From Terriglobia bacterium (GTDB lineage Bacteria; Acidobacteriota; Terriglobia; JAIQFV01): a stretch of 62,765 bases of DNA. Shown here piece by piece: positions 1 through 62,765 of the stretch; the stretch's first letter is position 1; every line of letters starts with the position of its first letter. The stretch covers positions 73,649 through 136,413 of the forward strand of contig JAIQFY010000009.1 in the NCBI GenBank assembly GCA_020072965.1. Reading direction: 5' to 3'. The position numbers were made by a program, and so were the translations under genes. The notes below the pieces were generated by a model. That model worked only from the letters and a program-made list of their open reading frames with translations, was not told the origin of the DNA and ran no database searches.

Positions 1-444
1 CCGCTGGCTCTGATCCCACACTCTGATGCCATGAAGAAATCCGCGTCGCAAACCATCATGTTCGACGGCAAAAAAGTCGAGGAAATCCTGGGCAGGAAAG
101 GTTCCGAGAGCGCCGGGGTGCTCTCATTCGGTTTTCCACGCGTGGAACTGATCCGTGCCCATGGAGAAGAGATTCCGCCACTGATGGGGACCGCCAACTC
201 CATCAACTTTCAGGATGCCCCTGAAGGAGTCGCGACCACGGGTGACTTTGTGCTTATCGGCAGCGAAGTCAATTCCGTGATCAAGGCACTTCGCTCCGCG
301 GGAATTTCCGTGACAGCCCTTCACAACCACATGCTTGATGATGACCCGCGCCTGTTCTTCCTGCATTTCTGGGGAGAAGGATCTGCTGTCAAGATAGCCA
401 GTGGACTCAGGGGTGCACTCGACCATATTAATCTCAAACATTGA
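1..444 (+). CDS. DUF1259 (LppY/LpqO-like) protein, 5' end outside window
   Basis: The reading frame is open from base 1 and has an internal ATG at 31, so this is probably the C-terminal half of a gene that begins outside the window. The visible 137 residues after that ATG match my knowledge of DUF1259: a segment around ALHNHML followed by PRLFFLHFWG, with conserved His residues. DUF1259 proteins usually carry two such modules in about 270-300 residues, which also argues for truncation by the window edge. Biochemical function is unknown; the family is often exported. The stop at 442-444 is followed directly by a TTGGAATT-type inverted repeat, not by an obvious terminator. Confidence 0.75.
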   Translation, partial: PLALIPHSDAMKKSASQTIMFDGKKVEEILGRKGSESAGVLSFGFPRVELIRAHGEEIPPLMGTANSINFQDAPEGVATTGDFVLIGSEVNSVIKALRSAGISVTALHNHMLDDDPRLFFLHFWGEGSAVKIASGLRGALDHINLKH

Positions 445-460
445 GGAGGAGTCGGAGAAA

Positions 461-628
461 AAGTCTAAAGTCCAATATCCAAAGTCCAAATAAATTCCAA
501 AGGGCAAATTCCAAACATATCAAACAAAAGCCCCGTCACGATACTCGTCGACTAATGCCGAGTGATCTTATTGCTTTTTTGGAATTTGAGATTTATTTGG
601 ATTTTGGACTCTGGAATTTGGATTTTTG
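461..628. repeat. Long imperfect inverted repeat of TTTGGAATT units, copy 1
   Basis: The left arm (about 461-520) is made of degenerate CCAAA/AAATTCC units. The right arm (about 581-628) is made of the complementary TTTGGA/GGAATTTGG units. A unique core of about 60 bases lies between. Columns 591-630 align without gaps to 15251-15290 of copy 2 with about 35 of 40 identities, so the two share ancestry. It separates the DUF1259 gene from the ABC permease and contributes an artificial in-frame N-terminal extension to the latter. Confidence 0.85.
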
Positions 629-699
629 CCCCTTGGGCTGCAACGGATTCCCGGCTTCAAACGTCCTTATTCACGAGTCTAATCAAGAGGCTGCCTTCA

Positions 700-1914
700 A
701 TGCAGTGGCTTAGAATCAATATCTTTACAGCATGGAAAGCACTTGGTCGCCACAAACTAAGGGCGACCCTCACCCTGCTGGGCATTTCGATCGGCATTGC
801 CGCAGTCATCGCGATGGTGTCCATTGGAGACGGCGCCAACCGGGCCGTAATTCAAAAGCTCGAAACCATGGGCACCAATATGCTGTTCGTGGAGGCCGGC
901 AATCGTCAGATCCAGGGCGTCCGGACGGCCTTCAACACCATGATGTTTGAAGATGTGGTGGCGGTGCGGAACCAGTGTCCGTCCGTGGCGCTGGCTTCTC
1001 CCAATGTGGATTTTCGCGCCCAGGTCGGTTATGAAGATCACAACTGGAATACCCAGGTTAACGGCGTTGACCTGGATTACCGCCTCATCCGCCATTGGAA
1101 CGTAGTGAAGGGAGATTATTTTTCTGAATCCGATATCTCTTCGGCTGAAAAGGCTGCGGTGTTAGGCCAGACGATTGTTGACCAGCTCTTTCCTGAGGGC
1201 AAAAACCCCGTGGGGGAGACCATTCGCATCCGCGGCAATCCCTACAAGGTGGTGGGCGTGTTGGAAACCAAAGGAAGCAGCGTCACGGGATCCGATCAGG
1301 ATGACAACATCATTATTCCCTGGACCACGGCCCAACGCAAGATGTTGGGCATCCGCTATATCAAGGACATGTATATCTCAGTGGTGAGTCGCGAACAAAT
1401 CGGGATGGCCAAGGACCAAATCACCTCGCTGATGCGGCAGCGCCATCACCTGCGTCCCGACCAACCTGACGATTTCTCGATCCGGGATTACACCGAGATT
1501 GCGGAGATGGTGAACGAGACAAACCGCATCATGACCCTGCTGCTGGCCAGCGTGGCCTCACTAGCGCTTTTCATCGGCGGCATCAACACCATGAACATCA
1601 TGCTGGTCACGGTCACCGAGCGCACCCGTGAAATCGGCCTGCGGATGGCCGTGGGCGCCCATCAGAGTGATGTCCGCCTCCAGTTTTTAATTGAGGCCGT
1701 GACGCTGACCGTGGTGGGAGGAGTGATCGGAGTAGGCCTGGGAATCGCCTCCTCTGCCATCATCAGCAACGTCCTCGAATGGCCCACGGTGATTTCATTG
1801 ATCGCCATCCTGGTGGGGCTCAGTGTCTCGGCCTTCGTGGGGATGGTGTTTGGCTATTATCCCGCCCACAAGGCTGCCACCCTGGATCCGATTGACGCCT
1901 TGCGCTACGAGTGA
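700..1914 (+). CDS. MacB/FtsX-type ABC transporter permease
   Basis: 404 residues. This is the inner-membrane permease subunit of a MacB/LolCE-like ABC system: one N-terminal membrane helix (about residues 20-40, LLGISIGIAAVIAM), a periplasmic MacB_PCD domain (about 45-270), then three C-terminal helices forming the FtsX domain with the signature stretch NIMLVTVTERTREIGLRMAVGA. I chose ATG 700 because AAGAGG lies about 9 bases upstream. The frame extends to 562, but that extension translates the TTGGAATT repeat (WNLRFIWILD) and is not credible. No ATP-binding subunit is visible nearby; it may lie elsewhere or upstream of the window. Substrate unknown: lipoprotein or small-molecule export are both possible. 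Confidence 0.9.
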   Translation: MQWLRINIFTAWKALGRHKLRATLTLLGISIGIAAVIAMVSIGDGANRAVIQKLETMGTNMLFVEAGNRQIQGVRTAFNTMMFEDVVAVRNQCPSVALASPNVDFRAQVGYEDHNWNTQVNGVDLDYRLIRHWNVVKGDYFSESDISSAEKAAVLGQTIVDQLFPEGKNPVGETIRIRGNPYKVVGVLETKGSSVTGSDQDDNIIIPWTTAQRKMLGIRYIKDMYISVVSREQIGMAKDQITSLMRQRHHLRPDQPDDFSIRDYTEIAEMVNETNRIMTLLLASVASLALFIGGINTMNIMLVTVTERTREIGLRMAVGAHQSDVRLQFLIEAVTLTVVGGVIGVGLGIASSAIISNVLEWPTVISLIAILVGLSVSAFVGMVFGYYPAHKAATLDPIDALRYE

Positions 1915-2189
1915 CCCCTATCCTCAGAACGCTCCCACATCCAGCACCTGATTTTGAACAATGTCCGAGACCCTCGTTGACCATTTTCAGATGAGGCAGG
2001 ACACTTCCAAGCGATAGAATCTCTTTCGGGTTTTGATTGGACAGTCCTGCGCCCACCTTACGAGACGATTGCCGGCAGTTGACGATCTCCGATCACCTCG
2101 TTAAGATGTGATCATTAAAGAAACCAAGGGTTGACTTATGCGAGTGGAAACCACTCGATTTGTCGGTTTAGCGGCTTCGGGAGGAGATC

Positions 2190-3041
2190 GTGATCCGGTT
2201 CGAATACTCGATTGTACAAACCATCATCCTGGTGGGTACAATTCTTCTGCTGGTCAAACTGATGATTCCCCCCATTCCACTGGGAGAGACCTACCGGCGC
2301 ATTCGTGAACACCTGCCACAAACGGGCTACGTGCTTGGTCTTTTCGCTGCATTCGTCGTTTCAGTAATTGACTATGTCGAAGCGCACTTCGACGCCCGGA
2401 TCACCCGCGCCATCCGAAAAGATTACACGCCCTTTGTATCCCGTTTCGGAACCACCTGGGTGGAACGTATTCAGCGACATCGCAGCGTGGCGGCCACCTA
2501 TCTGTTTAGCTATACGTATATCTGGGTCTTTCCAGCGATCATGTTCGCGGTGTTTTTCGTGCTGGTTCACGATAACCGTGAAGAAGTGGTCCAATTTCTT
2601 GTGGCCGCCTACTTTTCCAATTTGCTGTTTGTTCTTCCCTTTTACCTGTTTTTTCCGGTCAATGAAGTTTGGGTCAGCGATCCCCATGTCCAGCTGCTCA
2701 CGGACCGCATCAGCCCGCTCATCATGGAACATTTCCGGTCGATCAGCGCGCTGGACAATTGTTTCCCGAGTTTTCACACCTCGCTGGCATTGCTGATTGC
2801 GATGGCCGCCTGGCGCTCCGGAAGGGCCCGGGTGGCGCTCCTGGCAACCTTGGCATCATTGATGGTGATTGTCTCGACCCTCTACCTGGGCATTCATTGG
2901 CCGCTCGATATCCTGGCCGGCGGGGTCGCCGCGATCTTCTGTGGCTCACTCTCATTGAGCTATGCACCTTCGGTGTTTGCGCGAGCCTCTCTGCGTTTCG
3001 AGCAACTGCGGCAGTTCGCTATCGACAAGATTTCAATCTAA
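2190..3041 (+). CDS. PAP2-family membrane phosphatase/transferase
   Basis: 283 residues starting at GTG 2190 with a strong GGAGGAG ribosome site just upstream. About six hydrophobic helices are visible. The C-terminal half has the PAP2 motifs PSFHTS (motif 2) and, 50 residues later, STLYLGIHWPLDILAG (motif 3, with His and Asp). Motif 1 (K-x6-RP) is not clear; FFPVNEVW lies at the expected place, as in Aur1-like/inositol-phosphotransferase members (PAP2_3). Members dephosphorylate lipid phosphates or transfer head groups at the membrane surface. The next gene is a lipid-glycosyltransferase homologue 83 bases downstream, so a joint role in membrane lipid head-group synthesis is a reasonable inference. 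Confidence 0.85.
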   Translation: MIRFEYSIVQTIILVGTILLLVKLMIPPIPLGETYRRIREHLPQTGYVLGLFAAFVVSVIDYVEAHFDARITRAIRKDYTPFVSRFGTTWVERIQRHRSVAATYLFSYTYIWVFPAIMFAVFFVLVHDNREEVVQFLVAAYFSNLLFVLPFYLFFPVNEVWVSDPHVQLLTDRISPLIMEHFRSISALDNCFPSFHTSLALLIAMAAWRSGRARVALLATLASLMVIVSTLYLGIHWPLDILAGGVAAIFCGSLSLSYAPSVFARASLRFEQLRQFAIDKISI

Positions 3042-3124
3042 AATGGAAAAATCTCACCCCTGAGAACGCTGCGGGGGTCGGGATCCAAAGTCAAACCTAC
3101 ACGGTCACAGACAGCCTTCCCGCA

Positions 3125-4348
3125 ATGACCACTCACCCTCCAAGAAAGATCCTCTTGATGGCGGCCTCTCTCGGCTCGGGCCATCTGCGCGCCGCGGAAG
3201 CTGTGGTTGAGGCTCTGCATACCCTGGAGCCATCCTGCCAAACCGAAGTGATGGACATCAAACAGCTCGTCTCGCCCCTGTTCCGCCTGATCCAGTTCCA
3301 GGGTTATGAGCTTCTCATTGAACGCGCTCCATGGATATGGCGTTTCCTGTATAGGAACTCCATCTTCGCGGGAAGAAAGTTTGCGGCACCCAGAATCCTG
3401 CTCGAGCACGGGAACCCTCGACTGGTGGAGCGGATCAGACAGTTTGCGCCTGAGACGATCGTTTCAACTCAGATCAATTGCCATGAGCTGGCCTGCCTCA
3501 ACTCGCGACGCGCCTCCGCCAAAACCCGACTCATTTCCGTCATCACCGACTACGACGTTCACCCCATCTGGTCGAAGACGCCTGCCGATCTGCTGGTGGT
3601 TGCCCACCGCGAGCTTCTCGAGAGGCTCATCAGCCTCGGAGTGGAACGCGCGCGAGTTCACGACAGTGGAATTCCCATCGCGGCGTCGTTCATGATTCCA
3701 ATGGACCGGCGAGCCGTCTGCGCCCGGTTGGGTCTAGAACCGGAAGTGGCGACGTTGCTAGTCATGGGTGGCAGTGTCGGCTTTGGGGAACTCGATGAAG
3801 TGGTTGCGAAGCTGATGGGCAGCGCAAGAGCGTACCAAATTCTCGCAGTCGCTGGGCACAATGAGGGAGTCCGCCATGGTCTCGAACAACTCAAAGCGCG
3901 TACAGACGCCCGCCGCGGCGAGAATCGGGGAAGGAATCGAGGTTCCCTTCAGATCTTTGGCTTCGTTGAGTTCGTCCCGGAGTTGATGGGGGTAGCGGAT
4001 TGCTTCATTTCCAAGCCGGGTGGATTGGCCACCACAGAGGCGCTGGCAAGGGGCCTTCCCATGGTTTTTGTCAATCCGATCCCGGGGCACGAGGAGAAGA
4101 ATGCCGAGTTCCTGGTCCGGCATGGGGCCGCCCTGGCGGTCCAATCAATCTCCCAGTTGAGACCTGCGCTTGATTCGCTCTTCGAGAACTCGCGGGCAAA
4201 GTTACATGAGATGCAATTCGCAGCCCGCGCCCTCGCAAAACCCGATGCTGCCATACGATTGGCGGAGGAGATTCTGAAAAGAGAGTGTTCGCCCCAAGTC
4301 ACCGCGACCGCCTCAGTCTCCTCTGAACAAGCCGTTCATCACCGCTAG
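3125..4348 (+). CDS. MGDG-synthase/UgtP-like glycosyltransferase
   Basis: 407 residues from ATG 3125; the frame is open upstream but overlaps the PAP2 gene and has no family similarity there. The N-terminal domain has the MGDG synthase signature SLGSGHLRAA (G17-H20). The C-terminal GT-B domain has MGGSVGFG, then SKPGG followed by EALARGLPMV and HEEKN, as in processive diacylglycerol glucosyltransferases and MurG relatives. The likely reaction is transfer of a hexose from a UDP-sugar to a lipid acceptor at the cytoplasmic face. No clear Shine-Dalgarno precedes the ATG, so translation may be coupled to the PAP2 gene. The acceptor cannot be decided from sequence. Confidence 0.87.
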   Translation: MTTHPPRKILLMAASLGSGHLRAAEAVVEALHTLEPSCQTEVMDIKQLVSPLFRLIQFQGYELLIERAPWIWRFLYRNSIFAGRKFAAPRILLEHGNPRLVERIRQFAPETIVSTQINCHELACLNSRRASAKTRLISVITDYDVHPIWSKTPADLLVVAHRELLERLISLGVERARVHDSGIPIAASFMIPMDRRAVCARLGLEPEVATLLVMGGSVGFGELDEVVAKLMGSARAYQILAVAGHNEGVRHGLEQLKARTDARRGENRGRNRGSLQIFGFVEFVPELMGVADCFISKPGGLATTEALARGLPMVFVNPIPGHEEKNAEFLVRHGAALAVQSISQLRPALDSLFENSRAKLHEMQFAARALAKPDAAIRLAEEILKRECSPQVTATASVSSEQAVHHR

Positions 4349-4365
4349 CAACGGAGGTTGGGAAT

Positions 4366-4392
4366 GTAGGACGACCAGACAGGTCGTCCTAC
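4366..4392. terminator. Perfect 11-bp hairpin between convergent genes
   Basis: GTAGGACGACC, a five-base loop, then GGTCGTCCTAC. It lies between the ends of the convergent glycosyltransferase and hydrolase genes, so it may act as a bidirectional transcript end. There is no T-run, so a rho-independent role is not shown. It could equally be a short dispersed repeat. Confidence 0.5.
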
Positions 4393-4416
4393 CATACTCC
4401 TCGCCGCCTCCCACTC

Positions 4417-5451
4417 TCACCGCTCAATGAACTGAATGATCGCCTGATTAACCGCCTCCGGTTTTTCTTCCATCAGGGCGTGACCGGCCCCCTCAATGAC
4501 CTCGATCGTTGAATTCTTGACCTGGCGATGCAGAAAATCGCGGACGCTGGGATCGATGAAGGAGTCCTCCGCTCCCCACAGGATTAAAGTGGGCGCCAGG
4601 ATCCGTGCAAAAAGGGCATTCTCATTGGGGTTGCTGGTGGTAAGGAAGAGTCGCAACGCCTCGGCGGAGTTTTTTATGGTGAAGGGAAAGTAATAGCCCT
4701 CCACATCGGCATCCGAGACCTTCGCCTTGTCTGCGTACGATTTAAGCAGCAGTTTGCGCACCCGCTGGCGATCGGGTCCTGCCATTTGATAGGCCAGGCT
4801 GCTAAACATCCGGCCATGTAAGAGGCGGGTTACGAAAGGTCTTGTAATGTAAAGCGTGGCGCTATCGATAAGCACGAGGCGATCGACCCGCCCCGGGTAG
4901 ACTGCAGCGACACGGGCGGCGATCGATCCTCCCAGCGAGTGGCCCACCAACGTGGCACGTGGAATCTTCAGTCTGTCCATAAGCGCTATCACGATGGCGG
5001 ATTCGGCCCTGAAGGAAAAATCCCGGTCAGAATATTCTTTCGAAAATCCGAATCCTTTCAGATCGAGTGCGATCACACGGGCGTGTTTCGAGAGTTCTGC
5101 AATATTCCGTCGAAAACTGAAAGTGGAGGCGCCCAGCCCATGGATCAGGATCACCGGCGAAACCACCTGTGTTCCGGCTTCCCGACCGTCGGGGGCAACC
5201 AAGGCAATCGGCCCGGTATCCAAATAGAAGATCTGCGCGCCCTCCAAAGCAGCGAACTGCCCTGGGAACGGTTCGGAACGAGCCCTGACGGCTTCCTGGG
5301 GTGCAAGCGTCTCCTTTTTCCCTGGCGATGCGCACGCAGTAAATGACAATACGGCTGTGAGGAGAAAGGAAACCGCGAGGGCTTTGAAGCGAATCTCCGA
5401 AAGCGGACTCGTGCTTTTAGAGTGGCATTCGATAGTCATTTTGGATAACAT
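4417..5451 (-). CDS. Alpha/beta hydrolase, probable lipoprotein
   Basis: 344 residues. The hydrophobic segment RFKALAVSFLLTAVLS followed by FTAC looks like a lipoprotein signal, with lipidation at the Cys. The mature part is a typical alpha/beta-hydrolase fold: oxyanion region HGLGAS, nucleophile elbow GHSLGGS, acid Asp in ILWGAEDSFID and catalytic His in EGAGHALMEE. Substrate unknown; the family includes esterases, epoxide hydrolases and haloperoxidase-like enzymes. The first ATG (5451) has GGAG too close and the second (5439) too far, so the start is uncertain. The gene stands alone, convergent with the glycosyltransferase and divergent from the metallopeptidase. Confidence 0.87.
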   Translation of the reverse strand: MLSKMTIECHSKSTSPLSEIRFKALAVSFLLTAVLSFTACASPGKKETLAPQEAVRARSEPFPGQFAALEGAQIFYLDTGPIALVAPDGREAGTQVVSPVILIHGLGASTFSFRRNIAELSKHARVIALDLKGFGFSKEYSDRDFSFRAESAIVIALMDRLKIPRATLVGHSLGGSIAARVAAVYPGRVDRLVLIDSATLYITRPFVTRLLHGRMFSSLAYQMAGPDRQRVRKLLLKSYADKAKVSDADVEGYYFPFTIKNSAEALRLFLTTSNPNENALFARILAPTLILWGAEDSFIDPSVRDFLHRQVKNSTIEVIEGAGHALMEEKPEAVNQAIIQFIER

Positions 5452-5802
5452 ACTCCGCTTAAGCGATGTGCTCGTTCCACAGGGATCTTCCTCTGCTTGT
5501 GACTCACCCCGTCAACCTTGAGTCCGTGTTGAAGAGAATTGAAGGTCGCGGCTTCCGGTCAGGTTCCAGGCGGAGCAGCCACCCCCGACATAGGTGAGAT
5601 AGGCTGTTGGTCCATGAAAGTCCGGATTCAGTCTTTCCGATGTGATACCGGAAAGTAAAAAAAGATCCTATTCAAGGATTTTGATCCGTACGTTTGAATA
5701 TTCTGACACGACGCGCTGCTTTGGTCAAAGAACAGCGCGGAAATATAAAACCCAATCGAGATCCGGCCCGGGTAGCGTTTTTCGCCGGTGAGGAGGTCAG
5801 TT
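5452..5802. other. Divergent intergenic region, 351 bases
   Basis: This separates the starts of the hydrolase (minus) and the metallopeptidase (plus), so it must hold both promoters. I see no confident -35/-10 pair and no RNA gene. The only clear signal is AGGAGG at 5791-5796, which fixes the metallopeptidase start. Confidence 0.5.
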
Positions 5803-8800
5803 GTGAATTTCACGGTGAAACCTGCCTGTTCAACTCCAAAGGCCAAAGTGCTTTCGCGCAAGCAGGGCGTGATGCGGGCCGCCCCTTTTTTCATGCTTCC
5901 CCTTTTGGGGATTCTCATACTTCTTTGTATCAATTCAACGGGCTCACTCCTGTGGGCCAAGAAGGCGACTGAGCTGCGGCGACAACAGCATCCCGGGAAG
6001 ACGGGCTTTGAGAAATCCAAGCTGGCCGGCCAGGATATCCCCGAAACCCCGCAGAGCCTTGTCGAAGCGGGAACGCTGAACCGACAGGTCCAGGAGGATT
6101 ATGCCAGCAGCCCCGCCATGGTGGGATTCAAGCGGAAGTACGGCTCACAATGGCAAGTGGTGGTGGATGAACGCAGCATGGTGCCCAAGAGTTTTGTGGG
6201 CGAAGGCATACCTTTCTCGGCGCGAAGTCAGGCCGCGTCCAAGCTCGGACCGTCCTGGCAATCCAAGCTTGCCTCCACCGAAACGATTGACGGCCTGGAG
6301 AAAACAGCTCGCCAATTTCTGGCCGACAATCTGGTACTCCTCAAGATGGATCCCACCGCCCTCACCCTTGACGCTGCGGCCAGTGGCCTGCTGGAGGAGG
6401 CGACCGGCAAGTTCCGCCTCGTCTTCCAAAACAACTATCATGGGATCCCCGTCCTGAACTCTTCTGTTTCGATGTTCGTCAGCCACGGCAACATGGTTCT
6501 CTTTGATGCTGAGCGCATCGCCTCCATCAACATTTCCACGAATCCCGCGCTCTCTTCCCTGGCGGCCGTGACCCTCTTGAAGCAATCCCTCGGGCTTAAT
6601 GATGCAGATGTCCTCCTGGATCATGCCGCGGAGTTGTTTATCACTTTGGTGGAATCACCGGCTGCCAAAACCGCTCGTGCCACGAGGGCCCTGGCGGAAG
6701 GAAGCCCGGCAGCTCTCTACGTCGGCCCTCCCGGGCAGGGGTATGCCGCAGAGTTAGTGTATCGAATTCAGTTTCATGTTCCTGATGACGAGCGATCGCT
6801 GGTGGCCCTGGTCGATGCGAACACCGGCGAGAGGATTGACCTGTTCGATCAGAACCGCTACCAGAAGGGTAAGGTCCTGGGCGCGATATACACCCGAGGG
6901 CCGGTGTCGACCCCGGGTTTCGTCAACAGCGGAGGACAACAGGCCCCCGAGTACCTGGTCCCCTTTGACCGTTTTACCGTGCTTAATGGCGGCACCAGTA
7001 TCAACACCAATCCGGGGGGAGTTTTTGATCCGGGAGGGCTGAATCTGGCGGCGTTTTCCGGGGCCCTTTCCGGAGCACAGACCAACGTGAGGGAGTTTGG
7101 CACACCCTTGTGCAATTCTCCGCAAGGACCCGCGGATAGCTCCGGCAATATCGTTTTCACCGCACATTTCGATGATGGCCGTTGCTCGACCAGTCCGGGC
7201 TCCCCCGCACCGGGGAACGGGCTGGCAACGCATGGGGCCCGAAACGGGTGGTTTCATGACAATTTTACTATCACTCATGCCCAGAAGTTTCTCAAGGGAT
7301 TCAGTCCCGCCATAGATGCTTTCTTCAATGAAAACTTCAATGTACTAGTGAATGACGGCTGCAACGCATTCTGGGACTCCGGTTGTCCCAACGCGGGAGG
7401 GCAGGAATGCATGGACCTGGGTTCATGTAGCATTCCGGACGGCGAGAACAATCAGGCGTCGGAACCCGATACCATGTCGCATGAATATGGTCACGCCCTG
7501 GATGCCCACACCAAAGGGAGCGCGAATGCGAACACCGGCGACCTGGGCAAAGGAGAAGGACTGGCAGATGTCGATGCCTGGCTAAACACCCATCGTTCCT
7601 GCCTGAGTCCGGGTGACAGCTTCCCTCCACTTCCACCTGGAGCGAATTTCCATGGCTTCCCTCAAGGCGATGCCTGTAATAGTGCAGGCTTCCCTGTGGA
7701 GCCCCAGATTTTGCTGCAAACCGGCATTAGGGATTTCAACGTCTTCTTATGCAATGACACGGGTTCGGGCGCCTGTCCTGCGGGTACAACCGGGCGGCTG
7801 CAAAGTAACGATCAGGCCAATGCGTGCGGCAATCTCAGGCCATCGGACCAATGCCGGGGGAGGCTCGGTTATGAATGTCATTGCGAAGGCCATCTCTCCT
7901 CGGGCTCGGTGCTTGACCTGTTTAAGTCTCTGGTCACCCGCTACGGGACGAACCAGGCTTGGTACATGATTGAACGGTTTTATTATCTCGGGCTCCCGGG
8001 CATCACCAGCGGCCTGGGAAGTGATGGGGCAGGTAGCATTTATTCTCAATTTTTAGCCGTGGACGATGACGACGGAAACCTGGCGAACGGCACACCCAAC
8101 GGCGACTTGATCTTCCAGGCATTCCGGGCTCATGGGATCGAGGGAGCCCAGGCAGTCAGGTTCCAGGCGAATTGTACGACCGCCCCGGGCGGCCCCGGTT
8201 CCCCGTCCGCTCCCACAAGTTTTACAGCCACATCCCAACCTTCCGGCGGCATTATGCTTCAATGGAATGCTGTGGCTGGCGCAACCGGATATCGGCTCTA
8301 CCGGACAGCAGCCTCGCAGCCGGGACACAATTTCGAGGCGGATCCGATTCCGTCGTCTTACTATGGCCGCAACGGAGTTTTCTTCAAACTGATCAACCCC
8401 GCGACCCGGGGTTCGAATCCAACGTCCGGGGATAACCTCTTTACCGGGGTAACTTCCTATCTCGACCAGGAAGTCGCGTCAGGATATGAATACTTTTATC
8501 AAGTCCAGGCGGTAACGGGGTCCAGCGTGAGCGAGTGCCGTTCCACGCTGTCTCCAAACCTTGTTGATCTGGTAGCAAACGCCACAGCCATCGGTTCATC
8601 CCAGGTAAACCTTTCGGTCTCCAGCGGAGGGGCCGGCACTGCAACCACTGTTGGCGGCAGCGGCCCAGTACAGGCCGGCTACGGCGTGGTCACCACGAAC
8701 TCGGGCACCGGACCTTACGGCACAGCGGTTTTCACCTTCAGTCAAAACAATGTTGTAGTGAGTGAAGCCGGGGTTCCCTCTTCCCCCCCTACTACTCACG

Positions 8801-10038
8801 CCAAACTTTTTGTGGATTCCCGGACCGGAGTCCCCGCTCCTACCCCGCAGTTCCCCGCAGGCACGATCACTGTGGACACTGGAGTGGCGATCGTGAACCG
8901 TGGCGGAGCTCAGGCAACGATCACCTTCAGTCTCCGCGATGTGACGGGGACGTCGTTGCTGGCCACAGGGCAGGCTTTCATGGCCCCGGGGACTCACGTG
9001 GCCAAGTTCGTGACCCAGCTTCAAGATATCGCGCCGGGCTTTTCGCTTCCGGCCAATTTCACCACCGTGACCCAGTTCGGGACGTTGGAGATCACCAGCA
9101 CCCAGCCGCTTTCCATTCTGGGATTGCGGCAAACCACCAACCAGCGCAATAACAGCTTGTTCACAAGCACCCCCATTGCGGACCTGACTCAGCCGGCTCC
9201 GACCGGAAAAGTGTTCTTCCCGCAGTTTGCCGACGGCAATGGGAACAAGACCCTGTTGATACTGTTGAACACCTCCGGGGCGACCGAGACCGGGCAGGTC
9301 AAGTTCTTCGCAGACACGGGGGCTGTGCTGGTGGTTCGCCAGGCGAACGGCCCAGCGCAGTCGACCTTCGATTACTCGATCCCCCCAGGCGGGGTGTTCA
9401 CGCTGCAAAGCGATGGGTCCCCGACCGTGGCCAATGCGGGGTCGGTACAGGTGGAGCCCAATGGGGCAAACCCCAATGCGCCAGTGGGGGCGGGGGTGTT
9501 GAGTTTTACGCAGGGCGGCGCGCTGGTGACCGAATCGGGCATCCCGTCGGCCACCCCGACGACGCATGCGCGCATTTACGTCGATTTGACGGGTGGGCAC
9601 AACACGGGGCTGGCAATCGCCAGTCCCGGCAGCAGTAGTCTCCTGGTGACCCTGACGGCGTTTCAGACCGATGGCACCACTTTCGCAGGCAGCAATGTGG
9701 CCTCTCTCAACGGGAACGGCCATACCGCGGCATTTGCGGGACAGTTCATCCCCGGGTTGCCCGGTAATTTCACGACGGGAGTTCTGGACATCAGCGCAGC
9801 CTCTCCCTTTGTGGCCCTCACGCTCCGGTCGTTGAATAATGCGCGGAATGATTTTTTGATCACTACGTTTCCCCTGGCCGATTCGAATCAAGCGGCCCCG
9901 CAGCCCTTGATCTTCCCGCAGATTGCGGATGGCGGCGGGTTCAAGACCCAGTTCATACTCCTGGGCGTCAATGGAGCGTCGACGACAACGACGAACCTGT
10001 TTGGAGACAATGGGGCGCCGCTTTCACTTTTGCCATAA
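5803..10038 (+). CDS. Large secreted HEYGH metallopeptidase with FnIII and beta-repeat tail
   Basis: 1411 residues from GTG 5803, which has AGGAGG six bases upstream; an in-frame GTG at 5788 lies ahead of that site. A membrane/signal segment is at about residues 24-46. Then come a propeptide-like region resembling the fungalysin/thermolysin propeptide (FRLVFQNNYHGIPVLNSSV), a catalytic zone with HEYGH at 560-564 and a downstream GEGLAD whose Glu585 is a candidate third zinc ligand (M36/gluzincin-like), a fibronectin type III domain (about 800-880), and long repeats with TGVAI, NFTT, LR..N.RN and FPQ.ADG signatures. Ca- or Cys-rich loops are present. The last repeat stops abruptly. Probably an exported, self-processed protease; the substrate is unknown. 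Confidence 0.85.
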   Translation: MNFTVKPACSTPKAKVLSRKQGVMRAAPFFMLPLLGILILLCINSTGSLLWAKKATELRRQQHPGKTGFEKSKLAGQDIPETPQSLVEAGTLNRQVQEDYASSPAMVGFKRKYGSQWQVVVDERSMVPKSFVGEGIPFSARSQAASKLGPSWQSKLASTETIDGLEKTARQFLADNLVLLKMDPTALTLDAAASGLLEEATGKFRLVFQNNYHGIPVLNSSVSMFVSHGNMVLFDAERIASINISTNPALSSLAAVTLLKQSLGLNDADVLLDHAAELFITLVESPAAKTARATRALAEGSPAALYVGPPGQGYAAELVYRIQFHVPDDERSLVALVDANTGERIDLFDQNRYQKGKVLGAIYTRGPVSTPGFVNSGGQQAPEYLVPFDRFTVLNGGTSINTNPGGVFDPGGLNLAAFSGALSGAQTNVREFGTPLCNSPQGPADSSGNIVFTAHFDDGRCSTSPGSPAPGNGLATHGARNGWFHDNFTITHAQKFLKGFSPAIDAFFNENFNVLVNDGCNAFWDSGCPNAGGQECMDLGSCSIPDGENNQASEPDTMSHEYGHALDAHTKGSANANTGDLGKGEGLADVDAWLNTHRSCLSPGDSFPPLPPGANFHGFPQGDACNSAGFPVEPQILLQTGIRDFNVFLCNDTGSGACPAGTTGRLQSNDQANACGNLRPSDQCRGRLGYECHCEGHLSSGSVLDLFKSLVTRYGTNQAWYMIERFYYLGLPGITSGLGSDGAGSIYSQFLAVDDDDGNLANGTPNGDLIFQAFRAHGIEGAQAVRFQANCTTAPGGPGSPSAPTSFTATSQPSGGIMLQWNAVAGATGYRLYRTAASQPGHNFEADPIPSSYYGRNGVFFKLINPATRGSNPTSGDNLFTGVTSYLDQEVASGYEYFYQVQAVTGSSVSECRSTLSPNLVDLVANATAIGSSQVNLSVSSGGAGTATTVGGSGPVQAGYGVVTTNSGTGPYGTAVFTFSQNNVVVSEAGVPSSPPTTHAKLFVDSRTGVPAPTPQFPAGTITVDTGVAIVNRGGAQATITFSLRDVTGTSLLATGQAFMAPGTHVAKFVTQLQDIAPGFSLPANFTTVTQFGTLEITSTQPLSILGLRQTTNQRNNSLFTSTPIADLTQPAPTGKVFFPQFADGNGNKTLLILLNTSGATETGQVKFFADTGAVLVVRQANGPAQSTFDYSIPPGGVFTLQSDGSPTVANAGSVQVEPNGANPNAPVGAGVLSFTQGGALVTESGIPSATPTTHARIYVDLTGGHNTGLAIASPGSSSLLVTLTAFQTDGTTFAGSNVASLNGNGHTAAFAGQFIPGLPGNFTTGVLDISAASPFVALTLRSLNNARNDFLITTFPLADSNQAAPQPLIFPQIADGGGFKTQFILLGVNGASTTTTNLFGDNGAPLSLLP

Positions 10039-10195
10039 AGGGATCCCCTGCCTTGAGAAACGAGGCCCGCTTGATGGGAAAGCGTAGGGGGACGACAAGA
10101 AAAAGGTCAAAGTCACGTTTGCTGAGCAAATGAGCCCTGAATCGGCGATGGCGCGGGGACCGTCCATACCCTGAATGTCTAGCTTTTTCATGCGC

Positions 10196-10224
10196 TTGAC
10201 ATTTGAAAGAGCCCATCTTAATTT
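10196..10224 (+). promoter_or_regulatory. Candidate sigma70-type promoter of dnaK
   Basis: TTGACA at 10196-10201, a 17-base spacer, then TAATTT at 10219-10224, about 50 bases ahead of the dnaK ATG. No CIRCE-type inverted repeat is visible. A GCCCATCT resembling a sigma32 -10 box overlaps, but its spacing to the upstream box is too short. Confidence 0.6.
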
Positions 10225-10272
10225 TTGAGAGTGGCGTGGGTGCTAACCCGTTGCGCCGTGGAGGATCTAAAA

Positions 10273-12207
<1,935 letters not shown>

Positions 12208-12265
12208 CCCGGAACGGCGTGATCCGCCAAATTTCGGGATCGCTGTCACATTCAAGTCAAACTTC

Positions 12266-12300
12266 GGGCGCTCCGAGAAACCAGAGCGCCCCTTCTTTCT
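12266..12300 (+). terminator. Rho-independent terminator after dnaK
   Basis: GGGCGCTC (12266-12273), a ten-base loop, GAGCGCCC (12284-12291), then a T-rich tract CTTCTTTCT. Confidence 0.8.
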
Positions 12301-12311
12301 ATGGACTCCTA

Positions 12312-12761
12312 ATGCCGACGCCCGCTGATTTGCTCAAGGATCTCATGCTGATTCAAAAGAGGCTGAACTCGCTCTTCGACGAGTCGCAACCCACGTTTGA
12401 CACCTCCCTGATGCCGACCAGTTCGGCCGGCTATTGGACGCCCGTGGTGGACTGCTACGAGACCGATGATAAGTACGCCATTACGGCTGAGCTGCCCGGG
12501 GTGTCGCGAGAGGACATTGACTTGCAAGTCCGGGGTCGAAAGATTATCCTCTCCGGGGAACGCAAACTCAGCCAGGGCATCCCCAAGGAAAACTATCACC
12601 GCGTCGAGTGCGCCTCGGGGAAATTTCTGCGGACCCTTGAATTTTCTACGGAGATTGATGAAACACGCGTCGACGCGCAGTTGACGGACGGGGTACTCCG
12701 CGTCACACTACCCAAACGAACTCCGTCTTCTCGCGTCATTCCCATCGAAAGAAGGGTGTAA
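12312..12761 (+). CDS. Small heat shock protein, Hsp20/alpha-crystallin family
   Basis: 149 residues. The alpha-crystallin domain spans about residues 40-140, with PVVDCYETDDKY at its start, AELPGVSREDIDLQV in the core and the conserved LRVTLPK near the end; a C-terminal I-x-I-like tail (RVIPIERRV) follows. It is an ATP-independent holdase that binds unfolding proteins for refolding by DnaK/DnaJ, which flank it here. ATG 12312 is chosen because upstream in-frame sequence reads through the dnaK terminator; no clear Shine-Dalgarno is visible, so translation initiation is weakly supported. Confidence 0.93.
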   Translation: MPTPADLLKDLMLIQKRLNSLFDESQPTFDTSLMPTSSAGYWTPVVDCYETDDKYAITAELPGVSREDIDLQVRGRKIILSGERKLSQGIPKENYHRVECASGKFLRTLEFSTEIDETRVDAQLTDGVLRVTLPKRTPSSRVIPIERRV

Positions 12762-12839
12762 TTCAAACTGGAATATTGGCTTGCAGGCGAAGCATCCCCG
12801 ACCGACCTGGTGTCGGAGCCAAAGGACCTGCTTAGATAA

Positions 12840-12869
12840 CCCTGACGCGCCTATTCGCCGGGTTTTTTT
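12840..12869 (+). terminator. Probable intrinsic terminator after hsp20
   Basis: An imperfect stem CCTGACG/CGCCGGG (12841-12847 with 12856-12862, one mismatch and one G-T pair) is followed by seven T residues. Confidence 0.55.
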
Positions 12870-13039
12870 GACCCGTCGGACAGTCCCCCGTCGCCGGAGC
12901 GCGGCAGGAGGGCCAAACCCAATCCGACCGCCAGATTTTTGATCACGGACAATGAGTTGCGGCGCCGCTTTCCTGATAACCAGAAATTGAGGCTCCATCC
13001 CCTCGATCGGCGGTGACGGATGGAAGTGAAAAACCAGAT

Positions 13040-14221
13040 ATGGCGCAAGAAGACTTTTACGAGCGGCTGGGGTTAAGGCGAACTGCCAAACCTGACGAAA
13101 TCAAGAAAGCCTACCGACGGCTCGCCCGCAAGCATCATCCCGATGTGAATCCGGGAAACAAGGCCGCCGAGGAAAAGTTTAAAAAGATCTCTGAGGCTTA
13201 CGAAGTTCTGAGCGACCCCAAGAAGCGGGAGATGTATGATCAATTCGGGACTGCAGACCCTCGATTCACAGAAGGCTCATGGCAGCAGGCTCGACCTGGC
13301 GCGGGTGGGTTTGACTTCTCCAATTTCGACTTTTCTAATTTCGATTTTTCAGGTGTGGGGCAAGGTCCATCCAGAACTGGGGCAGGTCGCTCTCCAAAAA
13401 CCGATTTGAGAGACCTGTTCTCCCAACTTTTCAAAGACGGCGCTGTCGGGCGGGAAACAACGCCCACCGAGTCCCTGCGGGGAAGGGACATTGAAACCCC
13501 TGTCCGATTGGACTTCTGGGATTCGATCCGGGGCACAGAAATCCGAATGAATGTCCTCCGCGAGGAGCTGTGCCCGACTTGTGGCGGCACAGGGAAAGGC
13601 CGCAGCAAATCGGCGGGACCTTGCGGCGAATGCAACGGCACCGGCACCATCCACGTGATGCGGGGCCGCTCCCGGGTTTCATCACCTTGTCCCCGCTGCG
13701 GAGGAACGGGAAAATCATCCCCGGTTTGCGGGAGCTGTCACGGATCAGGTCGCATCGAGAAATCTGTTCCCATCAAGGTCCGAATTCCGCCCGGGGTGCA
13801 CACCGGGACCCGCCTGCGCGTCCCCGGCAAAGGGGAATCCGGATTTGAGGGAACTCCCTCCGGAGATCTTTATCTTGTCATCCAAGTCTCGGAACACCCT
13901 TTCTTCAAGCGCGAGGGGGAAAACATCCGTTCGGTGGTTCCCATTACGGTGAGTGAGGCAGCACTGGGAGCGCGGATTGAAGTGCCGACCCTCGACGGCC
14001 GCGCCATTCTAAAGATCCCCGCAGGAACGGAGAGCGGCCAGAAATTCCGATTGGCGGGTAAAGGGGTTAGGTCCTCGAAGGGGGCCACTCGCGGCGATCA
14101 AGTCGTCGAGGTGCAAGTCGTCACTCCGTCCGCGAGCGATGAGCGAACCAAGGAGCTCTTACGGGAGCTGGAACACCTTCACCCCGAAGACCCGCGCGCC
14201 AAGTTGTTTGAGCAGAAATAG
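13040..14221 (+). CDS. dnaJ: Chaperone DnaJ (Hsp40)
   Basis: 393 residues with all DnaJ domains: J domain (about 1-70) with the HPD motif in HHPDVNPG; a short Gly/Phe region with the unusual tandem NFDFS; four zinc-binding CxxCxG modules ([32 protein letters not shown]); and two C-terminal substrate-binding domains. It stimulates DnaK ATP hydrolysis and delivers clients. Start ATG 13040 gives the canonical N-terminus [11 protein letters not shown]. Together with dnaK and hsp20 it forms a heat-shock cluster. Confidence 0.97.
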
Positions 14222-14380
14222 CGCGGCGTCAGCCTTCTCAATTTACGCTTCCCCTGGCTCACAACCTGCATTAAACTGAGCGGCGATGGGTAGAGCAAAC
14301 GCCGGCTCGCAGCGTTGGATTGAACCGGATTGCTCCTGAACATTTGAATTCAGGTTGATTCTTCTTTCAGCGGAGGTCCG

Positions 14381-15127
14381 ATGCAATACTCCATTGTGGG
14401 CGATGTCATGCAGGCGGTTAAACTTCACTTTGCTCCCGGCGACCGCGCCCAGGCAGAGCCAGGGGCCATGCTGTACATGAAGGGAGACGTCGACATGGAC
14501 GTCTCCATGAAAGGGGGACTGCTCTCGGGTCTGGCCCGCAAGTTTCTCATGGGAGAGAAACTGTTCATGGCTACCTTTGAGTGCCGGGGCCGGGGTGGCG
14601 AGGCGGGTTTCGCCGTCCCATATCCGGGTAGAGTCCAGGCCGTCAATTTGAATAACAGCGCCATCATCGCCCAGAAGCGCAGCTATCTGTGCGCCTTTGG
14701 AGACGTCACCCTTAGTGTCGCCTTCACGAAGCGCCTGGGTGCGGGATTTTTCGGGGGCGAAGGGTTCATCCTGGAGCAAATCGCCGGGACTGGAGTCGCC
14801 TTCATCCATGCCGGCGGTAATTTTGTGGAATTCGATTTGGCCCCCGGTGAGCAGTTGCGCGTGGATACCGGGTGTCTCGTGGCCATGGATCCTACGATCG
14901 ATTATGATATTCAGTTTATCGGTGGTTTTACGCGTTCCCTGTTTGGCGGTGAGGGGCTTTTCTATGCCATGCTCACCGGACCGGGGCATGTTCTTCTTCA
15001 GACGCTCCCGTTCTCCCGTATGGCCGAAGAGGTTCTGAGTGCTGCCCACGGACGGGTGGATGAGCAAAAGGGGATTGCCGGAATCGGGGGAGATATCCTC
15101 GGAAACATTCTCAGCGGAGACAGTTAG
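14381..15127 (+). CDS. AIM24/TIGR00266 family protein
   Basis: 248 residues. The Gly-rich beta repeats (PGAMLYMKGDVDMDV, GGLLSGLARK, FGGEGFILEQI, GGEGLFYA) match the AIM24/TIGR00266 family, which folds as a trimeric beta-helix-like structure and has no agreed enzymatic function in bacteria. The ATG has GGAGG seven bases upstream. No signal peptide, so cytoplasmic. The gene ends just before inverted-repeat copy 2. Confidence 0.9.
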   Translation: MQYSIVGDVMQAVKLHFAPGDRAQAEPGAMLYMKGDVDMDVSMKGGLLSGLARKFLMGEKLFMATFECRGRGGEAGFAVPYPGRVQAVNLNNSAIIAQKRSYLCAFGDVTLSVAFTKRLGAGFFGGEGFILEQIAGTGVAFIHAGGNFVEFDLAPGEQLRVDTGCLVAMDPTIDYDIQFIGGFTRSLFGGEGLFYAMLTGPGHVLLQTLPFSRMAEEVLSAAHGRVDEQKGIAGIGGDILGNILSGDS

Positions 15128-15131
15128 ATAA

Positions 15132-15289
15132 AGGCAAATTCCAAATCACAAAATCCAAATTCCAAATAAAACTCAAGTTCCAATGACCAAACTCCAAATA
15201 GACAGCCTCCCTTGACGAGTTTTTCGGCTCATTGGAATTTGGAGTTTGGAGTTTATTTGGAATTTGGACTCTGGAATTTGGAATTTTAT
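15132..15289. repeat. Long imperfect inverted repeat of TTTGGAATT units, copy 2
   Basis: Left arm at about 15134-15205 (AAATTCCAAAT, AAACTCCAAAT units), right arm at about 15229-15289 (GGAATTTGG, GGAGTTTGG units), with a short centre near CCTCCCTTGACGAG. The right arm matches copy 1 almost base for base. It lies immediately upstream of the DnaC-like ATPase start. Confidence 0.87.
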
Positions 15290-15305
15290 CCATCAGGGAA
15301 CCAAC

Positions 15306-16130
15306 ATGACTACAGAAACCCGTGTTTGCCCCATCTGCAACGGCACCGGCTGGGCTCCGGCAGGCAGCAGCGATTCTCAAGCGGGCGGCGAATCCAGCAG
15401 CCCGGGGGTGCGTCGATGCGACTGTATGCTTGACACGCGGGTCCAGCGCCTTCTCAAAAGCGCGCGAATCCCCCGCCGCTATGAACATTGCTCCTTCGAG
15501 AGTTATACCTTTACATCCAGGACATACCCCGGGACAGATTCCCAGAAATTTGCCAAAGAATTTGCTAAGAAGTTCGCCGAGGAGTATCCCCTGGTTGATG
15601 TGGGACTGCTGTTTATCGGTCCCTGCGGCGTCGGGAAAACGCATCTTGCGGTCTCAATCCTCCGATCCCTTCTCATCAACAAACACATCGAGTGCCGGTT
15701 CTATGATTTTCGTGAACTGCTCAAAGAGATCCAGAACAGCTATAACCCCATCTCCCAGAGCAGCGAAATGGCGATCCTCGAGCCGGTGCTCACCGTGGAT
15801 GTCCTGCTGCTCGATGATCTGGGAGCCATTAAGCCGTCGTTGTGGGTCCAGGATACCGTGGCGTATATCTTGAACGCGCGTTACAACGAAAAGCGGACCA
15901 CTCTCCTCACGACCAACTTCCTCGACACCGAACCCCGGGGCCCGGCCCCGGAGGACGACATGCGGCGCGGCAAAAAAGACCGGGCCGCCCAGAACTATCC
16001 GGTCGAAGAGTCCCTCACTGATCGCATTGGCGTGCGCATGCGGTCCCGGCTGTTCGAAATGTGCAGGGCCATCGACATGAGTGGAGAAGACTTCCGTCAG
16101 GTGGTGAAGCAAGCACACCACAGGTTCTGA
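15306..16130 (+). CDS. DnaC/IstB-like AAA+ ATPase with N-terminal zinc-ribbon-like motif
   Basis: 274 residues from ATG 15306; the upstream in-frame extension translates the repeat and is discarded. The N-terminus has CPICNGTGW and later RRCDC, a likely zinc-binding Cys set. The AAA+ core shows Walker A GPCGVGKTHL, Walker B VLLLDDLGAI, sensor TTNF and an arginine region with DRIGVRMRSRLFEMC. This matches helicase-loader DnaC/DnaI and IstB transposition ATPases. No IS21 transposase or dnaB is adjacent, so a helicase-loader-like or primosomal role is more likely than transposition. It is bracketed by two TTGGAATT inverted repeats, which is odd. Confidence 0.87.
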   Translation: MTTETRVCPICNGTGWAPAGSSDSQAGGESSSPGVRRCDCMLDTRVQRLLKSARIPRRYEHCSFESYTFTSRTYPGTDSQKFAKEFAKKFAEEYPLVDVGLLFIGPCGVGKTHLAVSILRSLLINKHIECRFYDFRELLKEIQNSYNPISQSSEMAILEPVLTVDVLLLDDLGAIKPSLWVQDTVAYILNARYNEKRTTLLTTNFLDTEPRGPAPEDDMRRGKKDRAAQNYPVEESLTDRIGVRMRSRLFEMCRAIDMSGEDFRQVVKQAHHRF

Positions 16131-16326
16131 AAAACAAATTCCAAAATCCAAATTCCAAACAAAAAACACAACAAACAAATTCCAAACAAAAGCCATAGGA
16201 CGGTAGTGGTCTACGACAAGTCCCCAAACGGGACCTCTGTAGTAATCGAGACCTCGAAGCCCTGTTTGTTTGGGACTTGGAGATTGGATTTTGTTTGGAA
16301 TTTGGATTTTGGAATTTGGAATTTGC
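16131..16326. repeat. Long imperfect inverted repeat of TTTGGAATT units, copy 3
   Basis: Left arm at 16131-16192 (AAATTCCAAAC, AAAATCCAAATTCC), right arm at about 16266-16326 (TTTGTTTGG, GGAATTTGGATTTTGG), with a core of about 70 bases unlike the other copies. It begins right at the ATPase stop and ends ahead of the cyaY promoter region. Confidence 0.87.
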
Positions 16327-16358
16327 TCCACTCCTGTGCCGAAGATGCTCTTTTCGGG

Positions 16359-16364
16359 TATAAT
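16359..16364 (+). promoter_or_regulatory. TATAAT -10 element upstream of cyaY-ispG
   Basis: A perfect TATAAT lies 32 bases ahead of the cyaY ATG, just after the third inverted repeat. No good -35 is present at 17 bases, so the assignment is tentative. Confidence 0.4.
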
Positions 16365-16396
16365 TGAGGTTTCCAGAACGAGATCGGGAAAATGCT

Positions 16397-16732
16397 ATGA
16401 ATGATGCGGAGTTCGCAGAGCGTGCCGAACAAACCCTGGCTAACCTGGAGGACCGGTTGAACGAGGCCTCGGCCAACCTGGACATGGAAGTGGAGGCCGG
16501 CGAGGGGACCATCAAAATCCGCTTTGAAGATCCGCATCCGGGTACCTTCGTTTTGAGTCCGAATCCTCCCGCCAAGCAACTCTGGCTGTCCGCGCGAACG
16601 ACCAGCTTTAAGTTCAATTGGTCTGACCCGGCAAATGGATTTGTGCACGAGAAATCAGGCGAGCCTATTGACAAGCTTTTGGGGCGGCTCATCAGCGAGC
16701 AGATGGGGTTGACCCAAGCGGTCGTGATCTAA
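16397..16732 (+). CDS. cyaY: Frataxin homologue CyaY
   Basis: 111 residues. The helix-sheet-helix layout and the conserved stretch [16 protein letters not shown] match CyaY/frataxin, as do the acidic N-terminal helix ([20 protein letters not shown]) and the C-terminal helix. It binds iron and modulates Fe-S cluster assembly in the cytoplasm. It ends one base before ispG, whose product is a [4Fe-4S] enzyme, so an Fe-S-linked two-gene operon is likely. ATG 16397 is preferred over earlier in-frame codons that lie in the promoter region. Confidence 0.88.
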
Positions 16733-16733
16733 G

Positions 16734-17975
16734 ATGGCAACGATTCAGAGGAGACAGACGAGCAATGTATCCATCGGCAAAACAATCGTGGGTTCGTGTC
16801 ATCCCATCGTCGTCCAGTCGATGACCAACACCGACACCGCCGATGTGATGGCGACCGTGAATCAATGTGCCGCGTTGGCCCGTGCCGGCAGCGAGTGGGT
16901 CCGCATCACGGTGAATGTGGATGAATCCGCCCGGGCGGTGCCGGAGATACGCCGTCGCCTGGATGATCTGGGAGTGGATGCCCCGCTCATCGGCGATTTT
17001 CATTACAACGGCCATCTGCTTCTCGCCCGATACCAGGAATGTGCCAGGGCACTGGCCAAGTACCGGATTAACCCGGGAAACGTGGGAGTCGGCAAGAAGC
17101 ATGACGAGAATTTCAAGACCATGATTGAGGTGGCGCGGGAGCAGGATCGGCCCGTCCGCATAGGAGTCAACTGGGGATCGCTGGATCAATCCCTGTTGAC
17201 GCAGTTGATGGATGAAAACGCCAGACGGGCGGAGCCCCGCGACGCGCGCGAAGTCACCCTGGAGGCCTTAGTCGAGAGTGCGTTGCGCTCCGCGGAAATG
17301 GCAGAAAGCTATGGCCTCGCCCACGACAAGATCATCTTGAGTGCGAAGGTCTCAGGGGTCCAGGATCTCATTGATGTATACCGTCGCCTCGCCGGCCGGT
17401 GCGACTGCCCGCTGCATCTCGGCCTCACGGAAGCGGGCATGGGAGCGAAGGGAATCGTGGCTTCGACCGCGGCGATGAGCGTGCTTCTACAGGAAGGTAT
17501 AGGCGATACGATCCGTGTGTCGCTGACGCCTGCTCCCCAGGGCGACCGAACGGAAGAAGTGCACGTGGCTCAACAGATCTTGCAGTCGCTGGGCATTCGC
17601 AGTTTTTCTCCGCAAGTCACCGCATGCCCGGGATGCGGTCGCACCACGTCGACCTTCTTCCAGGAACTGGCTGACCGGATTCAGACGTACCTGCGCGAGC
17701 AAATGCCGGTATGGCGTGAGAAGTACTCCGGTGTCGAAGAGTTGAGGGTCGCGGTAATGGGATGCGTTGTGAACGGCCCCGGCGAGTCGAAGCACGCGCA
17801 CATCGGGATCTCGCTCCCGGGAAGCGGCGAGGAACCGAAGGCTCCCGTCTATGTCGACGGGAAGCTGTTTGTCACCTTGAAGGGTGAAACCATCGCCCAG
17901 GACTTTAATCGCATTTTGAACCAGTACGTGGAGTCCCACTTTGGTGTTCATGCTGCAAACTTACAAGGGCGCTGA
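16734..17975 (+). CDS. ispG: 4-hydroxy-3-methylbut-2-enyl diphosphate synthase IspG (GcpE)
   Basis: 413 residues. It makes HMBPP from MEcPP in the MEP isoprenoid pathway using a [4Fe-4S] cluster. The TIM-barrel half starts with [22 protein letters not shown]; cluster ligands are Cys298 and Cys301 (CPGCGRT) and Cys344 ([11 protein letters not shown], with the conserved Glu). The length fits the short bacterial form without the plant insertion. ATG 16734 follows the cyaY stop after one base, indicating translational coupling. Confidence 0.98.
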
Positions 17976-18026
17976 GGATTCGCCCCCTCATCCCCTTCGT
18001 GCTAACGCGGAAAAAAAAGGGAAAAA

Positions 18027-18089
18027 AGGGACAGACACCTGCTTTGCTGCCATTCCTTCAAAGTTGCTTAAGAGAAGGTGTCTGTCCCT
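18027..18089. repeat. GGGACAGACACC inverted repeat (REP-like hairpin)
   Basis: Perfect 14-base arms AGGGACAGACACCT (18027-18040) and AGGTGTCTGTCCCT (18076-18089) around a 35-base loop, between ispG and the M28 peptidase. It could act as a transcript end for ispG. The arms resemble a short dispersed repeat I associate with REP elements in unrelated bacteria. Confidence 0.75.
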
Positions 18090-18147
18090 AACCCGCTCGC
18101 CCCTCTCGTGCCCCTCTTGGTTTCCTTCAAATCCTAAGGAGATATCG

Positions 18148-19836
18148 ATGAAGAAAAAATACCTCATTGCCGTGACTGCATTCCTGTTTTTGATCCTTGC
18201 CGCAACTGCTGCGGAGAAAGAAAAAATGAGTCCTCAGGTAAGAGCCCTGCGCAGCATTAACGGGCCCGAAATCTCGGGAATCATCAAAACGCTCTCTTCC
18301 GACGAGTATGAGGGGCGGGCCCCGGCCTCGAAAGGCGAAGAACTCACGACCCATTACATCGTCGACCAGTTCAAAAAGGTGGGGCTTAAACCCGGCAACA
18401 CCGATGGCACTTACTTCCAGAAAGTCCCGATGGTGGGCGAGGACATTGAAAACACCGATGCCAAACTGATTTTCACGAGCGGCGAGAAGAAGGAAGAGTT
18501 GAGTTACGGGGACGATTACATGGCTTTTACCGAGCGCCAGGCGCCTGAGGTGTCCATTGATGCCCCAGTGATGTTTGTCGGTTACGGAGTGGTGGCCCCG
18601 GAGTACAAATGGAACGACTTCAAGGGCATGGATGTGAAGGGAAAGGTGATCGTGGTGCTGATCAATGATCCCCCGGTACCGGATCCCAAAGACTCCACCA
18701 AGCTCGATCCGAAAATGTTCGGGGGCAAGGCCATGACCTACTATGGCCGGTGGACCTACAAGTACGAGGAGGCGGCTCGCAAGGGCGCCGCGGGATGCAT
18801 CATTGTTCATGAGACGGAGCCCGCCGCGTATCCCTGGGAAGTCGTAAAAGGCAGTTGGAGTGGAGAGCAGTTTACCCTTGTCTCCAAGGACAAGGGGATG
18901 TCAAAGGTTGCCATCGAAGCCTGGATCACCCGGGACCGGGCGGTCGAGTTGTTCAACATGGCGGGAAAGAATTTTGAGGAGATGAAGAAGGCGGCCGTCT
19001 CGCGCGATTTCAAACCCGTGGATCTCGGCATCAAGGTGCAGCTCAACCTGAAAGTTAAAGACCGCGTGATCAACTCCAACAATGTGGTCGGAAAAATCGA
19101 AGGCAGCGACCCCGAGGGAAAAAATGAGTGGGTCATCTACACCGCTCATTGGGATCATCTCGGCATGCGGGAGACCCCACAGGGGAAGGAAATATTCCAT
19201 GGGGCCCGGGACAACGCTTCCGGAGTTGCCGGGTTGATCGAGATTGCAAAGGCGTATTCGCTCCTCCCCGCTCCCCCGCGACGCTCGATTCTCTTTCTCT
19301 CAGTCACCGCGGAAGAGAAGGGTCTGCTGGGCTCACTTTATTATGCCAGGCACCCTATTTATCCGCTCAAAAAGACGGCCGCTAATATCAACATGGATGG
19401 CCTGAATGTGCTCGGCAAGACCAAGGACATTACCGTCATCGGCTACGGCCAATCGAACCTCGACGACATCGTCAAGAAATACGCGACGGAGTCGGGCTTC
19501 GTCGTTAAACCCGATGCGGAACCGGAAAAGGGCGGGTACTTCCGCTCTGATCACTTCAGTTTCGCCCAGGTGGGAGTGCCGTCGCTCGATCCCAGTTCGG
19601 GGGTCGAATTCGTCGGCCGCCCCGAAGGCTGGGGGATCGAGCAGCGCCGGGAATACACCACCAAGCGTTATCATAAGCCCGCCGACATGTTTGATCCCGG
19701 TTGGGACCTCAGTGGCGCCGTTCAATATCTTCAGTTATTGTTTGAAGTCGGTGAAGATGTCGCCAATTCCACGACCTGGCCCGAATGGGCCGCCCACAGC
19801 GAATTCCGGGCAAGACGAGCGGCGATGATGAAGTGA
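18148..19836 (+). CDS. Exported M28-family metallopeptidase with PA domain
   Basis: 562 residues; AAGGAG precedes ATG 18148. Signal peptide at 1-22 (KKKYLIAVTAFLFLILAATAA). A protease-associated domain lies at about 120-290 (VGYGVVAPEYKWNDFKGMDVKGKV). The catalytic domain has HWDHLG (His334, Asp336), the bridging Asp in GARDNASG, the catalytic Glu pair in TAEEKGLLGS and a late His in FRSDHFSF, giving the two-zinc M28 aminopeptidase pattern. Probable periplasmic or extracellular aminopeptidase. The gene is monocistronic between two repeat elements. Confidence 0.93.
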   Translation: MKKKYLIAVTAFLFLILAATAAEKEKMSPQVRALRSINGPEISGIIKTLSSDEYEGRAPASKGEELTTHYIVDQFKKVGLKPGNTDGTYFQKVPMVGEDIENTDAKLIFTSGEKKEELSYGDDYMAFTERQAPEVSIDAPVMFVGYGVVAPEYKWNDFKGMDVKGKVIVVLINDPPVPDPKDSTKLDPKMFGGKAMTYYGRWTYKYEEAARKGAAGCIIVHETEPAAYPWEVVKGSWSGEQFTLVSKDKGMSKVAIEAWITRDRAVELFNMAGKNFEEMKKAAVSRDFKPVDLGIKVQLNLKVKDRVINSNNVVGKIEGSDPEGKNEWVIYTAHWDHLGMRETPQGKEIFHGARDNASGVAGLIEIAKAYSLLPAPPRRSILFLSVTAEEKGLLGSLYYARHPIYPLKKTAANINMDGLNVLGKTKDITVIGYGQSNLDDIVKKYATESGFVVKPDAEPEKGGYFRSDHFSFAQVGVPSLDPSSGVEFVGRPEGWGIEQRREYTTKRYHKPADMFDPGWDLSGAVQYLQLLFEVGEDVANSTTWPEWAAHSEFRARRAAMMK

Positions 19837-19868
19837 TATTGAATGAACAGCAGCATCGATCAAATCCG

Positions 19869-20596
19869 TTGCCCTGAAAGGGCTAGATTCATCAGCCCAG
19901 GGCAATCCGACCTGCCCAAGCGGGGCGGAGCCGCCCTGGGTTCAACAGGACTCCGCTTCCTTGCATGTTTACTCTGAAAGAGTTAAACAAACCCTCCGGT
20001 CGCCAACCCGATCTAGTCCCACACATATCGTTCGTCGTAGGGGACCTCATATTTCTTTAGAAATTCTCGAAATTCATCTTGAAAGGTCACCCGGCGGTGG
20101 TGCTGGGGTTGATCCAGAATGTATCTCTTTACTTGTGCTACCTGAGATTGGCTGACCGACAATGCGCCATATCCCTTCTGCCAATAGAATTTCGCATAAA
20201 TGCCTCCAACCGTTTTGATCCATTTTGAGGAATTCTGTTTGGCTTCTTTTATGATCTCAGAAATGGCGTAGTTACGCGAGAGGGAGCGGAGAATGTGGGC
20301 GTGATCGGCGACCCCACCCACAAGTAGAGATGCAGAATCATATTCTTTGAACACCGTGGCCAGATAGGCGTGCATCTGTGATCGGATATCGTTGTCAGCA
20401 AGGAAGGCAAAACGATCCTTCGTAGAGAAGATAATGTGGACGAGGCTTTTGGCGAGAGATTGAGACATGGGTTTTCTCCTTGGATGCAGGTTGTGTTTAA
20501 CCCTTTCAGGGTATGAACCCCGGGGGGGAGGTTGTGGGAGGCTGTTTCCCCAGGGCGTTGCCCTGGGCTGACGAATTTTGCCCTTGCAGGGCAATG
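19869..20596. mobile_element. IS200-like/REP-associated transposase element with inverted REP ends
   Basis: The transposase gene (minus) is flanked by REP-type hairpins in inverted orientation. Left: GCCCTGAAAGGGC (19871-19883), CATCAG, CCCAGGGCAA, then a hairpin around GGCGGAGCCGCC. Right (reading inward on the other strand): TTGCCCTGCAAGGGCAA, CGTCAG, CCCAGGGCAACGCCCTGGG (20549-20592). This is the arrangement expected of a REP-associated tyrosine transposase unit, with no classic inverted terminal repeats or target duplication. Confidence 0.8.
20013..20468 (-). CDS. IS200-like (Y1, REP-associated type) transposase
   Basis: 151 residues. The start ATG at 20468 has AAGGAG nine bases upstream; longer in-frame starts run through the REP hairpins. 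Visible landmarks are the N-terminal VHIIFSTKDRFAFL, the GGVADHAHIL motif (HxH metal site of HUH enzymes, cf. HVH), and downstream KWIKTVGGIYAKFYWQKGYGALSVSQSQ with the expected catalytic Tyr region, then a C-terminal end in DERYVWD. Family: Y1_Tnp (PF01797). It appears full length and possibly active. An internally deleted copy lies 0.6 kb away. Confidence 0.88.
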   Translation of the reverse strand: MSQSLAKSLVHIIFSTKDRFAFLADNDIRSQMHAYLATVFKEYDSASLLVGGVADHAHILRSLSRNYAISEIIKEAKQNSSKWIKTVGGIYAKFYWQKGYGALSVSQSQVAQVKRYILDQPQHHRRVTFQDEFREFLKKYEVPYDERYVWD

Positions 20597-20924
20597 GGAT
20601 GTTCAAGGATTCATTGAACGTTAATATTCGTCTGTTCGGCGCAAATATTCCACACCGATCCATCACTAAACATCAAACGAAAGAACGCCGCTGAGGGGGT
20701 AAAGGGGGATGAGCCAGGTTAAGCTAGTTTCGAAGCTATCATAACGCTGTTGCGACCATTGTCGAACTAAATTCTTCTGCAACCTCGAATTTGACTTCGT
20801 GTAATGTCGTCCACCAACAGGAGGTCAGCTCTCGCTATGAATGGTCCGACATGTTCCAGTCACAAAGTCCCTTTCAGGAACTCAATTCACCCCTCGCATG
20901 AAGTCCGCTTTGATCGAGCCCCAT

Positions 20925-21188
20925 GCCCTGAAAGGGCTACATTCATCAGCCCAGGGCAATCCGTCCCGCTCAGCCGGGGCGGAGCCGCCCTGGGTCCAAC
21001 AGCGCTCCCCCTCCTTGCAGGTTTACTCTGAAGGAGTTAAACAAACCCTCCCGTCGCCAAACACACTCAGTCCCACACATATCGTTCTGGAGGAGACCTC
21101 GTCCTTCTTCAATCATCGTGGCCAGATAGGTGTGCATCTGTGATCGAATGTCGTTGTCGGCGAGAAACGCAAAACGATCTTTGATCGG
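20925..21188. mobile_element. Internally deleted copy of the IS200-like element
   Basis: From GCCCTGAAAGGGC (20925-20937) through the GGCGGAGCCGCCCTGGG hairpin and the transposase 3' end, it parallels 19871-20045 closely. It then jumps to sequence equal to the 5' part of the transposase (compare 21118-21180 with 20357-20420). The middle of the gene is missing, giving a MITE-like derivative. Confidence 0.85.
21067..21188 (-). pseudogene. Relic of IS200-like transposase, large internal deletion
   Basis: On the minus strand it reads DRFAFLADNDIRSQMHTYLA, nearly identical to the intact transposase near its N-terminus. It is then fused out of frame to DNA for the last few codons (still encoding ERYVWD and a stop in another frame). 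The catalytic HxH and Tyr regions are gone, so it cannot transpose by itself. Confidence 0.82.
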
Positions 21189-21389
21189 CGCCTCCTGGAA
21201 TCATTGGCAAATTTGAGCTCATATGGTGGTCGCCGAAATATCCAGATGAATTTCCTTTCCTGAAGGTTTATACTTATTGGCCTCAAACACAGGAAGCTGG
21301 CAGGGATTGCAGATCCCGCAGAAAGGTCCCGGTCGAATTCTCCGAAAGGACCGGAAGACTTTCTACATTTCAAGGGAGCAATAAGTGTC

Positions 21390-22049
21390 ATGGCAAAACC
21401 GCAAAGATATCTGGCGTCACCTCCCCCCGAAGAAACCGCTAGCTTCATGGATCTCGCAGGGAGGCTTGCGGAGATAGGGCGTGGTTTTTATGACCGTGGG
21501 TGGGTGCTGGGAACCAGCGGCAACTTTAGCGCGGTCCTGTATCAAAGTCCTCTGCGACTGGCCATCACGTCGAGCGGGGTGGACAAGGGCGTGCTGAACC
21601 CCGAGCATATTCTGCATGTGGACGCGCATGGAAATGTCGTTCATGGCCGCGGCCAACCTTCCGCGGAGACTCACCTTCACCTGACCCTGGTGCGACTGCG
21701 CGAGGCGAAGGCGGTACTGCACACCCATTCGATCTGGAGCACGGTTCTTTCCGAGCGGTTCGCGGATGATGGTGGGTTGGGGATAGACGGCTATGAGATG
21801 CTCAAGGGCTTGGAAGGAGTTCGCACCCACGAGCATCGCGAATGGCTGCCCATCGTGGAGAATTCCCAGAACATGCAGGAACTGGCATTTTCACTGGAAG
21901 AACAGTTGATCCAGCATCCGACCTGCCACGGATTTTTGATCCGCCGGCATGGACTGTATACCTGGGGACGGAGCCTCGAAGAGGCCAAGCGCCACGTTGA
22001 GATACTCGAGTTTCTGCTGGAAGCGGTCGGAAGAACGCGGCGCCTCTGA
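21390..22049 (+). CDS. mtnB: Methylthioribulose-1-phosphate dehydratase MtnB
   Basis: 219 residues, class II aldolase fold. It dehydrates 5-methylthioribulose-1-phosphate in methionine salvage. Visible: TSGNFS near residue 50, TSSGVDKG phosphate-binding region, zinc ligands in LHTHSIWS (HxH) and the late His in RRHGLYTWG, with the catalytic Glu in [15 protein letters not shown] precedes the ATG. mtnD and mtnC follow in the same direction; mtnA (isomerase) and mtnK/mtnN are not in the window. Confidence 0.94.
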
Positions 22050-22182
22050 CCGGAATCCGGAAGAGGGTGGAAAGAGAAGATCTGAAATTTGAGATCTGAG
22101 ATCTGGCTGTATGAGTGCCTCTCATTTTCTTAAGGGCGCGTTAGACCGCATTCAACACCTTGTCTTAATTAGAGGTTGATTT

Positions 22183-22752
22183 ATGGCAATCGTCACCATT
22201 CCTACGGAAATGCGGACCTTGAGCGATCGCGATGCCGTCACGAAGTATTTGGCCGGCGTTGGGATTGAGTATGAAATCTGGACCCCTGCGCACCCCGTTG
22301 CGCCGGATGCTCCTGCGGATGAGATTCTCAACGCTTACCAGGAGGAAATTCGAAAGCTGAAGGCGCGCGGCCGCTACGTCACGGCCGATGTCATTGATGT
22401 GAATCCGCAGACACCGGGCCTCGACGCCATGCTGGAAAAATTCCGGCGGGAGCACTGGCACGACGAGGACGAAGTCCGTTTCGTCCTCCACGGTCGAGGT
22501 GTCTTTAATATCCGGCCACGTATTGGACCGGTGGTGGCGATCGAGGTTCAGGCGGGTGATTTGATCCGTGTCCCTCTTGGAACCTGGCACTGGTTCAACC
22601 TCTGCGCTGACCGTGAAATCCGTGCCATCCGATTATTCCAGAATCCCAAAGGCTGGACGCCCCAATATACCGACAGCGGCGTAGAGCAGCGCTATCAGCC
22701 CGTATGCCTAGGATCCTCGTATCTCCTTGCCCAGGGAACTTTCGCCCCATGA
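22183..22752 (+). CDS. mtnD: Acireductone dioxygenase MtnD
   Basis: 189 residues, cupin fold. It oxidises acireductone to the keto acid precursor of methionine (Fe form). The metal site is [14 protein letters not shown] (H-x-H-x-x-x-x-E) with the later His in GTWHWFNL. Its last bases overlap the mtnC start (ATGA), showing translational coupling. The C-terminus is complete. Spacing from mtnB is 133 bases. Confidence 0.96.
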
Positions 22753-23504
22753 CCGCAGGCCCCCCTCGAGAAATGCCGGTCCGCGGCATTCTGCTGGATA
22801 TCGAGGGCACCACGACCCCGATCGACTTCGTCTACCAGATCCTGTTTCCCTATGCGCGCACCCACTGCCGCGATTTTCTTGCCGCTCATTGGCCATCGGA
22901 AGAGGTCCAATCGGATATTGCCCGCCTGCTCGAAGAACATGCCGAAGACAAGCGCCGAGGGCTCGAACCTCCAGACTTTCCAACCACTCTGAAGGAGACC
23001 CAACCGGAATCCGTCCTCGTTTACATTCTTTGGCTGATGGACCAGGATCGGAAATCAACCGGTTTGAAGTCGCTCCAGGGTAAAATCTGGCAGAACGGCT
23101 ATCGAACGGGGACACTGCGAAGCCAGGTCTTTCCGGATGTCCCTCCCGCCCTGGCAGCCTGGCATTTTCGAATGATGGACATTCGCATCTTTTCCTCCGG
23201 TAGCGTTCTCGCACAAAAGCTGTTATTTGCCCAAACCGAGGCAGGAGACCTGACGAAATTCATAAGAGGATACTTCGACACGACCTCGGGGGCGAAAACA
23301 GATCCACAAAGTTACCGCCGCATCGCAGCAGCTTTTGAATGCCCGGTTTCCGCAATCCTTTTCATTTCGGACATCACTGCAGAGCTCAACGCAGCGCTGA
23401 CCTCCGGTATGCAAACTGCGCTGTGCCTACGCCCGGGAAACCGTCCTCAGCCTGAGGCGTCGAAATATTCACTCATCCGGAACTTTGCAGAATTGAGTCT
23501 CTGA
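22749..23504 (+). CDS. mtnC: Enolase-phosphatase MtnC
   Basis: 251 residues, HAD superfamily. It enolises and then dephosphorylates diketo-methylthiopentyl-1-phosphate to acireductone, the substrate of MtnD. HAD motif I is [10 protein letters not shown] (nucleophile Asp, with IEGTTT typical of MtnC); motif II is IFSSGS; motif III Lys is in the GAKTDPQSY region; motif IV is FISDI. ATG 22749 overlaps the mtnD stop by four bases. Confidence 0.95.
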
Positions 23505-23869
23505 GTTCCGTCGCTCCTGAAAAAATCCCCTCCTTTGTTTCCTGCGGTCATTCTCAGCGCCACCGTTCCGCTGCTGTCGTCAAATAAATCGAGACTGGCG
23601 TTGGGAGCGCTGGAGGGCCCCAAGTGAATGAATAGTGATTGAAAGCCGTCGCTATCGCTCAGTGGAGGGAAATCAAGGGGGATGGGGTGGGGGATTGAAA
23701 TCTGAAGTTAGAATAGCCTTTGGATGGAGGCGACAACCCTCAAAGAACATTGTCCTTTTACAACATAATCATTTGTCCTCTGCGCCCTTGGCGCCTTCTT
23801 AGCGGACTTTACGGTTCGCTTTCCTCCCTGCACCGAACCCAGAAGCATCATTTGAGTCGTGAAGACGTC
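23505..23869. other. Convergent intergenic region, 365 bases
   Basis: It lies between the ends of mtnC (plus) and korC (minus). I see no gene and no clear T-run terminator. CTCTGCGCCCTTGGCGCC near 23776 has the look of a short dispersed repeat but occurs once here. Confidence 0.5.
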
Positions 23870-24406
23870 TCACGCTGCGGCAACGGCGAGGTCGTATCCC
23901 CGCCGGAACGCCTGCAGATTCAATTCAGCGAAGCGTGCCGGGACGGAGGACTGGATGGCCTGTTCCATGGCCTCGCGGCTGACTACATCGGTCTTTCCGG
24001 CAAAGAAGCCCAGCATGATGATATTCGCCACGACCTTTTTTCCCATCTCCTCTGCAAGGCGCATCGCAGGTATGGCAAAAAGTTTATCGCGGCTCGCACC
24101 GGGTTGGACCAGATCCTCATCGATCAGGATGGTACACCCGGGGTCGAGATCCTTGGTGAAGGTTGTGAAGGCTTCCTGCGACATGGCCACCACCACACTT
24201 GGGGCGCTGACTTCGGGGTCGTTGATCTCCTCTTCCGAAATCACAACTTGGGCGGAGCAGGCGCCCCCGCGGGATTCCGGCCCATAAGCCTGTGTCATGG
24301 TGGCGTTTTTCTTGTCGAAGATCGCGGCTGCCTTGCCGATGATGTAGCCCGAGAGGATGATGCCTTGGCCGCCAAATCCTGAAACCCGAACTTCTGTCCG
24401 TGCCAT
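23870..24406 (-). CDS. korC: 2-oxoacid:ferredoxin oxidoreductase gamma subunit
   Basis: 178 residues, POR gamma domain: SGFGGQGIILSG near the start, QAYGPESRGGACSAQVVIS and the conserved NIIMLGFF region. With the alpha, beta and ferredoxin subunits upstream it forms a CoA-acylating 2-oxoacid:ferredoxin oxidoreductase, most like 2-oxoglutarate:ferredoxin oxidoreductase, linking the TCA cycle to reduced ferredoxin. Last gene of korDABC, 27 bases after korB. Confidence 0.92.
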   Translation of the reverse strand: MARTEVRVSGFGGQGIILSGYIIGKAAAIFDKKNATMTQAYGPESRGGACSAQVVISEEEINDPEVSAPSVVVAMSQEAFTTFTKDLDPGCTILIDEDLVQPGASRDKLFAIPAMRLAEEMGKKVVANIIMLGFFAGKTDVVSREAMEQAIQSSVPARFAELNLQAFRRGYDLAVAAA

Positions 24407-24433
24407 AAGTCAAATCTCCATTAAAAGATTTTT

Positions 24434-25309
24434 TTACTCGGCCTCGACAATCCGGCTTTCCTCCAGGCCGAGGTCCCCCCACATCTCCGAGAGCCGGTCC
24501 TGGAAGGAGGGGCGCTCGTTGTCCACGAACTTCCCGACCTTGAGCTTTCCGCCCATCTCGATCTCCACATCCCGCGGGTCGGCGCCCGCGACCGTGAGTG
24601 AATTGGCCTTAAAGTACTTCATCATGTCGAGCCCCGTGGGAAAACCGTTGCGGCTGCCGAACACCGTAGGACACGGCGAAATGATCTCGATGAAAGTGAA
24701 ACCGCGCTTCGCGAAGGCCTCCTGGACGCTGCGTTTGATCTGGCGGACATGAAACGTGGTCCAGCGAGCCACGTAGACCGCGCCGGCGGCAGCCGCCAGA
24801 AAGCAGAGGTTGAACGGCGGCTCGTAATTGCCGTAGGGGGAGGTCGAGGTCTTCGAATGGGTCGGGGTCGTGCAACCCACCTGGCCGCCCGTCATTCCGT
24901 AAATAAAATTATTCACGCAGATAACTTTCAAATCCATATTGCGTCGCGCGGCGTGAATAAAGTGATTCCCGCCAATGGCAAACAAGTCCCCGTCACCGCT
25001 GAAGACAAACACCTTCAGCTTGGGGTTCGCCAACTTGAGTCCCGTGGCAAAGGGGATGGATCGTCCGTGCGTGGTGTGGAAGGAATCCAGCTTCAAATAG
25101 CCCGCGACGCGCGCCGTGCACCCGATGCCGGAGACCACGGCGAACTCCTCCTGCGGTATGTCCATGTCCGCCAGCGCCTCGATGGTGGAGCGCAAGGCTG
25201 TCCCGATGCCGCAACCGGGACACCAAATGTGGGGCAAACGGTCCATTCTCAGGAACCGTTCAACCATGGTTTCATTATCAATCACTGCATCTTCAATGAG
25301 AGCGCCCAT
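24434..25309 (-). CDS. korB: 2-oxoacid:ferredoxin oxidoreductase beta subunit (TPP-binding)
   Basis: 291 residues. It binds thiamine diphosphate and a 4Fe-4S cluster: WCPGCGIG near residue 30, SGIGCTAR, the TPP motif GDGDLFAIGGNH with NNFIYGMTGGQ downstream, and a late Cys in SPCPTVFG. HTTHGRSIPFATGLKLANP is typical of Kor/Vor beta subunits. Third gene of the operon, 51 bases after korA. Confidence 0.94.
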   Translation of the reverse strand: MGALIEDAVIDNETMVERFLRMDRLPHIWCPGCGIGTALRSTIEALADMDIPQEEFAVVSGIGCTARVAGYLKLDSFHTTHGRSIPFATGLKLANPKLKVFVFSGDGDLFAIGGNHFIHAARRNMDLKVICVNNFIYGMTGGQVGCTTPTHSKTSTSPYGNYEPPFNLCFLAAAAGAVYVARWTTFHVRQIKRSVQEAFAKRGFTFIEIISPCPTVFGSRNGFPTGLDMMKYFKANSLTVAGADPRDVEIEMGGKLKVGKFVDNERPSFQDRLSEMWGDLGLEESRIVEAE

Positions 25310-25360
25310 AATCTATTCTCCAAGTCTTTATTCGCCAAATTTTATACCAAACGGGACAGA

Positions 25361-26560
25361 TCAGCGAAGCACGAGGGTTTCTTCTACAAGCCCGCTGCCG
25401 GACTTCACCCGGATGGCCTCTTCAATCACCGACAGAACCTTCCCCGGATGATGAATGGCGCCGCCCGCGTGGGTGACTGCAATGGTCCGGGCCCGCCCCC
25501 CCGCACACCGCTCAACTTCCCGGGCAATCTGTCCAAAATTGATCTCCGGAACGACAAAGGCGGAAACCTTGCGCGCCAGTTCCCGAATCCTTTTCTCAGG
25601 GAAAGGCCAAATCGTAATGAGCCGCAGGAATCCAACCCGGTAGCCCTTGGCCCGGGCCATAGCCACCGCACTCTTGGCGGTCCTCGCTGAAATTCCGTAG
25701 GAAACCACGATTACGTCGGCGTCGGCAAGATTCTCTTCCTGAACCCGGATAATCCGGTCCGCGTTGAGCCGGATCTTATCCACAAGACGGCGAACCAATC
25801 GGTCCTGGGCCTCCGCAGTAACGACAGGATAACCTCTTTCATTATGGGTCAAGCCCGTCACATGCACATAATAGCCTTCTCCCGCAGTGCACATTTCCGG
25901 CACCAGGTCTTCCCTCGGTTGAAAGGCCTTGAACTCCTCAGGCGGCACCGATGGTTTGCGCCGGGGAACGAGATGAATATCTTCCGGCTTCGGAACCACC
26001 ACTTTCTCCGTCATGTGGCCTACCACCTCATCGCTCATCACAAGCACTGGGATGCGGTAACTCTCAGAGAGATTAAAAGCTTCAATGGTGAGGTCAAAAC
26101 ATTCCTGCGGCGACTGAGGCGCCAGGGCGATGACCTCGTAGTCACCGTGTGAGCCCCAGCGAGCCTGCATCATATCGGCCTGTCCCACCAGGGTCGGAAG
26201 ACCGGTGGAAGGACCGCCTCGCTGCACATTAACCAGCACGCAGGGGGTTTCGGTCATAATCCCCAAACCAAAATTCTCCATCATCAGGCTGAAGCCCGGA
26301 CCGGAGGTTGAAGTCATCGATTTCGAGCCCCCCCAGGAGGCCCCCAATATGGCATTCATCGACGCAATTTCATCCTCCATCTGGATGAACACGCCTCCCA
26401 CCTCCGGAAGGCGCTTCGACATTCGCTCGGCAATTTCAGTCGCCGGCGTGATGGGATATCCGGCAAAGAACTTGCACCCTGCCGCCAAACCGCCCTCGGC
26501 ACAAGCCCAATCCCCGTTCACAAAATGTTCACCGGTCAAGACCGACCGTTGGTCACTCAT
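25361..26560 (-). CDS. korA: 2-oxoacid:ferredoxin oxidoreductase alpha subunit
   Basis: 399 residues from ATG 26560, preceded by GGAGGTG. The longer frame upstream overlaps the ferredoxin gene entirely. Pyrimidine-binding features: AGYPITPATEIAE, MEDEIASMNAILGASWGG, TSTSGPGFSLM and NVQRGGPSTGLPT, followed by the C-terminal domain with LRLITIWPFPEK. The ATG overlaps the korD stop by eight bases, a tight translational coupling. Confidence 0.94.
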   Translation of the reverse strand: MSDQRSVLTGEHFVNGDWACAEGGLAAGCKFFAGYPITPATEIAERMSKRLPEVGGVFIQMEDEIASMNAILGASWGGSKSMTSTSGPGFSLMMENFGLGIMTETPCVLVNVQRGGPSTGLPTLVGQADMMQARWGSHGDYEVIALAPQSPQECFDLTIEAFNLSESYRIPVLVMSDEVVGHMTEKVVVPKPEDIHLVPRRKPSVPPEEFKAFQPREDLVPEMCTAGEGYYVHVTGLTHNERGYPVVTAEAQDRLVRRLVDKIRLNADRIIRVQEENLADADVIVVSYGISARTAKSAVAMARAKGYRVGFLRLITIWPFPEKRIRELARKVSAFVVPEINFGQIAREVERCAGGRARTIAVTHAGGAIHHPGKVLSVIEEAIRVKSGSGLVEETLVLR

Positions 26561-26867
26561 GACGCACCTCCTTCGCAACCACCGTCGATTTCTGCTTTGG
26601 TTTCTTCTTTTCGCTTCCGGCAGGCGTATAAATGGCAAACTCAGGACAATAATACTCGCAGAGCTTACAGTTGCTGCAGGCCATGGCCTCTTTGACGACA
26701 GGCGGATGATAACCCTTCTTATTGAAATCCTTCGAAATCGCCAGCACATGCTTGGGGCAGAATTCGATACAGAAGGAGCATCCCTTGCAGAGATCCTTCA
26801 CAATGGCCAGCTTCCCTTCCAGGATTTCTATTTCAGCGTCCGGAGAAAGTTCAGAGTACGGGATCAT
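26553..26867 (-). CDS. korD: Ferredoxin-type subunit KorD (2x[4Fe-4S])
   Basis: 104 residues with two cluster motifs: CKGCSFCIEFCP and CSNCKLCEYYCP. It is the electron-transfer (delta) subunit of the 2-oxoacid oxidoreductase and the first gene of korDABC. The end of the protein is Lys-rich. The promoter must lie in the 510-base region upstream. Confidence 0.93.
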   Translation of the reverse strand: MIPYSELSPDAEIEILEGKLAIVKDLCKGCSFCIEFCPKHVLAISKDFNKKGYHPPVVKEAMACSNCKLCEYYCPEFAIYTPAGSEKKKPKQKSTVVAKEVRHE

Positions 26868-27377
26868 TAGAATTTTCCTCTCAGTTTCTTAAAGTCGAAC
26901 ACCGTGGCCAGGTACGCCAAACAAACTGAATTGTTCACTTTTTCACAAAATGGGCATCTGCCACGCTCAACCTGCAATTGCCGATTGATCCCCGCAATGC
27001 GGGGTGGATGATGGTTGGTTCAGTAATTTGTACCGGAAAGGTCTAATTTATCTGCAGGAGGGAGAACCGCTCGAAACCTGAACAGACACCAGAGAGTATC
27101 AGAAAATACGATTAAATGCAGAAAATTTAAGGGATAAGCCGGTCTGTTGAATCAGCGGACTCCAAATCCAGATGAAATTCGATCCTACTGCCTCCTGTTC
27201 ACCATCCGTGCGCCCTCAGGTTTCCGGACGCACATCGTTCTAAACATTACAATGCTACCACGGTATTTGTGCCATAATGCAAGCAAATAATTTATCGAAA
27301 AACGGACTCATGAGTAATTCACATTAGAGTAATTCCGGTGGCGAATTCACCAACATCAATGAAAAAGGAGATTCTCT
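26868..27377. other. Divergent intergenic region, 510 bases
   Basis: Between korD (minus) and the CDGSH gene (plus). It must carry both promoters but I can name none with confidence. A perfect CCCCGCAATGCGGGG hairpin sits near 26990. No ORF with family features is visible. Confidence 0.5.
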
Positions 27378-27578
27378 ATGGCGCGCAAGGTGATTCATGA
27401 AGCGCAAAGCCCCATCCAGGTGGGTGAACAATGGGTTTGCCGCTGCGGGCTTTCTAAGAACTGGCAGGGACCGGATCCTCAGCCGTGGTGTGACGGCTCA
27501 CATAAAAGAACCCGGGATGAGGAGGCAGGAAAGATCTACGAATACAAGCCGGATGGAACCAGGGTGGAGGTAAGCTAG
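27378..27578 (+). CDS. CDGSH iron-sulfur domain protein
   Basis: 66 residues. The C-x-C-x2-x3-C-x3-H type cluster motif is clear: CRCGLSKNW, then PWCDGSHKRT, which ligates a [2Fe-2S] cluster through three Cys and one His. Single-CDGSH proteins act in redox or Fe-S transfer; no specific partner is shown. AAAAGGAG precedes the ATG by eight bases. It stands alone between two long intergenic regions. Confidence 0.93.
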   Translation: MARKVIHEAQSPIQVGEQWVCRCGLSKNWQGPDPQPWCDGSHKRTRDEEAGKIYEYKPDGTRVEVS

Positions 27579-28096
27579 TTTTTACCCGGAGTACCGGTGC
27601 CTCCTTAATGACAAAGAGATCCTTTATTTTGTGATCTCAACGCCTCTCCCCGGCGCCATGTCGTCCCCGATGAGCTTCAGTTCCGCACCATTCAACACTT
27701 GCAAAGCTCTCGGAAAAACAAATCATTTTCAATCTGGATATGGGGTCGATAGTGTGCCCCAAACCAGAGTGTAATGGACTCCAGCCGCGCGATCTCAGCG
27801 GCCGGGAATTGCGGGGACTGACCCGTCATTCTCCTGGTCGTCAACAGGATAATCCTACCGTTCGTGGACCTCAATGATATAAGTCACATCGTAGAATTGT
27901 CCCACTGAAGCGTTTCTTTGAAGTTTCCTCTCAATTCAAACGCTCGCCGGAGCATCTCTATGATCGGCCTGCAAGGCGGCTTTGCGAAAACCCATCGCAC
28001 TGGGGCTGAGTTTGTGAGAAAATCCCTGAACCTCTCGATCAGGCGAACCCTCGAGAGGTTCCCCAGGGTTACTTCATAAACGAGGAGAGGTGCTTC
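27579..28096. other. Intergenic region, 518 bases
   Basis: Between the CDGSH gene and fumarase. It contains a GAGATC/GATCTC inverted repeat near 27617-27640 without a T-run. Nothing else is recognisable. The fumarase promoter should lie in its right part. Confidence 0.45.
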
Positions 28097-29626
28097 ATGT
28101 TGCAATCCTTCAATAACAGCATGTTGGAACTGATTACCAAAACATCCAGTGACCTTCCTGCGGACGTGCGCGAGGTGATGGCCCGTGCGATGGCGGTGGA
28201 GATTCCGGGAAGCCAGGCATCTCAGGCATTGAACGTGATCGGGACGAACATCGACATGGCGGAGTTTTGCGAGGGGCCCATTTGTCAGGACACCGGTTGG
28301 CCGACGTTTGAAATACGCACCCCCGTCGGGGCCAATCAGCTGGAGATGAAGAAGGACATTGCGGCGGCGCTTGAAGAAGCCACGCGGCGAGGGAAGCTGC
28401 GTCCCAATTCGGTGGACTCTATCACCGGAAAAAACTCAGGAAACAACCTCGGTCCGGGCACTCCCACCTTTCATTTCGAGCAGTGGGAGAATGAAGGGGA
28501 GATTGAAGTCAAACTGCTGTTGAAGGGCGGCGGATGCGAAAACAAGAACATTCAATACTCGGTGCCGTGCGAACTCCCCCATCTCGGCCGCGCCGACCGA
28601 ACCCTCGAGGGGGTTCGCAGGTGCCTCCTCCATGCCGTTTGGCAGGCCCAGGGGCACGGTTGCAGCGCCGGGGCACTCGGCGTTTGCATCGGTGGAGATC
28701 GGATGCAGGGGTATACCATCGCGAAGCAGCAGCTGTTCCGGACGCTCGACGATGTCAACCCCAACCCGGAGCTGGCGAAGCTGGAGGAGTACATCCTGAA
28801 GGCATCCAATCTTTTGGGCATCGGCACCATGGGATTTGGAGGGAATGTCACCCTGATTGGCTGTAAGATCGCCGCGGTCAATCGTCTGCCCGCCTGCTTC
28901 TTCGTCACCGTGGCTTATGATTGCTGGGCCTTCCGCCGATTGGGTGTGATCCTGGACGCCAACACCGGCGCCATCAAGAAGTGGCTGTACCGCGACACCA
29001 CTCAATCTCCCCGGGCAATGTCGGTCGGAGAAGGCTTCCCCAGCACGGGCAAGGAAGTGCGCCTGGAGGCCCCCATCAATGAAGAGAAGATTCGATCCCT
29101 TCGAGTGGGCGAGGTGGTGATGATCAATGGTGAGATGTTCACCGGGCGGGATGCGGTGCACTCTTATCTTATGAAGCACGATCCGCCCACTAGCTTAAAA
29201 GGACACATCATTTATCACTGCGGGCCGGTCATGCTCAAGAACAACGGGACCTGGAAAGTGGTCGCGGCCGGGCCGACCACCTCCATCCGTGAAGAGCCCT
29301 ACCAGGCCGAGATCATCAAGCGCTATGGCGTGCGGGCCGTGATCGGGAAAGGCGGCATGGGAGCGAAGACACTGACGGGATTGAAAGAATCGGGCGCTGT
29401 CTATTTGAACGCCATTGGAGGGGCAGCGCAATATTACGCCCGCTGCGTAGATGAGGTTCTGGGTGTCGAGCTCCTGGATTTTGGAATTCCGGAGGCCATG
29501 TGGCATCTGCGCGTCCACGATTTTCCGGCCATCGTGACGATGGATGCCCACGGAAATTCGCTCCACGCGGACGTGGAAAAGGCCTCAGCGACGGTCCTGG
29601 AAAAATTCGCAGCGCCCGTATTTTGA
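28097..29626 (+). CDS. Class I (Fe-S) fumarate hydratase, fused alpha and beta parts
   Basis: 509 residues. It hydrates fumarate to L-malate in the TCA cycle using an oxygen-labile [4Fe-4S] cluster. The N-terminal part carries CQDTG (Cys63), NLGPGTP, KGGGCENKN and GCSAGALGVCIGGDR; the C-terminal beta part carries GEVVMINGEMFTGRDAVH, HCGPVM and GKGGMGAKT. Some bacteria encode these as two subunits; here they are one chain. GAGGAGAGG precedes ATG 28097; ATG 28121 is an alternative. It sits near the kor operon, also a ferredoxin/TCA function. Confidence 0.95.
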   Translation: MLQSFNNSMLELITKTSSDLPADVREVMARAMAVEIPGSQASQALNVIGTNIDMAEFCEGPICQDTGWPTFEIRTPVGANQLEMKKDIAAALEEATRRGKLRPNSVDSITGKNSGNNLGPGTPTFHFEQWENEGEIEVKLLLKGGGCENKNIQYSVPCELPHLGRADRTLEGVRRCLLHAVWQAQGHGCSAGALGVCIGGDRMQGYTIAKQQLFRTLDDVNPNPELAKLEEYILKASNLLGIGTMGFGGNVTLIGCKIAAVNRLPACFFVTVAYDCWAFRRLGVILDANTGAIKKWLYRDTTQSPRAMSVGEGFPSTGKEVRLEAPINEEKIRSLRVGEVVMINGEMFTGRDAVHSYLMKHDPPTSLKGHIIYHCGPVMLKNNGTWKVVAAGPTTSIREEPYQAEIIKRYGVRAVIGKGGMGAKTLTGLKESGAVYLNAIGGAAQYYARCVDEVLGVELLDFGIPEAMWHLRVHDFPAIVTMDAHGNSLHADVEKASATVLEKFAAPVF

Positions 29627-29637
29627 GGTTGTAGGGG

Positions 29638-29655
29638 CGTCCGCCGCGGCGGACG
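29638..29655. terminator. GC-rich perfect palindrome after fumarase
   Basis: CGTCCGCCGCGGCGGACG, an 18-base perfect palindrome twelve bases after the fumarase stop. Its position suits a transcript end, but there is no T-run. Confidence 0.45.
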
Positions 29656-29756
29656 TGCGCCCTGCCCATGACACCCTTCCTACGAAGGGCGTCCACCGCG
29701 GAGCGCTGTGCGCCACCGCGTCGGTTTTTGAAATTTCCAAACAAGGAGGGTTGGCC

Positions 29757-30206
29757 ATGAAGTTACGGATGAAGTGGATGTTCTCAGCGGCTCTGTTGGC
29801 TTTGGCTATGACGGCTTCAGGGGTGCTCGCTTTGGACGTCGTCAATTACAAAAGCCTGGCTGGCGTGGTGTGGCACCAGCAGGATCTTTACGTAACGATC
29901 AACAGTTTTACTGACCAATGGAAGAACGTCGTCGGTAAGAACTGGTACATGACGATGACAGTACAAAATCGGGGGGACGATCCGGCTACCTTTGATGCCT
30001 CAAAAATCGAGATTGACGACAGCAAAGGCACGAGCTTTCGCGCCCAACCCGTTACCGGGGCTCCGCAGAGCGAGTTGAAACAGACCCTCTCTCCCGGGGG
30101 ATCAGCGCAATTCAAAGTGATGTTCGACGGCCACATCTACTTTGACCGTCGCACCCCCGCCCATCTGAAATACACTCTCGACACGAAGGTTGACATCATC
30201 AAATGA
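29757..30206 (+). CDS. Exported protein of unknown function
   Basis: 149 residues. A clear signal peptide (MKLRMKWMFSAALLALAMTASGVLA) with cleavage near residue 25. The rest reads as a beta-sandwich, with alternating hydrophobics and the phrase MTVQNRGDDPATFDASKIEI, reminiscent of DUF4352-type domains, though I cannot name the family. AAGGAGGG lies eight bases upstream. The stop overlaps the start of the TPR gene, so the two are probably co-translated. Confidence 0.75.
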   Translation: MKLRMKWMFSAALLALAMTASGVLALDVVNYKSLAGVVWHQQDLYVTINSFTDQWKNVVGKNWYMTMTVQNRGDDPATFDASKIEIDDSKGTSFRAQPVTGAPQSELKQTLSPGGSAQFKVMFDGHIYFDRRTPAHLKYTLDTKVDIIK

Positions 30207-31126
30207 AGTCCCAACGAATCCGTTCATTCCGGATGTCTCTCTTGGAGCCCGGAGAAGAGCTTGCAGGAGAAATAAAGCCACCAAACAGCGCAAGAAGCAC
30301 GGGAAGAGGCAAACAGCTCCATGTGAAGACAGTATGTGGGTTGTGTTCCTCCCGGAGGCTTCTTCTCTTGTTGCTGGCAGGGATGCTTTTACTCCCAGTC
30401 CCTTTCGTGGCGCAGGAATCGTCCAAGCCATGTCCTTCGCAGCCCGACATTGATCGGGCCGCCTCGCTCCTGAAGCAGGACAAACTGGACGATGCAGCCA
30501 AGATCCTGAAGGGCGCCGTGGACAACGACCCCAAGTGTCCTGGGGCGCATCTCCAATATGGAAACCTGCTTTACCGGCGGGGTCGTGTGGGCGACGCGCT
30601 CTTGGAATTCCAACAAGCCGTCAGGCTGAATCCGAAGCTGGAGGAAGCCAGCCATCGCCTCGGCAACACCTATGCCCGCCTGAACCGATATGACGATGCT
30701 GTCAAGGCGTTCAAGGCGGCACTCGCCTTGAATCCCAACGCGGCTGATGTCGAGGTCGATCTGGGAAACGTTTATGCCGTCCGAGGGATCATAGCGGAAG
30801 GAAAAGCGCACTACCTGGCTGCACTGAAGATTAACCCCAACATGGCGGTGGCGCACAATAACCTGGGACTGCTGCTCAAAGACGAAAAGAAATATGAGGA
30901 GGCAATCAAAGAATTTGAGAAAACGGCCTCCATTGATCCTGCCTATGCGGATCCGCATGAAGGACTGGGGGACGTGTATGCCCTTCAGAAGAAGTACAAC
31001 GAGGCGGTTCAGGAATACGAGCTGTACCTGAAGCTGGCCCCCAATGCGGATGATGCCAACGCGGTCCGGCGAGCCATCTCGGCGGCGAAATCCATGGCCG
31101 CCAAGCCCCCGGGCAAATCCGAATAG
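30203..31126 (+). CDS. Exported/anchored tetratricopeptide-repeat protein
   Basis: 307 residues. About six TPR units from residue 78 on (PDIDRAASLLKQDKLDDAAK, LLYRRGRVGDALLEFQQAV, NTYARLNRYDDAVKAF, YEEAIKEFEKTASIDP, KKYNEAVQEYELYL). A hydrophobic segment at 52-70 could be a signal or anchor. The first 40 residues are unusual; GTG 30323 would give a conventional signal peptide, so the start is uncertain. ATG 30203 overlaps the preceding stop (ATGA). Probable periplasmic scaffold acting with the preceding exported protein. Confidence 0.82.
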   Translation: MKSQRIRSFRMSLLEPGEELAGEIKPPNSARSTGRGKQLHVKTVCGLCSSRRLLLLLLAGMLLLPVPFVAQESSKPCPSQPDIDRAASLLKQDKLDDAAKILKGAVDNDPKCPGAHLQYGNLLYRRGRVGDALLEFQQAVRLNPKLEEASHRLGNTYARLNRYDDAVKAFKAALALNPNAADVEVDLGNVYAVRGIIAEGKAHYLAALKINPNMAVAHNNLGLLLKDEKKYEEAIKEFEKTASIDPAYADPHEGLGDVYALQKKYNEAVQEYELYLKLAPNADDANAVRRAISAAKSMAAKPPGKSE

Positions 31127-31160
31127 ACTCCGGTCGCACAATCCCGGGCTGCTTCCCCCA

Positions 31161-31191
31161 ATAAAAAACCCGAGGGCGAAATCCCTCGGGT
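31161..31191 (-). terminator. Intrinsic terminator of the cold shock gene
   Basis: On the minus strand ACCCGAGGG, a six-base loop, CCCTCGGGT, then TTTTTTAT. It lies 29 bases past the csp stop. Confidence 0.9.
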
Positions 31192-31219
31192 AAAATATGG
31201 TTTAGATTGGGGTGACGAT

Positions 31220-31453
31220 TTACTGCTGAGGAGTTGGAGTCTGAGCGCCCAGTCTTTCGACCTTGTCGGCCTGGAGACCTTTCGGACCCTCGGTCACTTC
31301 AAATCTCACCAGTTCACCCTCAGCCAGGGTGCGGTAGCCTTCAGCGAGGATGGCCGTGTGATGCACAAAGACATCGCTACCCGACTCCCGCTCGATGAAT
31401 CCGTACCCTTTGCTGTTATTGAACCATTTCACCTTACCAGTTTCTTTTGCCAT
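31220..31453 (-). CDS. CspA-family cold shock protein
   Basis: 77 residues. Single cold-shock domain with [18 protein letters not shown] (RNP1) and DVFVHHTAI (RNP2), then a C-terminal tail [10 protein letters not shown] beyond the usual length. It binds single-stranded RNA/DNA as a chaperone. AAGGAG lies 11 bases upstream of the ATG. The leader back to the candidate promoter is about 240 bases, typical of cold-regulated csp mRNAs, and has a terminator-like hairpin in it. Confidence 0.95.
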
Positions 31454-31591
31454 TGAGAGAATGCTCCTTCGTTGCTGCTAGGTTTTTGAAGAACCCCGAC
31501 TAGCAAGATCGAAGCTCTTTGCAATCCAGTTTTGTGCTGCCTTGTTTGCCCGCGAGGCTAAGCGACCCTGGTCTACCCGACTGATCCCCTG

Positions 31592-31692
31592 ACTCAAAAT
31601 GAAAAAGGCCGCTGAGCTTAATTCTCTAAATTCAGCGGCCTCTGTTTCATATTGAATCAGTCCTGAGCCAACAAAAACACAAAACAACTGCG
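31592..31692 (-). ncRNA. Candidate ~95-nt small RNA or attenuated csp leader
   Basis: Predicted from a promoter (TTGACA, 17 bases, TATTTT at 31699-31727) and the terminator at 31596-31641 with no credible ORF between. Start and end are estimates. The alternative is the leader of the cold shock mRNA with an attenuator. Confidence 0.45.
31596..31641 (-). terminator. Intrinsic terminator upstream of cold shock gene
   Basis: On the minus strand AGGCCGCTGA, a 16-base loop, TCAGCGGCCT, then TTTTCATTTT. It lies about 50 bases past the candidate promoter, so it ends a short transcript or attenuates csp. It would also catch read-through from the rRNA operon. Confidence 0.75.
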
Positions 31693-31698
31693 CTAAAA

Positions 31699-31727
31699 AA
31701 AATACTTGAAGCAATTTTTGATGTCAA
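31699..31727 (-). promoter_or_regulatory. Sigma70-type promoter upstream of csp/sRNA
   Basis: On the minus strand TTGACA (31727-31722), a 17-base spacer, TATTTT (31704-31699), in an AT-rich setting with an upstream T-tract. Confidence 0.7.
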
Positions 31728-32003
31728 CAAAAAAATGCGGTAAGCGGTTCTTTTTGCCAAACCTTACGCCCTCGTTGGGTTTTTGGCAGAAGTTCATCGA
31801 GGGCATCAGAATTGAATTTTCCGGAGTAAACTTCGATTCCCACAAAGGCGCCTTAGGTGAAGGTGCCCCGCAAAGGAAATTGGGTTTCGCCCTCCGACAA
31901 GGCACACAAATTCTAGGGGAAGGGATTGGCGCGCCATGAAATCGGGTTTTCGGGTTGAGGGGATTTCGAAGAAGGGCTCGTTGGAACTTCTTCCTGCAAG
32001 CAT

Positions 32004-32029
32004 AATGGCCCCGCTTAAGCGGGGCCATT
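32004..32029. terminator. 26-base perfect palindrome after 5S rRNA
   Basis: AATGGCCCCGCTT followed by its exact complement, 11 bases past the 5S 3' end. Likely 3' structure of the rRNA transcript; the T-run is poor. Confidence 0.55.
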
Positions 32030-32039
32030 TCAGGTTTAC

Positions 32040-32157
32040 TCCTGGCAGCGTCCTACCTTCCCGCACGGTTTCCCGTGAAGTATTATCGGCGCTGTGGGTC
32101 TTAACTACCGAGTTCGGGATGGGATCGGGTGGTACCCCCACGCTATGGCCGCCAGGA
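32040..32157 (-). rRNA. rrf: 5S ribosomal RNA
   Basis: Minus strand begins CCTGGCGGCCATAGCG, contains CCCGATCCCATCCCGAACTC and ends GCTGCCAGGAG, pairing with its 5' end. Ends are good to a few bases. Confidence 0.93.
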
Positions 32158-32229
32158 AGCGGATGAGTCAAGGACCGGGGCTGGTTGGAACACAAACCTG
32201 TCCCTTGAGCCCTGGGGTTCTGACAACTC

Positions 32230-32241
32230 AATATTGATGGG
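32230..32241 (-). other. 3' half of the 23S processing stem
   Basis: On the minus strand CCCATCAATATT, exactly complementary in the transcript to AATATTGATGGG at 35095-35106. The two flank 23S rRNA and would form the RNase III stem. Confidence 0.75.
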
Positions 32242-32257
32242 CAATTAATGTAAGATT

Positions 32258-35083
<2,826 letters not shown>

Positions 35084-35094
35084 CACATCAACTA

Positions 35095-35106
35095 CCCATC
35101 AATATT
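35095..35106 (-). other. 5' half of the 23S processing stem
   Basis: AATATTGATGGG on the minus strand, complementary to 32230-32241; see that entry. Confidence 0.75.
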
Positions 35107-35108
35107 CA

Positions 35109-35120
35109 ATTGTCAAAGAC
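35109..35120 (-). promoter_or_regulatory. boxA antitermination element before 23S
   Basis: Minus strand GTCTTTGACAAT, the same core as in the 16S leader. Confidence 0.65.
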
Positions 35121-35127
35121 CCAACAC

Positions 35128-35222
35128 CCGATTTCGGACTTCGGATTTGCGATTTCGGAGGATGAAAAGGCATTTCACCTTCCCTTATTCCGCAATCGAA
35201 AATCCGCAATCCGCAATCGTCA
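35128..35222. repeat. Imperfect inverted repeat in the tRNA-Ala/23S spacer
   Basis: GATTTCGG/TTGCGATTTCGG units at 35131-35158 face AATCGAAAATCCGCAATCC units at 35192-35222 in opposite orientation. The build (long arms of degenerate 10-11-mers) is like the TTGGAATT elements but with a GATTTCGG core. It is transcribed with the rRNA. Confidence 0.7.
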
Positions 35223-35239
35223 ACCCGCATTCAGAAATC

Positions 35240-35315
35240 TGGTGGAGCTGATGGGGATCGAACCCACGACCTCGTGAATGCAAATCACGCGCTCTCCCAG
35301 CTGAGCTACAGCCCC
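35240..35315 (-). tRNA. tRNA-Ala (anticodon TGC)
   Basis: 76 bases on the minus strand: GGGGCTGTAGCTCAG at the 5' end, anticodon loop ATTTGCATT, GGTTCGATCC in the T arm and an encoded CCA end. The acceptor stem GGGGCTG pairs with CAGCTCC. Standard position in the 16S-23S spacer. Confidence 0.95.
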
Positions 35316-35420
35316 CCCCACCCTGTCGAATTGCGGCCTTTGGATTTTGGAAATTGAATCTTGGAATTTCCGAATCCACAAACCGCATTCTCGTCTCGGC
35401 CGTCCGATATCGGGATTCGG

Positions 35421-35497
35421 TGGTGGGCCTAGGTAGAGTTGAACTACCGACCTCACCCTTATCAGGGGTGCGCTCTAGCCAACTGAGCTATAGGCCC
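35421..35497 (-). tRNA. tRNA-Ile (anticodon GAT)
   Basis: 77 bases on the minus strand: GGGCCTATAGCTCAGTTGG, anticodon loop CTGATAA, GGTTCAACTC-type T arm (AGTTCAACTCT), encoded CCA. The acceptor arms GGGCCTA and TAGGCCC pair fully. Confidence 0.95.
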
Positions 35498-35676
35498 GTC
35501 CCTTTAGCCTATAGCATAAAGCGTTCAGCCGGAAACCCGACGACCGGCCGCTGGCCGACCTTCTTCCAGGCTTTACGCTTTCAGCTTCGCGGAAGAGCTT
35601 TGAGGTAGATTGAGGTGCCGAACTCTGAAAAATCCAGGCTGAGTAATCGAGCGCCAAAGCACCCGATCGATTTCTC

Positions 35677-37207
<1,531 letters not shown>

Positions 37208-37269
37208 TAGCTTGATCGGTTCGTACGTCTCAAACCTGAAATTCTCCAGAATTCAGGCACTCTCAATCT

Positions 37270-37283
37270 ATTGTCAAAGAACA
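37270..37283 (-). promoter_or_regulatory. boxA antitermination element in the 16S leader
   Basis: Minus strand TGTTCTTTGACAAT, close to the bacterial boxA consensus TGCTCTTTAACA, about 65 bases before 16S. Confidence 0.7.
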
Positions 37284-37301
37284 TGACCTCAAAGCTTTAG
37301 A

Positions 37302-37330
37302 AATATAATGAATTTAAACGAATCAGTCAA
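37302..37330 (-). promoter_or_regulatory. rRNA operon promoter
   Basis: On the minus strand TTGACT (37330-37325), a 17-base spacer, TATATT (37307-37302). It lies about 95 bases upstream of 16S, followed by boxA. Confidence 0.82.
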
Positions 37331-37517
37331 GTGGTAATTCACAAAAACATCGGGGGCCTTGTTTTCCGCGTGATACACGCTCTTATCCGCACTCGGTACG
37401 ACACCGCGCGCTCACTCTCCTGAAAAGAGTTTCAATTGCGAATTTCGGATTGAGGATTTTGGATTGTCGTGAAGGTTCGGGGTCCGCAGGCCTGCGGCCT
37501 CGCCCCGTCGGCCGAAC

Positions 37518-38273
37518 TTACTGGATCATCGTCTTTTTGTCGGGGCGATCGTCCTGCTCCGCCCTCTTCTCTTTTTCGACCTCGCTCAGGTAGATTTTGA
37601 ACTTCCGACGGGCGCGCTGCAACTTCCATCGCGCCCACATCTCGCCCCATCCGAGCGACCATCGGCCGCGGCGCAGGTAGAGGTACCCAAAAGCCATTCC
37701 CCCCAGATGGGCAGTGTGGGAAACGCCCGACCCTGATGTGGCAATCGCCGCGTAAAATTCCAGCGCTCCCATAATCAGGACGAAATATTTGGCCTTGATG
37801 GGAAACAGAAAATATAGATAAATGACCCGGTCAGCAAACAGGACCCCGTAGGCCAGCAGCAGTCCATAGATCGCTCCCGAAGCCCCCACGGTCGGCACAG
37901 AGGAGAGCGGACCCACGAGGTAACTGCACAGGCCTGCCCCCACACCCGAAAGAAAGTAATAACGCAGAAATTTTTTGAGTCCCCAGAGCCGCTCCAGATC
38001 ACATCCAAACATCCACAGGACGAGCATGTTAAAGAGAAGGTGAAGCGGACCTGCATGGACAAACAGGTAGGTCACAAACTGCCACACAAAGAATCGCGTT
38101 GTGATCAGCGCCGGAACCAGACCCAGCATCCCATCAAAGGGAATGCCCCCCATGTTCTGCACAAAAAACCGCAGCGCGAACGCCGCGATATTCGCGACGA
38201 TCAGCCCTTTGACCCCGCGACTCAGCGGGCCCCCGAACGAAATGGTTCGAGTTTGAAATCGAGAAGAGTTCAT
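37518..38273 (-). CDS. Rhomboid family intramembrane serine protease
   Basis: 251 residues with about six membrane helices. Catalytic Ser is in GASGAIYG and catalytic His in HTAHLGGMAFGY; the HAGPLHLLFNMLVLW segment matches the conserved His/Asn helix. It cleaves membrane proteins within the bilayer; substrate unknown. The hydrophilic C-terminal tail (about 45 residues, Arg/Lys-rich) is cytoplasmic. No Shine-Dalgarno is visible: the leader consists of CAGCNNT heptad repeats. A CCGCAGGCCTGCGG palindrome follows the gene and may end the transcript. Confidence 0.92.
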   Translation of the reverse strand: MNSSRFQTRTISFGGPLSRGVKGLIVANIAAFALRFFVQNMGGIPFDGMLGLVPALITTRFFVWQFVTYLFVHAGPLHLLFNMLVLWMFGCDLERLWGLKKFLRYYFLSGVGAGLCSYLVGPLSSVPTVGASGAIYGLLLAYGVLFADRVIYLYFLFPIKAKYFVLIMGALEFYAAIATSGSGVSHTAHLGGMAFGYLYLRRGRWSLGWGEMWARWKLQRARRKFKIYLSEVEKEKRAEQDDRPDKKTMIQ

Positions 38274-38280
38274 GGGAGAT

Positions 38281-38357
38281 CAGCCATCAGCCATCAGCCA
38301 TCAGCCGTCAGCGGTCAGCCGTCAGCAGTCAGCCATCAGCAGTCAGCGGTCAGCATT
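38281..38357. repeat. Eleven tandem heptads CAGCNNT
   Basis: Units CAGCCAT (three in a row), CAGCCGT, CAGCGGT, CAGCCGT, CAGCAGT, CAGCCAT, CAGCAGT, CAGCGGT, CAGCATT. Four units in opposite orientation (38476-38503) can pair with them. The array begins eight bases upstream of the rhomboid start codon. Confidence 0.9.
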
Positions 38358-38511
38358 CATCGATAAACCAGAGGCAATTGAAGGATCCATCTCTTCAGCA
38401 AGCACCTCGGTTGGCCACCCGCAACAAGACGCTGACTAGAACAAGCATATCGACGTCCATTGAAGCCAATCGCTGAGTGCTGGTAGCTGACCGCTGATGG
38501 CTGATTCAGGA

Positions 38512-39816
38512 TCAAGCGGTCTGATGCTCACGCAGATATCTTTCAATGCGCGCGCCGTAGATCGGAAACCGGGATGCCAACGCTTCGACATCCTGGCGGA
38601 CCTTCTGGCGCGTCCCTTCACTCTCCGGATCGAGCAGGACGGAAGTGATCAGCGAGCCGATCAGCTTCATTTCCTCCTGCTTCATGCCCCGGGTGGTGAC
38701 AGCGGGAGTCCCGATCCGAATTCCACTGGCGGTCATGGGAGGGTTCGTATCAAACGGAATGGCGTTTTTGTTTACAGTAATCCGGGCCGCTTCGAGGGCC
38801 TTTTCCGCCTGCTTCCCCGTCAGGTTTTTCTTGGTCACATCCACCAGCATCAAATGAGTGTCCGTTCCATTGGAAACAATCCGAAAGCCATTGTGGGCCA
38901 GGACCTCTGCCAGGGTCCGGGCATTCTCCAACACCTGTTGGATATAGACACGAAATTCCGGCTGCAAGGCTTCAAGAAACGACACCGCTTTGGCCGCGAT
39001 GACGTGCATCAACGGTCCCCCTTGAACGCCCGGAAACACCACGCGATCGAGATCTTTGGCAAAAGCCTCTTTGCACATCACCATGCCGCCCCGGGGGCCG
39101 CGCAAGGTCTTATGGGTGGTGGTCGTCACGAAGTCGGCGTACGGCACCGGAGAGGGATGCAGACCGGTGGCCACCATCCCCGCGATGTGGGCGACATCCA
39201 CCATCAATAGCGCACCGGCGCCCCGGGCGATCTCGCTCAGCCGCGGAAAATCAATGATGCGGGGATACGCGCTGGCCCCCGCCACGATCAAGCGGGGATG
39301 GTGTTCTTTCGCCAGCCGTTCGAGTTCGTCGTAATCAATCGTTTCGGTATCCCGGCGAACCCCATACGGGACGATGTTATACATCTTTCCCGAGAAATTC
39401 AGGGGGTGACCGTGCGTGAGGTGACCGCCATGCGCCAGGTTCATGCCCAGCATCGTGTCCCCGGGCTTCAGGACCGTCAGATAAACTGACATATTTGCCT
39501 GGGCCCCGGAATGCGGTTGTACATTGGCGTGTTCGCAGCCAAACAGCTCCTTGGCACGCTTGATCGCAAGAGACTCTGCCACGTCGACAAACTCGCAACC
39601 TCCGTAATACCGTTTCCCGGGATATCCCTCGGCGTACTTGTTGGTCAACACGGACCCCAGCGCTGCCAGTACGGCCTCGCTCACAAAATTCTCAGAGGCG
39701 ATCAGTTCGAGTCCTTCGGCTTGGCGGCGCGTCTCTCCCAGCAGCGCTTCGGCAATCTCCGGATCCGTCTCACCCACCGCCTGGTTCATCCAATTCTCAT
39801 TCCTGCTCATAAGCAT
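38512..39816 (-). CDS. glyA: Serine hydroxymethyltransferase
   Basis: 434 residues. PLP enzyme interconverting serine and glycine with tetrahydrofolate, the main source of one-carbon units. Features: [29 protein letters not shown], the GGHLTHG region, and the PLP Lys in [16 protein letters not shown] 39816 and ATG 39810 are both possible. rpiB lies 170 bases upstream on the same strand, a pairing common in bacteria. Confidence 0.97.
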
Positions 39817-39985
39817 TCATCCATTCCTATTTTTTTCTTCCGCCCGGCCCGACCGAAGAAAAACCTGAAAACATGACGCGTTATCGTGTCGCCGCCCGGC
39901 AGGATGCCAGACGGCGGTAGGGTCTGCAAAATTGTCGCTCCCGCGCCCGACCTGGGCAGACAAGCGGGACCATGTTCCGGACACC

Positions 39986-40447
39986 TTATACCGGGGTACC
40001 CTTGAGATACTGTAACTCGATTTCCCTGATCTTCTCGATGCGCACGGCGTGTCTTCCCCCCTCGAAAGGAGTGCTCAACCAAATCTCCACCATCTTCCGC
40101 GCCACGTCCTCGCCGATCAGTCTCCCGCCCAAACATAGTACATTGGCGTCATTGTGTGCCCGGCTCATCTCCGCCGTATGAGCATCCACGCACTCGGCGG
40201 CCCGAACCCCCACTACCTTGTTGGCAGCGATGGACATGCCGATTCCCGAACCGCACACAAGAATTCCTCGCTCCACCTCTCCCCTGGACACTTTTTCAGC
40301 CACAATTTTCGCGAAATCGGGATAATCGCAACGGACCTCGGAATGCGTCCCGACGTCCTGAACTTCGCATGCCTTTTCCCGCAGCCACGCCAGAACCTTC
40401 TGCTTGAGCTGAAAACCGGCGTGATCGCTGCCGATTGCAACTTTCAT
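39986..40447 (-). CDS. rpiB: Ribose-5-phosphate isomerase B
   Basis: 153 residues, RpiB/LacAB fold. It interconverts ribose-5-P and ribulose-5-P. Signature parts: IGSDHAGFQLK at the start, DYPDFA, LVCGSGIGMSIAANK (with the catalytic Cys) and HNDANVLCLGGR. ATG 40447 is selected because the upstream extension is not conserved in the family. Confidence 0.95.
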   Translation of the reverse strand: MKVAIGSDHAGFQLKQKVLAWLREKACEVQDVGTHSEVRCDYPDFAKIVAEKVSRGEVERGILVCGSGIGMSIAANKVVGVRAAECVDAHTAEMSRAHNDANVLCLGGRLIGEDVARKMVEIWLSTPFEGGRHAVRIEKIREIELQYLKGTPV

Positions 40448-40595
40448 GGTCAAAAAATGGTAGCCCACAGGCAGGGGATTTGCAATCAAAATAAAGACCT
40501 CGAGGACGCTGATGACCGGGGACCCCGTGCATCCAAATATGTTCTGACGCAACACATTGGCACCGTTGTGCATCCTAACCCAAGGGCGAAAGGGC

Positions 40596-40624
40596 TTGAC
40601 TCAAACCGGCCTGGAAAATACAAT
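40596..40624 (+). promoter_or_regulatory. Promoter of the GWxTD gene
   Basis: TTGACT (40596-40601), 17-base spacer, TACAAT (40619-40624), 39 bases before the ATG. Confidence 0.7.
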
Positions 40625-40662
40625 ACATCCTGTCAATCGTAGTCCGCGAGGGAGAGTTCCCT

Positions 40663-42303
40663 ATGAAAGCATCAAAGCTGATTTATTTGGCCGTGGTGGG
40701 ATTTGTGATTGCGTTCCTGCTGACGGGTTCTGCATCTTTGGCAGATAAGAAATCCAAAGATCAAAAGGAGCGGGAGAAATCACTCAAGGCTGAAAAAGAA
40801 GGGAAGTTTTACAAGGATTGGCTGCAGAAAGACGTCACTTACATTATTACGGACGAAGAGCGAAAGGCTTTCAAGAACTTGAGCACGGACGAGGAACGCG
40901 ACCAGTTTATTGAGCAGTTCTGGTTGCGCCGGGATCCGACTCCGGACACCCAGGAAAATGAATACAAAGAAGAGCACTATCGCCGGATTGCTTACGCCAA
41001 CGAGCATTACGGCTCGGGTATCCCGGGTTGGAAGGCGGACCGGGGCCGCATCTACATCATGTATGGACCGGCGGATGAGATAGAATCTCATCCCAGCGGG
41101 GGCTCCTATGAGCGTCCCACTGAAGAAGGAGGAGGATCCACTTCCACCTATCCTTTTGAAATCTGGCGGTACCGTTACATCGAAGGGATCGGCAATGAGG
41201 TCCTGCTGGAGTTTGTCGACCCCACCATGAGCGGCGAATACCACTTGACCATCGACCCCAGTGAAAAAGACGCCTTATTGTACGTCCCCAATGCCGGGCT
41301 GACAATGATGGAGCAAATGGGTATGGCGAGCAAAGTGGATCGCTTTAACAATACGGACGGCACGCACATGGGAAGAGCCATTGGCGGGCAGTCGATGAAT
41401 CAAAATGAGTTCGAACGCCTGGAATTGCTGTCCAAGATCAATCGCCCCCCCCAGGTGAAATTCAAAGATCTCGAAGCGGTTGTGACCACGAAACTCTCCT
41501 ATAACCTTTTGCCCTTCGAAATGCGCAGCGATTTCATCAAGATCACCAATGAGACCGTTCTGACGCCGATCACCCTCCAGATTGAAAATAAGAACCTCAC
41601 CTACGTGGAGAAGGACGGAATCCATCAGGCTGTGGTCAACGTCTTCGGCCGGATTACCGGTGTGAACGGCCGCATCGCGCAGACCTTCGAACAGGTCATC
41701 GACCGGCGTATCCCGGACAGCGATTTCCAACGGGAACTTTCCGGCGTCTCCATCTTTCAAAAATCATTTCCGATGAGACCGGGCCTCTACAAGATTGACC
41801 TCGTGCTCAGGGACGTCAACAGCGGCAATCTCGGGAGCTACACGACCCGATTGAGGATTCCCTCCTTCAACGATGAAAAACTGGAATCGAGCACTTTGAT
41901 CCTGGCCGACAAGATTGAGAAAATTCCCTCGAAATTAGTGGGCTCGGACCAGCAGTTTGTGATCGGCTCCATGAAGGTCAGGCCCAGTGTGAGCGTGACT
42001 TTCGACCGTCAACAGAACCTCGGAATTTACTTGCAGGTGTATAATCTAGCGGTGGATGAACAGACCAACCGGCCTTCTGTTCAGGTGGAGTACACCATCA
42101 CCAACGACAAGGACAAATCGCAGGTCTTGAATTATGTTGAAACTCCGGAGAAGGTCGAAGGCCAATCGTCCCAGATGACCATCGAAAAGCTGATGCGCCT
42201 GGATAGCCTGCAACCGGGAAAGTATAGCGTTCAAATCAAAATAAGTGATAACATCAGCAAGCAGACGATCGTCCCCACGGCGACGTTTGAGGTCAAGAAC
42301 TAG
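40663..42303 (+). CDS. GWxTD-domain exported protein
   Basis: 546 residues. Signal/anchor helix at about 8-28 (YLAVVGFVIAFLLTGSASL). The GWxTD domain follows: LSTDEERDQFIEQFWLRRDP, YRRIAYANEHY, then GWKADRGRIYIMYGPADEIE and EIWRYRYIEGIGNEVLLEFVDP. The name motif reads GWKAD here (Ala in the Thr position). The rest is beta-rich with an immunoglobulin-like look. The family is frequent in Acidobacteriota and Bacteroidota; function unknown, exported. GGGAGAG precedes the ATG. Confidence 0.9.
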   Translation: MKASKLIYLAVVGFVIAFLLTGSASLADKKSKDQKEREKSLKAEKEGKFYKDWLQKDVTYIITDEERKAFKNLSTDEERDQFIEQFWLRRDPTPDTQENEYKEEHYRRIAYANEHYGSGIPGWKADRGRIYIMYGPADEIESHPSGGSYERPTEEGGGSTSTYPFEIWRYRYIEGIGNEVLLEFVDPTMSGEYHLTIDPSEKDALLYVPNAGLTMMEQMGMASKVDRFNNTDGTHMGRAIGGQSMNQNEFERLELLSKINRPPQVKFKDLEAVVTTKLSYNLLPFEMRSDFIKITNETVLTPITLQIENKNLTYVEKDGIHQAVVNVFGRITGVNGRIAQTFEQVIDRRIPDSDFQRELSGVSIFQKSFPMRPGLYKIDLVLRDVNSGNLGSYTTRLRIPSFNDEKLESSTLILADKIEKIPSKLVGSDQQFVIGSMKVRPSVSVTFDRQQNLGIYLQVYNLAVDEQTNRPSVQVEYTITNDKDKSQVLNYVETPEKVEGQSSQMTIEKLMRLDSLQPGKYSVQIKISDNISKQTIVPTATFEVKN

Positions 42304-42456
42304 GACTTGTGAATTGGGACCCTTCCACTCAGCGTTGGCAGGAAGCCTGAAGCAGGACAGCGGGAGGGCAAGAGGCACCGGGTATTCCCGAGGGAGCGTT
42401 TCCTCCGGGGGGCAGCCCCATAGAGTTGACTGCCACTTAATGTGAGTTACCACTGC

Positions 42457-44184
42457 ATGAAACATCGAGTCCTCATCGGTTGTCTCGTGTTTTTTCTGAG
42501 TGTGGCGTGTGCCCAGGCGCTGGAACTGGGATCCCTGAGCGGCGTTGTGAAGGAGCCTACCGGTCAGCCTGCGGTCGGGGTTGCCGTGGCTCTCTACAGC
42601 ACCGGCTCGACCCTGCCCATTGAGCGAAAAACCCTGAGTGACCTCAAAGGCCAGTTTCAATTCACAGCGCTCTTCCCGGGCAGTTACATGCTACAGATTT
42701 TCACCGTCGCTCCCTGGAGCCAGGTCTCCAAGGCACTGGTCGTCACTCCGGGCCGAAATGATTCGCTGGTCATCCACCTCTCTGACATCCTCACCCTGGC
42801 GTTTAAACCGCCCCGGATTACGACGGAGGGAGACGACCACCTTGAGGACGCAAAATGGGTTTTAAGAACATCGCGAACCACCCGGCCCATCCTGCGGTTC
42901 AAGGACAACCCGGATCTGGAGGCTGCGGCCGAGAACTCCCCGAACAGCTCCTTTCTGCCGTTTCGCGGCATCCTGGAAATCTCTTCGGCGAGCGAGGTTT
43001 CCAATGCGAGCCTCGACGCAAATTCATTCAATTCGTCATTTGCCTTTATTCGTCCGCTCTCGCCCACCACTCAGTTGCTGGTCGCCGGGGGAATCGGTTT
43101 TTTGGGTTCGAATCAGGCCAGTGTCAGCAGTGCGCTGAATTTCAAGCTCGATGAGAACCACACGGCCACCATCACACTGGGTCTGCGGCAATTCGGATTG
43201 CCTCTCTTGAACAATTCCGAGGTATCGCAGGTTCTGGCTTCACTCTCTGAGGTAAATACCTCCCTGTCCCAGAACCAGAGTTTCCTGGTTTCCCTGGACC
43301 TTCAGGACCGATTCAAATTAAGCGATCAACTCGAGATGATGGGGGGGATGACCTTCGACCACCTTGAATCGGTCCGGACGAGGAACATGGTGCGCCCTCG
43401 CGTCGGGATCACGGCCGATCTCTCTCCTGCGATGACCTTGCGCGCCCTGGCGATGAATACAACCCTGGAACGCGCCAAGACGTTTAACCTCCCGGAGGGC
43501 GAATCCATTAGCCTTCCTTCGATTGCCCGGATGATTCTTTCCCCCAACTCGACGCGGGCCGAATCGGTAAATCATATTGAGGTGAGTCTTGACCGCAAGA
43601 TCGATGAACGGACCCGTGTGGTCCTGAGCTTCTTTCAGGATCAGTTCAGGGATCGGACCCTCTTGCTCTCCAATTTTGACCCCATCGATGCGGGTGGATC
43701 CACCCAGCGCGGTTACGCGGTGGCTCTGCTCTCTCAGCCCACCCCGAAGTTGTCGATCTCTCTCGGCTACAATTATGCCGGAGGATTGGAGGAAGCCAAC
43801 GGGGCTGCCTTGATGCCGGAGCCCGGATTTGAAGCGGCGCAAATCTTCAAGACCCGCTATTATCACATCGTCACGGGAGGCATGGGGTTCCAGATTCCCC
43901 GGGCGCAGACCCAGGTCAACATGCTTTATCGAAAGATTCTTGGTCTTCCTGTGACTATCGTTGATCCCTTCCAGTCCAGTTTTTTTGCCTCAGAAGCCGG
44001 GTTCAATCTGGTGATTACGCAGCCCCTCCCCAACTTCACCATGCTGCCCGGTCAGTTGGAGGCCCAGGCCGATTTTCGAAATCTATTCTCGGAAGGGTCT
44101 TCCCGCCCTGGAAACTCCCTCCCCATCGACATCCTCTCACAACAAGCGCGAGTGATTCGCGGCGGGTTGAGCTTTAAATTCTGA
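42457..44184 (+). CDS. Outer-membrane barrel with N-terminal carboxypeptidase-regulatory-like domain
   Basis: 575 residues from ATG 42457 (GTG 42442 adds five). Signal peptide KHRVLIGCLVFFLSVACAQA. An Ig-like CarboxypepD_reg domain lies at about 25-110 (GSLSGVVKEPTGQPAVGVAVALY, GQFQFTALFPGSYML). The rest alternates as amphipathic strands and ends in LSFKF, with the terminal Phe typical of BAM substrates. It resembles the barrel half of acidobacterial TonB-dependent-like proteins but has no visible plug. The GWxTD gene precedes it, and ruvB follows 12 bases later. Confidence 0.78.
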   Translation: MKHRVLIGCLVFFLSVACAQALELGSLSGVVKEPTGQPAVGVAVALYSTGSTLPIERKTLSDLKGQFQFTALFPGSYMLQIFTVAPWSQVSKALVVTPGRNDSLVIHLSDILTLAFKPPRITTEGDDHLEDAKWVLRTSRTTRPILRFKDNPDLEAAAENSPNSSFLPFRGILEISSASEVSNASLDANSFNSSFAFIRPLSPTTQLLVAGGIGFLGSNQASVSSALNFKLDENHTATITLGLRQFGLPLLNNSEVSQVLASLSEVNTSLSQNQSFLVSLDLQDRFKLSDQLEMMGGMTFDHLESVRTRNMVRPRVGITADLSPAMTLRALAMNTTLERAKTFNLPEGESISLPSIARMILSPNSTRAESVNHIEVSLDRKIDERTRVVLSFFQDQFRDRTLLLSNFDPIDAGGSTQRGYAVALLSQPTPKLSISLGYNYAGGLEEANGAALMPEPGFEAAQIFKTRYYHIVTGGMGFQIPRAQTQVNMLYRKILGLPVTIVDPFQSSFFASEAGFNLVITQPLPNFTMLPGQLEAQADFRNLFSEGSSRPGNSLPIDILSQQARVIRGGLSFKF

Positions 44185-44196
44185 TAAGCTGTAATC

Positions 44197-45213
44197 ATGC
44201 CCCGTCTGATTTCAGGTCAACCCCTCGACGACGACGTCAAATTTGAATTACCCCTTCGTCCCCGCCTTCTCAAGGAATTCATCGGCCAACCCAAGGTGCG
44301 CGAGAATCTTTCCATTAGCATTGAAGCGGCACGGGCACGGAAGGAATCGATGGATCACGTCTTGCTCTACGGCCCACCCGGCCTGGGGAAGACGACCCTG
44401 GCCAGCATTATTGCAAATGAATTGGGGGTGAGTATCCGGTCGACTTCCGGACCCTTAATCCAGATCAAGGGTGACCTGACGGCCGTGCTCACCAATCTTC
44501 AGCCGCACGATGTGCTTTTCATCGATGAAATTCACCGGCTGCAACCGGCTATTGAAGAGATCCTCTACCCGGCGATGGAGGATTACAAGCTGGACATTAT
44601 GATCGGACAAGGGCCGAGCGCCCGCGCCATTACTATGCCACTTCCGAAATTCACGCTGATCGGGGCCACCACCCGGGCAGGTCTCCTCTCAGCCCCCTTA
44701 CGCTCGCGCTTTGGGATCATTCACCGGCTCAATTATTACGAAGAGTCGAGCATCGCCGAGATCGTGACGCGTTCAGCCACCATTCTCGGTGCTGAGATCG
44801 AAGCAGCCGCCATCCAGGAAATAGCGCGCCGCTCCCGGGGCACTCCCCGAATCGCCAACCGGCTCTTGCGTCGCGTTCGTGATTTCGCACAAGTGAAGGG
44901 GAATGGCACCATCACCCACCCCCTGGCCATCGATGGGCTGAGCATGCTGGATGTGGACGAACGCGGGCTGGACGAAATGGACCGCACCGTCCTCAATACC
45001 ATCATTCACAAATTCAATGGGGGGCCGGTGGGCATCTCAACTATCGCTGCCGCCATGAGCGAAGAGGAAGACGCCATCGAGGAGATTTACGAGCCCTTTT
45101 TGATTCAAATTGGATTCCTGGATCGAACGCCGCGGGGCCGGGTGGTCACTCCGCTGGCCTATCGCTATTTTGGAATTGCTCCCCAGGGCGGGCAAAACCC
45201 TCTCTTCCAATGA
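44197..45213 (+). CDS. ruvB: Holliday junction DNA helicase RuvB
   Basis: 338 residues, the usual size. It drives Holliday junction branch migration with RuvA in recombination repair. Walker A GPPGLGKT (59-66), Walker B VLFIDE (Asp110, Glu111), sensor 1 GATTRAG, Arg-finger area PLRSRFG, and a C-terminal winged helix ending [12 protein letters not shown]. ruvA and ruvC are not adjacent. No Shine-Dalgarno is visible within the 12-base gap to the preceding gene. Confidence 0.98.
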
Positions 45214-45259
45214 GGGGATACAAGGAACCCCACACTCCGGGGAGGAGATTGATCCTTCC

Positions 45260-46951
45260 ATGTCTCACTGCTTCCAGACCCGACGATCCATGTTACTCTT
45301 GAAAAAATTGCTTTCTTCCATCTTCCTAATCCTCGCAACAGTTCTCCTCATCTTCCCGGCAAGGGGGGATGGGCAAACCATTTCCACCGTGCGTCCGGCA
45401 GCGGACGGGCGCCCTGTATCGGAACAGGCTTTCGCTGAGGCGGATTTGAAGGCATTTATCAACACCATATTTCTTACGGCCCAGGAAGTCCGGCCTGAAC
45501 TTCGCGCGGCCGGACTGCGGCTGTTGGCGACCGTGATAGGCAATATGGAAACCGCTCGCGCGCTGTGGGTTTACGACCAGGCTTTCAAGGCCACCGAACA
45601 AATCTCCGCCCCGAACACACTCGCCCTGCGGCAGGCGCTGGAACGAGAAGTCATTCTCGAAGAAGCAAAACTCGATTTAAAGCAGGCCATTGACCACGCC
45701 CTGGCGCTCCAAGAGGAGCTGGTGACACCCGAGGGAACCCATGCCGGGGAGAATGTGAAACTCGTCCTGCTGGCGGACCTGGTGCGGAGGATTACAGATG
45801 ATGACGCGGATTCTCTATTCCAGAAAATTGCGCCTGTCCTGGTGAGGGAAGATAATAATTTCGACCAAACCCTCACGATCGCCGAGTTCTTTCAGAAGAA
45901 CCATCCAGAACGGTCACAACAACTCTTCAACCACGCGGTGGCGAAATTCTATAACCTCCCCGCCGCGGAAGCTTCGCTCGACACCTTCGCCACACTGACC
46001 CGGACGGTAGGAGCCACGAATCCGAACCTGGCAGAGATGGGAATCGACGTCCTCTTGAGAAAGGCGGATGAAATTGACTCCAAACTGAGTCCGCAAAAAT
46101 CCGGCGACCCACAACCTCCAGGTCCCTCGGAGGGCGTTTATGGCCCCACCCATCTGCTCGTTCTGAGTCAATTCCTCCCGCTCATGCGGCAAATCAATCC
46201 GGGCCGGGGAGATGATTGGATCAAAGCACTTCAGGATAAAAGGAATCAGGACGGTTTGAAGCAAGCCTCATCGGGGCGTGTTTACCGGCCGAACCTCGGA
46301 ACCGAACCGAGGAGTCCGATCAACACAGGGTCTTCAACATCCCCTCGCACCGGCCAGCCCAACGCGCCCGGCATTGAGAGAAGGGGCTCTCCGCCGCCGT
46401 CCTATTTTGACCCCAGAGGTGGCGCCAACACGCCCGGTGTAAATCCGGATCAACCAGCCGCACTCGACCAGATGATGAACCTCGCAGCGCAGCCCACGTC
46501 CGCCTTTTCATTGCCGCTGACCCAGGATCTGGTCAAGGCCCAAACGCTTTCCAAGAACCAACCCGTCGAGTACTCGCATCGGCTCGAAGGAATTCTGCCC
46601 CGCCTTCAACTCGAAAATAACCCTCAAGCGAAAGCTTCCGCGCTCGCGCAGATCGCCCTGGCATATTTCCAAATGGGCGAAACCGTCCAGGCCCGGAAAT
46701 ACGTCAGTGAGTGCCTGGCCCAGAGTCTCCAAGGCGATTCATCGTTGCTCAGGAATTCCACGACGCCCGCCCTTTTCTTTACAATGTATTCCGCGACTTC
46801 GAACGCGGTGACCAAACTGGTCCCCCTGTTCCCACGGGAAGCCATTGAAGCCGCCAAGTCCATCCCGGACAGTCAACTCCGGCTTCGAGTGATGATTGAT
46901 GCAATTCGCTCTTTGAGTCCTCTCATCTCGACCTCCGGGCGCAAGCGTTAA
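45260..46951 (+). CDS. Exported alpha-helical protein of unknown function
   Basis: 563 residues from ATG 45260, after GGGGAGGAG; ATG 45290 (MLLLKKLL) is an alternative. A signal peptide is visible (LLKKLLSSIFLILATVLLIFPARG). The body is helix-rich, with repeated 30-40-residue helical pairs, and a low-complexity Pro/Gly/Asn linker lies at about 375-450. I do not recognise a family. The gene lies between ruvB and folK in one direction. Confidence 0.7.
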   Translation: MSHCFQTRRSMLLLKKLLSSIFLILATVLLIFPARGDGQTISTVRPAADGRPVSEQAFAEADLKAFINTIFLTAQEVRPELRAAGLRLLATVIGNMETARALWVYDQAFKATEQISAPNTLALRQALEREVILEEAKLDLKQAIDHALALQEELVTPEGTHAGENVKLVLLADLVRRITDDDADSLFQKIAPVLVREDNNFDQTLTIAEFFQKNHPERSQQLFNHAVAKFYNLPAAEASLDTFATLTRTVGATNPNLAEMGIDVLLRKADEIDSKLSPQKSGDPQPPGPSEGVYGPTHLLVLSQFLPLMRQINPGRGDDWIKALQDKRNQDGLKQASSGRVYRPNLGTEPRSPINTGSSTSPRTGQPNAPGIERRGSPPPSYFDPRGGANTPGVNPDQPAALDQMMNLAAQPTSAFSLPLTQDLVKAQTLSKNQPVEYSHRLEGILPRLQLENNPQAKASALAQIALAYFQMGETVQARKYVSECLAQSLQGDSSLLRNSTTPALFFTMYSATSNAVTKLVPLFPREAIEAAKSIPDSQLRLRVMIDAIRSLSPLISTSGRKR

Positions 46952-47043
46952 CGGGGCATCCGACTCACACCCTTTTTCTCGTGAAGCCAGCTGAACTCCA
47001 GACGATACCGTAAAAGATGCTACAATCCTGAAGAGGGAAACTC

Positions 47044-47547
47044 GTGACTGTGGAGCCGACAGACATTCACACCGCCTATCTGGGTCTCGGAAGCAACGTC
47101 GAAGACAAGCGCGAGAACCTTCGGCTGGCCCGGGTTTGGCTTCAGACTCCCGCTGTCAGAATTGTTCGGGAATCTTCCATCTACAGAACGTCTCCTGTGG
47201 ATTACCTCGAACAGGACTGGTTCTTCAACCAGGTACTGGCCGTTGAAACCCCGCTCTCCCCGGAGGAATTGCTGGCACACTGCTTAAGCGTTGAAATCAA
47301 AATCGGGCGGGAACGGACATTCGACAAGGGTCCAAGGACTATTGACATCGACCTCCTGTTTTATGAAAGCAATGTCATCAACCGTTTCGATCTGGTCGTT
47401 CCCCATCCACACCTCGCCGAAAGGAAATTCGTTCTGGTCCCGATGGCTGAGCTCGCTCCTGATTTTGTTCATCCCCTCCTTATGAAGCCTATTCGCACCC
47501 TGCTTGCTGAACGGGCCAATGACCCCGCCAAAGTAGAGCTCCTCTGA
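47044..47547 (+). CDS. folK: 2-amino-4-hydroxy-6-hydroxymethyldihydropteridine diphosphokinase
   Basis: 167 residues; GTG start with GAAGAGG upstream. HPPK transfers pyrophosphate from ATP in folate synthesis. Motifs: YLGLGSNVEDKRENL near the N-terminus, SSIYRTSPV, FFNQVLAVET, RERTFDKGPRTIDIDLLFY (Asp pair for Mg) and VPHPHLAERKFVLVPM. Complete. Confidence 0.96.
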   Translation: MTVEPTDIHTAYLGLGSNVEDKRENLRLARVWLQTPAVRIVRESSIYRTSPVDYLEQDWFFNQVLAVETPLSPEELLAHCLSVEIKIGRERTFDKGPRTIDIDLLFYESNVINRFDLVVPHPHLAERKFVLVPMAELAPDFVHPLLMKPIRTLLAERANDPAKVELL

Positions 47548-47867
47548 GATCCTTCGGATTCTAAATTGCCACTGAATCATCAGGATTGGTGCTGGCCGTG
47601 CCTGCAGAGCCACGCCTCTTAATCATCTTTTTACTCCCTCTTTATGGACTTTTTATTTTTCATTTATGACTTCCTTATCCCTGTCCTGCTAGCGTACCAA
47701 GGTCGCGAAGCGCCGAACGATCCTTCGATAGCCCTCCGTTTCGATCGGGCTAAGTTTTTGTGAGGATCATCGGAAGCACTCCAGCCAAGCCAGTCACTTT
47801 TCTCACACGCTGGTGCGATGAAACGCGGCATATCAAAGATTCTTTACCAATTCCTCTGGAGACAACA
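47548..47867. other. Region upstream of the Kdp locus, 320 bases
   Basis: The middle part is AT-rich (near 47625-47675) and is the likely promoter zone for the porin and kdp genes, but no firm -35/-10 pair stands out. An AGCCC/GGGCT stem followed by AAGTTTTT is at about 47730-47760. I do not see a c-di-AMP riboswitch pattern. Confidence 0.45.
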
Positions 47868-49490
47868 ATGCGAAAGCTGCTAACGTCCGCCTGCTTCTGC
47901 CTGCAGTGCACCGCCTTCATGTTGGCAGGTTCGATGTGGACACCGGCACAAGAAACAAATCAACCGCCGAAAGTTGCAGAACCAAAAGCTCAAAGTCAAG
48001 GTTCACCAACCGATCGGGAAAAACTACTGCTCGACCGAATCACCAAGCTGGAACAGCGGCTGGCCGCGCTCGAATCCAAAGCGGGAGGAACGTCCGACGC
48101 GACGACTCAAACCGCTTCATTCTCCACGCTGCCCCGTGAAGTCAAGCAGGATTCTGCCTCGTTTATGCAAGCACAAAAGGAGGCCGCGCCCTTGCCGTCT
48201 GCGTCCGCCGAGCCCGAAAAAAAGAAACCGACAGAGCCCTTCGCGTTCGCAGATTTCACCTGGTTGAATGGCAATCCGCGCACCAAAGAGCCGGCGATGG
48301 ACACGAAGTTCTTTACGCCGGAAATCAGAACGAATGTCGACTACAACTTCGACTTCAACCATCCCCTGGACCATACGATCAGCGGGTCAAGCGAGGTTTT
48401 TCGATCGAATGAATTCCAGTTGACGCAGTTGGGTGTGGGCGGCGATTTCCATTACGACCGCGTTCGTGCCCGGGTGATGACGCAGTTCGGGATGTATTCG
48501 CAAACGACGCCGCGCAATGATGCCAGTCCGGCACGCGGCCAGTGGAACCTGGCCGACGCTTATCGCTACATTTCGGAAGCGTACGGCGGCTACCACTTTG
48601 ACGCGCTGCATGGTATCAATGTCGACGCCGGAATCTTCATGTCGTATGTCGGCCTCTTCAGTTATTACAACTTCGACAACTGGGCGTACCAACCGTCGTA
48701 TGTGTCATCCAACACGCCGTGGTTCTTCAACGGTCTCCGGATCCAGATTTTCCCGACCGATAAGCTGAAGATCGAGCCGTGGTTCGTGAATGGGTGGCAA
48801 TCCTACGGCAAGTTCAACAAGAGGCCGGGCGTGGGGGGGCAGATCCTATGGCGTCCAAATGGCTGGCTGTCGATTCTTGGCAACCAGTATGCGCTCGGCC
48901 GTGACACTTTAGGTGTGACCGGTCGCACGCGTTTCCATACCGATGACAGCATCCAAATCAAATACTACGACACGCCGGACAAGATGCTCGACAAGGCGGC
49001 GTTTTCTTTGACCGTGGATGCCGGATGTGAAAGCGGCGGCGGGGTGAGTTGTTTTGGCAACCGCCCGGGCGGCCCGAAGCAGAGCTTCCTCGGCTTCATG
49101 ATTTACAACCGCGTTTGGTTCCACCACGATCTCTATGCCGTGACGCTGGGGGGTGGCGCCATCAACAACCCAGGTCGGTACCTGGTCCTGCTGCCGCCGA
49201 TTAACGGAGCGACCGCGGCCTCGGGCACGCCCTATTTCACGGAGAATCCCGGCGATCCCTACAAGGCGTGGGATGCGTCCGCGACCTTTGACTACATGCC
49301 CAGTCAGTACATCACCTTTCGCTGGGAATACAACCATCGTGCGGCCAATGTCCCCTATTTTTCGGGGCCGGGCGGCGTGACCCCTCCGGGCGGCAACACT
49401 GGGGCTCCCGGCTCTTTGGTGCCCGGCTTTACGCCGGACCTGCGCAAGACGGAGAACCGGATTAACTTTGCCATTCTGGTGAAATTCTAG
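47868..49490 (+). CDS. Outer-membrane beta-barrel porin (BBP2/OmpL-like)
   Basis: 540 residues. Signal peptide at 1-26 (KLLTSACFCLQCTAFMLAGSM), a Pro/Gln-rich linker, a short coiled coil (LLLDRITKLEQRLAALESK) that may trimerise or anchor to peptidoglycan, then a barrel with many aromatic-ended strands (IEPWFVNGWQSYGKF, ILWRPNGWLSILGNQY) and a terminal Phe (FAILVKF). The pattern fits putative beta-barrel porin-2. It lies 106 bases ahead of the kdp genes, so a role in outer-membrane K+ entry is an inference. Confidence 0.82.
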   Translation: MRKLLTSACFCLQCTAFMLAGSMWTPAQETNQPPKVAEPKAQSQGSPTDREKLLLDRITKLEQRLAALESKAGGTSDATTQTASFSTLPREVKQDSASFMQAQKEAAPLPSASAEPEKKKPTEPFAFADFTWLNGNPRTKEPAMDTKFFTPEIRTNVDYNFDFNHPLDHTISGSSEVFRSNEFQLTQLGVGGDFHYDRVRARVMTQFGMYSQTTPRNDASPARGQWNLADAYRYISEAYGGYHFDALHGINVDAGIFMSYVGLFSYYNFDNWAYQPSYVSSNTPWFFNGLRIQIFPTDKLKIEPWFVNGWQSYGKFNKRPGVGGQILWRPNGWLSILGNQYALGRDTLGVTGRTRFHTDDSIQIKYYDTPDKMLDKAAFSLTVDAGCESGGGVSCFGNRPGGPKQSFLGFMIYNRVWFHHDLYAVTLGGGAINNPGRYLVLLPPINGATAASGTPYFTENPGDPYKAWDASATFDYMPSQYITFRWEYNHRAANVPYFSGPGGVTPPGGNTGAPGSLVPGFTPDLRKTENRINFAILVKF

Positions 49491-49596
49491 GGGGCCAAGG
49501 AAAGCGTGGAGCGGCCCGGCATCGTGGGTGGCTGTGCCGCCCCAAGGGCTCGAGGTGAACCAGATTGATCAATTCGGAGTTCCTGGGAGGGCGAGT

Positions 49597-49683
49597 ATGC
49601 AGGACTTGGTTTTCATTCTGATTACGATCGCATTCTTCGCACTATCGATCGGTTACGTGCGCTTCTGTGACCGCGTGAAGTGA
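49597..49683 (+). CDS. Small membrane peptide at the head of kdp (28 aa)
   Basis: Sequence MQDLVFILITIAFF then ALSIGYVRFCDRVK: one hydrophobic helix with a charged C-terminus. GGGAGG precedes the ATG by eight bases and kdpF follows 11 bases after the stop. Peptides of this size and pattern (helix then CDR/CERL end) occur before kdpF in other bacteria in my recollection. Possibly a KdpFABC accessory. Confidence 0.75.
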   Translation: MQDLVFILITIAFFALSIGYVRFCDRVK

Positions 49684-49694
49684 GGTGCAACTCC

Positions 49695-49784
49695 ATGAAC
49701 TTTGAATCGATGATTCTGCTCGTCGTCAGCGCTCTGTTGCTGGTGTATCTGCTCTACGCACTGCTGCGCCCGGAGAAATTCTGA
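49695..49784 (+). CDS. kdpF: KdpF, small subunit of the K+-transporting ATPase
   Basis: 29 residues: one helix ([18 protein letters not shown]) ending RPEKF, the typical KdpF end. GAGGTG is seven bases upstream, and the kdpA ATG starts one base after the stop. It stabilises the KdpABC complex in the inner membrane. Confidence 0.92.
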
Positions 49785-49785
49785 T

Positions 49786-51585
49786 ATGACCGCCAATGGA
49801 TGGCTTCAGATAACCTTCTTTCTTGTGCTGATCTTTGCCGTGACCAAGCCGATGGGCGTCTTCATGGCCCACGTATTCAGCCGCGAGCGGACATTTATGG
49901 ACCCTGTGTTGCGGCCGATGGAGCGGTTGCTCTACCACATCACCGGTGTGGATGAAAATCACGAGATGCGTTGGACCGAGTATGCGGTTTCAATGCTTCT
50001 ATTCAGCGTCGTCTCGATGCTGCTGTTGTACCTGATCGAGCGGCTGCAAGGGTTCCTGCCCTTCAACCCGCAACAGCTCGGCGCGGTGTCGCCTCCTCAC
50101 CTGGCATTCAACACTGCCGCTTCCTTCACAACAAACACGAACTGGCAAAACTACAGTGGCGAAGCGACGATGAGCTATTTCACTCAGATGGCGGGGCTTG
50201 CCTACCACAATTTCGTCTCGGCGGCGGTGGGCATTGCACTCGCTATCGCATTCATCCGCGGCATCGCGCGTCGGCAGATGGAGACGATTGGCAACTTCTG
50301 GGTCGACCTGGTTCGGAGTTGTCTGTGGGTGCTCTTACCGTTCTGCATCGTCGGGGCTTTGCTGCTGGTCTCGCAAGGCGTCGTCCAGAATCTTCGGCCG
50401 TATGACAAGGCTGCTCTGGTGGAGCCGTTTCAGGTACAGAAAGTCGGCCCAGACGGGAAGCCAATGGTCGGACCCGACGGCAAACCCGTAATGGACACGG
50501 TGGCCGAACAAACCATCGCGCAAGGGCCGGTTGCATCGCAGGAGATCATCAAGGAGTTCGGTACCAATGGCGGTGGCTTCTTCAACGCAAATAGTGCCCA
50601 TCCGTTTGAGAACCCGACACCTTTCTCCAACCTCATTGAATTGTTCTCGATTTTCACAATTGGGGCAGGGCTCACCTACACACTCGGGCGGATGACGGGC
50701 TCCGAGCGTCATGGCTGGGCCGTGTGGGCTGCCATGGCGATCCTGTTCCTGGCCGGTGTGACGGCCGCCTATTGGGCAGAGGCGCACGGGAATCCCCTCC
50801 TTCCGGGGGTGGATCAGCGGGCGGGCGCTCTCCAACCGGGCGGAAACATGGAGGGCAAAGAGGTCCGCTTGGGCATCGCCAACTCGTCGCTGTTCGCGAC
50901 CGTGACCACCGACGCAAGCTGCGGTGCGATCAACGGGTGGCATGATTCATATACCCCACTGGGCGGCATGGTTCCGCTCGTGAACATCATGCTGAGCGAG
51001 GTCATCTTCGGCGGAGTCGGAGCGGGGATGTACGGCATTCTGATTTACGTGGTGCTGGCCGTGTTTATCGCGGGGTTGATGGTGGGCCGCACGCCGGAGT
51101 ATCTGGGCAAGAAGATCGAAGCCTACGATGTGAAAATGGCCATGCTCGTCGCGCTGGTGTTTCCCCTGGTCATTCTGATCTTCACCGGCATTTCTGTTGT
51201 GAAAGGATTCGGGACCTCCAGCATTTCGAATCCGGGGCCACACGGTTTGACGCAAATCTTGTACGCATTTACGTCCCAGGCAGGCAATAACGGCTCCGCC
51301 TTCGGTGGTCTCACCGGGAATACGCCCTGGTACAACACATCCGGCGGCATTACCATGCTGGTGGGCCGGTTCTTCATGATCATCCCTATGCTGGGCATTG
51401 CCGGCAACCTGGCGCGGAAGAAATATGTTCCTCCCTCGCTGGGTACTTTTCCTGTGACCACCCCGCTCTTCACAGTGCTCTTAATGGGCGTGATCTTGAT
51501 TGTCGGGGCCCTGACATTCTTCCCGGCGCTCAGTCTCGGCCCGATCCTTGAGCATTTGCTCATGAGCGCGGGCAAAGTCTTCTGA
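49786..51585 (+). CDS. kdpA: KdpA, K+-channel-like subunit
   Basis: 599 residues with about ten membrane helices. Selectivity-filter-type loops are visible: [32 protein letters not shown], the GGAI/CGAINGW region and [12 protein letters not shown]. It selects and conducts K+ for the KdpB pump. Length and order are standard. Residues 220-240 carry a short GPDGKP duplication. Confidence 0.98.
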
Positions 51586-51596
51586 AGGATTCTACG

Positions 51597-53660
51597 ATGA
51601 CGGCTAAAACAAAGAAGAAAGCAGTTTGGGATTGGGGGATTGTCCGGAGGGCCATCTGGGGTGCCTTCGTGAAATTGAATCCTCGAAAAATGATGGGGAA
51701 TCCCGTCATGTTTGTCGTGGAAATCGGCAGCGTGATCACCACGGCGCTGCTCCTGCGCGATGTCATTCAAGGCCACCCGGGCTTAAGGTTCAACTTGCAG
51801 ATCACGCTGTGGCTATGGTTCACGGTGGTGTTTGCCAACTTTGCCGAAGCCATGGCCGAGGGACGCGGCAAAGCCCAGGCGGACACCCTCCGGAAGGCCA
51901 AGACCGAAACGCTGGCCAACCTCATTGTCGAAGATCAGGCCCCCGGGATCGAAGGAGTTAAGACCGCCGAAACTCCCGCCTCCAAATTGCGGAAGGGAGA
52001 CATGGTTCTGGTGAGGGCGGGAGAGTTCATCCCCGGTGATGGAGAGGTCACCGAGGGCGTTGCTTCGGTAGACGAGTCCGCCATCACGGGTGAAAGTGCG
52101 CCAGTCATCCGCGAGTCGGGTGGCGACCGTTCGGCAGTGACGGGCGGCACGAGAGTCATATCTGATTGGATCAAGATATGCATCAGTTCCAATCCCGGAG
52201 AGACATTTCTCGATCGGATGATCGCACTTGTCGAGGGAGCGGAGCGGCAGAAGACCCCCAACGAAATCGCGCTGAACATCCTGCTCGCCGGGTTAACCAT
52301 CATCTTCCTTCTCGCGGTCGTGACGCTGCAACCGTTCGCCATTTATTCGGGCTCCCCGCAGACCGTGTTTGTCCTGGTCTCATTGCTTGTGTGTCTGATT
52401 CCCACGACCATCGGCGGGCTGCTCTCGGCGATCGGCATCGCCGGCATGGATCGTGTGATTCAACACAATGTTCTGGCTATGTCCGGTCGCGCCGTGGAAG
52501 CGGCCGGCGATGTAAACACATTGCTCCTGGACAAAACGGGGACCATCACCCTCGGCAACCGCCAGGCGGTCGAGTTCATTCCGCTCCCCGGCATAGAGGA
52601 AAATGAAATCGCGGATGCCGCACAGCTCTCCAGTCTTTCCGACGAAACCCCGGAGGGCCGCTCCATCGTTGTGCTTGCCAAGACCAAGTATGGATTGCGC
52701 GGCCGCGAACTGGCCGCCCATGAAGCGCATTTTATTCCATTCTCCGCGCACACCCGGATGTCGGGAGTGGACCTCAATGGCCGCAGCATCCGTAAAGGCG
52801 CAGCCGACGCCATTGTTGAATACATCATTTCCCAGGAAGGCACGGTTCCCAAAGAGTTGAAGGCCTCCGTCGAGCGGATTTCAAGCACGGGCGGAACACC
52901 GCTGGTGGTCGCCGATCGCAATCGGGCGCTCGGTGTAATCCATCTAAAAGACATAGTCAAAGGGGGCATGCGGGAGCGGTTTGACCACCTGAGACAAATG
53001 GGCATTAGAACCGTGATGATCACTGGGGACAACCCGTTAACCGCAGCGGCCATCGCCCGCGAGGCGGGCGTGGACGATTTCCTGGCGGAGGCCAAACCTC
53101 AGGACAAGATGGATTTGATCCGGCGCGAGCAGGCCCAGGGAAAGCTGGTGGCCATGACCGGCGATGGGACAAACGACGCCCCCGCCCTGGCGCAGGCCGA
53201 CGTCGGCGTCGCGATGAATACTGGAACGATGCCCGCCAAAGAGGCCGGCAATATGGTCGACCTCGACTCCAACCCCACCAAGCTGATCGAGATCGTGGAA
53301 ATCGGCAAACAATTGCTCATGACCCGCGGCGCCCTAACGACGTTTTCCATCGCCAACGATGTGGCAAAGTATTTTGCCATTATTCCTGCAATGTTTGCGG
53401 GGACCTTCCCCGTCTTAAACGCGCTGAACATCATGCGCCTGCGCACTCCCGAGTCCGCGGTGCTCTCAGCGGTGATTTTCAACGCCCTGATCATCGTCGC
53501 TTTGATTCCCCTGGCACTGCGTGGGGTGAAGTACCGCCCGCTCGGCGCCGCAGCTCTCCTGCGGCGCAATCTCTGGGTCTATGGCGTCGGTGGAATCATC
53601 ATTCCCTTCATTGGCATCAAGTTGATTGACATGCTGATCACTCGTATCGGCCTTGCATAG
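51597..53660 (+). CDS. kdpB: KdpB, ATP-hydrolysing P-type subunit
   Basis: 687 residues, P-type ATPase. Phosphorylation motif DKTGTIT with Asp312, TGES in the actuator loop ([10 protein letters not shown]), the N-domain signature around KGAADAI, and the hinge [20 protein letters not shown]. It powers high-affinity K+ uptake. Eleven bases after kdpA. Confidence 0.98.
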
Positions 53661-53672
53661 GAGGACCTCGTT

Positions 53673-54263
53673 ATGAAGAAGAACGTTGTCACGGCAGTCC
53701 TGATGACCTTGGTCACGACCGTCCTGCTCGGAATTATTTACCCGCTGGTGGTGACGGGTATCGCCCGGGTTTTGTTTCCCCATAAGGCCGACGGGCAACT
53801 GATTGTAGTGAACGGGAAAGTCTTGGGGTCCCGTCTCATCGGACAGGCTTTTTCCGGTCCAGGCTATTTCCACTCCCGGCCTTCCGCCGCCGGCAATGGC
53901 TACGACGCCAGCAATTCCAATGGATCGCAACTCGGACCGACAAATCGCCAGCTCATCGACCGGGTGAAAGGCGATGTGGCCACATTGCAGGCGGAGAATC
54001 CGAATGTGCCCGTCCCGATTGACCTGGTGACCGCCTCGGCTTCGGGCCTCGATCCGCACATTACGCCAGCGGCGGCAGCGTTTCAGCTGCCACGGGTCGC
54101 GAAAGTGCGAGGGACCAATGAAGGGGACCTGCGCAGCCTCGTGGCGAAGCACACGGAAGGCAGGCAATTCGGATTTCTCGGTGAATCACGGGTGAATGTC
54201 CTGGAACTCAATCTCGAGCTGGATGAAAAATTTCCTGCCCAGAGACATGCCAGGGCGGAATAG
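53673..54263 (+). CDS. kdpC: KdpC, regulatory subunit of the K+-transporting ATPase
   Basis: 196 residues with an N-terminal anchor helix (AVLMTLVTTVLLGIIYPLVVTG), then the periplasmic part with SRPSAAGNGYDASNSNGSQLGPTN and ITPAAAAFQLPRVA. GGAGGACC precedes the ATG. Complete. Confidence 0.97.
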   Translation: MKKNVVTAVLMTLVTTVLLGIIYPLVVTGIARVLFPHKADGQLIVVNGKVLGSRLIGQAFSGPGYFHSRPSAAGNGYDASNSNGSQLGPTNRQLIDRVKGDVATLQAENPNVPVPIDLVTASASGLDPHITPAAAAFQLPRVAKVRGTNEGDLRSLVAKHTEGRQFGFLGESRVNVLELNLELDEKFPAQRHARAE

Positions 54264-54271
54264 GATGAACC

Positions 54272-56143
54272 ATGAAAACCCTGCGGCAAAAACTGGCGAT
54301 TAGTTACGGAATACTGACCCTCGTCATGATGGGGGTCAGCGCGGTGGGCATCTATCATTTCGTCCGGCTGGGTCGCGCCGTGGATACCATCCTCGCCAAT
54401 AACTATAAGAGCATTGTTGCTGCCGAAAATATGAAGGAAGCGCTCGAGCGGGAGGACTCGGCGGCCATGTTTTTCATCGCGAGCCATCGGGACAAGGCCG
54501 GGCAGCAGTTCTCAACCAATGCACAGAAGTTTGCCGAGCAATTCCAGATTGCCGCGAACAATGTCACCGAGCCCGGAGAGGACAAGATCATCAGCGATAT
54601 CGATACGAAATATTCGGGATACAGGCGGGCGTTGGAAGGATTTATCGGCAACAAGGAGAACCGGTCGTCAACAGAGGATTCCAGAATTTACTTTGACCAG
54701 ATTGAGCCCCCTTTCATTACGCTAAAGAACCGCTTGGATGATCTGCTGCATCTGAATCAGCAGGCCATGGTGAATGCCAACGAGCGCGCCTTGTCCGAAT
54801 CCCGGGATGCTCAGGTCTCGACAGTAACTGTGGTCTTTTTCGGCGTCCTCTTTGCACTGGCCTTTGCATGGCGCTTCTCCGCGTACGTCGTCGATCCCAT
54901 CCTTGCGCTCACCGAAAAAGCCCAACAAATCGCCGAGGGCGATTTCGACCAGCACATCGATATTTCCTCGGCAGATGAAATCGGAATTTTAGCGGCTGAG
55001 TTCAATCGAATGGCCGTCCACCTCAAAGACCTCAGGAAGTCCAATTATTGGCAGTTGCAAATCGAACAGAAGAAATCAAACGCGGTGATCGAATCCATTT
55101 ACGAGCCCGTTATTGTGACCGACGCACAAGGCCGGGTGATCAAGTTAAACCATACCGCCGCCCAACTGTTCGGTGTTTCCAAGAGCGCCGAAGAGATCGG
55201 CCGGGGTCTTTCACTTTCTGATTTCAGCGCCGGGGAACCCATCTTGCGCGCGGTGGAGGCGGCGGTCTCCATGCAACGCCCGGTCGCGGAAGAGACCGAG
55301 GCGGCGTTGGTGCCCATGAAGGTGGGGGAAACCGACCGGAGCTACCGCTTGCGCACCACGCCCATGCGGGATGAAAATGGACGACTTCTGGGTGCGGTCA
55401 CCCTTCTAGAGGATATCACCGCCCTTCGCGAGGTGGACCGGATCAAGAGCGATTTCATTTCCATCGCCTCGGGCAAACTGCGGACTCCACTCCAGTCACT
55501 TCAATTGGCACTCCATACCCTGGCGGGACACTACGCCGGCGAGTTGACTGACCAGCAGCTGGACCTGCTGATGGACGCGCGTTGTAATGCCGAACAGCTG
55601 GATGATCTGATGGGGGATCTGCTCCAGCTGGCCGAAATTGACTCAGGAGCGCACAAGATGTCATTTGATGCATGCCGGCCCATTGATCTGGTACGGGAGG
55701 CCATCCTGCAACATGCCGCTCTGGCGGAGAGTCGTCATATCAAGTTGGAACACACCGTCGCGCCGGATCTGCCCTACGTTATGGCCGACCGGCAAGCGGT
55801 GAAACGGATCTTCGACAATCTGTTGTCGAATGCCCTTCGACATACCCATCGCGACGGACAAGTAACGATCTCCGCAGAGGAACGGGAGAACACTGTGGTA
55901 TTCTCGGTCCGGGACACCGGCGAAGGGATTCGCGAGGAATACCTGCCTAACATCTTCAGCCGGTTCATCCATGCCCAAGGAAAACCGGGGGGCGGAACGG
56001 GATTGGGTCTGGCCTTGGTGAAACGATTGGTTGAGGCCGAGGGCGGGCAGGTGGCCGTCTCCAGTGTTGTGGGTTCAGGGGCCGTGTTTACCTTTACTCT
56101 TCCTTTGGGAGGTTCTACAGTGGGTGCTCGAGTACAGACATGA
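54272..56143 (+). CDS. HAMP/PAS histidine-kinase homologue lacking the phospho-accepting His
   Basis: 623 residues. Layout: TM1 (about 10-30), periplasmic four-helix sensor (about 31-185), TM2 (about 186-205), HAMP (PILALTEKAQQIAEGDFDQHI), PAS (about 265-370), a HisKA-like dimerisation segment (about 385-455) and a complete HATPase domain with N box FDNLLSNALRHT, G1 RDTGEGI and G2 GGGTGLGLAL. The H-box reads ASGKLRTPL, with Gly401-Lys402 where His-Glu is normal. KinB-like architecture. ATG 54272 follows kdpC by eight bases; its stop overlaps kdpD-N (ATGA), so it belongs to the operon. Confidence 0.88.
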   Translation: MKTLRQKLAISYGILTLVMMGVSAVGIYHFVRLGRAVDTILANNYKSIVAAENMKEALEREDSAAMFFIASHRDKAGQQFSTNAQKFAEQFQIAANNVTEPGEDKIISDIDTKYSGYRRALEGFIGNKENRSSTEDSRIYFDQIEPPFITLKNRLDDLLHLNQQAMVNANERALSESRDAQVSTVTVVFFGVLFALAFAWRFSAYVVDPILALTEKAQQIAEGDFDQHIDISSADEIGILAAEFNRMAVHLKDLRKSNYWQLQIEQKKSNAVIESIYEPVIVTDAQGRVIKLNHTAAQLFGVSKSAEEIGRGLSLSDFSAGEPILRAVEAAVSMQRPVAEETEAALVPMKVGETDRSYRLRTTPMRDENGRLLGAVTLLEDITALREVDRIKSDFISIASGKLRTPLQSLQLALHTLAGHYAGELTDQQLDLLMDARCNAEQLDDLMGDLLQLAEIDSGAHKMSFDACRPIDLVREAILQHAALAESRHIKLEHTVAPDLPYVMADRQAVKRIFDNLLSNALRHTHRDGQVTISAEERENTVVFSVRDTGEGIREEYLPNIFSRFIHAQGKPGGGTGLGLALVKRLVEAEGGQVAVSSVVGSGAVFTFTLPLGGSTVGARVQT

Positions 56144-57303
56144 GCGTGAAGACCCCCGAGGCTGCTTCGCGGCCGAGCGCCGAATCGCTGCTCGCCAAAC
56201 TGGATGAGTCCGAGCGGGCGCGTCTGCGTATTTACATTGGCGCGGCGCCGGGCGTGGGTAAGACCTACGAAATGCTCCAGGACGCCCACATCCTGCGCAA
56301 ACAGCGGTATGACACGGTCATCGGGTTCGTCGAAACCTACGGCCGGGCCGAGACCGAAGCCAAGATTGCAGATCTCGAGATCATCCCCCGTAAGAAGATT
56401 GACTACCGTGGCGTTGTGCTCGAAGAGATGGATGTGGAGGCCATTGTGGCCCGCAAGCCGCAAGTTTGCCTCGTCGACGAACTGGCGCACAGCAACGTGC
56501 CGGGGTCCAGGAACCGCAAGCGCTATGAGGACGTGCTGGACCTTCTCGAGGCCGGCATCCATGTCATGACCGCCGTTAACATCCAGCACATGGAAACCCT
56601 CAATGATGTGATTGCCCGTTCCTCAGGGGTGCGCGTCCGCGAAACGGTCCCGGACAGTTTTCTCAAACGCGCCGACGAAGTGGTCAACGTGGACGTGACT
56701 GTTGAGGAACTGCGCAATCGCCTGCGGCAGGGGAAGATTTACAAGCCCGAAAAAGTCGAGCAGGCGCTCACCAATTTTTTCCGAAAGGGCAATCTTTCCA
56801 CCCTCCGTGAATTGGCGCTGCGGGCGGTTGCCGAGGAGGTGGGCGCCAAGGCCGCCCAGTACCGGGCCCGGGAAGGGCTTGAACCGGCTCAGATTCCTGA
56901 AAAGGTCATGGTCTCCATGTCATCGAGTTCCACAGCGCTCAAATTGCTGCGAACGGGTGCGCGCATTGCCGGACGTCTGGGTGCCGTGTGGTTTGCTGTT
57001 CATGTGGATACCGCCGGTGCCTCGGGAACTCCATTGAAACCTGAAGATGCCGCTCAGTTGCAGCAGAATACAGGACTGGCGGAGGAACTGGGAGCCACGG
57101 TGGTGAATCTCAAGTCCGGAAAAGTCGCGGACGCCCTCATTGAATTTGCAAAGCGGGAAGGAATTACTCATGTCATCTTCGGGCAGTCCGCACGCTCGCG
57201 GTGGGAGATTCTGTTGAGGGGATCGATCATCAACCGGTTTCTTGCCGCCGTGAAAGATGCTGCCGTCCAGGTGATTCCTCCGGGAGAAGTCCCGCGCAGA
57301 TAG
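56140..57303 (+). CDS. kdpD: KdpD N-terminal module: KdpD sensor ATPase plus USP domain, free-standing
   Basis: 387 residues. The KdpD domain has Walker A GAAPGVGKT (34-42), VDELAHSNVPGSRN and AGIHVMTAVNIQHMETLND; a universal-stress-protein-like domain follows (about 240-380, VMVSMSSSSTALKLLRTGAR, VIFGQSARSRWEILLRGSI). The membrane and kinase parts of normal KdpD (about 900 residues) are missing here and encoded by the next gene but one. Cytoplasmic; may sense K+/ATP or c-di-AMP via the USP domain as in other KdpDs. Confidence 0.94.
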   Translation: MSVKTPEAASRPSAESLLAKLDESERARLRIYIGAAPGVGKTYEMLQDAHILRKQRYDTVIGFVETYGRAETEAKIADLEIIPRKKIDYRGVVLEEMDVEAIVARKPQVCLVDELAHSNVPGSRNRKRYEDVLDLLEAGIHVMTAVNIQHMETLNDVIARSSGVRVRETVPDSFLKRADEVVNVDVTVEELRNRLRQGKIYKPEKVEQALTNFFRKGNLSTLRELALRAVAEEVGAKAAQYRAREGLEPAQIPEKVMVSMSSSSTALKLLRTGARIAGRLGAVWFAVHVDTAGASGTPLKPEDAAQLQQNTGLAEELGATVVNLKSGKVADALIEFAKREGITHVIFGQSARSRWEILLRGSIINRFLAAVKDAAVQVIPPGEVPRR

Positions 57304-57455
57304 CCCGTATTCCTATCCGGCAAGAACAAACGGCAGGCTGCCTCGCACCCACAATAGATGCTATCGCTGCTCTCGATGGATTGGATTTTCATCTTTGCCG
57401 GGGGAAGAGTTGAAGTATTGCCGGCAACACGCGGGGATGGCATGCGGGAGTCCGC

Positions 57456-57677
57456 ATGAGTCCACTTTCAGCCTTTGGCCTGTTTGCCGTCGTCGCGATG
57501 CTGGTATGCTACGCGTTGGAGCATCGCAGCCCCTGGTTCATTCTGGCCTTCGCTGTAGCGTGTGCCCTCGGGTCGGCTTACGGGTTCCTCCAAGGTGCCT
57601 GGCCGTTTGGGCTGGTGGAGGCCGTCTGGTCCCTAGTGGCCGCCCGGCGATGGCATCAGGCACGAAGAGCGACCTGA
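57456..57677 (+). CDS. Small two-helix membrane protein between the kdpD halves
   Basis: 73 residues: FGLFAVVAMLVCYALE then SPWFILAFAVACALGSAYGFLQGAWPFGLVEAVWSLVA and an Arg-rich tail. GGGAG precedes the ATG. I recall similar small proteins near kdp genes elsewhere, without a known function. Confidence 0.7.
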   Translation: MSPLSAFGLFAVVAMLVCYALEHRSPWFILAFAVACALGSAYGFLQGAWPFGLVEAVWSLVAARRWHQARRAT

Positions 57678-57715
57678 GCCAGGGGGCCGGATAACAGGAT
57701 TTTTCCAATCCGGTA

Positions 57716-57721
57716 TATAAT
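57716..57721 (+). promoter_or_regulatory. TATAAT just ahead of the second kdpD gene
   Basis: TATAAT ends eight bases before the GTG, which would give a near-leaderless mRNA if used. No good -35. Confidence 0.35.
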
Positions 57722-57729
57722 CACCCTTC

Positions 57730-59286
57730 GTGAAGGTGACTACTCGCCAGAAATGGTTCAACTATGCCGCTTCAGCAGCGGGTGTGGCCGCCGTTGTTGC
57801 TCTGTACAAGCTCCTCATCTTAAGAGTAAACAACACGACCGTGGCGCTCAGTTTTCTTTTGGTCGTGCTCCTCTCCGCCTCCACCTCCGGACTCGGCCCT
57901 GCTATCCTAGCCTCCCTGGCAGGCATGCTATGCTTTAACTATTTCTTTCTGCCGCCCATCGGCTTGTTCACCGTCCAGGATCCACAGAATTGGATCGCCC
58001 TGGCAGCATTCCTGGTCACTGCGGTGATTGCCAGTCATCTTTCTTCGACCGCACGCTCCCGTGCCCGTGATGCCGAGAAGCGCCGGCAGGAAATGTGGAA
58101 GCTATTCCAACTCGGCCGGGCCATCATCCTGATCACCGACACCGGAACCGCTGTTTCCTCAATTGCGCGCCAGGTCGTGGAAATCTTCGCTGGCAGCTAT
58201 TGCTCAGTTTTTGTCCGCGATGAAGTCAGCGACTGGCAGCGGGTTGCCACCGCGGCCGATGCTTCAGATCTCAACTCCTTTCTTCCCTCCGAGACGGTGA
58301 TGGACGAGGTGTTCGAAACCGGAGAAACGAAATTTCAGCCGCTCCATGTGGAAGGGCGTGATGGGAAGGCCAGGATCAAGGGTGGAGAGATCATTTTCTT
58401 TTCTCCGTTGCGCGTGGGCGTAAAATCCATCGGGATTCTGGTTGTGATCTCAAGATCGATTGAACGCGAGACTCTGGACGCCATGGCAGGCTTGGTGGCC
58501 CTTGCCCTCGAGCGGGCCCGTTTCCTCAAAGAACTCAGTCGTACCGAAGCCTTGAGACAGAGCAACGAACTGAAGTCGGCGGTGCTGGCGTCGGTTTCAC
58601 ATGACTTGCGGACGCCCCTCACCTCGATCCGGGCCTCGATTGACAACCTTCTTCAGAACGAGGTGGAATGGGACAAAGCCAGCTTACAAGAGTTTCATCT
58701 CATCATCAGCGAAGAGGTCGGCCGCCTGTCCCGCCTGGTGGACAACCTGTTGGAGATGGCCCGGATTGAAGCAGGAGAGTTGCGACCCTCGAAGCAGTGG
58801 GGCTCGGTCTCTGAGGTCATCACACAAGTGCTGAACCGGTGCACTTCCGTCATCCAGGACCACTTGGTGGGTATTGATTTCAAGGAGGACTTGCCTCTCG
58901 TGGAGATGGACTCGCGCCTCATTGCCCAGGCGCTCTCCAACCTGGTTGAGAATGCGGGCCAGTATTCACCACCGGGCACAAAGATCCTGTTGCAATCCCG
59001 TGTTGAGGGCGGCCACTTAATCTTCACCGTCCACGATCAGGGTCCGGGGATTGGGCGCGAGGAGATGGATCGCATTTTTGACAAGTTCTACCGCGGCCGG
59101 CATTCTCCGATGCGTCGCGGCGAAGGGACTGGCATGGGCCTCCCCATCGCCCGAGGCATTGCGGAAGCCCACGGGGGCACCATCGGGTGCGAGAATAATC
59201 CTGACAGCGGCGCGACCTTTACTTTGAAAATACCGGTCGAGTGCAAGGAGAGTCCGGAGACAGTCGCCGCCGGTGAGGAACCCTGA
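57730..59286 (+). CDS. KdpD C-terminal module: DUF4118-GAF histidine kinase
   Basis: 518 residues. Four membrane helices (DUF4118, about 5-105, ending in NWIALAAFLVTAVIASHLSSTARSR broken at VIASHL), a GAF domain (about 130-260), HisKA with intact His291 (SVSHDLRTPL), then HATPase motifs NLVENAGQYSPPG, HDQGPGIGREE and GTGMGLPIARGI. This corresponds to the transmembrane and transmitter half of KdpD. It should phosphorylate KdpE, encoded 118 bases downstream. GTG 57730 has no visible Shine-Dalgarno; no better in-frame start keeps helix 1. Confidence 0.92.
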   Translation: MKVTTRQKWFNYAASAAGVAAVVALYKLLILRVNNTTVALSFLLVVLLSASTSGLGPAILASLAGMLCFNYFFLPPIGLFTVQDPQNWIALAAFLVTAVIASHLSSTARSRARDAEKRRQEMWKLFQLGRAIILITDTGTAVSSIARQVVEIFAGSYCSVFVRDEVSDWQRVATAADASDLNSFLPSETVMDEVFETGETKFQPLHVEGRDGKARIKGGEIIFFSPLRVGVKSIGILVVISRSIERETLDAMAGLVALALERARFLKELSRTEALRQSNELKSAVLASVSHDLRTPLTSIRASIDNLLQNEVEWDKASLQEFHLIISEEVGRLSRLVDNLLEMARIEAGELRPSKQWGSVSEVITQVLNRCTSVIQDHLVGIDFKEDLPLVEMDSRLIAQALSNLVENAGQYSPPGTKILLQSRVEGGHLIFTVHDQGPGIGREEMDRIFDKFYRGRHSPMRRGEGTGMGLPIARGIAEAHGGTIGCENNPDSGATFTLKIPVECKESPETVAAGEEP

Positions 59287-59404
59287 GGTCGCTTCCTGAA
59301 AGGTTCCTTGAATTGAAGGCTTCCGACAGCGGCGGCTTGCATTTCTGTCCGGCCCGAACAAATTTCCTCCGCTCATCAGGAATTCGAAATCCATCAAAAT
59401 AGTG

Positions 59405-60112
59405 ATGTCACATCCATCCCTTCCCCGAAAACCAGTCCTGCTCGTCGTCGATGATGAACCGCAAATCCTGCGGGTCATGCGCACCAGCTTGCCAGTGCGA
59501 GGATATGACGTCAGGACGGTGGCTTCAGGGGAAGAAGCGTTGGACGAGGTTCGCAAGGAACTTCCGGACGTCATCATCCTTGACCTGATGATGCCGGGCA
59601 TGTCCGGTCTGGAGGTGTGCCGTCGATTGCGCGAGTTTTCGGAGGTTCCAATCATTGTGCTCTCGGCCCGCGGCTCCGAAAAGGATAAAGTCTCAGCGCT
59701 GGACTTGGGGGCGGATGACTATGTCACGAAACCGTTCAGCATGGAGGAGCTCCTGGCACGACTGCGGGCTGTGCTGCGTCGCGTTTCGTCTTCGACGCCA
59801 GGGAGTGCCACCTGGACCGTCGGTGACATTACCCTCAACACGGACGAGCGGCGCGTGACGGTGGCCGGAAGGGAAGTCAAGCTTACTCCCAAGGAGTTTG
59901 AAGTGCTCAAGTATCTGGTCAGCAACGCCGGAAAGGTAGTGACCCATCGCGCCCTGCTGCAGGCGGTTTGGGGATGGGAATCCTCGGATCAAACGGAATA
60001 CCTCCGGGTGTTCATCAACCAGTTGCGGCGCAAGATTGAACCTGCTCCACAGAAGCCTCGGTATATCCTGACTGAACCTTGGGTGGGCTATCGCTTGAGT
60101 CCGGGTGATTAG
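59405..60112 (+). CDS. kdpE: KdpE response regulator
   Basis: 235 residues from ATG 59405 (GTG 59402 adds one). OmpR/PhoB type: receiver with VVDDEP, phospho-acceptor Asp60 in ILDLMMPG, Ser87 and Lys109 (VTKPFS); winged-helix domain with LTPKEFEVLKYL and RVFINQLRRKIE ending TEPWVGYRL, typical of KdpE. It should activate kdp transcription. Last gene of the locus. Confidence 0.96.
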   Translation: MSHPSLPRKPVLLVVDDEPQILRVMRTSLPVRGYDVRTVASGEEALDEVRKELPDVIILDLMMPGMSGLEVCRRLREFSEVPIIVLSARGSEKDKVSALDLGADDYVTKPFSMEELLARLRAVLRRVSSSTPGSATWTVGDITLNTDERRVTVAGREVKLTPKEFEVLKYLVSNAGKVVTHRALLQAVWGWESSDQTEYLRVFINQLRRKIEPAPQKPRYILTEPWVGYRLSPGD

Positions 60113-60207
60113 GAGCCATCGCGGTTCACCAAAGAACCTCGATCGGATCAACTTTTACCTATCTGACAGCAAGAAAACCCTCAGGGAAAGCGCCTTCCAA
60201 TTCGACA

Positions 60208-60236
60208 TTGCGTTAAGATTTTTACTTCCCTATAAT
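60208..60236 (+). promoter_or_regulatory. Promoter of the deoxynucleoside kinase
   Basis: TTGCGT (60208-60213), 17-base spacer, TATAAT (60231-60236). The ATG at 60247 is ten bases past the -10, implying a leader of only about 0-4 bases. Confidence 0.65.
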
Positions 60237-60246
60237 CCCCGCTGGT

Positions 60247-60921
60247 ATGCCGCCCCGCGCGTTTTTCGACTCACAGCCACAGGCCCTTCATCCCCGCTAC
60301 ATTGCCATTGAAGGTCCGATTCACGTCGGAAAGTCCCGGCTGGTCGAGATCCTGGCTGAGCGCGTTCACGCCCGCCGGATCCTGGACTGCAGGGACAATC
60401 CCTTCTTGAGAGATTTTTACGAGGATCGGGCGGGAGCTGGCTTTGCTTCGCAGATGTACTTCCTGATGCAGCGATATAAATTGCTCAAGGAGTTCGACTC
60501 TTCGGCCTCTTATGCGTCGACCATCCTGAGCGATTTTATTTTTGAAAGGGACAAGATCTTTGCCTTCATAAATCTGGGCGATGAGGAACTCCGCATCTAC
60601 GAACAGTACTTCTCGCTGTTGAGCGAGCAACTTCCCAAGCCGGACCTGGTGATCTACCTTCAGACCACGACCGAAGCGCTCATGCGCCGGATTGAGAAAA
60701 GCGAGAAGAACTTCGAGGGCCAGATTTCATTCGATTACCTCACTGAAGTCGTCAAGGCCTTTGACCACTTCTTCTTTCATTACAGCGCCACTGACCTGCT
60801 GGTGATCAATACGGCGGAAATTGACTTCGTGGAGCGGAACGAGGATCTGAATGATTTGCTGCATCGCCTCCAACAACCCGTCAAAGGCACCCAGTATTAC
60901 CTACCCCTCAAATCAAAATGA
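60247..60921 (+). CDS. Deoxynucleoside kinase
   Basis: 224 residues, dNK family. P-loop GPIHVGKSRL, then NPFLRDFYED, FQ-type MYFLMQRYKLL, the DFIFERDKIFA segment (DRS-like site) and LQTTTEALMRRIEKSEKNFE. It phosphorylates deoxynucleosides for salvage; the base preference cannot be read from sequence. Next genes are panB and panC. No Shine-Dalgarno ahead of the ATG. Confidence 0.9.
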   Translation: MPPRAFFDSQPQALHPRYIAIEGPIHVGKSRLVEILAERVHARRILDCRDNPFLRDFYEDRAGAGFASQMYFLMQRYKLLKEFDSSASYASTILSDFIFERDKIFAFINLGDEELRIYEQYFSLLSEQLPKPDLVIYLQTTTEALMRRIEKSEKNFEGQISFDYLTEVVKAFDHFFFHYSATDLLVINTAEIDFVERNEDLNDLLHRLQQPVKGTQYYLPLKSK

Positions 60922-61431
60922 TCCCGGAAAGCCAGAAAATCTCAAGTTCCAAACACCAGGATCCAACCAGGTTTCAGAGATCAGGCTCCTGGAGCGGCCA
61001 AGGCCGATGTTAAATACCGCTCCGCAGGAAATTGCGTGCTCCGTCAGGTAACGCATCTTTTCCTGCCCTGAAAGGGCAGTCTTCAACAGCCTGGGGCAAC
61101 GCCCCAGGACCAAGGAATATTATTGATCCTTCATTTGCCCTGTAAGGGCAATCCTGTGGTGGGGAGGTCTTCCATGGTGAGGATCGCTGGAACCCGGGTG
61201 GAGGAAGTCATGCAATAATGCCTACCGCGTGAATGCCTTCTTGAGGTACAATAGAAATGGAATGAGCTTTGCCGAAGGCTGGATTTGAATGAGCCAACCA
61301 CGGGAGCCGCGACCGCCACAATGCAGTCCGTTGAGCGGAACGCCGGTTCACTCCCGGGCGTGGTGCGGCGTTGTTCGGTCAGCACGATAAGGCCCGTGAA
61401 GGTTCTACCAATTCTTTTGGAGGATACTTCG
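60922..61431. other. Intergenic region, 510 bases, with REP hairpins
   Basis: Between the kinase and panB. It holds CCAAACACC/AAGTTCC bits near 60945 and the REP pair at 61064-61151. A TACAAT is at about 61247. The panB ribosome site GGAGGA is near 61420. Confidence 0.6.
61064..61151. repeat. Solitary REP pair, no transposase
   Basis: TGCCCTGAAAGGGCA (61064-61078), CCTGGGGCAACGCCCCAGG (61090-61108) and TTGCCCTGTAAGGGCAA (61135-61151). Same motifs and order as the ends of the IS200-like element 40 kb away. Confidence 0.85.
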
Positions 61432-62301
61432 ATGAGTCAACAGAGTACGTCTCAACCCGCCCAGATTACCGTCCCGAAGATTTTCCAAAGAAAATTCAAT
61501 CGTGACAAGATCACCTGTCTCACGGCATATGATTTTTCGATGGCCCGCATTGTCGATGAGGCCGGGATCGACATCATCCTGGTCGGCGATTCGGTGGGGA
61601 TGGTTCAGCTCGGGTACGATTCCACATTACCCGTGGGTATGGAGGAAATGTTGATGCACGTGCGGGCTGTGCGGCGAGGAGTCGGGCGGGCCTTATTGGT
61701 AGCCGACATGCCCTACGGCTCCTTTCAGGTCAGCGAGGAAGAGGCAGTCCGCAATGCTCTCCGGTTCGTCAAGGAGGGCGGCGCTGAGGCAGTCAAACTG
61801 GAAGGCGGCGTGAAGCGAGCTTCGCTGGTGAACCGGTTGATGGACGCGGAAGTCCCGGTGATGGGACACGTCGGTCTGACGCCCCAGTCCCTGCTCAATT
61901 TCGGCGGTTTTAAGGTTCAGGGACAAACCGAGGCCGCCGGAGAGCGCATTCTGGAGGACGCCCTGGCCCTCGATGCAGCGGGCGTATTTTCGATTGTCCT
62001 CGAAGGGATCCCCCGCGACCTCGCCCAGCGAATCACGGCAGCCGTCAAGGCCCCCACCATCGGCATTGGCGCAGGGCCTGACTGTGACGGCCAGGTGCTG
62101 GTCCTGAACGATCTGCTCGGCCTGAACAGCGGGCGTGTTCCCAAGTTCGTGCGGCAATACGCGCACCTCCGCGAATCCGCGGCCTCTGCCATTTCCGAAT
62201 TCATTGAGGATGTCAAGAATTCCCGCTTCCCTTCCGACCAGGAATCCTATCATTCGGAAACCCCCCATGGAAATCGTATCCAAAGCATCTCGAATGCGTG
62301 A
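61432..62301 (+). CDS. panB: 3-methyl-2-oxobutanoate hydroxymethyltransferase PanB
   Basis: 289 residues from ATG 61432, with TTGGAGGA upstream; the longer frame has no family similarity. It makes ketopantoate for pantothenate/CoA. Visible: LTAYDFSMARIVDEAGID, LVGDSVGMV, ADMPYGSFQ, KLEGG, MGHVGLTPQS and IGIGAGPDCDGQVLV. The panC start overlaps the panB end by 35 bases. Confidence 0.97.
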   Translation: MSQQSTSQPAQITVPKIFQRKFNRDKITCLTAYDFSMARIVDEAGIDIILVGDSVGMVQLGYDSTLPVGMEEMLMHVRAVRRGVGRALLVADMPYGSFQVSEEEAVRNALRFVKEGGAEAVKLEGGVKRASLVNRLMDAEVPVMGHVGLTPQSLLNFGGFKVQGQTEAAGERILEDALALDAAGVFSIVLEGIPRDLAQRITAAVKAPTIGIGAGPDCDGQVLVLNDLLGLNSGRVPKFVRQYAHLRESAASAISEFIEDVKNSRFPSDQESYHSETPHGNRIQSISNA

Positions 62302-62765
62302 GGTGGCCAGGGCGCTCCATGCCCGCCAACAGTCCCTCGCATTCGTCCCCACCATGGGGGCTTTGCACGAGGGTCATCTGAGCCTGGTCCGGCGGGCGCG
62401 CGAACTCGCCGACGCCGTCGTCGTGTCCATCTTTGTCAACCCCGCCCAGTTTGGACCCAATGAGGACTTCACCCGATATCCCCGCGATCTCGAAAATGAC
62501 TGCCGAATGCTCTCCGCCCTGGGCGTCGATTATCTATTCACTCCTGAAGTCGGGGAAATGTATCCGGACGATTCCCGTACTTTCGTTGAAGTGGAACGCT
62601 GGGGAGATTACCTTTGTGGGGCCACTCGTCCCGGCCATTTTCGCGGTGTAACGACCGTGGTCGCGAAACTGTTTAACATTGTCATGCCCGACTTTGCGGT
62701 GTTCGGACGGAAGGATGCACAGCAGGCGATTCTCATCGAACGGATGACCCGCGACTTGAAATTCG
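62267..62765 (+). CDS. panC: Pantothenate synthetase PanC, 3' end outside window
   Basis: The first 166 residues are visible and the frame stays open to the end. PTMGALHEGHLSLV (His34 and His37, ATP-binding), SIFVNPAQFGPNEDFTRYPR, GHFRGVTTVVAKLFNIV and FGRKDAQQ identify PanC, which ligates pantoate and beta-alanine. ATG 62267 lies within panB, so the two are translationally coupled. Confidence 0.96.
   Translation, partial: MEIVSKASRMREVARALHARQQSLAFVPTMGALHEGHLSLVRRARELADAVVVSIFVNPAQFGPNEDFTRYPRDLENDCRMLSALGVDYLFTPEVGEMYPDDSRTFVEVERWGDYLCGATRPGHFRGVTTVVAKLFNIVMPDFAVFGRKDAQQAILIERMTRDLKF

Follow-up and report, generated by a model that had tools for sequence, protein, structure and literature searches.

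A clade-wide, apparently ancient loss of the phospho-accepting histidine in a sensor kinase kept beside the KdpD N-terminal protein suggests control of a serine kinase

The window, meaning the whole stretch of 62,765 nucleotides analysed here from a Terriglobia bacterium (Acidobacteriota), contains a kdp cluster in the gene order kdpA, kdpB, kdpC, a sensor kinase without the phospho-accepting His (the His-less kinase), a stand-alone KdpD N-terminal protein (KdpD-N), the KdpD kinase half (KdpD-C), and kdpE:

49786 to 51585, + strand: kdpA
51597 to 53660, + strand: kdpB, with an ITGES motif whose Ser167 is the equivalent of E. coli Ser162
53673 to 54263, + strand: kdpC (Pfam)
54272 to 56143, + strand: His-less kinase, a putative pseudo-histidine kinase of 623 aa with an ATG start and membrane sensor, HAMP, PAS, DHp and CA parts (open reading frame, Pfam)
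54278 to 54766, + strand: its four-helix-bundle sensor, residues 3-165 (4HB_MCP_1, PF12729; four long helices in the model)
54878 to 55027, + strand: its HAMP domain, residues 203-252 (Pfam)
55091 to 55429, + strand: its PAS domain (PAS_4), residues 274-386 (Pfam)
55445 to 55648, + strand: its HisKA/DHp domain, residues 392-459 (Pfam; model helices 383-418 and 427-458)
55472 to 55477, + strand: GGC AAA, giving Gly401-Lys402 at the phospho-accepting His and the next Glu (codons, alignment)
55787 to 56107, + strand: its HATPase_c domain, residues 506-612, with N, G1, F and G2 boxes intact (Pfam, alignment)
56140 to 57303, + strand: KdpD-N, with Walker A/B and Usp (PF02702, Usp)
57730 to 59286, + strand: KdpD-C, with TM (DUF4118), a weak GAF, HisKA with His291, and HATPase (Pfam, alignment)
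59402 to 60112, + strand: KdpE response regulator with Asp61 (Pfam, alignment)

The cluster is flanked on one side by an open reading frame (47044-47547) that we take to be folK-like, and on the other by open reading frames (60247-62764) that presumably encode lookalikes of deoxynucleoside kinase, panB, and panC. Directly upstream of kdpA lies a BBP2 beta-barrel porin gene (PF07642, 47760-49490); BBP2-like matches recur near kdp genes in L039, L087, L104, L114, L116, L119, L133, and L134, which raises the possibility that a porin of the outer membrane is part of the potassium system.

The H-box of the His-less kinase reads IASGKLRTPL, with GGC (55472-55474) encoding Gly401 and AAA (55475-55477) encoding Lys402, and the codons thus bear out the replacement of His-Glu described in the initial annotation. 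The intact N, G1, and G2 boxes (DNLLSNALRHT, DTGEGI, and GTGLGL) and the four-base overlap with the KdpD-N open reading frame, which starts at 56140, were likewise found as described, and the F box is intact as well. Pfam scores were 36.7 bits for HisKA (cut-off 26.9) and 95 bits for HATPase_c. The designation as a Kdp-operon sensor kinase holds for the position of the gene but not for its sequence: the best NCBIfam matches were WalK and PnpS, all under their cut-offs, indicating that the protein is not a KdpD; Pfam found no KdpD domain (PF02702), Usp, DUF4118 membrane domain, or GAF on its chain; and the best local match to the KdpD-C locus of its own genome, which encodes the KdpD kinase half with its His, was just 26% identical. 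The NCBIfam KdpD_non_kinase match of the window KdpD-N falls short of its cut-off. As a control, the window genome gave 17 kinase matches, from which seven other loci were read; six of these kinases have the His, and in the seventh the H-box lies beyond the alignment.

Homologs were sought at two depths. Among 399 genomes of the class (E <= 1e-60), 25 had a match, and none of the 24 with a readable H-box had the His; the 25th (G081) has Ala at the site in the final codon of its contig and is counted apart, as a 31st case. Among 396 genomes drawn across the phylum (E <= 1e-45), 53 matched, at 54 places, with the H-box read only in the supplied loci, of which L085 stops short of it, and weaker matches (29-35% identity) left unread. 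This set added His-less homologs in G629 (61% identity; Ser at the site), G406 (57%; Asn), and G748 (Ser), together with a second His-less group, a trio from family f83 (G657 Gln, G755 Ala, G759 Gln), which lies near His-bearing homologs. The nearest homologs with His, in G467, G737 (two copies), G631, and G603, were ∼40% identical. A scan of named genomes yielded just six distant kinases (23-35% identity), no match was found on plasmids at 1e-40, and PADLOC detected nothing.

Across the two groups of relatives the site is non-His in all 30 readable members, 27 of which make up the window clade, and the H-box alignment of homologs called for by the initial annotation contained no close relative with His. 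The same-genus genome G001 has an 88% identical copy that also reads GKL, with identical GGC AAA codons. From these sequence comparisons, the loss of His in the window clade is confirmed as ancient. Sequencing error and recent loss were both rejected as explanations on the clade-wide absence of His and the shared codons of the same-genus copy.

The pattern of replacement differs from site to site within the H-box. Over the 27 clade rows, site 401 holds R in 12, Q in 4, S in 3, G, E, and K in 2 each, and N and L in 1 each, and positions 399, 400, 402-404, 406, and 407 (A-S-x-K-L-R and P-L) are each invariant; Tyr is at the His site in none. Residue 402 (His+1, Glu or Asp in orthodox HisKA domains) is Lys in every row, and residue 405 (His+4) is Asp in 19, Thr, Glu, and Gly in 2 each, and Ser and Asn in 1 each, so that Thr or Asn occurs at His+4 in three members, among them the window protein with Thr405. 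The 17 His-bearing homologs have Glu (9) or Gln (8) at 402 and Thr at 405 in all 17. The ATP-box residues N516, N520, D548, G550, G552, F562, F565, G575, G577, and G579 are invariant in the 27 clade members. In the H-E/D-x-x-T/N motif, Glu at His+1 serves the kinase reaction and Thr/Asn at His+4 the phosphatase reaction, and HisKA phosphatase activity needs the latter and not the former (excerpts of PMC3510030). With Lys at 402 and mostly neither Thr nor Asn at 405, the kinase chemistry appears to be gone from 27/27, and the phosphatase residue is gone from 24/27. The initial annotation's proposal of a protein that can bind ATP and cannot autophosphorylate in the usual way gains support from this alignment and would apply to the clade as a whole. 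A fixed replacement acceptor or a phosphomimic was considered and rejected, eight kinds of residue being present at 401.

Phylogenetic analysis of 51 kinase rows, with the H-box columns left out, placed the 27 His-less clade rows on one branch (support 100/100), and the f83 trio joined His-bearing rows (94/97); a tree with all 30 His-less rows forced together was not rejected (AU p 0.184). The His losses are few, amounting to one or two events. The trio, in which the N box is decaying as well (LGILLGNA in G657, ITLVINA in G759), possibly lost its His independently and is more advanced on the same course. The gene order in the trio (L093 G657, L112 G759, L113 G755) is KdpD-N then kinase.

The presence of His was matched by the presence of an adjacent response regulator. 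In a comparison of 47 loci (27 and 3 His-less, 17 His-bearing; G208, G748, and G377 have little flanking sequence on one side), a receiver gene adjoined the kinase in 17/17 His-bearing loci versus 0/30 His-less loci, an association that does not amount to 47 independent cases because it reflects one or two evolutionary changes. Nine of the His-bearing loci have the receiver downstream, at 9-37 bases from the kinase match; the remaining eight have it 1.14-1.30 kb upstream, encoded on the kinase strand. Only one of these eight was read out, that of G531, a sigma-54-type regulator with 164 bases between the end of its gene and the kinase. Among His-less loci, KdpE lies 2.9-3.3 kb off, past KdpD-N and KdpD-C, in the window (G000), G001, and G406, and in G755 a receiver lies 1.46 kb off, behind opposite-strand open reading frames and overlapping its own kinase gene. 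The regulators beside the G467, G737, and G631 kinases (L089 10517-11281, L090 6228-6983, and L092 9801-10562) are 251-254 aa long and consist of a receiver and ∼135 residues without a Pfam match, possibly an uncharacterised output domain judging from the sequence.

The constant neighbor of the His-less kinase is instead KdpD-N, which adjoins it in all 29 clade and f83 neighborhood loci read, and in G748. In the 22 genomes of family f9, the two genes stand alone together, no more than 8 bases apart in 19/22, without kdpABC in the locus; kdpA is found elsewhere in 21/22 of these genomes. The f9 kdpABC loci themselves have KdpD-C with its His and KdpE with its Asp in 15/16 read, the exception being G315, in which kdpABC (L129) occurs without KdpD-C or KdpE within 18 kb. 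A KdpD domain was found in 32/32 genomes tested, and the paired KdpD-N is always a stand-alone chain without the TM/GAF part. PF02702 is present in 277 of the 399 class genomes, mostly without the His-less kinase, and among the 30 best loci identity to the window KdpD-N is 60-95% beside a His-less kinase and 30-49% elsewhere. In a quick KdpD-N tree, the 39 rows from kinase-bearing genomes formed one starred branch that included 0/39 unpaired rows, which suggests that the two proteins are largely co-inherited. Two diverged KdpD-N genes stand in tandem in many class genomes, with 30-36% and 40-43% identity to the window protein (L136, L137, L139, L143-L145, L148, L152-L154, L159, and L124), several of them right after kdpC.

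Several genomes depart from this pattern. The KdpD-N proteins of G629 and G748 group with the His-bearing f34 set and f83 (99, starred), not with the window, but their His-less kinases group with the window, which may reflect an exchange of partners. In G631 the kinase bears His, yet the two KdpD-N copies fall outside the paired branch, and the KdpD-N gene of G081 is on another contig, behind a SecD-like open reading frame. In G205 (L051) the pair occurs without KdpA and the best KdpB match is a P-type ATPase at 34%; either a different protein is the target in this genome or the pair is a leftover. A mirror-tree correlation between kinase and KdpD-N distances (r = 0.91, 33 pairs) was set aside as evidence for coupling, since shared ancestry alone would give it.

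The KdpD domain of E. coli KdpD phosphorylates KdpB Ser162, as does the short KdpD of Deinococcus geothermalis, which c-di-AMP stimulates, and a Ser kinase of the KdpD type switches KdpFABC off; split ASK and HK chains have been described for Acidobacteriota (excerpts of PMC11018627). Walker A and B motifs were present in 33/33 KdpD-N proteins, and TGES in 26/26 KdpB proteins read. The Usp part has the E. coli-type RXXXR-X8-W in 33/33, and the published c-di-AMP consensus (A/G/C)XSXSX2N(Y/F) (excerpts of PMC8214093) was found in none of the 33. Both serines of the SXS motif (excerpts of PMC4686210) are present only in the window and G001, in both without the A/G/C and the N, and the S246 equivalent is Arg in 28/33. 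No diadenylate cyclase was found in the 22 f9 genomes with the His-less kinase; it was found in 12/12 other genomes tested, which include the window, G001, and G406 and all eight non-f9 genomes with a His-less kinase, and in 75 of 150 sampled f9 genomes. Absence of the cyclase as a strict correlate of the His-less kinase was weakened by those eight genomes and by f9 genera that lack the cyclase without having the kinase. In f9, the known inputs of KdpD serine kinases are not visible on or near KdpD-N, which leaves the His-less kinase as the only constant candidate. The window lineage keeps the cyclase, both SXS serines, and KdpD-C/KdpE, and c-di-AMP could still be an input there.

Selection was assessed from a single genome pair (window versus G001). 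The dN/dS of the His-less kinase was 0.105 overall and 0.062 in DHp, 0.113 in CA, 0.049 in PAS (residues 263-386), and 0.038 in HAMP, with the sensor as the least constrained part (0.152); in this genome pair the active KdpD-C gave 0.061 in DHp and 0.107 in CA. The DHp of the His-less kinase is under purifying selection as tight as in the neighboring active KdpD-C. An AlphaFold2 model (mean pLDDT 80.2, pTM 0.42) has ordinary DHp helices and a CA fold; at the sequence level, the PDB entry best matched by the family profile is DivL (4q20, E 1.2e-53), and Foldseek matches include WalK, DivL (TM (target) 0.80), ZraS, HK853, and NifL-NifA (9qq6). In f9, 14 of 22 proteins are ∼400-470 aa long, too short for a periplasmic sensor (start codons estimated); in the one short member scanned (L045), HAMP begins at residue 56 and the four-helix sensor is absent. 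Judging from these short proteins, HAMP-PAS-DHp-CA appears to be the conserved working part.

Three roles had been proposed for the protein in the initial annotation: decoy, phosphatase, or allosteric partner of the split KdpD. The last agrees best with the data if the N-terminal half of KdpD is taken as the partner, because KdpD-N stays beside the kinase and is largely co-inherited with it. A version directed at the other half, in which mixed dimers with KdpD-C or binding to KdpE tune kdp transcription, has a parallel in the crosstalk established for RetS/GacS, and in the window, G001, and G406 both genes lie further along the operon of the His-less kinase. We nevertheless regard it as unlikely: in 22/30 His-less cases, those of f9, the kinase gene is in a separate locus with KdpD-N alone and KdpD-C/KdpE are beside kdpABC elsewhere (15/16 such loci read), which also weakens the decoy proposal for KdpE; no KdpD-C or KdpE occurs within the loci read in G629, G657, and G759; and the similarity of the kinase to its own KdpD-C locus is low, as noted above.

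A response-regulator phosphatase that has lost kinase function alone is a poor fit and highly improbable, for although such activity needs Thr or Asn at His+4 and not Glu at His+1 (excerpts of PMC3510030) and the window protein has Thr405, just 3/27 members have such a residue (Thr in two, Asn in one), and 30/30 His-less loci have no adjacent regulator gene. Nor do the ATP boxes, intact in 27/27, make it more than very unlikely that the protein is still a kinase, with a second kinase's His as phosphate recipient within a mixed dimer or with another acceptor residue: site 401 offers no consistent acceptor, His415 of the window protein is Tyr in 22/27 clade members, Glu at 402 has become Lys in 27/27, and DivL, whose boxes are similar, lacks autokinase activity and shows weak ATP binding (excerpts of PMC4211667). 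That DHp and CA are a decaying relic, with only the membrane anchor and sensor, or nothing, still mattering, could draw on the decaying N box of f83 (G657, G759); it is scarcely credible given purifying selection on DHp and CA, the weaker constraint on the sensor, and the short f9 proteins, in which the sensor is the part that gets lost.

The reading that we favor, to which we give an even chance, is that the His-less kinase would be a pseudo-histidine kinase, sensing a signal and exerting allosteric control over the KdpD-N serine kinase, like NifL or DivL. The kinase tree and neighborhoods point to an ancestor that would have been a His-bearing kinase in kdp loci, next to KdpD-N and with its own response regulator, with change presumably running from that state; the regulator would have been lost, His then released from selection, and the protein retained as a dimeric, membrane-bound, ATP-binding PAS/HAMP sensor. 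It would bind KdpD-N and switch its serine-kinase activity, presumably acting as the controlling partner, in response to signals arriving via PAS and HAMP and possibly to bound ATP or ADP; KdpD-N in turn would halt potassium uptake by phosphorylating the serine in the TGES motif of KdpB. This model draws support from the clade-wide replacement of His and Glu, an ATP site and fold that remain intact, purifying selection, KdpD-N as the constant neighbor, the lack of an adjacent regulator, the Walker A/B motifs, and the TGES serine. Counting against it are the G205 pair without a pump, the separate contig of G081, the possible G629/G748 swap, the G631 copies, the KdpD-C/KdpE genes in the operon and the cyclase of the window, G001, and G406, and the cyclase-less f9 genera without the kinase. 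More tentatively, a two-component sensor may have been turned into a transmembrane protein devoted to controlling a P-loop serine kinase, gating the step from KdpD-N to the pump and, in f9, replacing c-di-AMP as the input in cyclase-less cells. If true, a histidine-kinase-to-serine-kinase signalling module would act on a transporter directly, with no response regulator involved.

Known systems offer partial precedents. DivL of Caulobacter resembles the His-less kinase in its HisKA/HATPase fold, with another residue in place of His and the four ATP boxes (N, G1, F, G2) kept, and its relation to CckA is a model for control of this type; DivL, however, has Tyr at the site in most species and senses DivK~P (excerpts of PMC4211667), whereas the site of the His-less kinase is freely variable and its neighbor is a P-loop serine kinase with no regulator adjacent. 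NifL of Azotobacter is likewise a PAS and histidine-kinase-like protein; its GHKL domain binds ADP, and it inhibits its partner NifA through a direct complex (excerpts of PMC8219145). The partner differs in kind, NifA being a transcription activator and KdpD-N a proposed serine kinase for the pump, and the His-less kinase is membrane-bound, unlike NifL. The NifL and NifA genes are operon neighbors. RetS/GacS is a further case in which a kinase-like protein acts on a second signalling protein outside a classical phosphorelay, but there both partners are histidine kinases, which KdpD-N is not. The window KdpD-N resembles E. coli KdpD and the short KdpD of Deinococcus in its KdpD domain, Walker A/B motifs, and Usp; compared with split ASK and TM/GAF HK chains, the window system adds a third, His-less kinase, of which no mention was found in the excerpts of PMC11018627. 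Nearest of all are the His-bearing HAMP-PAS kinases of kdp loci (G467, G737, G531), which belong to the same family at ∼40% identity for the nearest, share a similar KdpD-N locus, and, unlike the His-less kinase, retain His, Glu/Gln, and Thr as well as a receiver gene beside them.

Pseudo-histidine kinases and split KdpD are known already, the former, to our knowledge, mainly from single cases such as DivL. Word searches of the open-access literature did not turn up any paper describing a kinase without His in a kdp operon, nor was a family of His-less kinases tied to a KdpD serine kinase, with the His-bearing, regulator-linked state kept in relatives, found there. That His was lost clade-wide, yet the protein was kept beside the KdpD-N gene, suggests that it now steers KdpD-N instead of phosphorylating. 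One clade thus displays the transition, with relatives that have both His and regulator, relatives without either, and KdpD-N constant throughout; it offers a natural experiment on the role of a kinase domain once phosphotransfer has been given up, and a testable answer to what controls stand-alone KdpD serine kinases in bacteria without c-di-AMP.
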